Part shown: piece by piece, positions 1 through 64,000 of the stretch
How positions within the stretch are numbered: the stretch's first letter is position 1
Layout of the letters: each line of letters begins with the position of its first letter
Source: Chitinophagales bacterium
Lineage (GTDB): Bacteria > Bacteroidota > Bacteroidia > Chitinophagales > CAIOSU01
Assembly: GCA_026003335.1 (NCBI GenBank)
Contig: BPHB01000002.1
Coordinates: 62,001-126,000 of the forward strand
DNA: 64,000 nucleotides
Direction of reading: 5' to 3'
Translations under genes and position numbers: made by a program
The notes under the pieces: generated by a model
What the model was told of the DNA's origin: nothing
The model's input: only the letters and a program-made list of their open reading frames with translations
Databases searched by the model: none

Positions 1-1715
1 CCGAAGGTTTGAAGCCGCACGCCATTTTGATTATAGATTTCCCATTCATAAATAATACCTTGCTCAGGCGTTCCCAGCTGTATGGCATCTCCTACGCAAA
101 TAGCTGCCGGCAGGCTATTGATCACCGGCATCTGGCGATCACGGGTAAGGGTAATAAAGCTCTCATAAGGAATACCGTTAAGCTTTATTGTTTTGCCTCC
201 CCTGGAAGTAAAGTAGATGAGAGCATTATTTGATTGATTATTGTAGGATGAGCCCGTTGCCGAGAGGTCATTGACAAAGGATGCACCGGAGCCTGTGAGA
301 TCCCATGCCCCCGAAGTTTTTGTGATATTAATTTCAGAGTACGGACAAGCAGCAATGTTTTTATAATCCACTGCCAACAAGGGCGGGTTTACCGGATAAG
401 TACCTGACTGACTTACCAGCGCGCCTCCAAACTGAGCTATGGCCATACTTGGGCCATTGGCTCCGTCACGTCCACGACCTCCGCTACCTCCACTGCCTCC
501 CGCACCACCGTTGCCGCCGTAAAAACCATCACAACGGCTGTGGTATCCTCCGAAGGAGCCTAATGCTCCCGCACTGCCCGGCTGGCCCGCGGCACCCTGT
601 CCGCCAATGCCTCCGCTGCCTGGTTGCAGGGAACAATCCTTTACAAGCCCGCTACCTCCGCCATAAGCATAAATAGCAATAGAAGCACCTCCGCCATATC
701 CTCCTTCTCCTCCCAGGCCGCCATCACCGCCCCGCCCACCATTGCCACCACTGGCATTGCCGCTTCCGCAACTGCACAAACAGCATGTGCCGATAGCCGC
801 CCCACTGCCACCACCGCCACCACCGCCACCAAAGCCATTACCTCCATTGGTTTTATCATTAGGTACGTAATACACATTGGCAACAAGGTTGGCTGAGGGT
901 CTGTCTCCCGGAGCGTAGCCCGTGCCGTTAGCACCAGGGGCACCATTACCGCCAGACCTACCCCAGTTGCCGCTGGCATCACATCCGAAAATATTGCAAC
1001 TGCCATTACCTACGCCACTACCGCCCGGTCCGCCTGCTGCTCCGCCATTACCCGGTGAGCCCGGTGAGCCGGGAGATGAAGCCCCTCCGCAACCCGAAGT
1101 GTAACCGCTGCCCAAACCGCCGGCTCCCCCTCCTCCTGCTCCACCGGTTCCGCTGATGGCACTACCAGAACTTCCGTTGGTACCACTGGCCGTGGTGATG
1201 ATGCACCGAATCAGGCTGTAATTCGCGCAGTTTAGTATGTGCAAGCCATACACCGAGTGCCCCCGACCGCTGGTAGTCCCAGGTGTGGAAGAAACATTTA
1301 TTGTCAGGTCCTGAAGCGTCCAGCCGTTGATGTTACTTGCCTTGATACCGATGGTGTGTCCTACCGTTACACCACCTACTACATCGGTTTGAAAGCCACC
1401 CAGATTGATTACCGTAAGCGCATCACTTCTTTTTACCCAGTTACCCGAACCATCAATTCGATAGCCGCCATCAATTTTTACACTGTCAGCAGGCAGAGTT
1501 AAACTGCCGTTTATATTGTAAGTACCTTCCAGCACGCGAATGGTTCTTCTTGTGCCTGAAACCAGATTCATCGCATATTGCAGGCTTGTTGGGCTGGTGG
1601 CCGTGCCTGTAATGCTGTTGCCTGAAGGCGAAACGTAAATGATATCGCAGGGTTGCTGGGCAAGAGCCAAACTGCAGCACAGGACGCACACAAATGTAAA
1701 AAGCCCATTTCTCAT
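1..1715 (-). CDS. Secreted glycine-rich repeat protein, partial (C-terminus beyond left edge)
   Basis: Reading the minus strand from ATG at 1715 gives an open frame of 571 codons with no stop before the window edge. It starts with a signal peptide (MRNGLFTFVCVLCCSLALAQ). Residues 21-180 look like the start of a right-handed beta-helix/DUF1565-type exported protein (IYVSPSGN, an EGTYNINGSLTLP rung, VKIDGGY). Residues about 183-430 are dominated by GGxGGxGG and GxPGxPG runs with scattered Cys pairs, including CCLCSC. After that the composition returns to normal and ends near a VCVGDAIQLG-like Ig/PKD segment. A T9SS sorting domain would be expected beyond the edge but is not visible. Function is unknown; a surface or matrix adhesin is an inference. 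The GC-rich Gly codons create several false plus-strand frames opposite this gene. Confidence 0.85.
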   Translation of the reverse strand, partial: MRNGLFTFVCVLCCSLALAQQPCDIIYVSPSGNSITGTATSPTSLQYAMNLVSGTRRTIRVLEGTYNINGSLTLPADSVKIDGGYRIDGSGNWVKRSDALTVINLGGFQTDVVGGVTVGHTIGIKASNINGWTLQDLTINVSSTPGTTSGRGHSVYGLHILNCANYSLIRCIITTASGTNGSSGSAISGTGGAGGGGAGGLGSGYTSGCGGASSPGSPGSPGNGGAAGGPGGSGVGNGSCNIFGCDASGNWGRSGGNGAPGANGTGYAPGDRPSANLVANVYYVPNDKTNGGNGFGGGGGGGGSGAAIGTCCLCSCGSGNASGGNGGRGGDGGLGGEGGYGGGASIAIYAYGGGSGLVKDCSLQPGSGGIGGQGAAGQPGSAGALGSFGGYHSRCDGFYGGNGGAGGSGGSGGRGRDGANGPSMAIAQFGGALVSQSGTYPVNPPLLAVDYKNIAACPYSEINITKTSGAWDLTGSGASFVNDLSATGSSYNNQSNNALIYFTSRGGKTIKLNGIPYESFITLTRDRQMPVINSLPAAICVGDAIQLGTPEQGIIYEWEIYNQNGVRLQTF

Positions 1716-1733
1716 AAGAGGATTACTTTAACC

Positions 1734-1765
1734 CAAATTTAAAGATTACATGGATAAAATAGCAA
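1734..1765 (-). promoter_or_regulatory. Candidate Bacteroidota promoter for the glycine-rich protein gene
   Basis: On the minus strand a -7 element TAAATTTG (1741-1734) lies 21 bases downstream of TTG (1765-1763). This fits the Bacteroidota -33/-7 consensus and sits about 18 bases before the ATG at 1715. It is a match by eye only; the -33 part has just three bases. Confidence 0.45.
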
Positions 1766-1786
1766 TCTATCGTCTCCCAGGCCGTA

Positions 1787-4700
1787 TCATTGCACGATTA
1801 TCTTAGCCGTAATGTTTCCGGAAGAGGTTATTAACTGAATAAAGTAAGACCCCGCAGGGAATCCGGTTAAATCTACATCCACGGATACATCTGGTAATAG
1901 CAACCTTTTCTGCACCATCAGGCGACCGGTTATATCATAAACTTTTAATGTAACATCGGGTCTCTTCATAGCAGAAATTTCCATCCTGAACCATCCGGAA
2001 GTCGGATTGGGATATACCCTCACAGAGGGGCTTTCCGTACCAGTAATGCCGGTGCAAGACTCCACCCGCACCTGAACAGTTTTAACCTCCGAGCACCCGT
2101 TCATACTGGTTACCTCGTAGGCAAGCACATGCGTTCCTAATCCGGCTACTTTCGGATTAAAAAAGCTGTCATTTGAAATTCCAGGTCCTGACCATGTTCC
2201 CCCTGCGGGAAGCGCATTAATTGCTGAAGGCTGGTCTTCCAGACAATATTGCGGGCTAAGTCCGGAAATGAATATGAAAGGCTTATTTAATACTGTGACC
2301 ATTTGCGTATCGGTACCCACACAGCCATTAGCACCCACATAGGTGTATACAATAGGATAAGGGCCTCCGGCACCGGCAAGGGGAGGGGCAAATGTATTAC
2401 CTGATACACCGGGTCCTGAAAACCGACCTCCTGCAGGATTCCCTTGTAAAACAACCAGCGGTTCATTAAAGCAATATTCCGGTGCAAGATCTACCAGGGA
2501 AGCAGACGGAGCATCATAAATCATAATCTGTATGGTTGTGTCACCCGTACAACCACGACTGTCTGTATAGGTGTATGTAACACTATGCGATCCTAATCCC
2601 GCCTGAATCGGATACAGCAAATTCCCTGAAAAACCATCACCGGTAAAAGTTCCTCCTGACGGTGCAGCGTGCAGTTGAACTGATGGCTGATTGATGCAAA
2701 TATTGCCCGGGTTGATGATTACCGGCTGAGGTGTAGGATAGACCATTCTGACTGCTGAAACAGAACCCGTACACCCGTTGGAATCCATATAGAAATAATG
2801 TATAACAGCCGGGGAAGCGTAATCTACCAATGGCGGCACAAAAACATTTCCCTGCATTTCATTCCCGATAAAGATGCCTCCCGATGGCATACCGGACAAA
2901 GTATCCGGCTGGCTTTCCTCACAATAGTAAGGATCAAGACCCATTATAGACACCATGGGCGGCACGTGTACAGTAACGGTCTGCGACTTGAAGCTGGAAC
3001 AGCCAAGCTGGGTGCGTATGGTGTAGGTTATGGTGTGTACACCCGGTCCTGCATAATAGGATACGAAAGTGTTTCCGCTAATGCCCGGTCCGCTGAAAAT
3101 CCCTCCGGAAGGATTACCAATCAAAACATGCGCAACCGTGTCCGGGCAATATTCAGGCTGTAGCCCTGCAAAACTGACATTTGGCGCAGGAAATATGTTT
3201 GTAGTGTTGCTGTCCGTTGCACTACATCCAAAAGTGTCAGTATATGTATAGAGGATAGTATATTGTCCGGGTGTCAATGAAGCAGGCATGAATACATTAC
3301 CTGTTATGCCGGGTCCGGAAAAGACCCCTCCGGCAGGGAAACCAGTCAATGTATCGGGAAGATTATCATCGCAATAAGAGATATCCAGTCCTGTCATCAT
3401 CACCTGGGGTATATTATGCACCGTCACCAAGACAGCTCCTGTTGCCGTGCAGCCGTTGACATCCGAAGCCGTTAGCTGGTACAAAGTTGTAGCTAAAGGA
3501 GATGCCGGGCGACTGCCTGTGCCCGTTGTAATCACTCCATCACTCCAGCTATACTGAATGCCTCCGGATGCTGTAATAATGACGCTATCCCCTCTGCAGA
3601 TTTCCTCATCAGGGCCGGGAATAACCACCGGCTGCGGATAGATGTTAACCGTCACCGAGTCACTTGCGGAACAGCCATTAAGATCCGTAACCGTTACATG
3701 GTATGTGGTTGAATCGGAGGGAGATACCTGTATAAAAGCCGTTTGCTCCCCGGTGCTCCACGAATAAGCAATGCCGCCGGAAGCTGTAAGCACCGTTGAG
3801 GCTGAGGGGCAAACGGTCTGGTCATTGCCTGCATCAGCTGGTGGCAGCGGCAACACTGTAACGGTGACATCATCCGTTGCGGTGCAACCATCCGCATTGG
3901 TTACCGTTACCGTATAGACGGTAGTCACAGCCGGAGTAACCACAATACCGGAATCTGTGGAGCCTGTGCTCCATGAATAAGATACACCACCGGCTGCAAC
4001 CAGGGTAACTGCTTCTCCCAGACACACAGCAGTGTCAGGTAGTGCCAGTGCCGCAGGAGCAGGCAGAACCGTAGTTTGCAGCGTATCGGCAGCCCAGCAG
4101 CCATTACCATCGGTATATTCATACAGGATCGTACGTGTGCCCCCACCTGCCAGAGAGGGATTGAACATAGTGTAGCCATAGGAATAGAAATTCAGACTCC
4201 ATGTGATCAAACTACCGTCATCACCCGTGAAATTATCGGATATCAAAAGTTTCCATGTACCATTGGGACTGGTGACTCCATCATTCAAGACATTCAGGTC
4301 ATCTCCAATTGTAGAAGAAGCAGTAAATGTGCCACTCAGAGCGGGAGCTACTATGTTACACAAAGCATCATCCATGCTGTTTCCACTGCCGGGAATAATA
4401 CACACATTCAAATCATCTTCAGAAGTGCAGGGCATAGAAGCAAGCACTACCTGAGCGCCAGAAGGTGATTCAAGCACAATATCCAGGTCGCTTACGTAGG
4501 TATGTGCGATTTGAAAACACACACTTTGCAATATGACATCCATGCCCAGTTGCCCCATCAGCCCACTAACGGATAACCCCGAAGTGACAATGGTATCACT
4601 GGGAATATACAGAGGTACCCCCGTTGCAGAAAAAGAAGACGGCCCCATACCAAAGGTTTGTATGCCGGGTCCGGACATTATTCCTCCGGGGGGCGAGCCC

Positions 4701-7684
4701 CTCAGGGTGTCTGCCTGGTCGTTTTCGCAGTATGTTGTACTCAGTCCGCTCAGTGTAACAATAGGCAACGGATTCACCATAACAGTAACCTCGTCACTTT
4801 GCGCACAGCCAAACGTATTTGTACCTGTAACGGAATAAGTATTGGTTACCATAGGCGTGACCTGAACCATAGCTATTGCATCACCTGTACTCCACTGATA
4901 AGAGTCTGCTCCGGTGGCGTTAAGTAGTGCAGGTTTACCTTCACATGTTTCCATATCCGGACCAGCATGTACTGAAGGTAGAGGGTATACAACGGCTGTC
5001 TGTGTTTGATAATTAACGCAGCCATTCACATCAGTGAAAGTATACGTGATTACGTGATTACCCGGGCCAGCAGCTGCCGGATTAAAGGCAAGTATGCCGG
5101 GGATTTCAAATTCAAGGGACCAGGAAAGCAGGAGCCCGTCTTCCATAAACTGATTATCGGCAATGGTCAGTTTCCAGACGCCATTGGGAGATGAGCCATC
5201 GTTCAAGTCATCCAGATCAAACCCCAGCATGGCATTATATACTCCGGACAGCGCAGGGGGTGTAGCACTGCAGGGTGCCAATTCAATGCTGTTTGCGGTT
5301 CCCGGAGTAATACAAACATCCATATCAGCAAGCAACCCGCACAGGTTGGCTGCAAGGGTCACTGTGGCGCCTCCGGGGGATTCCAGAATAAAAGTAAGTT
5401 CACTTATGTGCGGATGATTTACTGAGAAGCAGGCCCGCTTCAGAATAACATCGCTTCCCAGCGCAGAGACCGATGAAAGATTCACAGGCAGATTAAAGAC
5501 ATTACTTACGTTGCTAAAAATATTCTTAAATGTATCCGTGTAGGTCACTTCTACGGGAAAACCTCCTATGCCCGGGCCGCTGAAAATCCCTCCTGATGGT
5601 GTACCTGTAAGTGTGTCGGGCTGATTGTTGGCACACTGTGTAGCATCCAGTCCGGCAAAGGTTACCACCGGCAACGGGTTAACCGTAACCAAAGCAGTAT
5701 CCGATGCCCTACAATTATTATCATCCGTAGCCGTAAATATTAAATTATAAGCTCCCGGAACCGAAGTATGGAATACCGGAGTTGGGGATATGACTGAGGA
5801 GAGGGGGCCTACATCGCCTGTCCATTGGGCAGCAACCACATTACCGGTGCCTGCAGACAGATTCGCATCCAGTGTAAGGGAATTTTGCTGACATACCGTA
5901 GCCGGATCGGGAGTGATATTTACGGAAGGATTTTCGTTGACAACTACAGTAACCACATCGCTGGCCTGACAGTTTTTGGAATCGGTTACTGTGTAGGTCA
6001 GTTGATAGCTGCCCGAAGAGGTGGCATGGAACACAGGATTCACCATACTGTTATCCGACAGGAAACTGTTGGCTCCTGTCCACAGGTGTGTAATGTAGGG
6101 CGGATTACCTCCGGAAGGATTTCCATTCATAAGGCGGCTATCTGATTCACAAAGTTCAATGACATCAGGTGTTATAGCAGCCTGAGGATTGGCGTATACG
6201 GTAACCCAAACGCTATCGGAGGCCTGGCAACCGTTGTCGTCTGTTACGCTATATACCAAAGGGCCAAAATTCCCGGCTATACCCATATTAAAAACCACCG
6301 AGGAATTATTTACCGAAGAAACCAAAGCCACCCCATTCCATTGATGAGCTAGAATCGCAGATGATCCAGCCACCGGATTGCCCTGGAGAGTAATATCATT
6401 AGCTGCACAAACTTCGGGTGATAAAGGCGTAATAACTACTGTAGGAGGCACGTTACGGGTAACCTGCATCACGCATCCTGAGCTGTTGCCTGCTGCATCT
6501 GTCACTGTCCAGTTTACAGCGGTGGTACCGACAGGATATGTGCCGCTGGCATTACTTGTGCCGTTAAAATCGTTTATAAGAGAAGCCACACCGCAATTAT
6601 CCCCGGTTGCCGGCAGCGGAATGATGATGCTGCTATCGCAAACAGGAATAACGATATCAGCTGGACAGGTAATAACGGGGTTTTCTGTATCGGTGATAGT
6701 CACCGTATGAGAGCAGCTAGCGGTATTGCCGCTTAAATCGGTAATAGTCCACCCCACCAGAGTAGTTCCAACCGGATAAAAATCACTGGCATTAGCCGTT
6801 CCATTGAAATTATTTACTATGGACAGGATTCCACAGTTGTCAGAAGTGGCGGGGGCAGGAATTGCCACATTCGCTCCACACATACCGGCATCATTGGGCT
6901 GAGTAATATTCGCAGGGCAGGTAATTACCGGTGACTCAATGTCATTGACGGTGATGGTATGTGAGCAGGTAGCGGTATTATTGCTTACATCGCTAACCGT
7001 CCACGTTAAAATCGTGATACCTTGAGGATACACATCCGTAGCGTCAGCTGTTCCGTTAAAACTGTTGGAAAGCGTAAAAGTCACACAATTATCGGAAGCC
7101 GAAGGCAAGGGCGGACTAACCAGGGCTGAGCATTGCCCTGCATCGGTATTTACTGTGATATCTGCAGAACAGGATATAACCGGTGGTATAGGCTCAAAAA
7201 GATAGAGGTCAAAAGTACCCGTGTCTTCATTAGCTTGATTGAGTACTCCCAGGCGAAGAAGATACGTTGTGCCTGCAGTAACAGACCATGTTACGGAAGA
7301 CTGTAAAATACCGCCTGTTGTATCATCATTGCATGCAATAATTATTCCCGGACAAGGTGCGGTATAGACGGCTATTTTGGTATCAAACAGTGTTCCGCCC
7401 ACAGTTGTAAACATTGCCGTACCATCACAATTGGGAGTGAATGCATACCACACATCACTAAAGATGGTATCATTTCCCCCGCCCGCACAGGCAGGCAGGC
7501 TGCCGCCCCCGTCTGTGTTAGCTCCTCTATTATCAAAGGGTATGTTTTGTCCCGGGTTAATAACGATGGCGTCCAAACAATCATCATTGGAGCCAACAGA
7601 TTTAGCAGTATAAGTTGTTCCGGCAAGGAACAGTATCATCAGTAACCATCTCAATTGATTCATCACGATTGTTTTTAGATGCAT
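1787..7684 (-). CDS. Giant secreted HYR/P-domain repeat protein with T9SS type A sorting domain
   Basis: 1965 residues. Order seen: signal peptide (1-27; Met8 could also be the start), a pre-peptidase-like beta domain (35-165), three HYR domains (about 167-247, 251-332, 335-410; each with PVITCPADI-type starts, SDNCG and FYPVGTTLVxWTVTD), PKD/Ig-like repeats, two proprotein-convertase P-domain-like modules (about 715-860 and 1028-1168, with LESPGGATV and NGTWKLxIxD), further Ig-like repeats, and a T9SS type A sorting domain in the last 85 residues (VRVYPNPTSGWF, then KVYDITGRL). A module with YC, PDTLxGxP and GGxFSGPGIxGN recurs about eight times. HYR and P domains are beta-sandwich adhesion or stabilising modules; export through the outer membrane by T9SS is inferred from the tail. 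The ATG overlaps the upstream gene's stop as TAATG, so the two are probably co-translated. The binding partner is unknown. Confidence 0.93.
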   Translation of the reverse strand: MHLKTIVMNQLRWLLMILFLAGTTYTAKSVGSNDDCLDAIVINPGQNIPFDNRGANTDGGGSLPACAGGGNDTIFSDVWYAFTPNCDGTAMFTTVGGTLFDTKIAVYTAPCPGIIIACNDDTTGGILQSSVTWSVTAGTTYLLRLGVLNQANEDTGTFDLYLFEPIPPVISCSADITVNTDAGQCSALVSPPLPSASDNCVTFTLSNSFNGTADATDVYPQGITILTWTVSDVSNNTATCSHTITVNDIESPVITCPANITQPNDAGMCGANVAIPAPATSDNCGILSIVNNFNGTANASDFYPVGTTLVGWTITDLSGNTASCSHTVTITDTENPVITCPADIVIPVCDSSIIIPLPATGDNCGVASLINDFNGTSNASGTYPVGTTAVNWTVTDAAGNSSGCVMQVTRNVPPTVVITPLSPEVCAANDITLQGNPVAGSSAILAHQWNGVALVSSVNNSSVVFNMGIAGNFGPLVYSVTDDNGCQASDSVWVTVYANPQAAITPDVIELCESDSRLMNGNPSGGNPPYITHLWTGANSFLSDNSMVNPVFHATSSGSYQLTYTVTDSKNCQASDVVTVVVNENPSVNITPDPATVCQQNSLTLDANLSAGTGNVVAAQWTGDVGPLSSVISPTPVFHTSVPGAYNLIFTATDDNNCRASDTALVTVNPLPVVTFAGLDATQCANNQPDTLTGTPSGGIFSGPGIGGFPVEVTYTDTFKNIFSNVSNVFNLPVNLSSVSALGSDVILKRACFSVNHPHISELTFILESPGGATVTLAANLCGLLADMDVCITPGTANSIELAPCSATPPALSGVYNAMLGFDLDDLNDGSSPNGVWKLTIADNQFMEDGLLLSWSLEFEIPGILAFNPAAAGPGNHVITYTFTDVNGCVNYQTQTAVVYPLPSVHAGPDMETCEGKPALLNATGADSYQWSTGDAIAMVQVTPMVTNTYSVTGTNTFGCAQSDEVTVMVNPLPIVTLSGLSTTYCENDQADTLRGSPPGGIMSGPGIQTFGMGPSSFSATGVPLYIPSDTIVTSGLSVSGLMGQLGMDVILQSVCFQIAHTYVSDLDIVLESPSGAQVVLASMPCTSEDDLNVCIIPGSGNSMDDALCNIVAPALSGTFTASSTIGDDLNVLNDGVTSPNGTWKLLISDNFTGDDGSLITWSLNFYSYGYTMFNPSLAGGGTRTILYEYTDGNGCWAADTLQTTVLPAPAALALPDTAVCLGEAVTLVAAGGVSYSWSTGSTDSGIVVTPAVTTVYTVTVTNADGCTATDDVTVTVLPLPPADAGNDQTVCPSASTVLTASGGIAYSWSTGEQTAFIQVSPSDSTTYHVTVTDLNGCSASDSVTVNIYPQPVVIPGPDEEICRGDSVIITASGGIQYSWSDGVITTGTGSRPASPLATTLYQLTASDVNGCTATGAVLVTVHNIPQVMMTGLDISYCDDNLPDTLTGFPAGGVFSGPGITGNVFMPASLTPGQYTILYTYTDTFGCSATDSNTTNIFPAPNVSFAGLQPEYCPDTVAHVLIGNPSGGIFSGPGISGNTFVSYYAGPGVHTITYTIRTQLGCSSFKSQTVTVHVPPMVSIMGLDPYYCEESQPDTLSGMPSGGIFIGNEMQGNVFVPPLVDYASPAVIHYFYMDSNGCTGSVSAVRMVYPTPQPVIINPGNICINQPSVQLHAAPSGGTFTGDGFSGNLLYPIQAGLGSHSVTYTYTDSRGCTGDTTIQIMIYDAPSASLVDLAPEYCFNEPLVVLQGNPAGGRFSGPGVSGNTFAPPLAGAGGPYPIVYTYVGANGCVGTDTQMVTVLNKPFIFISGLSPQYCLEDQPSAINALPAGGTWSGPGISNDSFFNPKVAGLGTHVLAYEVTSMNGCSEVKTVQVRVESCTGITGTESPSVRVYPNPTSGWFRMEISAMKRPDVTLKVYDITGRLMVQKRLLLPDVSVDVDLTGFPAGSYFIQLITSSGNITAKIIVQ

Positions 7685-8334
7685 TAAAATAAATTTCCCT
7701 GTTTTATTATAAAAATGGAATTAAACAATCTGCTATTTGAGGAATCGCGCTCCGAGGGAGGTCCTCCAGAGACAGGTGCAAAAGTAAGGGAGACGAATTC
7801 CAGCGTTCCTTTGTCGGCAGGATAATTATCACAGATAATCAGCGACCACATGCCGTTGGGATCAGAGCCGTCATTAAAAGTATCCAGATTATCATCGGGG
7901 GTGAACCTACCAATAAACGGTGGATCATGGAGGGAAAGTGAACCCGCCGGGGCTTCGCGCACGAAAGAAACCGTCTGCCGGCAGCGACTGTCATCAGGGT
8001 TTCCGTAGTTATTCCTGTATCCCCCATGGGCTGAAGCCAGGGTTATTGTTTTGCCCGCAGGCGATCGCAATTGGATTTCCAGGTCGGAAGTAAATGAATG
8101 CCGGATAATGAGCCCCACTTCTTGCAATACAATATCAATACCCAGCTGGAAACCCACCGCATCCCGCACTTCAAAGGAATAGACCATTGGATGTTCGCAG
8201 GAGTTATCCGGGATGCTCACACTCATGCCACAAGGCGAAGTATATGTTTGCGCCTTTACGGAAAGGAAGACCAATAAGAAAAAAAACAGCGTCCCCACTC
8301 CCGATATAGGAAAAATACTACCGGTCACGTGCAA
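7684..8334 (-). CDS. Small secreted P-domain protein
   Basis: About 216 residues. A hydrophobic signal segment (GTLFFFLLVFLSVKAQ) is followed by one proprotein-convertase P-domain-like module over most of the protein: IVLQEVGLIIRHSFTSDLEI, LRSPAGKTITLAS, FNDGSDPNGMWSLIICDN. This module closely resembles the two P-like modules of the downstream giant protein, and the stop overlaps that gene's ATG (TAATG), so they are probably one operon. There is no ATG before the signal peptide; the start is TTG at 8334 or GTG at 8328, with an in-frame stop just upstream. There is no T9SS tail: the protein ends in a short basic segment, so it may be periplasmic or a degenerate copy. Function is unknown. Confidence 0.8.
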   Translation of the reverse strand: MHVTGSIFPISGVGTLFFFLLVFLSVKAQTYTSPCGMSVSIPDNSCEHPMVYSFEVRDAVGFQLGIDIVLQEVGLIIRHSFTSDLEIQLRSPAGKTITLASAHGGYRNNYGNPDDSRCRQTVSFVREAPAGSLSLHDPPFIGRFTPDDNLDTFNDGSDPNGMWSLIICDNYPADKGTLEFVSLTFAPVSGGPPSERDSSNSRLFNSIFIIKQGNLF

Positions 8335-8558
8335 CTCCGGTTAAAGATGAACAAATGGTTTAGCTACAATTTTAAATGCACCAACCCGGCAGCCGGGTCT
8401 AATTAACTCACAGCCCGTATGTGTATAAAGTGCAACCGATGCTTAAGTCACTGTAATCCGGTGACATAAGTCATCTTCTACTCCTGATTTGACGTATAGT
8501 ATTACACGCAAAAAACCAGAGCGGACATGCAAGCATTTATATTTATAGAATATGTGGG

Positions 8559-10163
8559 ATGGTCTTTTTTGTTTTTATTGCCACAAGCATGGCTGCAGCC
8601 AAAAGCCAGAGCACATTCCGGCTTATTTATGATTTGTTTCGGGCAAACTGTTCCAGTGGGGGATGTCACGTTTCTGCATCTAATCCGATATTCAATGCAG
8701 AGGGCAGCGAAAGTGATCTTTATGCGAGTCTGGTAAACGCATTGCCGGTAAATCCAACGGCCCGAGCAAAGGGATACAAACTGGTTGACCCGGGACATCC
8801 CTATAACAGCTTTCTGCTATACAAAATAGGAAGTGATTTAGACCCCTATCTGACTTTAGGGCCTGAATTTGGCGAGCGTACGCCTCAGGCTCACAGCACG
8901 CTGAACGACTACGATATTGAGCTGGTACGTCAGTGGATACTGATGGGAGCGCCTCAAACAGGCAACAAAGTGAATTATCCTCTTCTGGTGGAGTATTATA
9001 CCCAGGGAGGCTTTGATATGCTTCCCATTCCTGCAACGCCTTCACCATTAGAAGGCATGCAGGTGCGTGTTGGCCCCATATTTCTGGCCCCCGGGGAGGA
9101 AGTGGAGTGGGATATAAAGCAACACCTTCGCAATCAGAATACACTGAAAGTGTATCGCACGGAGGGTTTTATGTCGTGGCAGTCGCATCATATGCTGCTT
9201 TTTAAATACAACGGTGATGGCTCTGGTGTACGGGAAGGATTAAGGCGGGTACCCACCGAAGCTTTCCCATTCAATGGTGATGTAACGCTTACCGGAGCAT
9301 GGCAGAATGATGATGACTTTATTCTTCCGGAAGGCACAGCCTTTTTCTGGAGGCCCAATACAGTTCTGGACTTTGATTATCATATTAAAAACTATAGCAA
9401 CACCGAAATCCTTCCGTCTGATTTTTATCTGAACATTTATTTTGACACCAGCAACACACGGAATATAGAGATGCATGCCAAGCTGGTAAATAATGCTGCC
9501 CTGCTGTTGTTCCGGGGCGACAACTCGCGTGTAGCCAGCGAAAACTTCCATGAAGACCGCTATATCTACATGATGTCATCTCATCTTCATAAATGGGGCA
9601 CCGACTTTGATGTGTATCTGAAAAATGCAGACGGCTCACGCGGAGCTCAGATTTACGAGGGTTTCTTTAATGAAGATTACTCTTTCAATCAGGGATATTA
9701 TGACTGGGAGCATCCTCCCATCCGCTATTTTAACCCGATGCCGAAAGCCAGCTACGGACTTGAATACACTGCCCGGTGGAATGTAGGAGTGCCCTTTGTA
9801 ACTTTCGGGCTCACAGCCGATGATGAAATGATGTTATTTACTTACCTCTACACTAAAGAGGAGGTACCGCAATTGCCGGCCGCATCGCCTGAAAGAGTTG
9901 AGAGCTCACAGATAACTTTAAGCCCTAATCCTTTTACAACCGGTTTCCATGTTGATCTGCACCTGGATCATGCAGCAAAAACTACGATTGAGTTACGTGA
10001 CGTGCCGGGTAAGAAAATCATGACACATGAGTGTGGCCTGCTCCAACCGGGTAATCATCAGATGTGGATATCTTCTGAACTCATGCCCTTCAGCGGAATT
10101 TACTTTGTTATCATCAGAATAAACGGTGAAGCAGTTAAGACCGAGAAGATTACAAAAATATAA
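8559..10163 (+). CDS. Secreted copper type II monooxygenase-like protein with cytochrome-like N-terminus and T9SS tail
   Basis: 534 residues. A short signal-like segment (1-16) is followed by a cytochrome-like module (about 20-132) with C31-x4-C36-H37 and the VDPGHPYNSFLLYKI and YDIELVRQWILMGAP motifs of Planctomycete-type cytochromes. Residues about 160-435 resemble peptidylglycine alpha-hydroxylating monooxygenase (PHM). All six copper ligands can be matched by motif: H210 and H211 (SHHMLLF), H275, H342 and H344 (SSHLHKWG), and M424 (DDEMM). The C-terminus is a T9SS type A sorting domain (LSPNPFTTGF onward, residues 453-534). The expected distal Met of the cytochrome module (RMP) is Thr (GERTPQ). 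The predicted reaction is ascorbate- or electron-dependent hydroxylation at the cell surface; the substrate is unknown. Start: the only in-frame ATG after the stop at 8490. It is convergent with the DivIC-like gene. Confidence 0.88.
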   Translation: MVFFVFIATSMAAAKSQSTFRLIYDLFRANCSSGGCHVSASNPIFNAEGSESDLYASLVNALPVNPTARAKGYKLVDPGHPYNSFLLYKIGSDLDPYLTLGPEFGERTPQAHSTLNDYDIELVRQWILMGAPQTGNKVNYPLLVEYYTQGGFDMLPIPATPSPLEGMQVRVGPIFLAPGEEVEWDIKQHLRNQNTLKVYRTEGFMSWQSHHMLLFKYNGDGSGVREGLRRVPTEAFPFNGDVTLTGAWQNDDDFILPEGTAFFWRPNTVLDFDYHIKNYSNTEILPSDFYLNIYFDTSNTRNIEMHAKLVNNAALLLFRGDNSRVASENFHEDRYIYMMSSHLHKWGTDFDVYLKNADGSRGAQIYEGFFNEDYSFNQGYYDWEHPPIRYFNPMPKASYGLEYTARWNVGVPFVTFGLTADDEMMLFTYLYTKEEVPQLPAASPERVESSQITLSPNPFTTGFHVDLHLDHAAKTTIELRDVPGKKIMTHECGLLQPGNHQMWISSELMPFSGIYFVIIRINGEAVKTEKITKI

Positions 10164-10175
10164 GTCAGAAGCAGC

Positions 10176-10487
10176 TCAGTCTTTTTTCTTTACTATGAGA
10201 AATAACTCTTCATCAGGCCGCTTCATAAGGTATTTTTCCCGGGCAAATTTTTCCAGAGCTTCATCTGTTGAAAAGAGAAGTTCATGGGTGTGATGAATTT
10301 TCTGAAGCTCATCCAGGTAAAATTTCTTTTCTTTTTTCAGCTTATTCAACTGCTTCTGTAAGCGGATGCGGGATACAAGGTCATTGCGGTCAAAAAAGAG
10401 CATCCACACAAAAAAAACTATTAATGTGGCAACATACTTGTTTTTCAGAGCAGGCAGAATTTTTTCATGAAGAGCCTTATATATCAT
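10176..10487 (-). CDS. Septum formation initiator family protein (FtsB/DivIC-like)
   Basis: About 103 residues from ATG 10487 (MIYKALHEKILPALKNKY). One transmembrane helix (VATLIVFFVWMLFF) is followed by a charged coiled coil (LVSRIRLQKQLNKLKKEKKFYLDELQKI) and the family's C-terminal AREKYLMKRPDEELFLI. FtsB/DivIC proteins bind FtsL and FtsQ in the cytoplasmic membrane during septum formation. An in-frame ATG at 10538 would add 17 residues upstream of the usual start. A TATTTTTG -7-like element at 10493-10500 lies immediately before ATG 10487, which would give an almost leaderless mRNA if used. It lies downstream of eno, an arrangement common in the phylum. Confidence 0.85.
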   Translation of the reverse strand: MIYKALHEKILPALKNKYVATLIVFFVWMLFFDRNDLVSRIRLQKQLNKLKKEKKFYLDELQKIHHTHELLFSTDEALEKFAREKYLMKRPDEELFLIVKKKD

Positions 10488-10591
10488 GTTTCCAAAAATA
10501 GAACAGGCAGTGTGAATCGTCCCTGCGGATTTCAACACACCAACGGCAGGCGATTAATTTAGTGTATAGTTCCGGCTGCTTAAAAGTGCAT

Positions 10592-13053
<2,462 letters not shown>

Positions 13054-13069
13054 GCAGTGATGATTTGGG

Positions 13070-13077
13070 CAAAGTTA
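13070..13077 (-). promoter_or_regulatory. -7 promoter element upstream of carA
   Basis: TAACTTTG on the minus strand, matching TAnnTTTG, 16 bases before the carA ATG and just after the rplQ terminator. The closest TTTG upstream is 25 bases away, longer than the usual 19-22, so the -33 part is weak. Confidence 0.5.
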
Positions 13078-13112
13078 AAAAAATTGACAGGTGCCGGAAA
13101 GGCAAAAGCAGC

Positions 13113-13144
13113 AAAATAAAAAAAGGCAGGGGATAATCCTGCCT
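13113..13144 (-). terminator. Rho-independent terminator after rplQ
   Basis: Minus-strand RNA has AGGCAGG, a 7-base loop and CCTGCCT (13144-13124), a perfect 7-bp stem followed by a T run broken by one A (13124-13113). It lies about 35 bases after the rplQ stop and closes the long S10-spc-alpha transcript. Confidence 0.85.
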
Positions 13145-13178
13145 CTTTTTCGGGTTTTCACCATAGCTTTTACAGGCA

Positions 13179-13718
13179 TTATTGCTTAGCAGCCGGATCA
13201 TCGGATGATGGAGTATCGGCCGGAGGCTGCTCGGATACACTACTGGTTTTTTCTTGCGGTGCAGTGGTTTTTGCTTCCGCTTGAGGGGAGGATTTTCCAC
13301 GGCCCCTGCGGGTGCGTTTTCTGCCCTCGGCTTTGGTCTTCTTTTCTTTCACATAGAGGTCGTTGAAATCTACCAGTTCAATCATGGCCATTTCGGCAGC
13401 ATCACCCTGACGATAGCCAAGTTTAATAATGCGGGTGTAGCCACCCGGGCGGCTGGCCGTTTTCTCGGCTACGGGGCCAAACAATTCTTTCACTGCTTCT
13501 TTGTTTTGCAGATAGCTGAACACGATCCTACGGGAATGGGTAGAGTTGTTTTTACCTTTTGTAATCAGGGGTTCAACAAATTTTCTCAGTTCCTTGGCTT
13601 TGGCCAGTGTGGTATTTATCCGCTTATGCAAAATAAGGGAATTAGCCAGGTTGGATAACAGCGCCTTACGATGCTGTGTATCGCGTCCGAGGTGATTAAT
13701 TTTTCTGCCGTGTCTCAT
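13179..13718 (-). CDS. rplQ: 50S ribosomal protein L17 with C-terminal extension
   Basis: 179 residues. The L17 core (1 to about 125; [44 protein letters not shown]) lines the exit of the 50S tunnel. Residues 127-179 are an added low-complexity tail: a basic stretch ([10 protein letters not shown]) then a Thr/Pro/Ser/Glu-rich end. Last gene of the ribosomal cluster, followed by a terminator. Confidence 0.97.
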
Positions 13719-13769
13719 AGTGCTTAAATGCTTTCAGCCGGCCTTGGACCGGTAACTGTTTAACAAATG

Positions 13770-14768
13770 TTATTTATCCTCATTAAGCTGATATTTGGAG
13801 ATATCCATGCCGAAGTGCAGTCCTTTTTCATTTATCAGCTGTTCAATTTCAACCAGCGATTTTCTTCCGAAGTTGCGGAATTTGAGCAGTTCGTTGGTAT
13901 CATAGGTAACCAGATCAGCAAGGGTATTGATTTTTGCAGCTTTCAGACAGTTATAGGCACGTACAGACAGATCCAGATCTTCCAGGGGCGTATTGAGCAC
14001 CTTGCGCATATGCAGCACCTGTTCATCTACCACATCTTCCTTTGTAGTGTCATAAGAATCAAAGGTGATGTTTTCATCCGAGATAAGCATCAGATGCTGG
14101 ATAAGAATTTTTGCAGCTTCTTTGATGGCATCTTCAGGATGGATGGTTCCGTCTGTATCTACTTCAATAATCAGTTTTTCATAATCGGTTTTTTGTTCCA
14201 CACGGGTATTTTCCACATGATACCTTACATTCTTGATAGGAGTGAAAATGGCGTCAATTGCAATGGTATTGAGCTGATCGGCAGAGGGTTTGTTTTCTTC
14301 GGCAGGCAGGTAACCTCTACCTTTCTGTATGGTTAATTCCATTTCCAGCTTGACGGAGCTTTCCATGCGGCAAATCACCAGATCAGGGTTCATGACACGG
14401 AAAGAGTTGGTATGTTTTTCAATGTCACCGGCCCTCAGCTCTTCTTTATCTTTCAGCGACACGAAAATTTTTTCCTCGTCAATGCCTTCTCCCTGTAGTT
14501 TTTTAAGTCTTACCTGTTTGAGGTTAAGAATTATTTCAGTCATATCTTCAATAACTCCCTTGATGGTGGAGAATTCGTGTTGAACGCCATCAATTTTTAC
14601 TGCCGTGATGGCGTAGCCTTCCAGGGAGGATAAGAGGACTCTGCGCAGAGCATTGCCGATGGTTACGCCAAAGCCCGGCTCCAGCGGTTGGAATTCAAAA
14701 AGCCCGGAGAAGTCCGTAGCTTTCTGCATTATGATTTTTTCGGGTTTCTGAAAGGTTAGGATGCTCAT
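13770..14768 (-). CDS. rpoA: RNA polymerase alpha subunit
   Basis: 332 residues. The N-terminal dimerisation/assembly domain (about 1-235: [26 protein letters not shown]) is joined by an acidic linker to the C-terminal helix-hairpin-helix domain (about 255-320: [37 protein letters not shown]) that contacts promoter DNA and activators. It lies between rpsD and rplQ, the standard alpha-operon order. Confidence 0.98.
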
Positions 14769-14801
14769 TTTATATGCTGTTTAGGGTTATCAAAATACAT
14801 T

Positions 14802-15407
14802 TTACTTGGAGTACAATTCCACAATCAGTTGCTCCTGAATATTTTCAGGTATATCCTGACGGGAGGGGAGGCTTACAAATTTCCCTTTCATTTCATTTTC
14901 ATCCCACACCAGCCAACTGAAGGTTTTACCTTTCTTGGCCAGGCTATCCTGAATGACGGCCAGCGCTTTGGAGCGTTCCCTCACGGCTACCGTATCACCC
15001 GGACGCAGGGTGTAGGAGGGGATGTTAACGACTTTGTCGTTTACAAGGATATGCTTGTGGGAAACCAGCTGGCGGGCAGCTCTTCGCGAGGGGGCGATAC
15101 CAAGACGATAGACGGTATTGTCCAGTCTTGCCTCCAGAAGCTGGAGAAGGTTTTCCCCGGTAACTCCTTTTTTGCGGGAAGCCTTTTTAAAGAGATTCAG
15201 GAATTGGCGTTCCAGCAATCCATAGGTGTACTTGGCTTTTTGTTTTTCTTTAAGCTGCAAGCCATATTCTGAAAGTGTTCTTCTTCTTTTGGATGCACCG
15301 TGCTGGCCGGGGGGATAATTCTTTTTTTCAAAGACTTTATCATAGCCGAAAATGGCTTCTCCGAATTTGCGTGCAATTTTTGTTCTTGGGCCTCTGTATC
15401 TTGCCAT
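14802..15407 (-). CDS. rpsD: 30S ribosomal protein S4
   Basis: 201 residues. Starts [17 protein letters not shown] and carries the S4 RNA-binding domain [22 protein letters not shown] near residues 91-150. It lacks the N-terminal zinc cysteines, so it is the zinc-free form. S4 is a primary 16S binder. Confidence 0.98.
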
Positions 15408-15429
15408 GGTTGTTTATAATCTGTTTTAA

Positions 15430-15807
15430 TTAAACTCTTCTTCTTTTAGGTGGACGGCATCCGTTGTGCGGGATGGGAGTAATGTCCTTAATGATAGTAA
15501 TATCAATACCGGCAGCATTGATGTTGCGAATAGCTGATTCTCTTCCCGCACCTGGTCCTTTTACGAACACTTCTACGCGCCTGATTCCCAGGTCATGGGC
15601 TTTTTTGGCTGCATCCAAAGCGGCCACCTGTGCAGCATAGGGGGTGTTTTTCTTTGAGCCTTTAAAGCCGCATTTGCCGGCTGATGACCAGGCAATTACC
15701 TGTCCCTGATTGTTGGTAAAGCTGATAATGATGTTGTTAAAGCTGGCCTGAATATATACCTTTCCTTCGGGATCAACCTTTACGCCTTTTTTCTTTGTTT
15801 TTGCCAT
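15430..15807 (-). CDS. rpsK: 30S ribosomal protein S11
   Basis: 125 residues from ATG 15807 ([20 protein letters not shown]). An upstream in-frame start at 15837 would add ten unconserved residues. The conserved tail is [19 protein letters not shown] then [18 protein letters not shown]11 forms part of the platform that holds the mRNA 5' region. Confidence 0.97.
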
Positions 15808-15849
15808 TTTGTTTGTTAAATATTTTTTTCCTGTCAAAAGAATTAAAGA

Positions 15850-16233
15850 TTACTTACCTGTTGGAGCTTTTTTCTTGCCTGCTACAGTTTTCCGTTTCCC
15901 TTTTCTGGTGCGGGCATTGGTGCGTGTCCGCTGACCGTTTACAGGAAGTCCCTTGCGATGTCGTATTCCGCGGTAACAACCTATATCCATGAGGCGTTTG
16001 ATATTTAGCTGCACCTCTGACCGCAGTGCGCCTTCCACTTTATATTCGTCATTGATGACTTTTCTTACCTGATTGATGTTTTCTTCGGTCCAGTCTTCAA
16101 CCTTGACATTCTCATCTACTCCGGCCTTAGCCAGAATTTTGCGGGCGCTGCTTTTTCCGATACCGTAGATATAGGTCAGGGCAATTACGCCTCTTTTGTG
16201 CCTGGGTAAATCAATGCCTGCTATGCGTGCCAC
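15850..16233 (-). CDS. rpsM: 30S ribosomal protein S13 (GTG start)
   Basis: 127 residues, starting [15 protein letters not shown] from a GTG codon at 16233, which matches the family N-terminus exactly. Helix-two-turn-helix core ([14 protein letters not shown]) and a basic C-terminal tail ([20 protein letters not shown]). S13 bridges to the 50S subunit and contacts P-site tRNA. Confidence 0.97.
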
Positions 16234-16282
16234 GTTTTTAGGTTCGTTTTATTTTGGGGTTAGCGAATACATGTCATCGGAC

Positions 16283-16399
16283 TTATCCCTGCCGTTGTTT
16301 AAAGCGGGGATTCTTTTTGTTAATCACATAGAGTTTGCCTTTGCGTTTCACAATCTTGCAGTCGGCACTTCTTTTCTTTATGGATGCTCTTACTTTCAT
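16283..16399 (-). CDS. rpmJ: 50S ribosomal protein L36
   Basis: A 38-residue frame read directly from the minus strand: [20 protein letters not shown], then [18 protein letters not shown] and TAA. Length and sequence match bacterial L36. Only C14 is present, so this is the form without the four-ligand zinc site. It lies between infA and rpsM, the normal order. Confidence 0.95.
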
Positions 16400-16408
16400 A
16401 ACATTTCA

Positions 16409-16627
16409 TCATTTATACCTGTAGGTTATTCTTCCTTTCGTCAGGTCATAAGGAGACATTTCTACAGCCACCTTATCACCGGGCAAAATTTTTATGTAGT
16501 GCATACGCATTTTACCTGAAATATGGGCCGTGATTTCATGGCCGTTTTCCAGCCGCACTCTGAACATAGCATTAGACAGGGCCTCTGTAATAACGCCATC
16601 CTGTTTTATCAGTTCCTGTTTGGCCAT
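16409..16627 (-). CDS. infA: Translation initiation factor IF-1
   Basis: 72 residues, single S1-like OB fold: [20 protein letters not shown], then [29 protein letters not shown]-1 occupies the ribosomal A site during initiation. It starts 1 base after the map stop and precedes rpmJ. Confidence 0.97.
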
Positions 16628-17452
16628 TTAATCAGCAAATATTTTTCTGTTTCCCTTGATGGGTTTTAAGTTTTTATTTTTTGCCACTTCTTCCTCTATA
16701 AAGGAAAAAGTGGAAAGCAAATCGGGTTGTTTGTTTCGCACGGCCACCATCAGTTCAAAATGAGCTGATATAGAGTGATCTGCTGTGCGAATAGTCCATG
16801 CATCTTCTTCCTGCACTACTTTTTGGGTACCCAGATTAACCATTGGTTCAATAGCGATCACAAGTCCTTCTTTCATCACCGCCCCTGTACCTCTGCGGCC
16901 ATAGTTAGGCACTTCCGGATCTTCATGCAGATTTCTTCCTATGCCATGCCCCACCAGCTCTCTAACCAGGTGATAGCCGCGTTCTTTCTCCAGATAGTTT
17001 TGTATGGCATAGCTGATGTCTCCAATACGGTTGCCGGCTATGGCCTTCTCTATACCTACGAAAAGAGCCTCTCGTGAGTCAGTCAGTAGTCTCTCTACCT
17101 CTTCGGTCACTTCGCCCAGCGCAAAGGTATAGGCTGTGTCGCTGTAAAAGCCATGCTTTTTCACCCCACAGTCAATGGAAACCACATCACCGGGCAAAAG
17201 TTCCCTTTCTGATGGCAACCCATGCACGACCTGTTCATTCACCGAGGTGCACAGGGTGAATGCATAATTCCTATAGCCTTTAAAAGCCGGCTCGCCTCCA
17301 TGGTCACGTATGAACTCTTCGGCCACTCGATCCAGGTGCAGCGTAGTGACTCCCGGCTTGAGTTCTTTGGCTACTTCGGCCAGGGTTTTTGAAACAATCA
17401 AAGAACAATCCCTTATCAGCTCAATCTCTTCCTGAGTCTTGTAGTAAATCAT
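16628..17452 (-). CDS. map: Type I methionine aminopeptidase
   Basis: 274 residues from ATG 17452 (MIYYKTQEEIELIRD), placed one base after the secY stop. A GTG at 17461 would overlap secY and add three residues. Metal-binding segments are visible: SIDCGVKKHGFYSDTAYTF (two Asp), LVGHGIGRNLHEDPEVPNYG (His), AIEPMV (Glu) and SAHFELMVAV (Glu). It removes the initiator Met from nascent proteins. Confidence 0.97.
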   Translation of the reverse strand: MIYYKTQEEIELIRDCSLIVSKTLAEVAKELKPGVTTLHLDRVAEEFIRDHGGEPAFKGYRNYAFTLCTSVNEQVVHGLPSERELLPGDVVSIDCGVKKHGFYSDTAYTFALGEVTEEVERLLTDSREALFVGIEKAIAGNRIGDISYAIQNYLEKERGYHLVRELVGHGIGRNLHEDPEVPNYGRRGTGAVMKEGLVIAIEPMVNLGTQKVVQEEDAWTIRTADHSISAHFELMVAVRNKQPDLLSTFSFIEEEVAKNKNLKPIKGNRKIFAD

Positions 17453-17453
17453 T

Positions 17454-18794
17454 TTACACACTTGCTCCCACCGACTGCCGTCCTTTTATTCTGCCGCTTT
17501 TCATCAACCCATCATAGTGCCGCATCAATAAATGACTTTCTATTTGTTGCAGGGTATCCAGTATAACGGATACCAGGATGAGCAGCGATGTGCCTCCAAA
17601 AAATATGGCAAACTGAGTATTTACCCCTGCTGATTGGGCAAAGGCCGGCAGGATAGCCACCAGTGCCAGAAATATCGCTCCCGGTAAAGTAATCCTGGAC
17701 ATTACGGCATCAATATATTCAGCTGTTTTCTTTCCCGGTTTTACGCCCGGAATAAATCCGTTATTCTTTTTGAGGTCTTCAGCCCATTGCATGGGATTGA
17801 CAATGATGGCGGTATAGAAATAGGTAAACAGAATCACCAGGAAGAAATACACAATGTTATAAGGTACGGAAGTGTAGTCACTGAATGTGCCGAGAAAGCC
17901 TGTTGTTGTTTCAAATGTGGACGGTATAAACTGTGCTATGGTTGCGGGCAGAAACATGAGTGCCTGGGCGAAGATAATAGGCATTACTCCGGCCGCATTG
18001 ACTTTAAGGGGAAGGTATTGGCGCACGCCACCATATTGCTTGTTTCCCACAATACGTTTGGCGTACTGAACGGGAATGCGCCTGGTTGCCTGCACCAGAG
18101 CAATCACGGCAATGACGATTAGTACGAGAAATACGATTTCAATAAGGAAAGGAACCAATCCCCCACCTTCGGTCAGGCGGGAAGAGAGTTCTGCAGTAAG
18201 GGCGAAGGGAAGATGGGCAATGATTCCAATCATAATAATGAGAGATATGCCATTGCCGATGCCTTTATCGGTAATTTTTTCACCAAGCCACATGACAAAG
18301 ATGGTGCCTGCCGTCAATACCACAAGAGTGGAGATCCAGAATAAACCCTCTCCGATGACGATGGCATCACCGGCCATAAACTTCAGGTTGATTACATAGC
18401 CTGAAGCCTGGGCAGCCGTGATGAGCACTGTAAGCCAACGGGTAATCTGGTTAATCTGCCTGCGACCACTTTCTCCTTCTTTCTGCAGTTTTTGGAAATA
18501 AGGAACAGCTATGGTAAGCAACTGGATGGCGATGGATGCAGAGATGTAAGGCATAATACCCAGAGCAAATACGGACGCACGGGAGAAGGCGCCTCCGGCA
18601 AAAAGGTTTACCAATCCGAGTATGCCGCCAGAGCCCTGTTCAGCAAGAGCATCCAGCTTGGCAGGGTTGATGCCGGGTAAGACCACAAATGAACCCACCC
18701 GGTAGATAAGCACAAAGCCCAGGGTAGCCAGAATGCGGGCCCTTAGGTCCTCAATCTGCCAGATATTTTTTAAAGTGGTTATAAATCCCTTCAT
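17454..18794 (-). CDS. secY: Protein translocase subunit SecY
   Basis: 446 residues, about ten hydrophobic helices; channel subunit of the Sec translocon in the inner membrane. Recognisable: the N-terminal [21 protein letters not shown], the plug-region [20 protein letters not shown], and ANAL-type positive loops ([19 protein letters not shown]). The start overlaps the rplO stop as ATGA, indicating translational coupling. Confidence 0.98.
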
Positions 18795-19252
18795 CCGATA
18801 TATTTAACCAGGGTTACTGTTCCTCCTGCTTTTTCAATAGCTGCTTGGGCCGAAGCGCTGACGGCATGGGCTTCAAAGTCAATTTTTGATTTCAGCTCTC
18901 CGCGTCCCAGTATTTTAAGCCGGTCAGAAGCTTTGATAAGACCAAGTTTTTTAAAGGTATCCAGGTCAAAGCGGGAGATCTTATGTTTTTCCGCCAGCTT
19001 CTGCAACGTATCTAGGTTGAGGGCGGTATATTCTGTGCGGAAGATGTTTTTAAAGCCCACTTTCGGCACTCTTCTCTGCAAGGGCATCTGACCGCCCTCA
19101 TAGCCTATTTTTGTTTTATAGCCGGAGCGGGATTGAGCCCCCTTATGACCCTTGGTTGAGGTGCCTCCGCGGCCGGAGCCCTGGCCTCTTCCCAGACGTT
19201 TTACATTGCGCTTAACCGAACCGGGGGCTGGTTTTAATGATGATAAATCCAT
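18791..19252 (-). CDS. rplO: 50S ribosomal protein L15
   Basis: 153 residues from ATG 19252 ([20 protein letters not shown]). A longer frame to 19309 runs back into rpmD and is not conserved. The glycine-rich RNA-binding stretch [20 protein letters not shown] is typical of L15. The stop overlaps the secY start. Confidence 0.96.
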
Positions 19253-19256
19253 AGCC

Positions 19257-19436
19257 TTATACTTTCTCAACTTTAACCAAATGGCTGACTTTTCTGAGCA
19301 TGCCCTCAATCTGAGGGGTGTGCTCCAGTTCTACACTGGAGTTTAGCTTCTTAAGCCCCAGTGCCCGGAGGGTAGCTTTTTGCCGCTCCGGCTTTTTGAT
19401 AGCACTTCGCACCAGCGTTATCTTCAATGTAGTCAT
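19257..19436 (-). CDS. rpmD: 50S ribosomal protein L30
   Basis: A 59-residue frame read directly: [20 protein letters not shown], then [20 protein letters not shown], then [19 protein letters not shown] and TAA. Length and the [10 protein letters not shown]...LGLxKLxxxV pattern match L30. It lies between rpsE and rplO, the standard spc order. Confidence 0.95.
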
Positions 19437-19440
19437 GTTT

Positions 19441-19959
19441 TTATCCGTTAAACACTTTTTTCAATGGCACTCTTCTCTGGGTGGATACGGTATGGGCATC
19501 GCGCAGAGAGGTAAGCGCTTTGATGGTTGCCTTAATCACGTTATGCGCATTGGATGACCCCAATGATTTTGCCAGGCAGTTGTGTACTCCTGCACTTTCC
19601 AGTACCGCCCGCATGGCACCTCCGGCAATTACTCCGGTACCTTCTGAGGCGGGTTTAATCCACACTTTACCTGCTCCGAACTTTCCGTATACTTCATGTG
19701 GAATAGTGCCCTTAATGACCGGCACTTTTATCAGGTTTTTCTTGGCATCATCAATACCTTTGGATATGGCTTCAGTTACTTCGCGGGCTTTGCCCAGTCC
19801 ATGGCCAACGATGCCGTTACCGTCTCCTACTACCACGATAGCCGAAAAGCTGAAGGTGCGACCGCCTTTGGTCACCTTAGCTACCCTGCGAATATTTACC
19901 ACTTTTTCTTTAAGGTTCAGTTCGCTTGCCTTGACTCTTTGTAAATCTCCGGTTGACAT
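19441..19959 (-). CDS. rpsE: 30S ribosomal protein S5
   Basis: 172 residues. The N-terminal double-stranded RNA-binding-like domain ([40 protein letters not shown]) is followed by the beta-alpha domain ([18 protein letters not shown]). S5 contributes to decoding fidelity. The loop region around [10 protein letters not shown] is unaltered relative to the family. Confidence 0.97.
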
Positions 19960-19994
19960 GTGCTATTTTAATTCGGTTCTGTTGCTTTTAAAAA

Positions 19995-20348
19995 TTAAAA
20001 CTTTAATCCTCCCTGCCGTGCACCATCGGCCAGGGCTTTGACTCTTCCGTGATACAAATACCCTCCCCTGTCAAATACGACCTGGGTAATGCCCGCAGCG
20101 ATAGCTTTTTGGGCCAGTGCCAGGCCTACGGCTGCTGCCTGTTCTGTTTTGGTGCCTTTGCGCTGAAAATTTTTTTCCCTCGTAGAGGCCGCCACGAGCG
20201 TATGCCCGATGGTGTCGTCAATAATCTGGGCATAGATTTCCCTGTTACTCCTGAATACAGCCAGCCGGGGGCGCTCAGGTGTACCGGATATTTTCTTCCG
20301 GATGCTTTTTCTTATTTTGTTTCTTCGGAGTACCTTTTTTGCCAACAT
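19995..20348 (-). CDS. rplR: 50S ribosomal protein L18
   Basis: 117 residues. The 5S rRNA-binding protein: [20 protein letters not shown], then [25 protein letters not shown] at 20348; lies between rplF and rpsE. Confidence 0.97.
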
Positions 20349-20361
20349 ACTTTTTTAGAGA

Positions 20362-20925
20362 TTATTTACCAGATGAAGCGGCTGTTTTACCTGCTTTTCT
20401 CCGGATGTATTCACCTTCATATTTGATACCCTTGCCCTTGTAAGGCTCGGGAGGACGGATAGACCTGATTTTGGCAGCTACTTCACCCAGCAATTGCTTA
20501 TCTATGCTTTGCAAAGTTACCAAAGGATTTTGGCCCTTTTCCTGGGTTGCACTGACCTTGATTTCTTTGGGTAATTGCACCACCACAGGATGGCTATACC
20601 CGACACTGAGTTCCAGATTTTGCCCTTTGGCAGCAGCACGATAGCCTACGCCTACCAGTTCCAGTTTTTTTTCATATCCCTTTGATACGCCAATGATCAT
20701 GTTGTTAATGAGGGAACGGTAAAGTCCATGCATAGCTTTATGGCGTTTCTGGTCGGTAGGGCGCTGAACGATGATACTGCCGTTTTCAATCTTTACGGTG
20801 ATGTCAGGATGAATTTTTTCTGACAGTTCTCCTTTGGGGCCTTTTACAACCACGCGGTTGCCGGCTTCCACCTTCACCTCAACGCCCTGAGGTATTTTAA
20901 TGGGTAACTTTCCTATGCGAGACAT
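20362..20925 (-). CDS. rplF: 50S ribosomal protein L6
   Basis: 187 residues. MSRIGKLPIKIPQGVEV start, ending in the conserved IRSIRPPEPYKGKGIKY motif and a short Ala/Lys-rich tail. L6 sits near the factor-binding region of the 50S subunit. Confidence 0.98.
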   Translation of the reverse strand: MSRIGKLPIKIPQGVEVKVEAGNRVVVKGPKGELSEKIHPDITVKIENGSIIVQRPTDQKRHKAMHGLYRSLINNMIIGVSKGYEKKLELVGVGYRAAAKGQNLELSVGYSHPVVVQLPKEIKVSATQEKGQNPLVTLQSIDKQLLGEVAAKIRSIRPPEPYKGKGIKYEGEYIRRKAGKTAASSGK

Positions 20926-20938
20926 GAGTGACTGATGA

Positions 20939-21334
20939 TTAGTAAATTTCGCAAATAACTTCTCCTCCCACGTTTAATTCTTTTGCCTGTTTATTGGTCA
21001 TTACTCCTTTGGAAGTAGAAATAATGGCTATTCCGAGTCCGTTCAGTACACGGGGCATATCTTCTACTGAAACGTATTTTCTTCTTCCGGGTGAACTCAC
21101 GCGCTTCAGCGATTTGATGACAGGTGCGTTTTCCTTATCGTATTTGAGGGCTATTTTTATAATGCCCTGCCCGTTTTCCTGCTCTTCAAACTTGTATTTT
21201 TCTATATATCCCTGATCGTACAGAATTTCTGTGATTCTTTTTTTCAGATTGGAGGCCGGCACCTGAACAATGCGATGGCGTGCCATGAGGGAATTTCTCA
21301 GGCGGGTTAAGTAGTCTGCAATAGGATCGGTCAT
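20939..21334 (-). CDS. rpsH: 30S ribosomal protein S8
   Basis: 131 residues. [20 protein letters not shown] start and the signature [20 protein letters not shown] near the C-terminus. S8 is a primary 16S binder; in other bacteria it represses its own operon by binding mRNA, but no such site was identified here. Confidence 0.98.
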
Positions 21335-21354
21335 GGTGTTTTATGTTTTCGATT

Positions 21355-21624
21355 TTACCAGCTTGCTTTGGTTATACCGGGAATTTTGCCTTCATTGGCA
21401 AGTTCCCTGAATTTTATTCTTGACAGTCCAAAGATACGTATGTATCCTCTCGGACGACCGGTGAGCTTGCATCGGTTGCGCAATCTTACCGGGGAGGAGT
21501 TTCTGGGGAGCTTATCCAGTGCACGATAGTCGCCAGCCTCTTTGAGTGCTTTCCGCTTCTCGGCATATTTGCTTACCAGTTGTTCCCTTTTTATGTTTCT
21601 TGCTATAATAGATTTTTTAGCCAT
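21355..21624 (-). CDS. rpsN: 30S ribosomal protein S14 (zinc-independent form)
   Basis: 89 residues, the longer form without CxxC zinc pairs: [40 protein letters not shown], ending [11 protein letters not shown]. Located between rplE and rpsH. Confidence 0.97.
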
Positions 21625-21640
21625 ATTTTTAAGTGTTTCA

Positions 21641-22189
21641 TTATTTCCTAAAAGGCATTCCTAGTCCTTCCAATAAGGCATAAGCTTCCGCGTCAGTTTT
21701 TGCGGTGGTAACGAACGTGATGTCCATTCCGCTGATTTTTGAAACTTTATCAATATCTATTTCAGGGAAGATGATTTGTTCAGTGATGCCGAGGGTATAA
21801 TTTCCGCGGCCGTCAAAGCTCTTGTTATTTACTCCCCTGAAGTCGCGCACACGGGGTAGGGAAACGGCAATGAGGCGGTCCATAAATTCATACATTCTGT
21901 CTCCCCTTAAAGTAACCCGGGCGCCTATTGGCATATTTTCCCGGAGTTTGAAGTTGGATATAGACTTTCTGGCTTTGGTGGGCACAGCTTTCTGTCCGGC
22001 TATAGCAGTAAGCTCATCTACGGCTATATCCACCGTTTTTTTGTCCTGGGTAGCTGTGTTTACACCTTTGTTGATGCAAATCTTCTCCAGCCTAGGTACC
22101 TGCATAATGGATTTGTAGCTGAATTTTTGCATCAGCGCAGGAACCACTTTTTCCTGATAATGTTTTTTCAATCTCGGAACGTACTTCAT
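21641..22189 (-). CDS. rplE: 50S ribosomal protein L5
   Basis: 182 residues. [36 protein letters not shown] and [19 protein letters not shown] match L5, the 5S rRNA-associated protein contacting P-site tRNA. The start overlaps the rplX stop as ATGA. Confidence 0.98.
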
Positions 22190-22530
22190 TTGATTACTTC
22201 ACCTGATTTTTTAGCATAACGAACCCTTTTCCCATTGACTATTTTGCGTCCAATCCGGGTTGGCTTACCGGTTTTGGGATCAGCCAGCATGAGGTTGGAT
22301 ATGTGCACGGGGGCCTCTTTTTTGATTATGCCGCCATCGGGATTCTGTGCATTGGGCCGTGTGTGGCGGCTGATGATACGCACTCCTTCCACCAGTGCAC
22401 GTTGTTTTTCGGGATATACTTCAAGCACTCTTCTGGTACGTTGAAGGTCTTTGTCTTCTCCTGCTATGACAAAGACCATGTCGCCCTTTTTTATGTGCAA
22501 CTTGGGTTTAAAACGTTGTTTCTTTTTCAC
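22186..22530 (-). CDS. rplX: 50S ribosomal protein L24 (GTG start)
   Basis: 114 residues. KOW-type motif [28 protein letters not shown]; then [20 protein letters not shown] and the C-terminal [12 protein letters not shown]. The first codon (22530) is GTG; the next Met is residue 18, too late for the family, so GTG is preferred. L24 is an early assembly protein at the tunnel exit. Confidence 0.95.
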
Positions 22531-22551
22531 GTGCGTGGATGTTTTACAGTT

Positions 22552-22920
22552 TTACAAAACCTCGGGTGCAAGGCTGATAATTTTCATCTGGTTTTTTTCT
22601 CTCAGCTCGCGTGCCACAGGTCCGAAGATGCGGGTGCCGCGTGGTTCGTCCTGTGCATTGAGCAGCACGGCTGCATTGTCATCAAAACGGATATAGGATC
22701 CGTCTTTTCTTTTGACAGCTTTTTTGGTGCGAACGACAACGGCTTTTGAGACGGCTCCTTTTTTTATTCCCCCTGAAGGGAGCGCATCTTTTACGGTGAC
22801 GATAATTTTATCGCCAATAGTGGCATAGCGCTGATGGGAACCGCCCAGCACACGAATGCAGAGCACTTCTTTTGCTCCGCTGTTGTCGGCCACTTTCAGT
22901 CTTGTTTCCTGTTGTATCAT
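22552..22920 (-). CDS. rplN: 50S ribosomal protein L14
   Basis: 122 residues, the standard length. [20 protein letters not shown] start and signature [38 protein letters not shown]. It forms intersubunit bridges. Confidence 0.98.
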
Positions 22921-22921
22921 A

Positions 22922-23182
22922 TTATTTAGCTCTTTCTATGATTTCAACCAATCTCCATCTTTTTGTTTTGCTCAGAGGTCGGGTTTCCATGATGCGCACC
23001 TTGTCGCCTATGCCACATTCATTTTTTTCATCATGGACGGCAAACTTTTTTGATTTTTTCATGAACTTTCCATAGAGAGGGTGCTTCACGTTGCGCTCTA
23101 CGAGCACGGTGATGGTTTTGTCCCTCTTGTTGCTTATCACTGTCCCGACTCTTTGTTTTCTGAGCTTTCTTTGCTGTTCCAT
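22922..23182 (-). CDS. rpsQ: 30S ribosomal protein S17
   Basis: 86 residues from ATG 23182 ([20 protein letters not shown]), two bases after the rpmC stop. A longer frame to 23212 overlaps rpmC and lacks conservation. OB-fold features: [20 protein letters not shown] and [20 protein letters not shown]. Confidence 0.97.
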
Positions 23183-23183
23183 G

Positions 23184-23408
23184 TTATTGTTTCTTATTCT
23201 TTTGGGCTTCAATCTCCCGTTTCCGCAGTTCAGTTTTTAACCGGGCGATGTTTCTTCTCATTTCGCGCAATGAGAGTGGATTGTCCAGCGGAGAAACGGC
23301 ATGATTGAATTTTGCTTTTATGTATTTAGTTTTTTCTTCTTTTATTTTCTCCACCAGCTCGTCATTGGCGAACTCGGCAATGTCTTGTTTTTTTAATGTT
23401 TTTGCCAT
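23184..23408 (-). CDS. rpmC: 50S ribosomal protein L29
   Basis: 74 residues. Two-helix protein with the conserved [20 protein letters not shown] segment (L29 signature). It borders the exit tunnel near the binding site of trigger factor and SRP. Located between rplP and rpsQ. Confidence 0.95.
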
Positions 23409-23423
23409 AGTTATTGGGTTTGC

Positions 23424-23843
23424 TTATTCCACATAATCGCGTCTGACAACGATTTTGGTACGTACCGGAAATTTTGCAGCAGCCAGGGTGAGGGCTTTTT
23501 TTGCTACTGCCAGCGGTACTCCATCTGCCTCCAGCATTACCCTGCCGGGTTTTACCACGGCCACCCAGCCTTCAGGTGAACCTTTTCCTTTACCCATACG
23601 CACTTCAGCCGGTTTTTTGGTAATGGGTTTGTCCGGGAAAATTTTTATCCACACTTTTCCTTCCCTTTTCATTTCACGGGTCAGTGCGATACGGGCGGCC
23701 TCAATCTGGCGGTCGGTTACCCAGGCGGTATCCAGTGACTTAAGTCCAAAGGAGCCATGCGAAAGGGTGTAGCCCCTTTTGGCATTGCCCTTCATTCTGC
23801 CTTTTTGTTGTTTTCTGTATTTTGTTCTTTTCGGTTGTAGCAT
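23424..23843 (-). CDS. rplP: 50S ribosomal protein L16
   Basis: 139 residues. [19 protein letters not shown] start; [20 protein letters not shown] and [11 protein letters not shown] are family motifs. L16 organises the A-site tRNA region near the peptidyl-transferase centre. Confidence 0.98.
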
Positions 23844-23846
23844 GGG

Positions 23847-24578
23847 TTACTCGGTTACCTCTTTTTCGGTTTTAGGGAATCGTTTACCACCCCCCCGTGC
23901 CAGTCTGGGCCGGGCTTCTTTTTTATCACTGATGTTGGGTGAAAGGTCGCGTTTGCCAAATACTTCACCTTTGCAGATCCATACTTTAACGCCAATTTTT
24001 CCATAGACGGTGAGGGCTTCTTTGATAGCAAAGTCAATATCGGCCCGGAAAGTATGTAAGGGCACCCGGCCTTCTTTGAATTCCTCAGAGCGGGCAATCT
24101 CCGCTCCATTGAGTCTGCCGGAAACACGGATTTTTACGCCTTCGGCTCCCATGCGCATAGTGGAAGCCATGGCCATTTTAACAGCTCTTTTATAGCTGAT
24201 TCTTCCTTTTATCTGATTGGCTATGGTTTCGGCTACGATGTTGGCATCCAGCTCAGGTCTTCTTATTTCCACGATATTTACCTGTACTTCCTTACCGGTG
24301 AGCTGCTTCAATTCTTCTTTAATACGGTCTACCTCTCCTCCTCCCTTGCCGATAATAATTCCCGGTCTTGAGGTATGGATTGTAATAGTAAGACGCTTGA
24401 GTGTGCGTTCAATTACAATCCGGGCTATTCCACCTTTGTTGATACGGGCGTTTAGATAGTCTCTTATTTTTTCATCTTCAATGAGTTTGTCGGCATAGTA
24501 ATCGCCCCCGAACCAGTTTGAATCCCAGCCCCGGATTATGCCCAGTCTGTTCGCTATCGGATTGGTTTTCTGACCCAT
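23847..24578 (-). CDS. rpsC: 30S ribosomal protein S3
   Basis: 243 residues. Type II KH domain around [20 protein letters not shown] and C-terminal domain with [20 protein letters not shown] and [14 protein letters not shown]. The C-terminus has a moderately basic tail. S3 forms part of the mRNA entry channel. Confidence 0.98.
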
Positions 24579-24582
24579 TTAG

Positions 24583-25191
24583 TTATTGATCTCCTTTAGT
24601 TTTTTTGTTTTTATCAGATTTGGATTTATCGCTTTTCTTTTTGGTATTGGTTGTGGAAGCTGCTTTTTTGGTTTTTGGAGCACCCTCGGTTTTAGCCGGT
24701 TTTGCGGACCCCGTTTTCACTTTTTGTTCTGCTTCAGTTGCAGGGGTTGTTTCTGTTGCGGGAGTGGATGTAGCAGCTTCTTCTTGTTGTTGTTTTTTGA
24801 TTTTGCTGTCCACTATGAGGGTGATGTGGTTAGATCTTTTGCGAATGCGGTAGGCACGGCCTTGAGGGGCGGGTTGAAACCGCTTCAAGGTGACACCCTG
24901 ATCCACGAATACGGTTTTGACATAAAGCTGGCTGTCTTCTACACGCTGACCCTCATTTTTCAATTCCCAATTGCGGATGGCCGTCCGCAAAAGTTTTTCC
25001 ATGTTTCTGGATGCTTCCCGTTTGCTGTACATTAAAAGGTTCAGTGCCTGCTCAACGGGCTTGCCACGAATAGTATCGGCAACGACCCGCATCTTTCTGG
25101 TGGAAGTGGGTATATTCCGAAAACGGGCTATAGCTACCGATTTTAAAGCTTCCTTGCGTGCTTCTGCTACCATATGTTTCCGTTTGCCCAT
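24583..25191 (-). CDS. rplV: 50S ribosomal protein L22 with long C-terminal tail
   Basis: 202 residues against about 110-130 in most bacteria. The core (to about residue 131) has [32 protein letters not shown] and the [20 protein letters not shown] hairpin that reaches into the exit tunnel. Residues about 132-202 are low-complexity: a Gln/Glu/Ala/Thr stretch followed by alternating Lys/Ser/Thr. The tail should project from the ribosome surface. Frame continues without interruption to TGA. Confidence 0.97.
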
Positions 25192-25193
25192 GG

Positions 25194-25469
25194 TTATTTC
25201 GTTTCAATTTTCTTGGAGGAATGTCCTTTAAAGTTGCGGGTCGGAGCAAATTCACCCAGTTTGTGACCCACCATGTTTTCGGTGATATACACAGGAATAA
25301 ACTTGTTTCCGTTGTGGACGGCAAAGGTGTGACCCACAAATTCGGGAATAATGGTAGAGCGCCTGGACCAGGTTTTGATGACCGCTTTCTTGTTGGCCTG
25401 GTTGAGGGCAGCTACCTTTTTTTCCAGGTTATGGTCAACGTAGGGACCTTTTTTAACAGAGCGCGCCAT
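25194..25469 (-). CDS. rpsS: 30S ribosomal protein S19
   Basis: 91 residues. [20 protein letters not shown] start and the signature [20 protein letters not shown], then [15 protein letters not shown]. The start overlaps the rplB stop (TAATG). Confidence 0.98.
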
Positions 25470-26293
25470 TATTTCTTCCTCCTGGTAATAATAAATTTGT
25501 TAGACAATTTTTTCTTTTTTCTGGTTTTGAGGCCTTTAGCATAGAGTCCTTTACGGGAGCGTGGATGACCGCCTGAAGCCTTTCCTTCTCCACCTCCCAT
25601 GGGATGATCTACCGGGTTCATGGCTACTGCACGGGTGCGTGGCCTTCTACCCAGCCATCTCATGCGTCCTGCTTTGCCGTATTCCTGCAGGTTATGGTCA
25701 GGGTTTGACACTTTACCGATAGTGGCTTTGCAGGTTTGCAAAACCATGCGGGTTTCTCCGGAGGGCATTTTCAGAATAGCATATTTGCCATCGCGGGCAT
25801 CCAGCACGGCAAAGGTGCCTGCACTACGGGCAATTTTGCCGCCCTGACCGGGGTTCATTTCTATGTTATGAATTTCGGTTCCGAAGGGGATATCCCTCAG
25901 GTATAAGGCATTTCCTACAACTGGAGCCGCTTTTTCTCCTGAATATACTTTTTTACCTACCTCCAGGCCATCGGGAGCCAGGATATAGCGTTTTTCTCCA
26001 TCCGCATAGTGCAAAAGAGCAATGAAAGCCGAGCGGTTGGGATCATATTCAATGGAGTGGACGGTTGCCGCAATACCGTCTTTATCACGCTTAAAGTCTA
26101 TGATGCGCAGACGTCTTTTGTGACCACCGCCTTTGTAGCGCATGGTCATTTTGCCGGTGTTGTTTCGTCCACCGGTACTTTTATGCGGCACCAGCAGAGA
26201 CTTAACCGGGGTGTCGGTAGTCAGCGCGTCAAAGGATACGCCAATTAACCCTCTTGTGCCTGGTGTTACCGGTTTATATTTTTTTATTGCCAT
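25469..26293 (-). CDS. rplB: 50S ribosomal protein L2
   Basis: 274 residues. The peptidyl-transferase-adjacent motif [20 protein letters not shown] with the conserved His is intact, and [20 protein letters not shown] is typical. Primary 23S binder required for subunit association. Confidence 0.98.
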
Positions 26294-26302
26294 TTTATTT
26301 TA

Positions 26303-26593
26303 TTAGATGTAGCTATAAAAATCTATTGTCTCTCCTTCTGCGAGGGTTACTATCGCTTTTTTATAGGAATTTTTCCTTCCTTTAGTCATTCCGGTTCGGG
26401 TATAGCGTACTCTCTGTTTGCCGGGAATAATCATGGTATTGACTTCTTTCACGTTAACCCCGTACATTTTTTCCACAGCCTTTTTTATTTCAATTTTGTT
26501 GGCTCGTTTGTCAACAATGAAGCCGTAGCGGTTAAGTTTTTCTCCCAACCGGGTCATTTTTTCCGTTATTATCGGTCTGATCAGGATATCCAT
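26303..26593 (-). CDS. rplW: 50S ribosomal protein L23
   Basis: 96 residues. MDILIRPIITEKMTRLGEKL start and RANKIEIKKAVEKMYGVNVK motif. L23 docks trigger factor and SRP at the tunnel exit. Confidence 0.97.
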   Translation of the reverse strand: MDILIRPIITEKMTRLGEKLNRYGFIVDKRANKIEIKKAVEKMYGVNVKEVNTMIIPGKQRVRYTRTGMTKGRKNSYKKAIVTLAEGETIDFYSYI

Positions 26594-26596
26594 GGC

Positions 26597-27226
26597 TTAA
26601 TTCTTCAGTATTTCTTCAATTTGCTTCACCGAACTTTCCGTGAGGATTAGCTTTTTAGCTTTCATTACCTGGTAGGTATGGATACCGGATGCCAGGGCTA
26701 CTTCGGTTTTAGGGAGATTTCTTCCCGATAATACCACGTTTTTGTCGTTGTTGTGGATAAGCAATACTGCAGGAGAGGCATCAGCTCCGAGGTTTTTGAG
26801 AATCTGTGCCAGTTCTTTGGTTTTGGGTCTTTCCAGTGTAAAGTCTTCCACCACTACGAGTTCGTTATTCCTCACCTTGTAGGAGAGAGCGGATTTGCGT
26901 GCAAGGTCTTTGATTTTTTTGTTGAGTTTGAAATTATAGTCTCGCGGTTTAGGTCCGAAGACACGTGCGCCACCCCGGAAGAGTGGATTTTTAATGCTGC
27001 CTTTCCGGGATCCACCGGTACCTTTTTGCCGGTGCAGTTTTCGGGTTGAGCCGGAAACTTCGCTTTTCTCCAAGGTTTTATGGGTGCCCTGACGTTTATT
27101 GGCAAGATGCTGCTTCACAGCCAGATAAATAGCATGGTCGTTGGGCTCAATGTTAAAGATATCATCGGCCAGATCCAATGACTTGCGGGTTTCTTTGCCT
27201 TCTATGTTAAGTACCTTGACTTTCAT
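26597..27226 (-). CDS. rplD: 50S ribosomal protein L4
   Basis: 209 residues. Conserved loop GSTRKLHRQKGTGGSRKGSI followed by GGARVFGPKPRDYNFKLNKK, the tunnel-lining extension. In enteric bacteria L4 autoregulates the S10 operon; whether it does so here is unknown. The start overlaps the rplC stop (TAATG). Confidence 0.98.
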   Translation of the reverse strand: MKVKVLNIEGKETRKSLDLADDIFNIEPNDHAIYLAVKQHLANKRQGTHKTLEKSEVSGSTRKLHRQKGTGGSRKGSIKNPLFRGGARVFGPKPRDYNFKLNKKIKDLARKSALSYKVRNNELVVVEDFTLERPKTKELAQILKNLGADASPAVLLIHNNDKNVVLSGRNLPKTEVALASGIHTYQVMKAKKLILTESSVKQIEEILKN

Positions 27227-27843
27227 TACGCTTCTATAATTACATATGATCCTTTTGCTCCGGGCACAGCGCCTTTCACAAAAAGCAAATTTTTATCGCT
27301 GATGATTTTCAGAATTTCAAGATCAATGACTTTCACCCTCTTGCCGCCTGTGCGGCCAGCCATGCGCAGGCCCTTGAAAGTTCTGGATGGAAAGGAAGCG
27401 CTACCTACTGATCCGGGGGCACGCTGACGGTCATGCTGACCGTGTGTGGCGCTGCCGACACCCGCAAAACCATGGCGCTTGACAACGCCCTGAAAACCTT
27501 TACCTTTAGAAATACCCACTACATCTACATACTCTCCTTCTTTGAAAATATCCACACTCACGGTATCGCCCAGGGCTTTTTCAAGGGGAAAATCCCTGAA
27601 TTCGACTAACTTTCGTTTTGGAGTGGTTTTGGCCTTTTTGAAATGTCCCAGCAACGCATTAGGCGTGTTTTTTTCCCGGGCCTCATCAAAAGCCAGTTGC
27701 ACAGCGCGATAGCCGTCTGTTTCTTCGGTCTTAATCTGTGTAACCACACAGGGTCCTGCTTCAATGATCGTGCAGGGCACATAATTGCCCATCTCATCAA
27801 ATATGGCGGTCATTCCTATTTTCTTTCCTATGATCCCTTTCAT
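27226..27843 (-). CDS. rplC: 50S ribosomal protein L3
   Basis: 205 residues. [20 protein letters not shown] start and signature [20 protein letters not shown] with [19 protein letters not shown]. One of the first 23S assembly proteins. It starts 2 bases after the rpsJ stop. Confidence 0.98.
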
Positions 27844-27845
27844 CT

Positions 27846-28154
27846 TTAATAGGCTTTAATCTCCACATCTACTCCACTGGGCAACTCCAGTTTCATCAGC
27901 GCTTCCACGGTTTTTGATGTGGAACTGTGAATATCCATGAGCCGTTTATGCGTAGCCAGCTGAAACTGGTTGCGGGCTTTCTTATTCACGTGGGGTGACT
28001 TTAACACAGTAAATATCTTCTTTTCGGTAGGAAGCGGTATCGGACCAGAAACCACTGCTCCAGCAGCTTTCACCGTTTTTACGATCTTTTCTGCTGATTT
28101 ATCAATCAGATTATGATCGTACGACTTGAGTTTTATCCTGATTCTCTGTGCCAT
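27846..28154 (-). CDS. rpsJ: 30S ribosomal protein S10
   Basis: 102 residues, the usual length. [40 protein letters not shown], and [21 protein letters not shown]10 (NusE) also works in antitermination complexes. First gene of the cluster, with its own promoter and leader hairpin. Confidence 0.98.
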
Positions 28155-28163
28155 AACACGAAT

Positions 28164-28192
28164 AAGGCGACCTTTTTTGGCAGGTCACCCTT
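28164..28192 (-). promoter_or_regulatory. Hairpin in the rpsJ (S10) leader
   Basis: Minus-strand RNA can pair AAGGGUGACC (28192-28183) with GGUCGCCUU (28172-28164) around a 10-base A-rich loop, with one bulge and one G-U pair. It lies within the roughly 50-base leader between the S10 promoter and the rpsJ ATG. A role in regulating the S10 operon is inference; there is no U tract directly after it, so it is not an obvious terminator. Confidence 0.45.
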
Positions 28193-28208
28193 GATTTTTT
28201 TGGAAGGG

Positions 28209-28240
28209 CAAAATTAGATAAACAGTCAGACATAAACAAA
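28209..28240 (-). promoter_or_regulatory. Promoter of the S10 (rpsJ) operon
   Basis: Minus strand: TTTG (28240-28237), 20 bases, TAATTTTG (28216-28209), then CCCTTCCAAAA. It fits the Bacteroidota TTTG/TAnnTTTG consensus with ideal spacing. The -7 element and following bases are identical to those of the rpsL promoter. Confidence 0.75.
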
Positions 28241-28462
28241 TTAGCTGTGGATTAAAATTTTATAAGGAAACTTAAAAAGCTCTCCCAAGATTGGTTTACA
28301 GGACATACTCTGGCTGAGGGAAACCGTTGCGAGATTATTTTTATCACAGGGTGTTGCTCGCATTGACCTATGATGTGCCAGATTGCTTTGCCTTCATTAA
28401 GTTGGATTAAGGATATCGGACAAAGCATTTTATGGGTAAGGGAATGGGAAGAGGCGAAATAA

Positions 28463-29491
28463 TCAAAGAAACAAAACCAGGCGCTGAATGGTCCAGAAAG
28501 CAGCCGTTATACCAATAAGATAGGCAGACGTTCTGACCAGGCAATCCGCCAGTGTAGCTGACTTCCGGATGTATATCCTGAAGGGAAAAATAACGAGAAG
28601 TATGATCGTGATAAATAACACTTGGCCGGCTTCCACCCCCAGATTGAAAAAAAGCAAAGCAGGGGCTATGCCCTGGTGTGGAAGCCCTGTTTCAGCAAGT
28701 GTACCGGCAAAGCCAAGGCCATGAATCAGTCCAAAAATGAATGCAACCAGCCAGGGATAACGTACGGACAACGAGTTGCGCGTTTTGTGAATTGCTTCGG
28801 CAGCGACAAGCATAATGCTCAAAGAGATAACCGCTTCAACAGGTGCAGCAGGCAGCCAGATATATCCCAGCGTAGCCAGGCCTAAAGTAATGCTATGGGC
28901 AACCGTAAAAGCGGAAATGGTAATCAGTAACTGGGAGATGTTTCTGATAATCAGCAGCAATCCGAGCACGAAAAGCAAATGGTCAGTTCCAGACAAGATA
29001 TGTTCCACACCTAGGATGAAATAGCTTTTTATTATCCCCACTGTTGAGGGCGCTGACTCAATTTTTAAAAACGGATTATCAGGCCTGATCAATGCCGTCT
29101 GCACAAAGCCGTTTTGCCACTCTACTCTGATGAGGGCATCCGTAAGCATTCCCTGAAGCCCTTGAAGTGTTATTTCCTTACCCTCCAGCCCCTCACTACA
29201 GTGCATCTGCCACGTTTCTACAAAGGCCCCGGTTGTTCTGATTCTTCTGAAATCCCCGGCGGAGTCACAAGTCTGCGGCACAAGTACCTGTATATTCAGA
29301 CGGAAATTGCTCTCAGCGGGCACTTTCAGGTAGAAGTGGTAGTCTTCATACGTCTTCTGAATTATTTCCATATAAACGGGGCGTATTTCATGAGCGGAGA
29401 GCCTGGTGTTTATGCCTCCAAGACAGATAGCATAAAACGACAAGAGCACACAAAGCCAGCTTATTTTTCCCCGGAACACGATTTTAGCCAT
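28463..29491 (-). CDS. HupE/UreJ family membrane protein
   Basis: 342 residues. A signal-like N-terminus (LCVLLSFYAICLGG) and a soluble beta-rich domain (about 33-165, beginning AHEIRPVYMEI) precede six to seven transmembrane helices. His-containing motifs of HupE/UreJ-like proteins are visible: GVEHILSGTDHLLFVLG, TVAHSITLGLATLG, IFGLIHGLGFAGTLAETG and LGVEAGQVLF. Relatives of HupE and UreJ have been linked to nickel or other metal import, but there is no hydrogenase or urease gene here and the substrate is unknown. The ATG lies 31 bases inside the isomerase gene, so the two are probably translated together. Confidence 0.85.
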   Translation of the reverse strand: MAKIVFRGKISWLCVLLSFYAICLGGINTRLSAHEIRPVYMEIIQKTYEDYHFYLKVPAESNFRLNIQVLVPQTCDSAGDFRRIRTTGAFVETWQMHCSEGLEGKEITLQGLQGMLTDALIRVEWQNGFVQTALIRPDNPFLKIESAPSTVGIIKSYFILGVEHILSGTDHLLFVLGLLLIIRNISQLLITISAFTVAHSITLGLATLGYIWLPAAPVEAVISLSIMLVAAEAIHKTRNSLSVRYPWLVAFIFGLIHGLGFAGTLAETGLPHQGIAPALLFFNLGVEAGQVLFITIILLVIFPFRIYIRKSATLADCLVRTSAYLIGITAAFWTIQRLVLFL

Positions 29492-30318
29492 TCCTCTTTT
29501 TCAATGCGTATGCTATATCGGGAAGCCATGCGCTGGATTTGGGCATTCCAGGCCTGGGTTTTCTGATATTCCCGCCAGTCTGCTTCAACCCGGGAACGGA
29601 TAGTTTCAAAAGGAAGCCAGGCATCCCGCTGGATTTCTTCTACTTTGATAAGATGAAACCCCAACCCGGATGATAAAGGTCCTATCCAGGTGTTTAAGTC
29701 AGCAGTCAGCAACTTATCGGAAAATCCGGAACCAAAGACACGCTCTATCTCCTCCCTTGTGCTGAGTTCCCATTTTTCGGGCACTGCGGTGCGGTTGACT
29801 CCTAAGATATGCGGGCTATCCCAAGGTTGTTGCCGCAAGGCACGCAATATTTCAGTGGCTTTTCGCTCAGCACCCGGCTGGTGGAGAACTGCCACCTGTT
29901 GAAACGTCAGGCGTGTTGGCTCTTTGTAGTTGTCGCGGTTTGCGTCATAGAATGCTTTAAGTTCTTCGTCTGTCGGATCCTTGATTTCTATTTTATCTTC
30001 CAGAATGAACTGAAGTTTCTGTGCGAGTCTTCTCCTTACCAGGATGTCATTTTGATCTAATCCCAGTTCTAAGGCTTCACGGTATAAAATTTCCTCCTGC
30101 AGGAAATTGCGGATAATTTCATCCAGCTCCTCTTCTGTGGGTGGGCGGTTCCATTGCATCTGCCAGATAGCAGCTAATTCAGCAATTTTTTGCGCAGACA
30201 CGGTAATCTCGCCCGGTGGTCCCTGCCGGGGATTGAGGATATGATAGACCCCAAACAATCCCGCACCGATGAGAAAAAAGTGCAGCAGGGGTTCTTTGAT
30301 TATCTTGCTCATCCGCAT
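29461..30318 (-). CDS. Membrane-anchored parvulin-type peptidyl-prolyl isomerase
   Basis: About 285 residues from ATG 30318, four bases after the DUF3604 stop; ATG 30312 is also possible and an ATG at 30390 would overlap the upstream gene. A single N-terminal helix (LLHFFLIGAGLFGVYHIL) anchors it; then a SurA/PrsA-like helical segment (AELAAIWQMQWNRPPTEEEL, LQEEILYREALELGLDQNDI) and a parvulin-like domain ending FSDKLLTADLNTWIGPLSSG, LGFHLIKVEEI. It probably acts as a periplasmic foldase, plausibly for its operon partners. Confidence 0.82.
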   Translation of the reverse strand: MRMSKIIKEPLLHFFLIGAGLFGVYHILNPRQGPPGEITVSAQKIAELAAIWQMQWNRPPTEEELDEIIRNFLQEEILYREALELGLDQNDILVRRRLAQKLQFILEDKIEIKDPTDEELKAFYDANRDNYKEPTRLTFQQVAVLHQPGAERKATEILRALRQQPWDSPHILGVNRTAVPEKWELSTREEIERVFGSGFSDKLLTADLNTWIGPLSSGLGFHLIKVEEIQRDAWLPFETIRSRVEADWREYQKTQAWNAQIQRMASRYSIRIEKEEWLKSCSGEK

Positions 30319-30322
30319 CGGA

Positions 30323-32242
30323 TCACTGCTTCGGAGGAGTGTACCATACCGGAGAAGACCAGGCTCTTTCGCGAATGACCATTTCAGCATCAGAAGGATA
30401 GTCTATGCCATACCGAATTTTATCCCAGAGCCGCCAGCTGGCTGTAGGCACCTCCAGCACACGCGCGTAATAAAATGCCGGCACCAGGGGATTAAATTCC
30501 GGATCCTGCCACACGGCCATCAGCTCTGCATTGCCCTTATCTTTTGACCATTGGCCTGTTTGATGATTTACTGTTGCTCCGTTATCAGGCACTGAGCCGT
30601 CAGCAGCAACCGTGCGCCCGTCAGAAAGGGCGCAGTTGAAAATTTTTTCGTACGATTTTCCTTCTGCATACCAGCCTTTAATAATCTGTATGCGATCCAG
30701 ATTGGCTCCATCGGGGTCTTTCATCGCCCAGACGATAAACTGTGGTGCTGCTCCCTGCATCACCGCGATATCACCTCCCATCGGAACGCCTTTGCTGTAG
30801 CCATCAGCCAACATGGTCTCATAGGAATCATACTTTTCCGAAAAACCGTATCCTGCAAAGAACCGCAGTTGAATTCTGTTTCCGCTGGTTGCATAAGTTT
30901 CTTTTCTTTTCAGAGCGTCATAGATATGTGCACGGGTATTCGCTTCTGCCCACACGGCCACCAGGCCTCCGGGGTTTAGTGCTTCATACACTTTTTGTTT
31001 TTCCTCCAGTATCCAATCTTCAAACCTTCGGCCTTCGGGAAAGAAATCCAGAATGGTTTTATTCCCGATGTATTCATCATCCTCTTCTGAGTTGCCGGGC
31101 GTGCCGTTGTGCGTATCGGTGCTACCAATAAAGCCATATTTGAACGGATTAACTCCAATGTTGGCTTCATATTCCAGTCCTTTTTTCAGGGCATACCGCG
31201 CGTAATTTTTTTCACGAGGCATAAACATCCAATGATTTTCAAAAGCGGCAAACTCATCATTTTTCCAGAATGCCGGATGGACTTCCGAGCTGCCCTTTAC
31301 CTGATGGATTTCTAGGAGGGGCTCATTGTTTTGTCTGAGCCTGGCGTATTGAGGTGTAAGCGGATTACCGCGCGGGTCAGAGTCGGTAAATGTGCCTCCG
31401 TCGGACAGGTTGGTATTATGCGGAATAGCCATGGCAGTGGCTCCCTGAGCGGCAATCAGCTCGAGCCATTTCCAGAGCTCCTCTTCATTTTTCAACTCCA
31501 ATGAACTCAACGGAAAGTCAGGGACTACCATGTCCCGGAAAATGATGTTCCTGTGCAGATGATTCATCTGTAAGCCGGTGAGCGTCCATTCATAACCGGC
31601 AAAGGTGGTGAACGTTCCCGGCACGTAATGTTTCTCGGCAGCCTGCAGAATGATGCTCCATGCGGTTTTTGTGGTTTCATAACCGGCAAAGAATCCGGGG
31701 TGCTCACGTTTCCCCTTACCGACAAGCTTTAGTACTGTACGGAAGATTTTTCGTTGTCTGCTTGTATCAATTCCGGTGGAACTATCTTCATCCCGAATGG
31801 ATCGCAGATAACGAAGAATAAGATTATTGTGTTTCGGTGCTTCCGGATTCAGGAGAGAATACATTTCACCCAGCATTTCGGAATGATCTGTCACCGCAGC
31901 AAAATCAAGAGGCTTCCTTAGTTTCACTTTTTTTCCAAAAATCACTATCTCCTCCCCTTTTGCAAACCTGTAGGCATCATCCGGAGAAGCTATGGTGCCG
32001 CCAAGATAGGCATCAGCTGAAAAGGCCGTATGGACGTGCAGGTCACCAAAGTAGAGGTTTCTATAAGGGTTTGTCCTGACCTTAGTGTCATCCCAGTTTC
32101 GGGATAAAGTTGCCTTGTTGGATACAGAATTGGGCACAGCCATGTAATCATGAGCTTGTTTACAGCCTGAACTAAGAACGTATGGCAACAAGAGGAGGAA
32201 ATGCCGGAGGAATCGGGAAGCCGGCCAAACAACTGGTTTCAT
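30323..32242 (-). CDS. DUF3604 family lipoprotein
   Basis: 639 residues from ATG 32242 (MKPVVWPASRF); the frame also opens at a TTG at 32257. A lipoprotein signal peptide ends in LSSGC (lipobox). The rest matches DUF3604: NLYFGDLHVHTAFSADA with paired His like PHP-type metal sites, DFAAVTDHSEMLGE, GTFTTFAGYEWT, GFIGSTDTHNGTPGN and the C-terminal AFYYARVLEVPTASWRLWDK. The motifs suggest a metal-dependent hydrolase fold, but no reaction is established for the family. First gene of a three-gene cassette located between fusA and rpsJ. Confidence 0.87.
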   Translation of the reverse strand: MKPVVWPASRFLRHFLLLLPYVLSSGCKQAHDYMAVPNSVSNKATLSRNWDDTKVRTNPYRNLYFGDLHVHTAFSADAYLGGTIASPDDAYRFAKGEEIVIFGKKVKLRKPLDFAAVTDHSEMLGEMYSLLNPEAPKHNNLILRYLRSIRDEDSSTGIDTSRQRKIFRTVLKLVGKGKREHPGFFAGYETTKTAWSIILQAAEKHYVPGTFTTFAGYEWTLTGLQMNHLHRNIIFRDMVVPDFPLSSLELKNEEELWKWLELIAAQGATAMAIPHNTNLSDGGTFTDSDPRGNPLTPQYARLRQNNEPLLEIHQVKGSSEVHPAFWKNDEFAAFENHWMFMPREKNYARYALKKGLEYEANIGVNPFKYGFIGSTDTHNGTPGNSEEDDEYIGNKTILDFFPEGRRFEDWILEEKQKVYEALNPGGLVAVWAEANTRAHIYDALKRKETYATSGNRIQLRFFAGYGFSEKYDSYETMLADGYSKGVPMGGDIAVMQGAAPQFIVWAMKDPDGANLDRIQIIKGWYAEGKSYEKIFNCALSDGRTVAADGSVPDNGATVNHQTGQWSKDKGNAELMAVWQDPEFNPLVPAFYYARVLEVPTASWRLWDKIRYGIDYPSDAEMVIRERAWSSPVWYTPPKQ

Positions 32243-32308
32243 TGCAGCGAAGGTCAACTTTTTTATTTTGGTTCAAAATAATAAAGTATTCGCTGTTTTA
32301 GGGGATAC

Positions 32309-32328
32309 AGAGTTTCTTCAGAAACTCT
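32309..32328. repeat. Perfect 8-bp inverted repeat between fusA and the DUF3604 gene
   Basis: AGAGTTTC, TTCA, GAAACTCT: a perfect hairpin 140 bases after the fusA stop and 67 bases before the DUF3604 ATG. On the minus strand it is not followed by a T run, so it is not a classical terminator; it could stabilise the fusA mRNA end. Confidence 0.5.
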
Positions 32329-32467
32329 TCACAAGGAATAGTGGCTGCAGTGCTTGCACGGAAGCAAAAACCAGAAGAATAAAGGTAGGCCTCTGCATGA
32401 CGGCATGTCGGCAACCCGGGTGGGTTACACAGGCACCATATTTAATAAGAATTCCTCAAAAAGAAGC

Positions 32468-34576
32468 TTATTCTTCAACTTTAACACGGCCTTTCGCATT
32501 GGCAATGACCTCTTCGGCAATGGCAGCCGGAGCAGGAGCGAAGTGCGAAAATTCCATAATGGATGTAGCTCTGCCCGAGGTAAGGGTTCGCAGCTGCGTT
32601 ACATAGCCGAACATTTCCGACAGAGGCACTTTGGCTTTAATCACCTGGGCATTTCCGCGCATTTCCATGGCTTCCAGCTGGCCTCTTCTGCGGTTAAGGT
32701 CCCCCACCACATCACCGGTGTATTCTTCTGGGGTAACCACTTCTACCTTCATGATAGGTTCAAGGAGAATAGGGCCTGCTTTTTTTGCTGCCTCTCTAAA
32801 GCCAATCTTAGCACATATTTCAAACGACACCGAATCGGAGTCAACCGGATGGAAGGAGCCATCGTGTACCCGCACTTTAAAGCCCTGCATCGGATAGCCT
32901 GCCAGCACACCCGTATTCATGGCTTCTTTAAAACCTTTTTCAATGGCCGGAACAAACTCCCTTGGGATAGCTCCCCCGAAAATGTCATTGACGAACTGAA
33001 GTCCCTCTACTCCGGGGTCGTTGGGTCCGATATCAAAGACAATATCCGCATATTTACCACGACCACCGGTTTGTTTTTTGTACACCTCCCGATGCTGTAC
33101 TGTCTTTGTCAGGGCTTCTTTATAAGCTACCTGAGGGGCACCCTGATTGCATTCTACTTTAAATTCACGTCTGAGCCTATCTACAATAATTTCCAGGTGC
33201 AACTCTCCCATTCCGCTGATGATGGTCTGTCCAGTTTCTTCGTCAAATTTCACGCGGAAAGTGGGATCTTCTTCAGCTAGTTTTGCCAAAGCCATCCCCA
33301 GTTTATCTACATCAGCCTGGGTTTTGGCTTCCACGGCCAGCCCAATGACAGGCTCTGGGAAGGTCATGCTTTCCAGCACAATGGGATGGGCTTCATCGCT
33401 GAGGGTGTCTCCGGTTTTTATATCCTTAAATCCTACGGCAGCCCCGATATCGCCCGCCTCAATCAGGTCAATAGGATTTTGCTTGTTTGCATGCATCTGC
33501 AGAATGCGGGAAATTCTTTCTTTCTTTCCGGTGCGGTTATTCAGCACGTAGGAGCCCGAATTCAGTTTTCCGGAATATACGCGGAAAAAGGCTAGCCTGC
33601 CCACGTAGGGATCGGTCATAATTTTAAAAGCCAGAGCTGCAAAGGGTTCATTGGGATCAGGTTTGCGGACTTCGGTTTCGCCTGTTTTCGGATTAGTGCC
33701 GGTAACGGCCTCAATGTCCAGAGGAGAGGGCAGATAGAGGGTGACGGCATCCAGCATAGCCTGAACGCCTTTGTTTTTAAAAGCCGAACCACACAACATA
33801 GGTACAATAGACATGGAGATAGTGGCTTTACGTATCACTGCCCGCAATTCATCCGGGCTGATGGATTCCGGATTGTCAAAAAACTTTTCCAGCAGTTGAT
33901 CGTCATACTCGGCAATAGCTTCAACCAGCTTTTCCCGGTATTCTTTCACCTGATCCACCATATCATCGGGAATAGGTATTTCCTTGTAGGTCATACCCAG
34001 AGTTTCTTCATCCCAGATAATGGCTTTATTGGTGATGAGGTCTACGACTCCTTTAAAATGCTCTTCTTCACCGATAGGGAGTTGCAGAGGCACCGGATTG
34101 GCACCCAACTTGGTTTTTACCTGACGGACTACTTCCAGGAAGTTGGCACCGGAGCGGTCCATTTTATTTACAAAGCCGATACGGGGTACCTTATAGCGGT
34201 TGGCCTGGCGCCATACGGTTTCCGACTGGGGCTCAACGCCTCCTACTGCACAAAACAGCCCCACCATGCCATCCAGTACCCGTAGGGAGCGCTCCACTTC
34301 CACAGTGAAATCCACGTGACCGGGAGTATCAATGATGTTGATTTTGTATTGTTGCCCGTTGTATTTCCAGTAAGTGGTCGTAGCAGCGGATGTGATGGTA
34401 ATACCCCGTTCTTTTTCCTGCTCCATCCAGTCCATGGTGGCAGCGCCCTCATGTACCTCACCGATTTTATGGGTGAGACCGGTGTAGTAGAGGATGCGTT
34501 CGGTAGTAGTTGTTTTTCCTGCGTCAATATGCGCAGCAATGCCGATGTTTCGGGTAAAACGTAAATCTGATGCCAT
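32468..34576 (-). CDS. fusA: Elongation factor G
   Basis: 702 residues. GTPase domain with [15 protein letters not shown] (P loop), [15 protein letters not shown] and [10 protein letters not shown], followed by domains II-V including [20 protein letters not shown]. It drives ribosomal translocation. It lies 13 bases after rpsG; the next gene in the same direction is the DUF3604 lipoprotein rather than tuf or rpsJ. Confidence 0.98.
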
Positions 34577-34589
34577 TGGGAAGAAAATC

Positions 34590-35060
34590 TTATTTTAGTC
34601 TGAAATGCGAAAATGCTTTATTGGCTTCTGCCATTTTGTGGGTATCTTCTCTTTTTTTGACCGCGCCTCCTTCATTGCGTGAGGCAGCAATAATTTCGGC
34701 AGCCAGTTTATCGGCCATGGATTTGCCCTTTCTTTCGCGGGCATATCGCAGGAGCCATTTCATGCCCAGAGCTATTTTCCGGTCAGGAGGCACTTCTATG
34801 GGTATTTGAAAGTTGGCGCCCCCTATTCTGCGTGTTTTTACTTCAACAGACGGCATGACGTTTTGAAGAGCCTTTTTCCATATTTCATATCCGTTTTCCT
34901 TGGTATTCTTTTCTACCAGTGCAAAGGCCTGATAGCATATGGAATAGGCAACGCTTTTCTTTCCCCGCTCCATAATGTTGTTCACAAAACGGGTTACCAG
35001 CGGGTCTTTATATCTGGGATCTGCCGGAAGTACTCTTCTTTTAGCTGGTGCTTTTCTCAT
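34590..35060 (-). CDS. rpsG: 30S ribosomal protein S7
   Basis: 156 residues. [40 protein letters not shown] and [19 protein letters not shown] match S7, the nucleator of the 30S head. Three bases separate it from rpsL. Confidence 0.98.
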
Positions 35061-35063
35061 GGA

Positions 35064-35438
35064 TTACTTCTGATTTTTCTTTGCTCCGTATTTTGACCGT
35101 CCCTGTTTGCGGTCTTTTACACCTGCAGTATCCAGGGCTCCTCTGACAATGTGATATCTCACTCCTGGCAGGTCTTTTACCCTACCCCCTCTGATAAGCA
35201 CGATAGAGTGTTCCTGGAGGTTATGTCCTTCTCCGGGTATGTAGGCAATTACTTCGGTCTGATTGGTTAGCCTCACCTTGGCAACCTTACGCAGAGCTGA
35301 ATTTGGTTTTTTAGGTGTGGTCGTATACACGCGTGTACATACCCCTCTTCTTTGGGGGCAGGCATCCAGCGCTCTGGATTTGCTGGCAGCACGAATAATA
35401 CGCCTTCCCTTTCTGACTAATTGCTGGATAGTTGGCAT
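35064..35438 (-). CDS. rpsL: 30S ribosomal protein S12
   Basis: 124 residues. Decoding-centre protein. The two lysines commonly mutated in streptomycin resistance are wild type ([12 protein letters not shown] and [13 protein letters not shown]), so no such resistance is encoded here. First gene of the str operon with its own promoter about 28 bases upstream. Confidence 0.98.
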
Positions 35439-35465
35439 ATAGTTTCCTTAAAAATTTTGGAAGGG

Positions 35466-35497
35466 CAAAATTAGGTAATGAGCTACATAATAGCAAA
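35466..35497 (-). promoter_or_regulatory. Promoter of the str (rpsL) operon
   Basis: Minus strand: TTTG (35497-35494), 20 bases, TAATTTTG (35473-35466), then CCCTTCCAAAA. Spacing and consensus are ideal for the Bacteroidota housekeeping sigma factor. From one base before the -7 element through CCAAAA, 20 bases are identical to the rpsJ promoter. Confidence 0.75.
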
Positions 35498-35598
35498 TCG
35501 TCCTTCATTTAATTTCAAATGCGATAAGGCAGTGCATCAGTTCGTGCGATGCATTGGACTGTATGTTATCTCACCTTATCTTTACCAGCTTTGTCACC

Positions 35599-36885
35599 AT
35601 GCGTTACAAGCCGATTGATCCGCAACTGTTTGTTGCCAACCGAAAAAAATTTATACGCCAACTGCCCAAGGGCGGTATGGCGCTTTTTCTCAGCAATGAG
35701 CTGATGCCTCGCAGTGCCGACAGCACGTATCCCTTTCGCCAGCATCCTGACCTGTTTTATCTCACCGGCGTTGATCAGGAAGATACAGCGCTGATTCTTT
35801 TTCCCGATTGCCCGATTGAAAAATATCGGGAGGTTTTGTTTGTCCGTAAAACCAGCGAGCTTATCCGTATATGGGAGGGGGACAAGCTTACAAGGGAGGA
35901 GGCACAAAAGGTATCGGGCATAAAAACCGTTCTTTGGAAAGATGAATTTGAGGGCGTGCTCAAAACGGTTATGTATCTGGCGCACACTGTTTACCTGAAC
36001 AGCAATGAGCACGATCGGGCTTCTGCGCGGGTGCCTGATTATGACCTGCTTTTTGCCCGGCAGTTGCGAGAGCGCTATCCTCTGCACCCGTTTGCACGCA
36101 CCGCCCCGCTGATGGCCGAGCTGAGAGCCGTGAAATCAAAGGAAGAAATCCGACTGATAAAACAGGCCATTGCCATTACGGAAAAAGCCTTTCGCAGAGT
36201 ACTGGGTTTCGTAAAGCCGGGGGTGATGGAATATGAGGTAGAAGCCGAAATCACCCATGAATTTATCCGCAACGGGGCTTCAGGACATGCTTATTCGCCC
36301 ATTGTGGCTTCCGGCAAAAGCGCAACCATTCTGCATTATGTCAGTAACGACAAGCCTTGTCGTGAAGGAGAGTTGCTGTTGCTGGATTTTGGTGCCGAAT
36401 ATGCCAACTATGCAGCCGACCTCACACGCACCATTCCTGTTAGCGGGCGATTTACGAAGCGACAAAAAGAGGTCTACAATGCTGTGCTGCGTATTCAGCG
36501 CGAGGTATTTAAGCTGCTAAAACCGGGAAAATGCCTGGATGAGGTCAACAAGGAAACCGGACGTCTGGTAACGGAAGAATTACTGCGACTGAAGCTACTG
36601 AAAAGTGACGAAGTCAAAAAACAAGACCCCGAACAACCGCTCTGGCGCAAATACATGCCACATGGTGTTTCTCATTTTCTGGGGCTGGATGTGCATGACG
36701 TGGGCAACCGTTACAAACCTATACGTCCGGGGATGGTGTTCACCTGTGAACCCGGTATTTATATCCGCGAAGAAGGCATAGGTGTGCGTCTGGAAAATGA
36801 TGTGCTGGTTACGCGAAACGGAGTGGTAGATCTGATGAAAAACATCCCGATTGAGCCCGAGGAGATTGAGGAGCTGATGGCATGA
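35599..36885 (+). CDS. pepP: Xaa-Pro aminopeptidase (M24B, AMPP type)
   Basis: 428 residues from ATG 35599 (MRYKPIDPQLFVANRKKFIR); a TTG at 35554 would add 15 unconserved residues. The N-terminal creatinase-like domain (FLSNELMPRSADSTYPFRQH) precedes the pita-bread domain with its metal ligands: LLLDFGAEYANYAADLTRTI, HGVSHFLGLDVHD, CEPGIYI and RLENDVLV. It removes N-terminal residues preceding proline. It is divergent from rpsL. Confidence 0.93.
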   Translation: MRYKPIDPQLFVANRKKFIRQLPKGGMALFLSNELMPRSADSTYPFRQHPDLFYLTGVDQEDTALILFPDCPIEKYREVLFVRKTSELIRIWEGDKLTREEAQKVSGIKTVLWKDEFEGVLKTVMYLAHTVYLNSNEHDRASARVPDYDLLFARQLRERYPLHPFARTAPLMAELRAVKSKEEIRLIKQAIAITEKAFRRVLGFVKPGVMEYEVEAEITHEFIRNGASGHAYSPIVASGKSATILHYVSNDKPCREGELLLLDFGAEYANYAADLTRTIPVSGRFTKRQKEVYNAVLRIQREVFKLLKPGKCLDEVNKETGRLVTEELLRLKLLKSDEVKKQDPEQPLWRKYMPHGVSHFLGLDVHDVGNRYKPIRPGMVFTCEPGIYIREEGIGVRLENDVLVTRNGVVDLMKNIPIEPEEIEELMA

Positions 36886-36975
36886 TGTGCACATATTTGG
36901 ATATGCCAATTTGGAAAATCTTACTGCTGGATAATTGCCTGATTTCAGCGAGGCGTTTTTCAATCGCACTGAAGC

Positions 36976-36995
36976 TATACGATGGCTGTCGTATA
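36976..36995. repeat. Inverted repeat upstream of pssA
   Basis: TATACGA, 6 bases, TCGTATA: a perfect 7-bp palindromic pair ending 17 bases before the pssA ATG. It could be an operator or an mRNA hairpin near the ribosome-binding region; nothing else supports either reading. Confidence 0.4.
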
Positions 36996-37011
36996 AGGCA
37001 CCTGCTCTGAC

Positions 37012-37752
37012 ATGAAACTCAAAGAAAACATCGCCAACTTTTTCACCCTTATGAACCTCGTATGCGGAGTGGTGGCAATTTTGAATTATTGGGATTTGAA
37101 AACAATGGGCTTGCTCGTTTTTGCCGGTGCGCTTTTTGATTTTGCCGATGGCTTTGTAGCCAGGGCTTTGAAAATCACTTCTGAACTCGGCAAACAGTTG
37201 GATTCGCTTTCCGACATGGTGACGTTCGGTGTGGTGCCCGGAGTGATTGCCTATTGGCTGCTGGGGTCAAGCGGCTTCAGTTTCATTGCCGTTATGATTC
37301 CGGTTTTTTCAGCCGTTCGTCTCGGCAAGTTCAACATTGACGCGCAACAAACCCAAGACTTCATCGGTTTGCCCACGCCCGCCAATGCGCTGTTCTGGGC
37401 CTCGCTGGCCATTATTTTTTTTGACATGGGCAAGCTGACTTCCACCATCCAAAACAACGTAGGGTCGGGTAATTTTTATCACTGGTTTCATACAATTACA
37501 GCCAACAATATCTTTCTCATTTCGGCTGTTTTGATTACCACCATGTTGCTGGTGGCCCCTCTCCGGCTGATGGGCATGAAATTCAAACTAACATCCTGGA
37601 ATGGCAACGAAATGAAATTCGCCCTGATAACTATTTCACTGGTGCTCATGGTTTTTCTGCAGTTTTATGCTGCTCCGTTTATTTTACTTTTGTACATCTT
37701 TTTTTCAATCATTCATTTCTATATTTTACACCGCCATGAAATTCAAAGCTGA
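37012..37752 (+). CDS. pssA: CDP-diacylglycerol-serine O-phosphatidyltransferase
   Basis: 246 residues, several membrane helices. The CDP-alcohol phosphotransferase motif is complete: D46 G47 x2 A50 R51 x8 G60 x3 D64 x3 D68. It makes phosphatidylserine, the precursor of phosphatidylethanolamine, in the inner membrane. Its last 17 bases overlap purS, so the two are probably co-expressed. Confidence 0.95.
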   Translation: MKLKENIANFFTLMNLVCGVVAILNYWDLKTMGLLVFAGALFDFADGFVARALKITSELGKQLDSLSDMVTFGVVPGVIAYWLLGSSGFSFIAVMIPVFSAVRLGKFNIDAQQTQDFIGLPTPANALFWASLAIIFFDMGKLTSTIQNNVGSGNFYHWFHTITANNIFLISAVLITTMLLVAPLRLMGMKFKLTSWNGNEMKFALITISLVLMVFLQFYAAPFILLLYIFFSIIHFYILHRHEIQS

Positions 37753-37990
37753 AATCAACGTGATGCCACTAAAAGAGTTGCTCGACCCACAGGGAAAAGC
37801 AGTTGCACTGGGTATGAAAAATCTTAACCTTACCGGCATCCAGGATGTGCGTATAGGGAAACATATCACGCTGCACCTTGAAGCAGCCGACCGCAACGAA
37901 GCAGTACAAAAAGTGGAAACGGCCTGCAAAAAACTGCTGGCCAATCCGGTGATTGAGTTTTTTGAATATGAGGTATCGGAGGCAGAATAA
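37736..37990 (+). CDS. purS: Phosphoribosylformylglycinamidine synthase subunit PurS
   Basis: 84 residues from ATG 37736 (MKFKAEINVMPLKELLDPQG). The start is chosen because the family begins here; the frame extends upstream inside pssA. Typical PurS features: LDPQGKAVALGMKNL, IQDVRIGKHITLHLEA. PurS links PurQ and PurL in purine synthesis; neither is in this window. Confidence 0.88.
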   Translation: MKFKAEINVMPLKELLDPQGKAVALGMKNLNLTGIQDVRIGKHITLHLEAADRNEAVQKVETACKKLLANPVIEFFEYEVSEAE

Positions 37991-38001
37991 AGCCACCCGT
38001 A

Positions 38002-38670
38002 ATGTCAACACTTTATATCATTCCTACCCCTATCGGTAACCTGGATGATATAACACTCAGAGCGCTTAAGATTCTCAGGGAAGTTGATTTTGTTCTGGCT
38101 GAAGATACACGTACCAGCGGTTTTTTACTGCAACGTTATGGCATACAGCAAAAACTTATTGCTCATCACAAATTCAACGAGCATGCCGCACTGAAAAATA
38201 TAGTAGCGAAAATAAAATCAGGACAACGCGCTGCTCTCGTATCTGATGCCGGCACTCCGGGTATTTCTGATCCCGGCTTTTTGCTTATACGTGCATGCAT
38301 AGAAGAAAACATAAAGGTAGAATGCCTGCCTGGCCCATCGGCTTTTGTTCCAGCACTGGTGGTTTCCGGATTTCCTACTGACCGCTTTGTTTTTGAAGGG
38401 TTTCTGCCCGTGAAAAAAGGCCGGATGAGCCGTCTGCATGCACTCAGGACAGAGGTCCGCACCATTGTATTGTATGAATCACCGCACCGGATACAAAAGA
38501 CCCTGCAGCAACTGGCTGAACAACTGGGCAGCGATCGTCCCGCATGTTTGTGCAGAGAACTGACCAAGCTGCATGAAGAAATCATGCGTGGCACACTGGC
38601 CGAACTGGTTACACACACATCCGAAAGTAAGCTCAAAGGTGAAATAGTGGTGGTAATCCGAGGTAAATAA
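38002..38670 (+). CDS. rsmI: 16S rRNA (cytidine(1402)-2'-O)-methyltransferase
   Basis: 222 residues. Tetrapyrrole-methylase-like fold: MSTLYIIPTPIGNLDDITLR, LAEDTRTSGFLLQRYGI, LVSDAGTPGISDPGF and VLYESPHRI. RsmI modifies the decoding centre of 16S rRNA using S-adenosylmethionine. It follows purS by 11 bases. Confidence 0.96.
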   Translation: MSTLYIIPTPIGNLDDITLRALKILREVDFVLAEDTRTSGFLLQRYGIQQKLIAHHKFNEHAALKNIVAKIKSGQRAALVSDAGTPGISDPGFLLIRACIEENIKVECLPGPSAFVPALVVSGFPTDRFVFEGFLPVKKGRMSRLHALRTEVRTIVLYESPHRIQKTLQQLAEQLGSDRPACLCRELTKLHEEIMRGTLAELVTHTSESKLKGEIVVVIRGK

Positions 38671-38686
38671 TAAACAACAAACCGAC

Positions 38687-39490
38687 ATGCAACTGGAAAC
38701 CCTTTGTTTAAAAACCAATGCTATCGTTCTGGAAACTGGTGCTTTTATCCGGGCACAGGCCTCCCGCCTCGAGGAAATAGAAATTGAAGAGAAAGCAGCA
38801 AATAACCTGGTAAGTAATGTTGACCGGCATGCGGAAGAACAGTTGGTAGCCCGGCTGTCTGAGCTCATTCCCGGCTCAGGCCTCATCACTGAAGAGCAAA
38901 CCGAAAATATCACCGGTAAGACATGGGAATGGATTATTGACCCGCTTGACGGGACAACTAATTTTCTTTATGGCATTCCGTTTTTCAGCATCAGTGTAGG
39001 GTTGCGGCATAATGGACTGGTTGTTGCCGGAGCGGTGTATGAAGTGATGCGCAATGAATTATTTTACGCATGGAAAGGCGGGGGCGCCTATCTGAACGGA
39101 AAGAAAATTGCGGTTTCCTCGCGCTCCTCATTACGGGGAAGCTTGTTAGCCACAGGTTTCCCTTTTCATGATTTTTCGCTGATACAACCGTATATGCAGG
39201 TATTCAGCTATCTGATGCAAAACACGCGCGGATTAAGAAGGCTGGGGTCAGCGGCACTTGATCTGGCTTATGTGGGCTGCGGGCGTTTTGATGGTTTTTT
39301 TGAATACAGCCTTAACCCGTGGGATGTAGCCGCTGGTACTATAATTATTCAGGAAGCCGGAGGTGTTGTCACCGACTTTTCCGGAGGCAGTAATTATCTG
39401 TTTGGAAGAGAAATTATCGCATCCAACCCCCATATAGCTGACCAGCTACGCAACATCATCCAGCAAACATTTAAACAGACCCGGGAGTAA
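38687..39490 (+). CDS. Inositol monophosphatase family protein
   Basis: 267 residues. The metal-binding motifs are present: ITEEQTENITG (Glu), WIIDPLDGTTNFLYGIPFF and NPWDVAAGTIIIQEAGG. The family includes SuhB and CysQ-type phosphatases; this one resembles SuhB-type inositol-1-monophosphatase but the substrate cannot be fixed from sequence. It is convergent with rpoC, with only 18 bases between the stops and no obvious terminator. Confidence 0.93.
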   Translation: MQLETLCLKTNAIVLETGAFIRAQASRLEEIEIEEKAANNLVSNVDRHAEEQLVARLSELIPGSGLITEEQTENITGKTWEWIIDPLDGTTNFLYGIPFFSISVGLRHNGLVVAGAVYEVMRNELFYAWKGGGAYLNGKKIAVSSRSSLRGSLLATGFPFHDFSLIQPYMQVFSYLMQNTRGLRRLGSAALDLAYVGCGRFDGFFEYSLNPWDVAAGTIIIQEAGGVVTDFSGGSNYLFGREIIASNPHIADQLRNIIQQTFKQTRE

Positions 39491-39508
39491 AAACAGACGT
39501 GCTGCAGC

Positions 39509-42500
39509 TTATTCTGCTTCCACTTTTTTCTCCTGCGCTTCTTTGAGCATTTTGGATTCTTCAATCCGCTCCAGTTCTTCTTTTGAACCCACAATGAGCT
39601 TGTCAAACTCCCGCAGGCCAGTACCTGCCGGTATGCGATGACCTACGATGACATTTTCCTTTAAGCCGGTCAGGTCATCTTCAGCAGCCGCAATAGAAGC
39701 GGTACTCAACACCTTGGTGGTTTCCTGGAACGATGCGGCAGATATCCAGCTCTTGGTACCCAGCGAAGCCCTGGTTATACCTTGCAGCAGCGGGTAAGAA
39801 GTGGCCGGTACAGCGTCACGCACTTCCACCAGTTTTTTGTCATTTCTGCGAAGCATTGAATTTTCTTCTCTCAGTTGCCGCACAGTCACAATCTGACCTA
39901 CTTTCAGATTCTGTGAATCACCCGCATTGGTGACCACTTTCTTGTCGTAAATGTTGTCGTTTTCCTCAATGAAGTCAAACTTGTCAACGGCTTCGCCTTC
40001 CAGGAACTTTGTGTCACCGGCATCCATGATAACGACCTTACGCATCATTCTGCGTACGATAACCTCAATGTGTTTATCATTGATTTTTACCCCTTGCAGG
40101 CGATACACTTCCTGAATTTCATTTACCAGATATTCCTGCACGGCTGAGGGTCCCTTAATTGCCAGAATATCATTGGGGGTAATAGCACCTTCAGAAAGAG
40201 GAGCACCGGCTTTTACAAAGTCATTTTCCTGCACCAGAATATGTTTGGTAAGCGGAACCAGATATCTCTTTTGTGTTCCATCTTTAGCTTCCACGATAAT
40301 TTCGCGGTTTCCTCTCTTTATTGCTCCGAAGCTGACTACCCCATCTATTTCAGAAACTACAGCCGGATTAGCCGGATTGCGTGCTTCAAACAACTCGGTT
40401 ACGCGTGGAAGACCACCGGTAATATCCCTTACTTTACCGATGACACGAGGGATTTTCACCAGCACATCACCGGCTTCCACTTCCTGGCCGTCATTTACAA
40501 CCACGTGGGCGCCTACCGGTATGTTGTAGGTTTTGGATTCTTCTTTTTTACCAAGGATAACAATAGCCGGAATTTTCCTCTTGTCCCGCGATTCAATGAT
40601 AACTTTTTCACGGTGACCGGTTTGTTCGTCTGCTTCTTCGCGATAGGTAACGCCTTCAATAATGTTATCAAACTTCACCTTACCGGACATTTCTGAGAGC
40701 ATCACCGCATTGAACGGATCCCAGGTGCACAACACATCGCCCTTGCTTACCTTTTGGCCATCTTTTACCAGCAACACCGCCCCATAAGGCACATTGTTGG
40801 TACTGAGGTTTTTCCCTGTTTTAGGATCATTGATTTTGATTTCTCCGGTTCGGCCGATAACCTTCATTACCTTTTCTCCGGTTTCGCTTTCATTTTTCAC
40901 TACCTTGATCCCGTCATATTCCACTACTCCGTCAAATTTTGCCTGCAACTGTGATTCCGTGGCAATGTTGGAAGCCACACCACCCACGTGGAAGGTACGG
41001 AGGGTAAGCTGTGTTCCCGGCTCTCCAATAGACTGGGCGGCAATGATACCTACAGCATCTCCTTTCTGAGCCATCCGGTTGGTCGCCAGGTTTCGTCCAT
41101 AGCATTTAACACATACTCCCTGCCGTGTTTCGCACGTAAGCACAGAACGTATTTCCACGGATTCAATGGCAGAATTTTCTATTTCCATCGCCAGAGCTTC
41201 ATCAATTTCATTGCCTGCCTTGACGATGATTTTGCCTGTCACCGGATCTTCTATGTCATAGAGGGCTACACGGCCGATGATGCGGTCGTAGAGAGGCTCT
41301 ACCACTTCTTCGTTGTCTTTAAGGGCCGAGATGGAGATGCCCCTAAGTGTTCCGCAATCTTCTTCGGTAATCACCACATCCTGGGCAACATCCACCAGTC
41401 TGCGGGTAAGATATCCGGCATCTGCCGTTTTAAGAGCGGTGTCAGCCAATCCTTTGCGTGCACCGTGTGTGGAGATGAAGTATTCCAGCACGGACAACCC
41501 TTCCTTTAAGTTGGCCAGAATAGGGTTTTCAATAATTTCTGCTCCGGTGGAGCCAGATTTTCTGGGTTTCTGCATCAGCCCGCGCATGCCGCTGAGCTGC
41601 CTGATTTGCTCTTTGGAGCCGCGCGCCCCGGAATCCAGCATCATGTAAACAGAGTTAAAGCCCTGCTGGTCTTTTTTGAGATGTTCCAGCACAGTTTCCG
41701 TCAAGCGGGTATTCACGCGGGTCCATATGTCAATAATCTGATTGTAGCGTTCGTTGTTGGTGATGAAACCCTGCTCATAGTTTTCCTGCACCTGATCTAC
41801 TTCCTCCTGTGCCTTCTGCAAAAGCACACTTTTCTCCGGTGGCACAATAAGGTCAGATAATTTAAATGAGAGTCCGCCCCTGTATGCCCAGCGGAAACCG
41901 AGGTTTTTAATATCATCCAGGAATTGAGCTGCCCGGGGCACGCTGGTGCGGTTGATAATTGTGCTGATAACCTGAGCTAACTGTTTTTTGGTAAGCAGCT
42001 TGTTGACAAAGCCCACTTCCTGGGGCACACATTCGTTGAAGAGCACGCGGCCTACGGTTGTTTCTATCAGCTTATCTTCCAGCTGACCGGCTTCATTGGC
42101 TACTTGGGCTTTTACCTTAATGCAGGCATGCAGGTCAACCTTGCCTTCATTAAAAGCAATGACGACTTCGTCTTTGGAGTAAAATATTTTGCCTTCACCT
42201 CGTACTTTTTCCTCTGGAGTGCTTCTCTTCTCCTTGGTAAGGTAATACAGTCCAAGCACCATATCCTGAGAGGGAAGTGTGATTGGAGTGCCGTTTTGCG
42301 GATTGAGGATGTTATGGGAAGAGAGCATCAGCAACTGTGCTTCTAGGATAGAGGCATAGCTAAGAGGTACGTGCACAGCCATCTGGTCACCGTCAAAGTC
42401 GGCATTGAAGGCCGTGCACACCAGCGGATGCAGCTGAATGGCTTTCCCCTCAATGAGCTTGGGCTGAAAGGCCTGAATGCTGAGGCGGTGCAACGTAGGG

Positions 42501-43837
42501 GCGCGGTTCAGCAGCACCGGATGCCCGCGGAGGATATTTTCCAGAATATCCCAGATGACGGGCTCTTTTCTATCAACAAGTTTCTTGGCAGACTTTACTG
42601 TTTTTACTATACCTCTTTCAATGAGCTTGCGGATAATGAAAGGCTTGAACAGTTCGGCTGCCATGTCTTTGGGCAATCCGCATTCGTGCAGTTTAAGTTC
42701 GGGGCCCACCACGATAACCGAACGGCCGGAGTAATCCACACGTTTACCCAGCAGGTTTTGGCGGAATCGTCCCTGTTTTCCTTTCAGGATGTCGCTTAAC
42801 GACTTAAGGGCTCTGCCTCCTTCTGCTTTAACGGCATTGGATTTTCTGGAATTGTCAAACAGGGAGTCCACGGCTTCCTGCAGCATGCGTTTTTCATTGC
42901 GTAAGATCACCTCCGGAGCCTTGATTTCAATAAGTCTTTTCAGTCGGTTATTGCGAATGATGACCCTCCTGTAAAGGTCATTCAGGTCGGAGCTGGCGAA
43001 GCGTCCTCCGTCCAGAGGCACCAGGGGACGTAATTCAGGCGGAACGACAGGGAGATATTGCACCACCATCCATTCGGGTTTGTTTTCCACGCGCATATTT
43101 GCGTTGCGGAAAGATTCCACCACGCTGAGGCGCTTAAGTGCTTCAGCTTTTCTTTGCTGAGAGGTTTCGGTGGCTGCGCTATTTCTGAGCTGATAGGAAA
43201 GGTCATCCAGGTTGATGCGAGCCAGCAGGTCACGGATGGCTTCAGCTCCCATACGGGCGATGAATTTGTTGGGATCTGAATCGTCCAGGTGCTGATTTTC
43301 TTTGGGCAGCTTCTCCAGAATTTCCAGATATTCTTCTTCGGTGAGCAAGGTGAGGTATTCAATCTTGGTGCCTTTGGCATCTGTGAATTCAGAAGCAGCC
43401 CCCGGTTGAATAACCACATAGCGCTCATAGTAAATAATCATTTCCAGCTTCTTGGATGATAATCCCAGCAGATAGCCGATTTTGTTGGGCAATGATTTGA
43501 AATACCAGATATGTACTACCGGTACGACCAGCTTGATGTGTCCTATTCTTTCTCTTCTTACTTTTTTCTCGGTTACTTCCACACCGCAGCGGTCGCAGAC
43601 AATGCCTTTATAGCGGATTCTTTTGTACTTGCCGCAATAGCACTCGTAGTCCTTCGTTGGGCCAAAAATACGTTCACAAAACAGGCCATCCATTTCAGGC
43701 TTGTAGGTGCGGTAGTTGATGGTTTCCGGCTTTTTTACTTCCCCGTATGATTTTTCCAAAATATCATCGGGAGAAGCAAGGCGAAGGATGATTTTGGAAA
43801 AATTGGGATTAAACTTTTGCTGTTTGTTGAACGGCAT
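39509..43837 (-). CDS. rpoC: RNA polymerase beta' subunit
   Basis: 1442 residues. N-terminal zinc-binding [20 protein letters not shown], catalytic [12 protein letters not shown] with three Asp, and the second zinc cluster (CGTLRGI, then [16 protein letters not shown]). The C-terminus carries the late [16 protein letters not shown] segment and a Glu/Lys-rich end. It follows rpoB by about 40 bases. Confidence 0.98.
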
Positions 43838-43877
43838 TTATGTATGTTTTTTTCAGTTCGGTTAAACAATTTTTTTA

Positions 43878-46800
43878 TCAGATGAAATCCAGTTCCAGGC
43901 TTAGTCCACGCAACTCATGCACCAGCACATTGAATGATTCCGGAACACCGGGGCGCGGGAGGTTATCTCCTTTGACAATAGCCTCATAGGCTTTTGCCCG
44001 TCCGACAATATCATCTGACTTGACGGTGAGCAGTTCCTGGAGGATGTTGGAGGCGCCATAGGCTTCCAGTGCCCATACTTCCATTTCACCCAGACGCTGA
44101 CCACCAAACTGGGCTTTACCTCCCAAGGGTTGCTGGGTAATGAGGGAGTAGGGACCGATGGAGCGTGCGTGCATTTTATCATCCACCATATGCGACAGTT
44201 TAAGCATATAAATGACTCCTACAGTTGCTTTCTGGTGGAAACGCTCACCGGTTTCTCCGTCATAGAGATAGGTTTGGCCCAGCGCTGGGAGGCCGGCTTT
44301 TTCAATCTCCTTGTTAATTTCTTCTGCTGTAGCCCCGTCAAAGATGGGGGTGGCATATTTCACTCCCAGTTTTTTGCCTGCCCATCCCAGCACGGTTTCA
44401 TAAATCTGACCGAGATTCATTCGGGAAGGTACACCGAGGGGGTTGAGCACAATGTCCACCGGGGTGCCGTCTTCCAGAAACGGCATGTCTTCCACTCTTA
44501 CGATTTTAGCTACAATGCCTTTATTACCGTGGCGACCGGCCAGCTTATCGCCTACTTTGAGTTTGCGTTTTTTAGCCAGGTATACTTTTGCCAGCTTCAG
44601 CACGCCAGAGGGCAACTCATCTCCGATGCTGATATTGAATTTTTCACGTTTATACCTTCCGGTTTCCTCGTTGACTTTGAGTTTGTAGTTATGCAGAAGC
44701 GTTTTTACCAGCCTGTTGGTTCTGCTATCTGAGGTCCAATTGTTGGGGTCAATGTTGTCATACTCTACTGCAGAGAGCACTTTCTGGGAGAACTTGGTGC
44801 CTTTGGGGATGAGTTCTTCTTTGAAGGTGCTGTAAACCCCGTTGGAGGTCATTCCCTGCAGCAGCACCAGGAGTTTCTTAACCAGAATGTCTTTAAGTTC
44901 TTCCAATGCTTTTGCATGTTCTTTATCCAGCTTTTCAAGGGCCGCTTTTTCGCGAGCTTTGTAGTTTTTGTCTTTTTTGGTACGGGAGAATAGTTTGGTA
45001 TCAATTACTACTCCCTCAACCGAAGGGGGCACTTTCAGAGAAGCATCTTTCACGTCACCGGCCTTATCGCCAAAGATGGCCCGCAGGAGTTTCTCTTCAG
45101 GCGTGGGGTCTGATTCGCCTTTCGGGGTAATCTTTCCGATAAGAATATCCCCTTCCTTGACCGTAGCTCCTACACGGATGATGCCGTTTTGATCCAAGTC
45201 TTTGGTGGCTTCTTCACTCACGTTGGGAATATCGGAGGTCAGCTCTTCTTCTCCCAGCTTGGTATCTCTTACCTGAAGTTCATACGATTCAATGACAATG
45301 GAGGTGAATACGTCTTCGGTAACGAGGCGTTCGGAGACTACGATAGCATCTTCAAAGTTGTATCCTTTCCAAGGCATGAAGGCCACCATGAGGTTTCTGC
45401 CGAGGGCAAGCTCACCGTTTTGTGTGGCAAAGCCTTCACACAGAATCTGCCCCTTTTTCACCCGCTCACCTTTTCTGACGATGGGTTTGAGGTTGATGCA
45501 GGTGTTTTGATTGGTTTTTCGGAACTTGGTAAGGGAGTAGCTCTTTTTGTTGCTGTCAAAGGAGACCAGCTGATCTTCATCGCTGAAATCATAGCTGATG
45601 ATGATTTCATTTGCATCCACATAGTCCACAACACCATTGGCTTCAGCAGTAAGCAGTATGCGGGAATCTTCAGCCACCAGTTTTTCAAATCCCGTTCCGA
45701 CAATGGGCGCTTCCGGACGCAAAAGGGGGACAGCCTGCCGCTGCATGTTGGAACCCATCAGGGCGCGATTGGCATCGTCATGTTCCAGAAAGGGGATCAG
45801 CGATGCCGAAATGCCCACAATCTGGTTGGGGGCAATATCCATATACTCCACATTGTCGGGAGGCAATATGGGGAAGTCGCCTTCTTTGCGGCATTTCACC
45901 CGGTCATTGAGAAATTTGCCTTTTTCATCAATGGGGGCATTGGACTGTGCAATTACCTTGTCATCTTCTTCTTCAGCGGACAGATAAACAGGTCTTTCCT
46001 CTACTTTGACCTTTCCTTTTTCTACTTTACGATAAGGGGTTTCTATGAAACCCATTTTATTAATCTTTGCATGCACACACAGGGTGGAAATGAGGCCAAT
46101 GTTGGGGCCTTCCGGGGTTTCAATGGTGCAGAGGCGACCGTAGTGTGAATAGTGTACGTCACGGACTTCAAAGCCTGCTCTTTCGCGGGATAGTCCTCCG
46201 GGTCCTAATGCCGATATTCTTCTTTTATGGGTAATTTCAGCCAGCGGGTTGGTTTGGTCCAGAAACTGGGATAGCTGGCTGGTACCGAAGAAGGAGTTGA
46301 TTACTGAAGAAAGGGTGCGGGCATTGATAAGGTCAATGGGTGTGAAGACTTCATTATCGCGTACGTTCATGCGCTCACGGATGGTTCTGGCCATGCGGGC
46401 CAGCCCCACGCCAAATTGCGCATAAAGTTGTTCGCCTACGGTTCTTACACGCCTGTTGCTCAGATGGTCAATGTCATCAATTTCGGCTTTTCCGTTGCAG
46501 AGCTGTACAAGATATTTGACGATTTCAATGATGTCCTGCTTGGTAAGCACGCGGACGGAGATGTCAACATCCAGCTTGAGCTTTTTGTTGATTTTGTAGC
46601 GCCCTACTTCACCGAGGTCATAGCGTTTGTCGGAGAAGAAAAGTTTGTCAATAATGCCGCGGGCAGTTTCCTCGTCAGGAGGATCAGTGCCGCGCAGTTG
46701 ACGATAGATATGCTGCACAGCTTCCAATTCGGAGTTAGAAGTATCTTTTTGCAGGGTATTATAAATGATAGAATAATCTCCACTGACGTCTTCTCGCTGG

Positions 46801-47687
46801 ATAATGACGGAAGTAACGCCTACTTCCTGAATTTGGGCGATATTTTCTTCGTCCAATACAGTATCGCGTTCTAGGATAACTTCGTTTCGCTCAATAGAAA
46901 CTACTTCTCCGGTATCCTCATCCACAAAATCTTCTACCCAGCTTCTCAATACGCGGGCTGCAAGACGTCTGCCTATCAGTTTTCTAAGGTTTTTCTGATT
47001 GACTTCCACTTCATCGGACAGGCCAAACAGCTGAAGTATGTCGCGGTCAGTATCATAGCCAATGGCCCGCAGCAGCGTGGTGACCGGGAATTTCTTTTTC
47101 CGGTCAATGTAGGCGTACATGACGTTGTTGATATCTGTAGCAAATTCCATCCATGCTCCTTTGAAGGGGATGACTCGTGCAGAGTAGATCTTGGTGCCGT
47201 TGGGGTGGAAACTTTGACCGAAGAAAACGCCCGGGGAGCGGTGCAGCTGGGATACGACAATGCGTTCGGCACCATTGATGACAAAGGTGCCTTTGGGAGT
47301 CATGTAGGGAATGTTGCCCAGGAACACATCTTGGACGATGGTTTCAAAATCTTCGTGTTCGGGGTCGTTACAGGAGAGTTTGAGTTTGGCTTTCAGCGGA
47401 ACGCTATAAGTCAGCCCCCGATCAAGACATTCTTCAATGGAGTAGCGAGGAGGATCCACGAAGTAGTCCAGAAATTCCAGGATAAAAATATTTCTGGCGT
47501 CAGTAATGGGGAAATTCTCCATGAAAACCTTAAAGAGGCCCTCGTTTTGGCGGTTTTCCGGAGTGGTATCAAGCTGAAAAAAATCTCTGAAAGATTGCAG
47601 TTGTATGTCCAATAGGTCAGGATATTCTATGCCTTTAGAGATTTTTCCAAAGTTAATGCGTTCCGGTACGGATGGGCTTTTTGTCAT
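43878..47687 (-). CDS. rpoB: RNA polymerase beta subunit
   Basis: 1269 residues from ATG 47687 ([15 protein letters not shown]); a GTG at 47699 would add four residues. The rifampicin region is wild type: [20 protein letters not shown] followed by [15 protein letters not shown]. Other landmarks: [34 protein letters not shown] and [18 protein letters not shown]. It lies 188 bases downstream of rplL, across a strongly structured spacer. Confidence 0.98.
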
Positions 47688-47720
47688 ATTCAGATGCACA
47701 TTTATGTTAAAAGTTAAAAT

Positions 47721-47822
47721 CGGAGCAGTCGGCTTTGGGTTAACAGCATGGCCTGTAAGCAGTTGTCACGCCTGAGGGGACAACCGCAGGTAGGGCCGGA
47801 TTGTAAGCCCGAAGCTGCTCCG
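47721..47822 (-). promoter_or_regulatory. Structured rplL-rpoB intergenic RNA element
   Basis: The ends pair: CGGAGCAG (47721-47728) with CTGCTCCG (47815-47822), continued by TCGG/CCGA and CTT/AAG after small bulges, about 15 bp in all. Inside, CCTG/CAGG and GTTGTC/GACAAC (47762-47767 with 47779-47784) form a second arm. The element fills the space between the rplL stop and the rpoB start and lacks a T run, so it is not a simple terminator. In E. coli this spacer holds an attenuator and an RNase III site; a similar role here is inference. Confidence 0.55.
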
Positions 47823-47875
47823 GCTTGAAAAAGCAAACAAAGAACAAAGGTGAAGCTTCATCCCTGTTGGGGGAT

Positions 47876-48262
47876 TTACTTCACTTCCACCTCAGCACCG
47901 GCTTCGGTGAGCTTTGCTTTGATGGATTCCGCTTCTTCTTTGGATACGCCCTCTTTGACCGGTTTGGGAGCACCATCTACGAGGTCTTTTGCCTCTTTCA
48001 ATCCGAGCCCGGTGAGTTCTTTAACCAGTTTTACGACATTGAGTTTTTGCCCTCCGGCATTTTTAAGAATCACATCGAAGGTGGTTTTTGCCTCCGCAGC
48101 AGGTGCAGCAGCTCCGCCTCCTGCCGCGCCTCCGGCAACGACCACAGCTCCGGCAGCAGCCGGCTCAATGCCATATTCTTCCTTAAGTATTTTTGCCAGT
48201 TCATTAACTTCCTTCACGGATAAGCCAACGAGTTGTTCTGCAAATGCTTTTAAATCAGCCAT
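47876..48262 (-). CDS. rplL: 50S ribosomal protein L7/L12
   Basis: 128 residues. The N-terminal dimerisation domain ([20 protein letters not shown]), an Ala/Gly-rich hinge ([15 protein letters not shown]) and the factor-binding C-terminal domain ([20 protein letters not shown]). The stalk protein that recruits EF-Tu and EF-G. Confidence 0.98.
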
Positions 48263-48290
48263 TGTTACAAGGGTTTTGAGTGTTTATAAA

Positions 48291-48821
48291 TCAATTAGGG
48301 TTATTTTCTTCCTTTTCTGAAAGGGTTTTGAGAATACCTGCCAGTTTATCTTTTCCGCTCAGGAGAGCAGCCAGCACGTTGCGGGCGGGTGATTGCAAAA
48401 GGCCGATAACTTCTCCTATGAGTTCTGACTTTGATTTCAGATTGGCTAGTACCTCCAGTTGTTCATCACCGGTATAAATTTCCGAATCAATACAGGCCGC
48501 TTTCAGGATAGGTTTGTCATGCTTTTCTCTGAACTTTTTGATGATTTTTGCCGGACTATTGGAAACCTCGGTAAAAAATAAGGTGGATTGTCCCTTGAGG
48601 ACCTGTTCCAGTTCATTTTGCTTATTGATGACCTCCAGGGCTTTATAGATAAGAGTGTTCTTTGCTACGCGCATTTCTACCCTGCTTTCATAGCAGAGAC
48701 GTCTGAGGGCATTTATTTCACCCACGGTAAGTCCGGAGGTGTCGGCCACATAAAAGTTGGGTGACTCGGAAAATTTCTTTTTTAACTCTTCTATAATCTG
48801 CTGTTTTTCCTCTCTGTTCAT
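48291..48821 (-). CDS. rplJ: 50S ribosomal protein L10
   Basis: 176 residues. MNREEKQQIIEELKKKFSES start, FYVADTSGLTVGEINALRRL motif and a C-terminal helix for L7/L12 binding. Only 11 bases separate it from rplA, so the long L10 leader known in enteric bacteria and firmicutes is absent here. Confidence 0.96.
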   Translation of the reverse strand: MNREEKQQIIEELKKKFSESPNFYVADTSGLTVGEINALRRLCYESRVEMRVAKNTLIYKALEVINKQNELEQVLKGQSTLFFTEVSNSPAKIIKKFREKHDKPILKAACIDSEIYTGDEQLEVLANLKSKSELIGEVIGLLQSPARNVLAALLSGKDKLAGILKTLSEKEENNPN

Positions 48822-48832
48822 TTTTTCAATAT

Positions 48833-49522
48833 TTATGCTACGGCTCTGGTATCAATTTTTATTCCCGGGCTCATTGTGCTTGCCAGGGTAATGCTTTTGA
48901 AATATTGTCCTTTGGCGGAAGCGGGTTTCATTTTTGCAATGGCATGAATGACTTCTCTGGCATTATCGCTTATCTGCTGAGGGGTAAACGATCCTCTGCC
49001 GATGGAGGCATGGATAATGCCTTGCTTATCTACTTTGAAAGATATCTTTCCCTTTTTTACTTCCTTTACGGTGTCGGCAACTTTAGTTGTTACTGTGCCG
49101 GATTTAGGGTTGGGCATGAGATTGCGCGGACCCAAAACGCGACCAAGACGGGCTATTTTGGGCATTACTTCCGGGGTGGCAATCACCACATCAAAATCAA
49201 GCCATCCTTTGGATATCTTATCAATATATTCATCCAAGCCAACGTAATCGGCTCCGGCCTGTTTGGCTTCTTCTTCCTGATCGGGGGTGCAAAGCACCAG
49301 TACTCTTTTTTGTTTACCGGTTCCATGCGGCAGGGTGACAGTGCCGCGGATGGACTGGTCTGCTTTTTTGGGGTCAATACCCAAACGCACATGCAGGTCT
49401 ACTGAAGGATCAAAGCGTGTGTGTATGAGTTCTTTGAGCAAAGCGGAAGCTTCTTCTAAGTTATAGAGCTTGGTTCTGTCCACCTTTCCCTGAATGCGTT
49501 TTCTGTATTTTGTTAGTTTCAC
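48833..49522 (-). CDS. rplA: 50S ribosomal protein L1 (GTG start)
   Basis: 229 residues from GTG 49522 ([20 protein letters not shown]), which fits the family length and avoids overlap with rplK. A TTG at 49558 would add 12 residues and overlap the rplK end by 19 bases. Signatures: [20 protein letters not shown] and [15 protein letters not shown]. No ATG exists near the N-terminus. Confidence 0.93.
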
Positions 49523-49539
49523 GGCTTTTGCTTTGAAGT

Positions 49540-49989
49540 TTAAGAATTGTTTTCCCAAGGTGGTGTGCCGGTAATAGTCAACCCGATGCTGCGGGCTGTG
49601 CCGGCAATCATTTTCATGGCCGATTCCAGTTTAAAGGCATTAAGGTCGGGCATTTTTTCTTCTGCTATGGCTTTGATTTGGTCCCAGGTTACACTGCCCA
49701 CTTTGACACGATTTGACTGCGGGGAGCCTTTTTGAATTTTTGCTGCCTCCATGAGCAACACCGCAGCGGGCGGGGTTTTAATGACAAAATCAAATGACTT
49801 GTCATTGTAAACAGTAATTACCACAGGCAACACCTTCCCCTGCTTATCCTGGGTGCGGGCATTAAATTGCTTACAGAACTCCATGATGTTAACACCTTTG
49901 GAGCCCAAAGCCGGCCCTACCGGAGGAGCAGGGTTGGCCTGCCCACCCTTTATCTGTAATTTGATGTAGCCTTCAGCAACTTTTGCCAT
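49540..49989 (-). CDS. rplK: 50S ribosomal protein L11
   Basis: 149 residues. [20 protein letters not shown] (Pro-rich N-terminal domain) and the rRNA-binding C-terminal domain ending [16 protein letters not shown]. Part of the GTPase-associated centre and the RelA sensing site. Confidence 0.98.
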
Positions 49990-49992
49990 GAA

Positions 49993-50565
49993 TTATGAAA
50001 TTTTTTCTACCTGCATAAAATTGAGCTCAACGGGTGTTCTGCGCCCGAAGATCTTCACAATAACTTTGAGTTTTTTCTTTTCTTCATTGATTTCTTCCAC
50101 TGTACCCAAAAAGTCATTAAAGGGGCCGTCAATAATGCGCACGGTTTCGTCAATGATAAACGGCTCCTGAATACTTTCTCCGGTTTCCTGCATTTCGTCC
50201 ACTTTACCGAGGATACGGTTTACTTCTGTTTTACGCAAAGGCACGGGTTTGTCTCTTTCTATAAAATGCATCACACCGGTAATATTCTGTAGTGCCTGCA
50301 CCATTTCAGGCGTAAGACCGCCTTTGACTACCTCCACTAGGACATATCCGGGGAAAAAGTTTCTTTCCTTAATGACCTTTTTGCCTTTTACAATTTTATA
50401 TACCTTTTCCATGGGGATGAGCACCTGTTTGACGATATGACCCCAGCCGGAACGCTTTACTTCATTTTCCACGTACTCTTTTACTTTGCGTTCTTTGCCG
50501 GCCAGGACCTTTAGTGCAAACCACTGGGTTTCCTGAGTAGTTGCAGTTTTTGCATCATCCCCCAT
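49993..50565 (-). CDS. nusG: Transcription termination/antitermination protein NusG
   Basis: 190 residues from ATG 50565 ([20 protein letters not shown]); a TTG at 50574 would overlap secE. NGN domain ([31 protein letters not shown]) and C-terminal KOW domain ([20 protein letters not shown]). It couples RNA polymerase to the ribosome and Rho. Confidence 0.96.
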
Positions 50566-50570
50566 GGTGC

Positions 50571-50768
50571 TCAACCAATAATTATTTTGTAAATCATTTT
50601 CATCAGATTGCTGGATGCCTGATCCATCAGCAACACTACCAGTGCAATTATCAGGGACGCAACCAACACCACAACGGCACTGCTTTGTAACTCTTCCCAG
50701 GTGGGCCAGGTTACTTTATACAGTAGTTCGTTGTAGGCTTCTTTGATATATAATGTTAATCTGTTCAT
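50571..50768 (-). CDS. secE: Protein translocase subunit SecE
   Basis: 65 residues, short form: an amphipathic helix with YNELLYKVTWPTWEELQSSA followed by a single transmembrane helix (VVVLVASLIIALVVLLM). Partner of SecY. It lies 16 bases after tRNA-Trp in the same transcript. Confidence 0.95.
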   Translation of the reverse strand: MNRLTLYIKEAYNELLYKVTWPTWEELQSSAVVVLVASLIIALVVLLMDQASSNLMKMIYKIIIG

Positions 50769-50784
50769 ATCAGGTCTTAAAGCG

Positions 50785-50857
50785 CACGGGCGGAGAGGCT
50801 CGAACTCCCAGCCTGCGGTTTTGGAGACCGCTGCTCTACCAATTGAGCTACACCCGT
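50785..50857 (-). tRNA. tRNA-Trp (CCA anticodon)
   Basis: 73 bases. Acceptor ACGGGTG pairs with CGCCCGT, anticodon stem GCGGT/ACCGC with loop CTCCAAA (CCA), T loop TTCGAGC. The 3' CCA is not encoded. It lies between tuf and secE, as is usual in the phylum. Confidence 0.96.
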
Positions 50858-50867
50858 TTTAATCTGG

Positions 50868-52055
50868 CTACTTTATAATTTCAGTAACCTGACCAGCGCC
50901 CACGGTTCTACCGCCTTCACGGATTGCGAAACGCAGCCCCTTTTCCAGAGCAACCGGATAGATGAGCTTAACGGTAAGGGTTACATTATCACCCGGCATG
51001 ACCATTTCAACTCCATCAGGGAGCTTGATTTCGCCTGTGCAGTCGGTGGTTCTCAGATAGAATTGCGGCCGATAGTTATTGAAGAATGGGGTATGGCGCC
51101 CGCCTTCTTCTTTGCTGAGGATATACACTTCGCATTTAAACTCTGTATGCGGAGTAATGCTGCCCGGAGCACAAATAACCATTCCACGTCTGATCTGGTC
51201 TTTTTCAATACCGCGCAGGAGGATACCTACGTTATCTCCGGCTTCACCGGCATCCAGAATTTTTCTAAACATTTCCACTCCCGTACAGGTAGAGGTAAGT
51301 TTTTCGTATGACAGTCCGATGATTTCAACGGGGTCTCCGGTTTTAATTACACCTCTTTCAATTCTTCCGGTGGCAACCGTTCCGCGACCGGTGATGGAGA
51401 ATACGTCTTCTACCGGCATCAGGAAGGGTTTGTCAACAGGACGGGGCGGCACCGGAATGGTTTCGTCTACGGCTTTCATCAGCTCTTCTACTGACTTAAC
51501 TCCCTCGGGGTCACCCTGGAGTGCTTTCAGGGCTGAGCCACGTATAACCGGAATGTTGGCGCCATCAAATTGGTAGAAGGTAAGAAGCTCTCTGATTTCC
51601 ATTTCTACCAGGTCCAGCAGTTCAGGATCGTCTACGAGGTCTACTTTATTCATATAGACCACAATTTGCGGCACGCCTACCTGGCGGGCAAGGAGAATGT
51701 GTTCACGCGTCTGGGGCATGGGCCCGTCCGTAGCTGCCACCACGAGAATAGCGCCATCCATCTGGGCTGCACCTGTAACCATGTTTTTGATATAGTCAGC
51801 ATGACCGGGGCAGTCCACATGGGCATAGTGTCTTTTTTCAGTTTGGTATTCCACGTGGGCGGTGTTGATGGTTATACCTCTTTCTTTTTCTTCCGGTGCG
51901 GAGTCGATGGAATCGTAGGTTCTGCCTTCAGCCAGGCCTTTTTGAGCCAGAATTTGGGTGATGGCTGCTGTCAGAGTGGTTTTACCATGATCAACGTGCC
52001 CGATTGTACCAATGTTTACGTGAGGTTTGGTTTTCTCAAATTTTTCTTTTGCCAT
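50868..52055 (-). CDS. tuf: Elongation factor Tu
   Basis: 395 residues. GTPase motifs [22 protein letters not shown] and NKVDLV; domains II/III follow with [12 protein letters not shown] and the C-terminal [18 protein letters not shown]. It delivers aminoacyl-tRNA to the ribosome. It is flanked by tRNA genes on both sides and probably co-transcribed with them. It is the only tuf in the window; none follows fusA. Confidence 0.98.
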
Positions 52056-52130
52056 AATGCTATTTGTTTAAAGAATCAGAGTTTATAATTGAAAAATACT
52101 TTTTGAATTCGTTTTGCCTTTGTAACTCAG

Positions 52131-52202
52131 AGCCGATGACGGGAATTGAACCCGTGACCTCTTCCTTACCAAGGAAACGCTCTACCCCTGAGCTACATCG
52201 GC
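52131..52202 (-). tRNA. tRNA-Thr (GGT anticodon)
   Basis: 72 bases. Acceptor GCCGATG/CATCGGC, anticodon loop TTGGTAA in stem TTTCC/GGAAG, T loop TTCAATT. CCA not encoded. First tRNA upstream of tuf. Confidence 0.96.
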
Positions 52203-52333
52203 AGTTTTTCATGTGGGGTTGCCCGCTGCTTTCTTTACCAACTGCTTCTTGGCATCCCCGTTCTGCATGACCACTTCCCGGGAGCTATCATTGCTCTTAC
52301 CGGCCGCGTTCGGCTATCCCTGCTGCCGGTTTG

Positions 52334-52405
52334 AGCGGGAGACGAGATTCGAACCCGCGACCCTCAGCTTGGAAGGCTGATGCTCTACCACTGAGCTACT
52401 CCCGC
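52334..52405 (-). tRNA. tRNA-Gly (TCC anticodon)
   Basis: 72 bases. Acceptor GCGGGAG/CTCCCGC, anticodon stem TCAGC/GCTGA with loop CTTCCAA (TCC), T loop TTCGAAT. CCA not encoded. Confidence 0.96.
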
Positions 52406-52584
52406 AAATGGGTTTGGGTGATCGATATAAATCACAACCGCTCTGTCCTCAAACCGCGCAATTCAGTTTATCTAAAGAACTTTTCCTCTGTTTCCCTTTT
52501 CCCTTCTGATTCAAACTTTGGCATAGCCCTGATAACCTTTGGTTTGTTCCCTTTCTTTATACCTGTTCACCCGGCTATTTTTCG

Positions 52585-52668
52585 TGGGGAGAGCAGGATT
52601 CGAACCTACGAAGTCATAAAGACAACAGATTTACAGTCTGTCCCGTTTGGCCACTTCGGTATCTCCCC
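52585..52668 (-). tRNA. tRNA-Tyr (GTA anticodon)
   Basis: 84 bases, class II with a long variable arm. Acceptor GGGGAGA/TCTCCCC, anticodon loop CTGTAAA (GTA), T loop TTCGAAT. CCA not encoded. Confidence 0.96.
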
Positions 52669-52701
52669 AGTTTTGCCCAGTCCAGTAAAAGAACGTTTGA
52701 G

Positions 52702-52775
52702 AGCCAGTGGAGGGATTCGAACCCCCGACCAGCTGATTACAAATCAGCTGCTCTGGCCAACTGAGCTACACTGGC
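52702..52775 (-). tRNA. tRNA-Thr (TGT anticodon)
   Basis: 74 bases. Acceptor GCCAGTG/CACTGGC, anticodon stem GCTGA/TCAGC with loop TTTGTAA (TGT), T loop TTCGAAT. First transcribed member of the tRNA-tuf unit; CCA not encoded. Confidence 0.96.
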
Positions 52776-52828
52776 AGGCTCGTTTTTTATCATGTCTGAC
52801 AACGGTACACTCCTCCCGAAAAGGCTCG

Positions 52829-52861
52829 CAAATTTACCCAAAATTTTAGATTAATCACAAA
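52829..52861 (-). promoter_or_regulatory. Promoter of the tRNA-tuf operon
   Basis: Minus strand: TTTG (52861-52858), 21 bases, TAAATTTG (52836-52829), about 54 bases before the first tRNA-Thr. It lies just downstream of the hpf stop and suits transcription of the four tRNAs, tuf and beyond. Confidence 0.7.
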
Positions 52862-52874
52862 CTTGCTGCCAAAA

Positions 52875-53186
52875 TTATTTTTTCTGTTTCTCTTTGTGCT
52901 TTTTTAGTTGCCTTCGGATGGATTCAACCGCTTCATCCACTGCTTTTTCGAAAGTTGTACTGTGTTCTTCGGCAAATAGGGTATGACCCGGTACACGCAC
53001 TTTAAGTTCTACAATCTTTTCGTTAATCTGGCTATCTGTGGTGCCCAGTTTCAGATAGACTTCAATTTCCTGAATGCGCGTAAAGAAGCGAAGCAGCTTC
53101 TGGGTTTTCTTTTCTATAAAGTCTACCAGCTTCTGGTCTGCATCAAAATGGATGGCCTGTATCCGAATGTTCATGTTGCTTTCCAT
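52875..53186 (-). CDS. hpf: Short-form hibernation promoting factor (HPF/RaiA)
   Basis: 103 residues; ATG 53186 overlaps the xerC stop (TAATG), and ATG 53174 (MNIRIQAIHFDADQKLVDFI) is the start most relatives use. Ribosome-binding HPF domain only, with FAEEHSTTFEKAVDEAVESI RRQLKKHKEK-like end, so it lacks the dimerisation domain of long HPF. It inactivates ribosomes in stationary phase. Grouped with rpsU and xerC. Confidence 0.92.
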   Translation of the reverse strand: MESNMNIRIQAIHFDADQKLVDFIEKKTQKLLRFFTRIQEIEVYLKLGTTDSQINEKIVELKVRVPGHTLFAEEHSTTFEKAVDEAVESIRRQLKKHKEKQKK

Positions 53187-54061
53187 TATGCCTTAGGGTG
53201 TGCTTTCTTATAAATGTTTTTCAATTGTTCAATGCTATTGTGGGTGTAAACCTGGGTAGCTGCTAAACTGGCATGACCGAGAAGTTCTTTTACTGCATTC
53301 AGGTCGGCACCATTGTTTACAAGATGCGTAGCAAAGGTATGTCTCAAGATATGAGGACTCTTTTTTTCCAGTGTTGTAACCTGTCCCAGATAGCAGCGTA
53401 CTTTGCGGTAGACAAATTTCGCATATAGCTTTTTTCCGGAATCGGTCACCAGCAGATAATCTCTGCAAGCAAAAGGTGGTTTGTTTTCCATAAATGCCTT
53501 TATCAGGTCAAGGAGCAGCTCACTAACCGGTATAATACGCTCTTTATTGCCTTTGCCTATTACTTTTATTTCCTTTCTTTTGAAGTTTACATCCGCTTCT
53601 TTGAGGTTTATCAGTTCGGAGAGCCGAAGGCCTGTGGAATATAGTATTTCCAGCAAGAGTTTATCGCGCTGAAGGGCAAAATCCTCTCTGGCAGCGTTAT
53701 CGCTCAAAAGACGGCTCATTTGTTGCTCCTCCACATAAACCGGCAGCCTGGATGATATTTTGGGGGCAATAATTTTCTGGGAAGGATCATGGGTGACCTT
53801 GCCGGTGCGGAGGAGAAACTTATAGTAAGATTTCACTGCCGAGAGCTTGCGATTTACGGTGCGCGGGGAGGCCCCTTTATCCAGCAGGCTTACCATCCAG
53901 GAACGCAGGTGAAAGTGCTTTACCGTTTCCGGTTGCTCTATATCGTATGTTCTCTGGAGATAAGCGGAGAATTGCTCCAGATCTTTCCGGTAAGACATTA
54001 CCGTATGGGCGGAATATCTTTTTTCATGGGTCAGGTAGCGAAAAAAACTCTCAAGGTGCAT
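53186..54061 (-). CDS. xerC: Tyrosine recombinase XerC
   Basis: 291 residues. The N-terminal SAM-like DNA-binding domain (HLESFFRYLTHEKRYSAHTV) is followed by the catalytic domain with Arg in STGLRLSELINL, His-x-x-Arg in SPHILRHTFATHL, His in ELLGHASL and the Tyr nucleophile in ATQVYTHNS. It resolves chromosome dimers at dif. The setting in a housekeeping operon with rpsU and hpf argues against a mobile integrase. Confidence 0.92.
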   Translation of the reverse strand: MHLESFFRYLTHEKRYSAHTVMSYRKDLEQFSAYLQRTYDIEQPETVKHFHLRSWMVSLLDKGASPRTVNRKLSAVKSYYKFLLRTGKVTHDPSQKIIAPKISSRLPVYVEEQQMSRLLSDNAAREDFALQRDKLLLEILYSTGLRLSELINLKEADVNFKRKEIKVIGKGNKERIIPVSELLLDLIKAFMENKPPFACRDYLLVTDSGKKLYAKFVYRKVRCYLGQVTTLEKKSPHILRHTFATHLVNNGADLNAVKELLGHASLAATQVYTHNSIEQLKNIYKKAHPKA

Positions 54062-54111
54062 CAGCCCGAATAAAAGGGAACTTCTATTGTAAATCTAATG
54101 AACTTTCGTGA

Positions 54112-54312
54112 CTACTCTGAAACCGCACTATTGCCCGACATCTTTTGGCGGTAAATGGCGCGAAGTATCTCATTCCTTCTTCTGACAGATGGCTTAATAT
54201 AAGCCTGTCTTCTGCGGAGTTCTTTGAGTATTCCGGCTTTCTCAAATTTTTTCTTGTACTTTTTGAGTGCCTTGTCTAACGATTCACTTTCTCTAACGTC
54301 AACAATGAGCAT
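54112..54312 (-). CDS. rpsU: 30S ribosomal protein S21
   Basis: 66 residues from ATG 54312 (MLIVDVRESESLDKALKKYK). The frame extends upstream but the family starts here. FEKAGILKELRRRQAYIKPS is the S21 signature. It has its own promoter and leads rpsU-xerC-hpf. Confidence 0.95.
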   Translation of the reverse strand: MLIVDVRESESLDKALKKYKKKFEKAGILKELRRRQAYIKPSVRRRNEILRAIYRQKMSGNSAVSE

Positions 54313-54331
54313 GCATTTTTTTTTAGGGCAA

Positions 54332-54363
54332 CAAAGATAGCTTAAAGGCATTCAAAATTCAAA
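54332..54363 (-). promoter_or_regulatory. Promoter of rpsU
   Basis: Minus strand: TTTG (54363-54360), 20 bases, TATCTTTG (54339-54332), then TTGCCCTAAAA and the rpsU ATG 20 bases after the -7 element. Spacing equals that of the rpsL and rpsJ promoters. Confidence 0.7.
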
Positions 54364-54422
54364 GCTCTTTAAAAGGAAAGGACATTTTTGGATAATCCGC
54401 CAATGCAACGGTTCATTTCACC

Positions 54423-54462
54423 GACCTCAATTCGGTGAGGTCAGCCTCGGCAAGAGAGGCTG
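54423..54462. repeat. Two abutting perfect 7-bp hairpins between acyl-CoA dehydrogenase and rpsU
   Basis: GACCTCA-6-TGAGGTC (54423-54442) and CAGCCTC-7-GAGGCTG (54442-54462) share one base. They lie 17-56 bases after the acyl-CoA dehydrogenase stop. On the minus strand the second hairpin is followed by GGTGAAATG rather than T residues, so this would be an imperfect terminator or an mRNA 3'-end stabiliser. Confidence 0.5.
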
Positions 54463-54478
54463 AGAAGAAAGACGGTGA

Positions 54479-55624
54479 TTAGTTGTCTTTGAGTATCTCT
54501 CTGGAAATGACCAGTTTTTGAATTTCCGAAGTGCCTTCCCCAATGGTGCAGAGCTTTGAATCACGATAGTATTTTTCCACCGGGAAATCTTTGGTGTATC
54601 CGTAGCCGCCATGTATTTGCACAGCATCGGTGGCGATGCGTACGGCAGCTTCGGAGGCATAGTATTTGGCCATAGCGGAATAGCGGGTCACTTTTTCTCC
54701 TCTGTTTTTCAGGTCTGCGGCCTGTAGAGTAAGTAGTTCGGCCGCTTCAATCTGGGCGGCCATGTCGGCCAGTTTGAAAGCGATGCCCTGAAAGTTTGCT
54801 ATGGGCTGATCAAACTGATGGCGCTCCTTGGAATATTTCAGGCTAGCTTCATAGGCTCCTTTAGCGATACCAAGCGCCAAAGCAGCTATGGAAATACGTC
54901 CGCCATCCAGAATTTTCATTGCCTGAATAAATCCTTCTCCTTCTTCACCAAGGAGGTTTTCTTCGGTAACGCGGCAATTATTAAACAATACTTCCGTGGT
55001 TTCCGAAGCCCTCATGCCGAGCTTGTTTTCCTTGCGTCCGGCAGACAGGCCCGGGGTGCCTCGCTCTATGGCAAAAGCTGTCATGCCGTGGCTATCGCCC
55101 TTCTCTCCTGTACGCACAATCGCCACAACGATGTCACCCATGCGGCCGTTGGTGATCCAGCACTTGGTACCGTTAATAATCCAACCGTTGCCATCCTTTT
55201 CGGCTACGCATTTCATATTCATGGCATCCGAACCGGTATTGGGTTCTGTGAGTGCCCATGCGCCAATCCATTGGCCTGTAGCTAGCCTGGGAAGCCAGCG
55301 CTTTTTCTGCTCCTCATTGCCGAAGGCGGCTATGTGACCTGTACATAAAGAGTTATGAGCAGCCACAGATAGCCCTATTGAGCCACAGACTTTTGCCAGC
55401 TCTGAAATAATGGTCACATATTCAAAATATCCCAGCCCTGCACCGCCATATTCTTCAGGAACGAGCACGCCCATAAAACCCAGCTCGCCCATTTTTTGGA
55501 AAATTTCCCGCGGGGCTTCCTGTTTTTCGTCCCACTCCATCACATAAGGCCGAATATTTCTTTCGGCAAAATCTCTTACGGACTGTGCTATCAGCTTTTG
55601 GTTTTCAGTAATTTCGAAGTCCAT
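54479..55624 (-). CDS. Acyl-CoA dehydrogenase
   Basis: 381 residues, the usual length. FAD-dependent alpha,beta-oxidation of acyl-CoA. Seen: MDFEITENQKLIAQSVRDFA, the ALTEPNTGSDAMNM signature, substrate-binding HQFDQPIANFQGIAFKLADM, and IHGGYGYTKDFPVEKYYRD with the catalytic-base Glu in IGEGTSEIQKLV. It most resembles short-chain (butyryl) or branched short-chain enzymes, but chain length cannot be fixed by eye. It follows apt by 16 bases. Confidence 0.95.
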   Translation of the reverse strand: MDFEITENQKLIAQSVRDFAERNIRPYVMEWDEKQEAPREIFQKMGELGFMGVLVPEEYGGAGLGYFEYVTIISELAKVCGSIGLSVAAHNSLCTGHIAAFGNEEQKKRWLPRLATGQWIGAWALTEPNTGSDAMNMKCVAEKDGNGWIINGTKCWITNGRMGDIVVAIVRTGEKGDSHGMTAFAIERGTPGLSAGRKENKLGMRASETTEVLFNNCRVTEENLLGEEGEGFIQAMKILDGGRISIAALALGIAKGAYEASLKYSKERHQFDQPIANFQGIAFKLADMAAQIEAAELLTLQAADLKNRGEKVTRYSAMAKYYASEAAVRIATDAVQIHGGYGYTKDFPVEKYYRDSKLCTIGEGTSEIQKLVISREILKDN

Positions 55625-55640
55625 CCTTCTTATTTACAGT

Positions 55641-56195
55641 TTAGTACCTGCTAAGGGTTATAATCTGGGCATTTTTGCTTTTTAGTTTCCTGTATCCATT
55701 GAGAAATTCTAAGGAAACAAGAAAAGTGACGGCTGCCACTTCTGCGCCCTGTTTACTGATAAGTTCCATAGCAGCTGATATGGTGCCTCCGGTGGCAAGC
55801 AGGTCATCATGTAGCAGCACCTTATTACCAGGTTTTAAAACGCCTTCATGTATTTCAATTGTGGAAGTGCCATACTCCAGATCATAGGTGTAGGAAATCG
55901 TGTCACCGGGGAGCTTGCCTTCCTTACGTATGGGTATGAAGGGCAGCTGAAGCCGGTTGGCCAACAGTGTGCCAAAGAAAAATCCCCTGCTTTCCACGGC
56001 ACAGATGGCATCCAGCGGGGTTGCCGGCAACCTGCGGATAAATTCATCCACAATTTCCGTGCATAAATCAGGGTGTAACAAAATGGGGGTGATGTCTTTG
56101 AATATGATGCCTTTTTTAGGGAAATCCGGAATGTCGCGTATTAGTGCTTTTATTCTGGTTTCCAGAGAATGGTTAAAAGAAGACATCTTGTTCAT
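55641..56195 (-). CDS. apt: Adenine phosphoribosyltransferase
   Basis: 184 residues; ATG 56195, or ATG 56186 (MSSFNHSLETRIKALIRDIP). FPKKGIIFKDITPILLHPDL and AVESRGFFFGTLLANRLQLP are APT signatures; the PRPP-binding loop is VLLHDDLLATGGTISAAMEL. It salvages adenine to AMP in the cytoplasm. It probably forms an operon with the downstream acyl-CoA dehydrogenase. Confidence 0.96.
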   Translation of the reverse strand: MNKMSSFNHSLETRIKALIRDIPDFPKKGIIFKDITPILLHPDLCTEIVDEFIRRLPATPLDAICAVESRGFFFGTLLANRLQLPFIPIRKEGKLPGDTISYTYDLEYGTSTIEIHEGVLKPGNKVLLHDDLLATGGTISAAMELISKQGAEVAAVTFLVSLEFLNGYRKLKSKNAQIITLSRY

Positions 56196-56202
56196 ACGGC
56201 TG

Positions 56203-56210
56203 CAAATATA
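56203..56210 (-). promoter_or_regulatory. -7 promoter element upstream of apt
   Basis: TATATTTG on the minus strand (TAnnTTTG), 7 bases before ATG 56195. No TTTG/TTG is at the right distance upstream. If used, transcription would begin near 56197, favouring ATG 56186 as the start. Confidence 0.4.
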
Positions 56211-56252
56211 GACACATATCAGATGCGGTTAGCATAATGGTTAGTGATAAAA

Positions 56253-57227
56253 TCACTGTTCCTCCTGGCTGAAAAGCAAATAGGGTTCTATTTTTTGTAA
56301 AAGACTGTCATGCATGACATACATGTTCAGCAGGTCATTGCGACTAGTGAAGGGGCCATGCTGTGTTCTGTAGTTGACAATAACCCTGGCCAAAGCAGCT
56401 CCAATATAGGGATGACGCGCTAGTTCATCGTAGCCTGCATAGTTGATATGCATTTTACGCACTTGCGTGGTGTCGGCATAAAGCTGAGCAGCCAGGCTGG
56501 GAAATTTTGCCGTGTCAATGCCATAAACTTCCAGCAATTGATGGATGTGAATAAAACCTCCCAGACGTTCACGATAGCGAAGGATACGTTTGGATAAAAC
56601 GGGTCCAATGCCGTGGATGGAAACAAGATCCGCACTGTCTGCGGTATTGATATCAATGGGGGTTGGGCGGGGCTGGGCGGGCGCAGTGGCGCCCGTCCAG
56701 CCCCGCTTGAGCTTCCAGCTCTGCCGATCTGCCTTTTCATCCTTCTTTACCGTATGGTCAAAAGGATCCATCACCTCACGAGCCTCTTCATCATCTTCCG
56801 GAGTTGCTATCTGAATATAAGGCTCCAGACGCACGTAAAAGGTATCCTGCATACCATAGATTTTCTTCAGGTCTTCTTTCCGGTAAAACCTGCCTCCCCG
56901 AGCTCGATAACTCATAATGGTGCGGACAATTTTATCCGGCAGACCTAATTGCTTCCATGCATCTTCGGAGAGATTGTTGGGGTCAAAGTAGAAAAGAGCC
57001 ACTTCTTTTTGTTCTACCCGATGTGGCTGCCCGTTGTCAGCAACAGACTGCCTTTCAAAGGCTTCAATTTCCGCCCTGAACCGTGAGAAATCTGCCTCAT
57101 CCGGCCGGATGATAACCGGCAGTAAAAGCGATGTTATTACAAGCAGGACTATGAGAATCAATAATACAATGATGCCATTGCGCTGACTCGTGGTAAAGGT
57201 GAAATATTCACGCCAAAAATCCCACAT
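56253..57227 (-). CDS. Membrane-anchored helix-hairpin-helix (ComEA-like) protein
   Basis: 324 residues. One N-terminal transmembrane helix (GIIVLLILIVLLVITSLLLP) is followed by three helix-hairpin-helix units: about 99-150 (FDPNNLSEDAWKQLGLPDKI), about 193-245 (IDINTADSADLVSIHGIGPV) and about 260-320 (HINYAGYDELARHPYIGAAL). HhH units of ComEA type bind DNA; this architecture is widespread in the phylum and its role (DNA uptake or other) is not established. It lies upstream of apt, with a 57-base gap. Confidence 0.88.
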   Translation of the reverse strand: MWDFWREYFTFTTSQRNGIIVLLILIVLLVITSLLLPVIIRPDEADFSRFRAEIEAFERQSVADNGQPHRVEQKEVALFYFDPNNLSEDAWKQLGLPDKIVRTIMSYRARGGRFYRKEDLKKIYGMQDTFYVRLEPYIQIATPEDDEEAREVMDPFDHTVKKDEKADRQSWKLKRGWTGATAPAQPRPTPIDINTADSADLVSIHGIGPVLSKRILRYRERLGGFIHIHQLLEVYGIDTAKFPSLAAQLYADTTQVRKMHINYAGYDELARHPYIGAALARVIVNYRTQHGPFTSRNDLLNMYVMHDSLLQKIEPYLLFSQEEQ

Positions 57228-57593
57228 ACCAATGACGGATAAGCATAACCGCCCTCTTCCTACAAGATATGCATTTTAAATCAACTCTTTTTCCGTTCAG
57301 GCCATAGTTGTTCCTAAAGAATATCTCGTTTCTAGACATCCTGCCGTAATGAAATGACCGTGTCTTCAACCGTACGCTCCGTTAAGGCGCATCATTATTA
57401 GGTCTCCAATAAGGCATTTTGATGTACTAAACAGGGGCAAAATATTCATGTTCTTGCTGCTATGTGATAGAAACAAAGTTATTCCTTAGAGTTATCGTTT
57501 ATATCGTGAATATTTATGTTAGGCAAACTATTTTGCAATAAATCCTGGAAAAAGACTTAGGTTTGCTCATTGTTAATTTTTTAAAAGTGTAAA
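57228..57593. other. Divergent intergenic region, HhH gene to csp
   Basis: 366 AT-rich bases. It contains the csp promoter near its right end. I see no ORF, RNA gene or repeat in the remainder and no convincing promoter for the HhH gene. Confidence 0.6.
57532..57565 (+). promoter_or_regulatory. Promoter of the cold-shock gene
   Basis: TTTG (57532-57535), 22 bases, TAGGTTTG (57558-57565), 28 bases before the ATG at 57594. The implied leader is about 22 bases, shorter than the long thermosensor leaders of enteric cspA. Confidence 0.6.
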
Positions 57594-57788
57594 ATGAAAA
57601 AAGGTAAAGTAAAGTTTTTTAATGAATCAAAGGGATTTGGTTTTATTTACGACAAGGAATCAGGGAAAGATATTTTCGTACATGCTTCAGGGCTAAAGAA
57701 TAATATCAGAGAAGGTGATGAAGTGACTTTTGATGTTCAGCCGGGAAGGAAGGGATTGAATGCCGTGGATGTAAGGTTGACCGATTAA
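57594..57788 (+). CDS. Cold-shock domain protein
   Basis: 64 residues. A single OB-fold with RNP1 KGFGFIYD and RNP2 DIFVHASG, starting MKKGKVKFFNESKGFGF. An RNA/ssDNA chaperone. It has its own promoter and terminator, and the DEAD-box helicase gene follows, a pairing that suits RNA unwinding at low temperature. Confidence 0.96.
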   Translation: MKKGKVKFFNESKGFGFIYDKESGKDIFVHASGLKNNIREGDEVTFDVQPGRKGLNAVDVRLTD

Positions 57789-57813
57789 GGCAAATTCCGT
57801 CTTTGAAAAAAAT

Positions 57814-57838
57814 CCGCCTTATGGGCGGTTTTTTTTTT
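57814..57838 (+). terminator. Rho-independent terminator after csp
   Basis: CCGCC, TTATG, GGCGG then ten T residues, 25 bases after the csp stop. The stem is only 5 bp but GC-only and the T run is long. Confidence 0.8.
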
Positions 57839-58069
57839 ATCCAAAGGAAATATATCTGCAGTGAAACAAATTAAAAAGAGTAAGTTTACCCCACGGCTTA
57901 CCAGCGGCCTGTTGAAGAAGATGCAAGACACATGCATTCCGCTTAATTGACTCCGCCCCTGAAGCAGGCCTGATTTATTCTATTCAAACAGAGTTCTACT
58001 TGACAGGCAGTTCCATTCAGAGCTGCATGCGTAAGCAGTGCTCACAAAAAAGGTAAAACACCCTTTCCC

Positions 58070-59305
58070 ATGCATTTTGAAAATTTAAACCTTATTCCAC
58101 AATTACTGAAAGCATTAAAAGAAGCAGGATACCGGCAACCGACACCTATACAAATGCAGGCCATCCCGCATTTGTTACAGGGACGCGACCTTTTTGGCTG
58201 TGCTCAGACAGGTACAGGCAAAACAGCCGCCTTCAGCATTCCTCTGCTGCAAAAGCTTGCTGAAGACTATAAGAAGACAGGACACGTCATCCGGGGATTG
58301 GTGCTTGCGCCCACGCGAGAACTGGCTTCGCAAATCGGGGATAGTTTACGAACTTATGGCCGCCATCTTTCTCTACAGCACGCTGTGATATACGGAGGGG
58401 TACCGCAACAGCAGCAGACCGCTGCCCTGCGTGCCGGAGTTGACATTCTGATAGCCACACCCGGCCGTCTGCTGGATCTCATTCAACAGGGGTATATCAG
58501 CTTGCAATATATAATGGTAGTTGTGCTGGATGAAGCCGACCGGATGCTTGATATGGGCTTTATTCATGATATACAAAAGATAATTGCCATGTTGCCAGCT
58601 AGAAGACAAACCGTGCTGTTTTCAGCCACCTTGCCTTCAAGCATCAGGAGACTGGCATTTAACACACTTAGCAACCCAGTACATATAGAACTCAGCAGTC
58701 AGCAGCAATACGCGGAAAACGTCAAACACAGTCTCTACTTCGTAGATCGGGTGAACAAACACCATCTCCTCCATCATATCCTGGATCAGGACTCCCCGGA
58801 TCGGGTGCTGGTGTTTACAAGAACCCGACATGGAGCCGATAAACTGGTGAAAGCGCTGGACAGGGAGGGCATCCGCTCGGCCGCTCTTCATGGCAACAAA
58901 TCGCAAAGCCAGCGCCAGCGGACACTCCACGCCTTCAAAGGTAAAAAGCTACGGGTATTGATTGCAACCGATGTGGCTTCAAGAGGCATTGATGTGGAAC
59001 ACATTTCCCATGTAATCAACTTTGACATGCCAGAAACTCCGGAGACTTACGTGCATCGTATCGGGCGCACGGGACGTGCCGGAGCGCATGGCTTGGCTCT
59101 TTCTTTCTGCTCAGGTGATGAGCTCCACCTGCTCAAGGATATTCATAAACATCTACGGGCTACCATTCCCGTGGTAACAGACCATCCTTTTCAATCGGAA
59201 AAAACCACAAAACAGCATTTATACGGAGCGGGAAAAAATCAAAGGAAAAGGTACTCACACACATCTCATACGAAATACAGCAGAAATAGCCCTTCCAGCC
59301 GTTGA
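58070..59305 (+). CDS. DEAD-box ATP-dependent RNA helicase (RhlE-like)
   Basis: 411 residues. Motifs in order: Q motif (RQPTPIQMQAIP), Walker A (AQTGTGKTAAF), Ia (PTRELASQI), TPGR, DEAD, SAT, the C-terminal RecA domain with TRTRHGADKLVKAL, ATDVASRGIDV and HRIGRTGRAG. A short basic C-terminal tail (residues about 385-411: His, Lys, Arg, Ser-rich) probably aids RNA binding. Roles in the family are ribosome assembly and mRNA turnover in the cold. Confidence 0.95.
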   Translation: MHFENLNLIPQLLKALKEAGYRQPTPIQMQAIPHLLQGRDLFGCAQTGTGKTAAFSIPLLQKLAEDYKKTGHVIRGLVLAPTRELASQIGDSLRTYGRHLSLQHAVIYGGVPQQQQTAALRAGVDILIATPGRLLDLIQQGYISLQYIMVVVLDEADRMLDMGFIHDIQKIIAMLPARRQTVLFSATLPSSIRRLAFNTLSNPVHIELSSQQQYAENVKHSLYFVDRVNKHHLLHHILDQDSPDRVLVFTRTRHGADKLVKALDREGIRSAALHGNKSQSQRQRTLHAFKGKKLRVLIATDVASRGIDVEHISHVINFDMPETPETYVHRIGRTGRAGAHGLALSFCSGDELHLLKDIHKHLRATIPVVTDHPFQSEKTTKQHLYGAGKNQRKRYSHTSHTKYSRNSPSSR

Positions 59306-59512
59306 GTATTCATAACAAGAAAACCTGAGTAGGATAATACCATCCCAGGATATCTCAGAATATTGGCATTTTTCAGCTCGCGGAAAATACTTGCCATTTT
59401 TGTAGAGTCGTTTCACAGAACAGCTATAAGGCTCAATCGGATGATCGACTTGTGTAGGGTTTTAAAAATCATTGTTAGGTAAAGCAATTAGTCATTACAT
59501 ACTTTGTTGTTT

Positions 59513-59520
59513 TAGCTTTG
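59513..59520 (+). promoter_or_regulatory. -7-like element just upstream of the ECF sigma gene
   Basis: TAGCTTTG (TAnnTTTG) directly abuts an ATG at 59521. If it is a promoter, transcription starts near 59526 and the usable start codon is ATG 59548. No proper -33 element was found. Confidence 0.35.
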
Positions 59521-59547
59521 ATGCTTATCCCCAAAAACCAGATTGTA

Positions 59548-60126
59548 ATGGATAACTCAGAGATGAAAGCTGTATCCAAAAAAGAAGAGGAAATAAAAAG
59601 CTGGGTGAAAGAATATACCAAAGAATTGCTCTCCTGGGCCTTTTACAAGACCTCGGACAAAATGCTTGCGGAAGATCTGGTGCAGGAAGTATTTCTCGTT
59701 GCCACAAAAAATTATGATTCTTTCAGACACAACAGCCAACCGAAAACCTGGCTGTTTGCCATACTTAACAATAAGATAGCAGAACATTACCGCAAACTTT
59801 CTGCACGAACACACATCCATTCTATCAGTGACCCATTTTTTAATGCAGATGGAAGATGGCATGAAGAAACAGCCCCACAAGAATGGCCGCATGCAGACGA
59901 GGACAGTTTACCGGATAATCCGGAGTTTATGAAAGTGCTCTATCATTGTATAGATGAGCTATCTGCATTGCATGCAGCCTGCATCTGCATGAAATTTATA
60001 CATGATATGGAAAGTAAGGTAATCTGTCAGGAACTGGGCATATCCCCAACCAATTACTGGCAGATAATACACCGCGCCAAACTGCAACTCCGGAAATGTC
60101 TGGAAAAGTTATGGTTTAAACAATAA
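59548..60126 (+). CDS. ECF-type RNA polymerase sigma factor
   Basis: About 192 residues from ATG 59548 (MDNSEMKAVSKKEEEIKSWV); ATG 59521 and TTG 59518 are in frame too. Region 2: KMLAEDLVQEVFLVATKNYD followed by SQPKTWLFAILNNKIAEHYR. Region 4: LHAACICMKFIHDMESKVIC with the helix-turn-helix ELGISPTNYWQIIHRAKLQL. The linker between regions 2 and 4 is longer than average. The gene 10 bases downstream encodes a zinc-finger anti-sigma-like protein, a classical pair. The target regulon is unknown. Confidence 0.9.
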   Translation: MDNSEMKAVSKKEEEIKSWVKEYTKELLSWAFYKTSDKMLAEDLVQEVFLVATKNYDSFRHNSQPKTWLFAILNNKIAEHYRKLSARTHIHSISDPFFNADGRWHEETAPQEWPHADEDSLPDNPEFMKVLYHCIDELSALHAACICMKFIHDMESKVICQELGISPTNYWQIIHRAKLQLRKCLEKLWFKQ

Positions 60127-60136
60127 GAATACAGCC

Positions 60137-60388
60137 ATGCGCTTCATGATTTCCTGCAAAAAGGCAGGCCAACTGATTGAAAAGAAAAATGAAGGGCAGC
60201 TTTCTCTTAAGGAGTCCATTCAATTGCGTCTGCACACGCTGATGTGTGGTTTGTGCCGCCTGTATGAAGAACAATCAAAATTGATAGACGCTTTGCTGAA
60301 AAAAAAGCTCAAAGAAAAACCAGAACCCTTTAGCCATGCCGATGTAAAAAGAGTACAGGAAAAGATTCTGCTTCAAAAAAAATGCTGA
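60137..60388 (+). CDS. Small soluble zinc-finger anti-sigma-like protein
   Basis: 83 residues (ATG 60137 or 60146). It carries H33-x3-C37-x2-C40, the HxxxCxxC zinc-binding anti-sigma (ZAS) motif, in RLHTLMCGLCRLYEEQ, plus C7 and a C-terminal Cys83. There is no transmembrane helix, so it would sequester the sigma factor in the cytoplasm. ZAS proteins of RsrA type release sigma on thiol oxidation; whether this one is redox-responsive is inference. Confidence 0.8.
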   Translation: MRFMISCKKAGQLIEKKNEGQLSLKESIQLRLHTLMCGLCRLYEEQSKLIDALLKKKLKEKPEPFSHADVKRVQEKILLQKKC

Positions 60389-60457
60389 ATTGCTTGTCAG
60401 GATTGCCTGAATTATGCAACATATAAAGCGAATCTTTTCAGTTCAAAAACATAACTT

Positions 60458-60904
60458 ATGATGTCTAAAGTATTATTAGTAATATCAGTACTGGTGGTAT
60501 TGGTATTTATAAAAAACAGACTTACTCCTTACCCTGAAACAGATACGGGTATTCAGTTTTTCAAAGGAAGTTGGGAGGAGGCTCTGCAAAAAGCAGCGGC
60601 AGAAGGCAAACCCGTTTTTCTTGACATCTACGCATCATGGTGTGGAACCTGCAAAAAGCTTAAACGGGTCACATTTGCCAATGAGGAAGCCGCCAGGTTT
60701 TTCAACGCACATTTCATCAATGTGGAATTGGATGGCGAGAAAGGCGAAGGGAAAATGCTGGCCGAAAGATTTGGGGTCAGGAGTTACCCTTCGCTGTTTG
60801 TTATAAGTAAGGATGGTTCAGTAGTAAAATATTCCGCAGGCTACCTCTCGCCTTCAGAATTAATTCAATTCGGGGAAACAGCTCTTAAGCAGAAAGAAGA
60901 ATGA
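60458..60904 (+). CDS. Membrane-anchored thioredoxin-like protein
   Basis: 148 residues. N-terminal transmembrane or signal helix (LLVISVLVVLVFI), then a thioredoxin fold with active-site C62-G-T-C65 in DIYASWCGTCKKLKRVTF and cis-Pro in VRSYPSLFVI. It resembles the C-terminal domain of DsbD and related periplasmic reductases. The stop overlaps the next gene as ATGA, so the two are translationally coupled. Partner proteins are unknown. Confidence 0.88.
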   Translation: MMSKVLLVISVLVVLVFIKNRLTPYPETDTGIQFFKGSWEEALQKAAAEGKPVFLDIYASWCGTCKKLKRVTFANEEAARFFNAHFINVELDGEKGEGKMLAERFGVRSYPSLFVISKDGSVVKYSAGYLSPSELIQFGETALKQKEE

Positions 60905-61428
60905 ACGCTATTGCATTCATAGGGGCATTAGTAAGAAAGAACCTTCTGGCAAACCAAGCGCTGATTAAACAACTCTCCGCGGAGCAATATTGCCACCCAC
61001 TTTCCGTGCTTTCGGGATTTTCCATAGGGCAGCATTTCAGACATATAATTGAATTTTATCTTTGTCTGTTCGGTCAACTTGAGAGCGGAACCATCTGCTA
61101 TGACGAAAGGAAGCGCGATGTGCGTATTGAGAGCAATCCGGAATTTGCCATCCAATGTATAGAATCTATCCTTGCTGACCTCCAGCAGCTTCAAACCGAC
61201 AAACGCCTGACTTTAAAGTTTAATCTCTCCTGTGAAGATGATACGCCTGTATATGGCGATACCAGCCTTTGCCGTGAGCTGGCTTTTGTTATGGAACATA
61301 GTATTCATCATCAGGCTCTGATCAAAATCGGCTTGTCGCACTTCCCGGGCATTACAGTAGATGAGCAATATGGGGTGGCTCCTTCCACTATCCGGTGTGC
61401 CAGAAAGTCCAAAACCGTAATCCAATAA
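60901..61428 (+). CDS. DinB-fold (DinB/YfiT-like) protein
   Basis: 175 residues, mostly helical. Possible metal ligands of the DinB fold: His45/His48 in GQHFRHIIEFY and His133/His136/His137 in MEHSIHHQALIKIGL. Families with this fold bind divalent metal and often act as thiol-dependent transferases. Unusual for the family is the high Cys count (C31, C55, C66, C86, C111, C124, C166). It is coupled to the thioredoxin-like gene and followed by a barrel-like protein. Confidence 0.75.
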   Translation: MNAIAFIGALVRKNLLANQALIKQLSAEQYCHPLSVLSGFSIGQHFRHIIEFYLCLFGQLESGTICYDERKRDVRIESNPEFAIQCIESILADLQQLQTDKRLTLKFNLSCEDDTPVYGDTSLCRELAFVMEHSIHHQALIKIGLSHFPGITVDEQYGVAPSTIRCARKSKTVIQ

Positions 61429-61429
61429 T

Positions 61430-61975
61430 GTGAAAACGCCATCTCTCCTGTTGCTGATCAGCTTCCCCTGTTTTTTTCTGACAGCACAAGGCAATGAGCA
61501 TCCTGTCAGCATCGGTCCGGAACTTCAGTTCTATCCTGCCGGTATGATCCCGGGCGTCCGCTGGAGTTACTATTTAGGGGAGCAACAGCAAAATGCAATT
61601 ACCCTCCGAACCGGAATAAACCTCACCCTACGCCATGACTGGGGGAAGCATGAGGATGAACGTGGCTGGGGCACCGGCATTTCCTCAGGCTATAATTATC
61701 ACTTCCCCATCAGAAAAGGGAAAGTTCTTTTCGGTGCACGAGGGGATATTTGGTTGATGCAAATTCACTGGAAAAAGGATGCGCGAAAAGGAGAATCTCA
61801 TATTGTCATTTTGCAACCTACGGCTGAAGCGGGGTATTCTTTTATTCTAAAAAATTTTCATATAGCTCCCACTCTGGCCTTTGGACGTGAGCTGAACATC
61901 ATAACAAAGGGAGAACCTGTTGGAGAAGGCTGGATATTATTGCTCGGAGTAGTTTTCCAATGGAACTTTGAATAA
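61430..61975 (+). CDS. Small predicted outer-membrane beta-barrel protein (GTG start)
   Basis: 181 residues. It starts with GTG at 61430, one base after the DinB stop; the ATG at 61428 is out of frame and stops at once. A signal peptide (MKTPSLLLLISFPCFFLTAQ) is followed by alternating beta-strand segments rich in Tyr/Trp/Gly (GVRWSYYLGEQQQNAITLRT, GYNYHFPIRKGKVLFGARGD) and an aromatic end (LLGVVFQWNFE). I do not recognise the family; a small eight-stranded barrel is inferred from strand pattern and terminus. Confidence 0.65.
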   Translation: MKTPSLLLLISFPCFFLTAQGNEHPVSIGPELQFYPAGMIPGVRWSYYLGEQQQNAITLRTGINLTLRHDWGKHEDERGWGTGISSGYNYHFPIRKGKVLFGARGDIWLMQIHWKKDARKGESHIVILQPTAEAGYSFILKNFHIAPTLAFGRELNIITKGEPVGEGWILLLGVVFQWNFE

Positions 61976-62189
61976 AAAATACATGCTGTACCGAAAAAAT
62001 CTATGTATTTACTGGTTCATCCTATTTCGCATACCCGACAGATAAAATACTCCTAAAGGGGAAACCCGTCTTCCGGAAGCCGGAGTCCCTTTGAAAAAGG
62101 AATCTGCGGTGCATACGCTGACTCCATTTCTGCCGAATAACCCCAACGACAGAATACAAATCACAGAAGCAATGCCAGGCTTTCAGTGC

Positions 62190-63443
62190 TTAAGTCTTTC
62201 TGGGCTTCTTTTTGGCAGCCGGGAAAAGGATGTTGTTCAGAATAAGGCGATAGCCGGGTGAATTGGGATGCAGATTTAAATCCGTAGGGGGATCGTAAAC
62301 AAAGTGCTGATAATCTTCTGGGTCATGCCCGCCATAGAAAGTCCATGTACCATATCCGAATTCTCCATGAATATAACGGGCTTCCGATGCTGCTTTATTT
62401 TCACCCATTACCAAAACATCGGATTTCAAGACTTCATTTCTGAAGGCTGTGGTTTGTCCCATAAACCCTTTTATGGTGCGGGTATGACACTGGGTAAGCA
62501 TAGTAGGTATGGGATCCCATTTGGCTGAGAATTCAAATAATGTAAAATAATCCATATTAGGAGGAACAGTACGCGGCACGGGTATATCAATATTAGAAAA
62601 CTCGTACTCATAAGGATTCATGCGCAGGATAAAATTTTGAAAGGCAAAGGTTTTTGAGAAGTCCAGCTTTTGCTGAGCCTGCGGATCAGGCGGATCTCCA
62701 TCAAACATATAGTCGCATATGTCAGTGTTTTCTGCAGAAAGTGAAATATCATAGGTGTCCGTAGCCGAACACATGGCAAACAGAAACCCGCCCCCCATGA
62801 CATAATCTCTGATTTTTTGTGCAACGGCCAGCTTAAGTTTTGACACTTTATTGAATCCATATTTTTTTGCATCTGCTTCGGCGGAACGCACCTGCTCCTG
62901 ATACCAAGGCTGATTGCGGTATTGCGCATAGAATTTTCCATATTGCCCGGTAAAATCTTCATGATGCAGATGCAGCCAGTCATATTTGGGAAGCAGGCCG
63001 TTTAACACCTCTCCGTCATATACCACATCATAAGGAATTTCAGCATACGTAAGTACGAGAGTTACCGCATCGTCCCATGGTTGATTTACCGGGGGTGCAT
63101 ATACCGCAACTTTAGGTGCCTTTTCCAGCTTGACAACATCCATATTTACCTCGGGATTGGCAATATCATTAAGGATTTTACCATATTGCCCGTCAGCAAG
63201 AATTTCATAGGAAATACCGCGAATAAGACATTCCTGTTCCAGTTTGTCCACGTATTTGAAGGCAAAGCTGCCACCTCGGTAGTTGAGCAACCAGTCCACA
63301 TCTACTCCGTTTTGCAGCACCCAATAAGCAACTCCATACGACTTCAGATGATTCTTTTGTGTTTCATCCATCGGGATAAGAATGTAAGAAGCCCGTAGAG
63401 AAAGGCATTGAAGCAGAATCGCAAGGAAGAATAATTTTCGCAT
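62190..63443 (-). CDS. Secreted conserved Bacteroidota protein, commonly misnamed asparagine synthetase B
   Basis: 417 residues with a signal peptide (MRKLFFLAILLQCLSLRAS) followed by YILIPMDETQKNHLKSYGVA YWVLQ-type opening. The middle has a ThuA/glutamine-amidotransferase-like layout (KVAVYAPPVNQPWDDAVTLV, YDWLHLHHEDFTGQYGKFYA, VMGGGFLFAMCSATDTYDIS) and it ends with GTWTFYGGHDPEDYQHFVYD. I recall database relatives named asparagine synthetase B, but none of the AsnB motifs (N-terminal Cys2 amidotransferase, ATP pyrophosphatase loop) is present. Function is unknown. Confidence 0.82.
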   Translation of the reverse strand: MRKLFFLAILLQCLSLRASYILIPMDETQKNHLKSYGVAYWVLQNGVDVDWLLNYRGGSFAFKYVDKLEQECLIRGISYEILADGQYGKILNDIANPEVNMDVVKLEKAPKVAVYAPPVNQPWDDAVTLVLTYAEIPYDVVYDGEVLNGLLPKYDWLHLHHEDFTGQYGKFYAQYRNQPWYQEQVRSAEADAKKYGFNKVSKLKLAVAQKIRDYVMGGGFLFAMCSATDTYDISLSAENTDICDYMFDGDPPDPQAQQKLDFSKTFAFQNFILRMNPYEYEFSNIDIPVPRTVPPNMDYFTLFEFSAKWDPIPTMLTQCHTRTIKGFMGQTTAFRNEVLKSDVLVMGENKAASEARYIHGEFGYGTWTFYGGHDPEDYQHFVYDPPTDLNLHPNSPGYRLILNNILFPAAKKKPRKT

Positions 63444-63512
63444 TGGTGTTTTTACCGGTAATGTAGAAACGACAGTTTAATCATAAAGTTATGCATCCCT
63501 GAGAACAGAAGC

Positions 63513-64000
63513 CTACACCGATACCATATCCATGCTTTTAATGACTTCAGTGGCAAACTCTGAGCATTTCAGCAATTGCGCGCCTTCCATGAGGCGGTGA
63601 AAGTCATAGGTAACGCGTTTTTTCTCAAAAGTGGCCTCTAGTCCTTTAATTATCAGGTCGTTGGCTTCTATCCATCCCATATACTCAAACATCATGGCTC
63701 CCGAAAGGATAACCGAGCTGGGGTTTACCTTATCCTGGCCGGCATATTTGGGTGCCGTGCCATGTGTAGCTTCAAAGATAGCTGCACCATTTTCATAATT
63801 AATGTTTGCCCCGGGCGCAATGCCTATACCGCCCACCCCGGCAGCCAGAGCATCTGAAATGTAATCACCGTTTAGATTGAGCGTAGCAATCACTGAATAT
63901 TCCTGCGGCCGGAGTTGTATCTGCTGTAGAAACGCATCGGCAATTGCATCCTTAATTATTACCTTGCCACTTTGCTCGGCTTCTTTCATTATACGTGTGG
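63513..64000 (-). CDS. icd: NADP-dependent isocitrate dehydrogenase, partial (N-terminus beyond right edge)
   Basis: The last 162 codons are present; the frame stays open at the window edge. [40 protein letters not shown] and [20 protein letters not shown] match the dimeric E. coli-type enzyme, including the NADP-specific binding region. It converts isocitrate to 2-oxoglutarate in the TCA cycle. Confidence 0.95.

Follow-up and report, generated by a model that had tools for sequence, protein, structure and literature searches.

The copper monooxygenases closest to the protein described here are PHM (rat; PDB 1phm and 6ala) and DBH (human; PDB 4zel). The animal enzymes of this PHM/DBM family, which produce peptide hormones and noradrenaline, depend on ascorbate, their copper sites consume two electrons together with O2, and DBH uses a DOMON domain in addition to ascorbate. 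PHM contains several disulfides, and its residues Arg240, Asn316 and Tyr318 are, as we assume, those that bind the carboxylate of the peptide substrate. To our knowledge, bacteria generally do not make ascorbate. Copper sites supplied by a heme domain occur in NirK-cytochrome c fusions and in cellobiose dehydrogenase working with LPMO, and the copper folds of these systems are different ones. On the heme side, the closest described relative is hydrazine synthase alpha, for which we know of no copper domain. A fusion of cytochrome c to PHM was not described in the titles or abstract openings among the matches listed, and may be described elsewhere.

The gene in question occupies positions 8559 to 10163 (+ strand) of the window, the 64,000-nucleotide stretch of DNA that we analysed. 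Its open reading frame of 534 residues is intact and agrees with the first-pass annotation, and the residues singled out there (C31-x4-C36-H37, GERTPQ at 105-110, H210, H211, H275, H342, H344 and M424) are all found at the numbers given. The protein consists of a c-type cytochrome domain (residues ~18-150; 8610..9008), the tandem domains of a PHM/DBM-type copper monooxygenase (155-437; 9021..9869) and a type A T9SS C-terminal sorting domain (445-534; 9891..10160). This architecture, together with the ligands and the fold, is supported by sequence and by an AlphaFold model with a mean pLDDT of 90.2 and a pTM of 0.80. Residues 1-17 (8559..8609) form a putative N-terminal export signal region, as judged by inspection. 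The start codon is uncertain and no positive charge precedes the hydrophobic stretch, while the N-termini of relatives are longer and signal-like, with AQ or SQ at the end in most of them. Upstream, a 1965-residue frame (1787-7684) has, by eye, repeated adhesin-like domains and an end that resembles a sorting tail. A 216-residue ORF on the opposite strand (7684-8334) immediately precedes the copper monooxygenase gene. Enolase, carA and ribosomal genes were recognised by eye downstream. Inspection by eye of the ORFs neighbouring the gene in the window revealed no redox partner.

The first-pass annotation had matched all six copper ligands of PHM and named structure prediction as a way to check them, and the predicted structure bears out the PHM-type fold. 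The model has the tandem beta-sandwich fold of PHM at residues 155-437; in a domain model, the heme domain before it is small and helical (pLDDT 85.7), with weak fold matches. In Foldseek searches with the model of the whole protein the best match was PHM (8dsl_A, E = 5.9e-12), and the first 31 matches were all PHM and DBH. VIA-align superimposed 256 residues on PHM 6ala_C, which has the same two-domain fold (Z = 22.5, rmsd 3.0), at 13% identity, and 259 residues on the copper core of DBH (Z = 20.9); entries below PHM and DBH begin at Z = 11.3 and pertain to the sorting tail. The candidate ligands are nearly invariant in a 105-row alignment of the family: H210 and H211 (9186..9191) and H275 (9381..9383), the CuH ligands, are His in all 101 rows that reach them, H342 and H344 of the CuM site (H342-L-H344, 9582..9590) in 102 of 102, and M424 of the DEM motif, the CuM methionine (9828..9830), is Met in 103 of 104. 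The sole exception, a Leu, comes from L036, a 272-residue paralogue without a copper domain. When 203 rows were aligned by a faster method, nine had Val at column 210, but all nine read VHH, so the His pair is present and the Val is a one-column alignment slip. Conservation of the named copper and heme residues is thus far above chance, and the sequence contains the full set of three His for CuH and His/His/Met for CuM.

Sequence comparison links the query to PHM less directly. The query alone matched no copper-monooxygenase model in Pfam, and a copper-domain-only profile made from 41 of 73 full-length rows had no match among PDB sequences, whereas a full-protein profile reached PHM at E of about 0.03. 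The copper domains of 24 of these 41 relatives matched PF03712 at E up to 0.1 (best 1.4e-6). For a bridge, we compared the copper-domain family by hhalign with Bacteroidota PF03712 proteins, whose profile was built from 26 of 30 motif-bearing loci; the two aligned over 268 columns at E = 1.3e-41 and 12% identity, and HH, the lone His, HxH and DEM line up between them. In profile comparisons the same PF03712 proteins matched human DBH (E = 2e-17) as well as PHM (E = 2e-10), and through them the His3 and His2Met ligand sets of PHM and the query fall in register. Since the copper-domain-only profile matched nothing in the PDB, the sequence link to PHM rests on the full profile and the PF03712 bridge, and the ligand assignment is sound by sequence register, as distinct from metal geometry.

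By analogy with PHM and DBM, the copper domain would carry out O2-dependent hydroxylation with two copper ions. Its residues do not point to a peptidylglycine enzyme. In our register, PHM Arg240, Asn316 and Tyr318 fall on S340, L426 and T428 of the query, in columns that vary within the family. Cysteines occur in the query only at positions 31, 36 and 492, so that, unlike disulfide-bearing PHM, the copper domain (155-437) has none. PHM also differs from the query in having neither the fused cytochrome nor the sorting tail, and where DBH has its DOMON domain, the query has a cytochrome c domain. The query departs from residues common in its relatives at L343, Y337, F318 and K197; between the two CuM histidines, Thr is found in 70 of the 73 rows, Ala in two and Leu in the query alone.

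The N-terminal module had been read as carrying covalent heme on the basis of C31-x4-C36-H37 (8649..8669), and its relatives lend this reading good support. In the 105-row alignment C31 is Cys in all 100 covering rows, C36 in 100 of 101, and H37 is His in 99 of 101. We derived spacings from the 73-row set of full-length rows with C31 and H210 (74 found; L096 and L099 omitted), in which these two residues are invariant by construction, the counts above being the unselected ones. CX2CH occurs in 32 of these rows, CX3CH in 26 and CX4CH in 15; because all three sit at the same place, the CX4CH of the query is a spacing variant of the canonical motif. Covalent attachment of heme at C31 and C36 is therefore well supported by sequence. 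The genome has two matches over cut-off to PF01578 (cytochrome c assembly), so the attachment machinery appears to be present, and attachment itself is presumed.

The fold of the heme domain is less sharply defined. The query's own fragment matched neither PF13442, PF07635 nor any other Pfam cytochrome model, but among 71 heme domains of members (L111 and L112 left out) PF13442 was matched in 46 (best 6.5e-7) and PF07635 in 34, at E up to 0.1. Foldseek returned four chains, all weak, with E = 2.4 at best; two belong to hydrazine synthase alpha, the others to fructose dehydrogenase and an unrelated kinase. VIA-align, which aligned 11 chains and returned two entries, placed the C-terminal cytochrome domain of hydrazine synthase alpha (PDB 5c2v) at Z = 6.4 (rmsd 3.6, 105 residues) and FoxE at Z = 6.0, values under 8 that may reflect no more than a common arrangement. 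A sequence profile of the heme domain likewise retrieved FoxE and hydrazine synthase alpha first, at E of about 0.006; cytochromes c6 and a subunit of cytochrome oxidase came next. Hydrazine synthase alpha is thus the best, if weak, structural neighbour of the query heme domain among the chains aligned, and other cytochrome folds may fit as well.

The usual distal loop in the family is EGxxMP, and the absence of its Met from the GERTPQ segment of the query, as first annotated, holds. The accompanying idea of a simple loss, in which RMP had changed to RTP, is not supported by the relatives. We examined 184 rows (203 minus 18 that did not fit the domain-cutting pattern, and minus L221), of which 154 have the distal Met and 30, the query among them, lack it. 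Within the columns of query positions 104-114, 25 of the 30 have a His, four a Cys and one (L105) neither. His or Cys is thus found in the distal loop of 29 of 30 non-Met rows as against nine of 154 Met rows (Fisher 9e-25, kinship uncorrected). A tree built only from copper-domain sequences, with 181 rows counted (two rows were too short and L105 had no state), requires 11 changes between His and not-His. Among 11 independent pairs on supported branches, an average of 8.9 spoke for exchange of Met for another ligand, 0.0 against it and 2.0 showed no difference (median p = 0.004, range 0.002-0.07).

E-x4-H or E-x5-H occurs in 21 of the 25 His-class rows, and any E-x3-H to E-x5-H in just one of the 154 Met-class rows. 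The query reads E106-RTPQA-H112 (8874..8894), and since E106-x5-H112 fits the His-class pattern, the Thr of RTP is probably part of the loop and not a mutated ligand. L033, the closest paralogue in the same genome, has ESDNKH at the distal loop and joins the query on a branch with support 97, so that both have a loop His. Counting against H112 is its position 14 residues before W126, as 19 of the 25 replacement histidines stand 16-18 residues before it. A parallel comes from hydrazine synthase alpha, whose EGRLLH aligns with the family EGxxMP in the sequence profile, giving E-x4-H where the query has E-x5-H. The His of EGRLLH is presumably His772, the second heme ligand of that protein, an assignment that agrees with the numbering offset from His689. 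According to the published description, heme alphaII of hydrazine synthase is bis-His, with His689 as a ligand and a midpoint of about -330 mV (PMC12607021). Judged by the His/Met ligation of class I cytochromes c, the query has no Met at the distal loop; H112 is probably its distal ligand, making a bis-His heme, which would therefore probably have a lower potential. The first-pass annotation had left three outcomes open: a heme that is five-coordinate, uses another ligand or is lost. The second is the probable one, a five-coordinate heme being less likely given the His/Cys pattern of the non-Met rows, and loss is taken up below. A far longer relative, L222 (open frame of 1222 residues), has TDPNHAGL where the Met loop would be expected.

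Matches to the query were found in 71 of 99 genomes searched (its own included), many of the weak ones being to the sorting tail only. Of 396 genomes from the order, 101 (again including its own) contained the family by a heme-domain profile at E up to 1e-12. A genome-contig scan with a 7-row alignment turned up 66 named loci, whose titles include Chitinophagales, Saprospiraceae, Sphingobacteriales, Flavobacteriales and unplaced Bacteroidetes; a 28-row profile, too varied to serve for that scan, found no relative in viral contigs. The query's own genome has several family members, namely L033 (49% identical to the query), L034, L035 and L036, and the more distant L001/L037 and L002/L038. In L035 (L035:8169-9659 and C2:1043564-1043827) the heme and copper parts lie in different frames, which indicates either a broken gene or an assembly error. 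L036 (L036:8013-8828; C1:1019015-1019725) is a 272-residue frame with the cytochrome domain (CX4CH, MPDGQ) and a sorting-tail-like end but without the copper domain, and is possibly a surface electron carrier. L001/L037:7398-9008 is a cytochrome-copper fusion over the PF03712 cut-off with a sorting-tail-like end, and L038:6428-9565 is another such fusion, under the cut-off. Inspection by eye of gene neighbours at 86 loci revealed tandem family copies, SUF-type neighbours in 10 and a small, divergently transcribed HMA-type protein in six. The latter (L083:7352-7861, also L055, L056, L060, L072 and L115) is lipoprotein-like, has a heavy-metal-binding MTCxxGC by eye and lies beside tandem family pairs. 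Since no partner is common to the 86 loci, no operon argument can be made.

An exported copper hydroxylase with its own reductant had been expected to be unusual; its joined design is in fact common. In a sample of 296 Bacteroidota genomes, 29 had PF03712 matches, and we considered 31 loci (L001, L002, L119-L147), 27 over the Pfam cut-off and four under it (L002, L144, L145, L146); two of 32 matches had no locus and were left out of the count. A CX2-4CH motif lies upstream of the copper domain in the same frame in 30 of the 31, among them L146, which carries an HQH, and the remaining locus, L141, starts at a contig end. Such regular fusion is what one would expect of a heme that serves the copper. 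These proteins share the cytochrome-copper order with the query but differ from its family in sequence (12% identity between the groups) and often in the tail: in 13 of the 30 the frame stops directly behind the copper domain, and thus without a sorting tail, whereas 14 continue for 95-112 residues, the extension of L001 being judged sorting-tail-like by eye. A plasmid search with one PF03712 protein retrieved a single distant actinobacterial match.

The T9SS tail proposed for the query is supported by TIGR04183 (25.7 bits, cut-off 23), while PF18962 stays below its cut-off (18.9 versus 27). VIA-align matched the tail to PorU (Z = 11.3) and to the CTDs of mirolase (10.3) and NucA (9.5). The fold match is unspecific, in that unrelated beta-sandwich proteins reach Z = 9.5-10.2 on this region, and the assignment therefore leans on the sequence model. 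The genome encodes SprA and PorV-family proteins, and from tail and T9SS genes together the query is predicted to be a type A T9SS substrate exported to the surface.

Taken together, sequence and model make it reasonably probable that the query is a surface-exported PHM/DBM-fold copper monooxygenase that receives electrons through its own c-type cytochrome, with H112 as the probable distal ligand. In such a scenario, heme would be attached to C31 and C36 once the protein is across the inner membrane, and the T9SS would carry the protein to the cell surface. There an outside donor, for which the surface-cytochrome candidate L036 could qualify, would reduce the heme one electron at a time. The heme would hand these electrons to CuH and CuM, replacing ascorbate as the direct reductant, and CuM would activate O2 for hydroxylation of the substrate, as in PHM/DBM chemistry. 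Reduction of the copper site by the fused heme is plausible on this reading, but the heme merely relays electrons and another donor must supply them.

Alternatively, the query may be a genuine PHM-type copper enzyme whose heme domain serves for docking, folding or sensing while an external small molecule reduces the copper. This is unlikely in our estimate, although two relatives speak for it. At locus L096:7860-9980 the heme motif is lost along with the distal Met but all six copper ligands are kept, and therefore heme is not indispensable there; L036 joins the family cytochrome to a sorting tail without a copper domain, and the cytochrome therefore has uses of its own. Yet 30 of 31 PF03712-matching loci retain the heme motif in the same frame, and with another good ligand in 29 of the 30 rows that lack the distal Met, heme ligation seems to matter. 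L096 also shows what a true loss of heme looks like, with motif and Met gone, and the query does not resemble it. That the query itself is a decaying paralogue, having lost heme ligation or activity, we regard as decidedly improbable: it does depart from its relatives at well-conserved positions, and its genome contains the split paralogue L035, but its frame is intact, it keeps all six copper ligands as well as C31, C36 and H37 of the heme motif, and its distal-loop His is common to its sister L033 across the well-supported branch.

Nothing in the sequence fixes the direction of electron flow, and surface cytochromes often transport electrons outward, which leaves room for the reverse arrangement, where a substrate is oxidised at the copper site and its electrons leave through the cytochrome. 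We consider it very improbable, as PHM and DBM sites use two electrons plus O2, and a bis-His heme, if as low in potential as hydrazine synthase alphaII (about -330 mV, as cited above), would favour donation to copper.

Returning to the cytochrome as relay to the copper site, the family-wide data invite a broader and more tentative proposal, for which we would give a little short of an even chance: that in Bacteroidota the PHM/DBM-type monooxygenases make up a class which works without ascorbate and is wired by a cytochrome c in the same chain, with many members on the surface, with the driving potential retuned in evolution by repeated Met/His/Cys exchange at the distal heme position, and with the query as a low-potential, His-type member. 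A single-chain system of this kind would let electron transfer from heme to copper be tracked by colour, and with Met, His and Cys all occurring naturally at the distal heme site of one scaffold, one could measure how the potential of the heme influences copper-oxygen chemistry. The presence of a cytochrome on the same chain in nearly every PF03712-matching Bacteroidota protein that we considered offers an answer to the question of what reduces the bacterial enzymes. The joined cytochrome-copper design, common in related bacteria, thus suggests how such enzymes could get their electrons without vitamin C.
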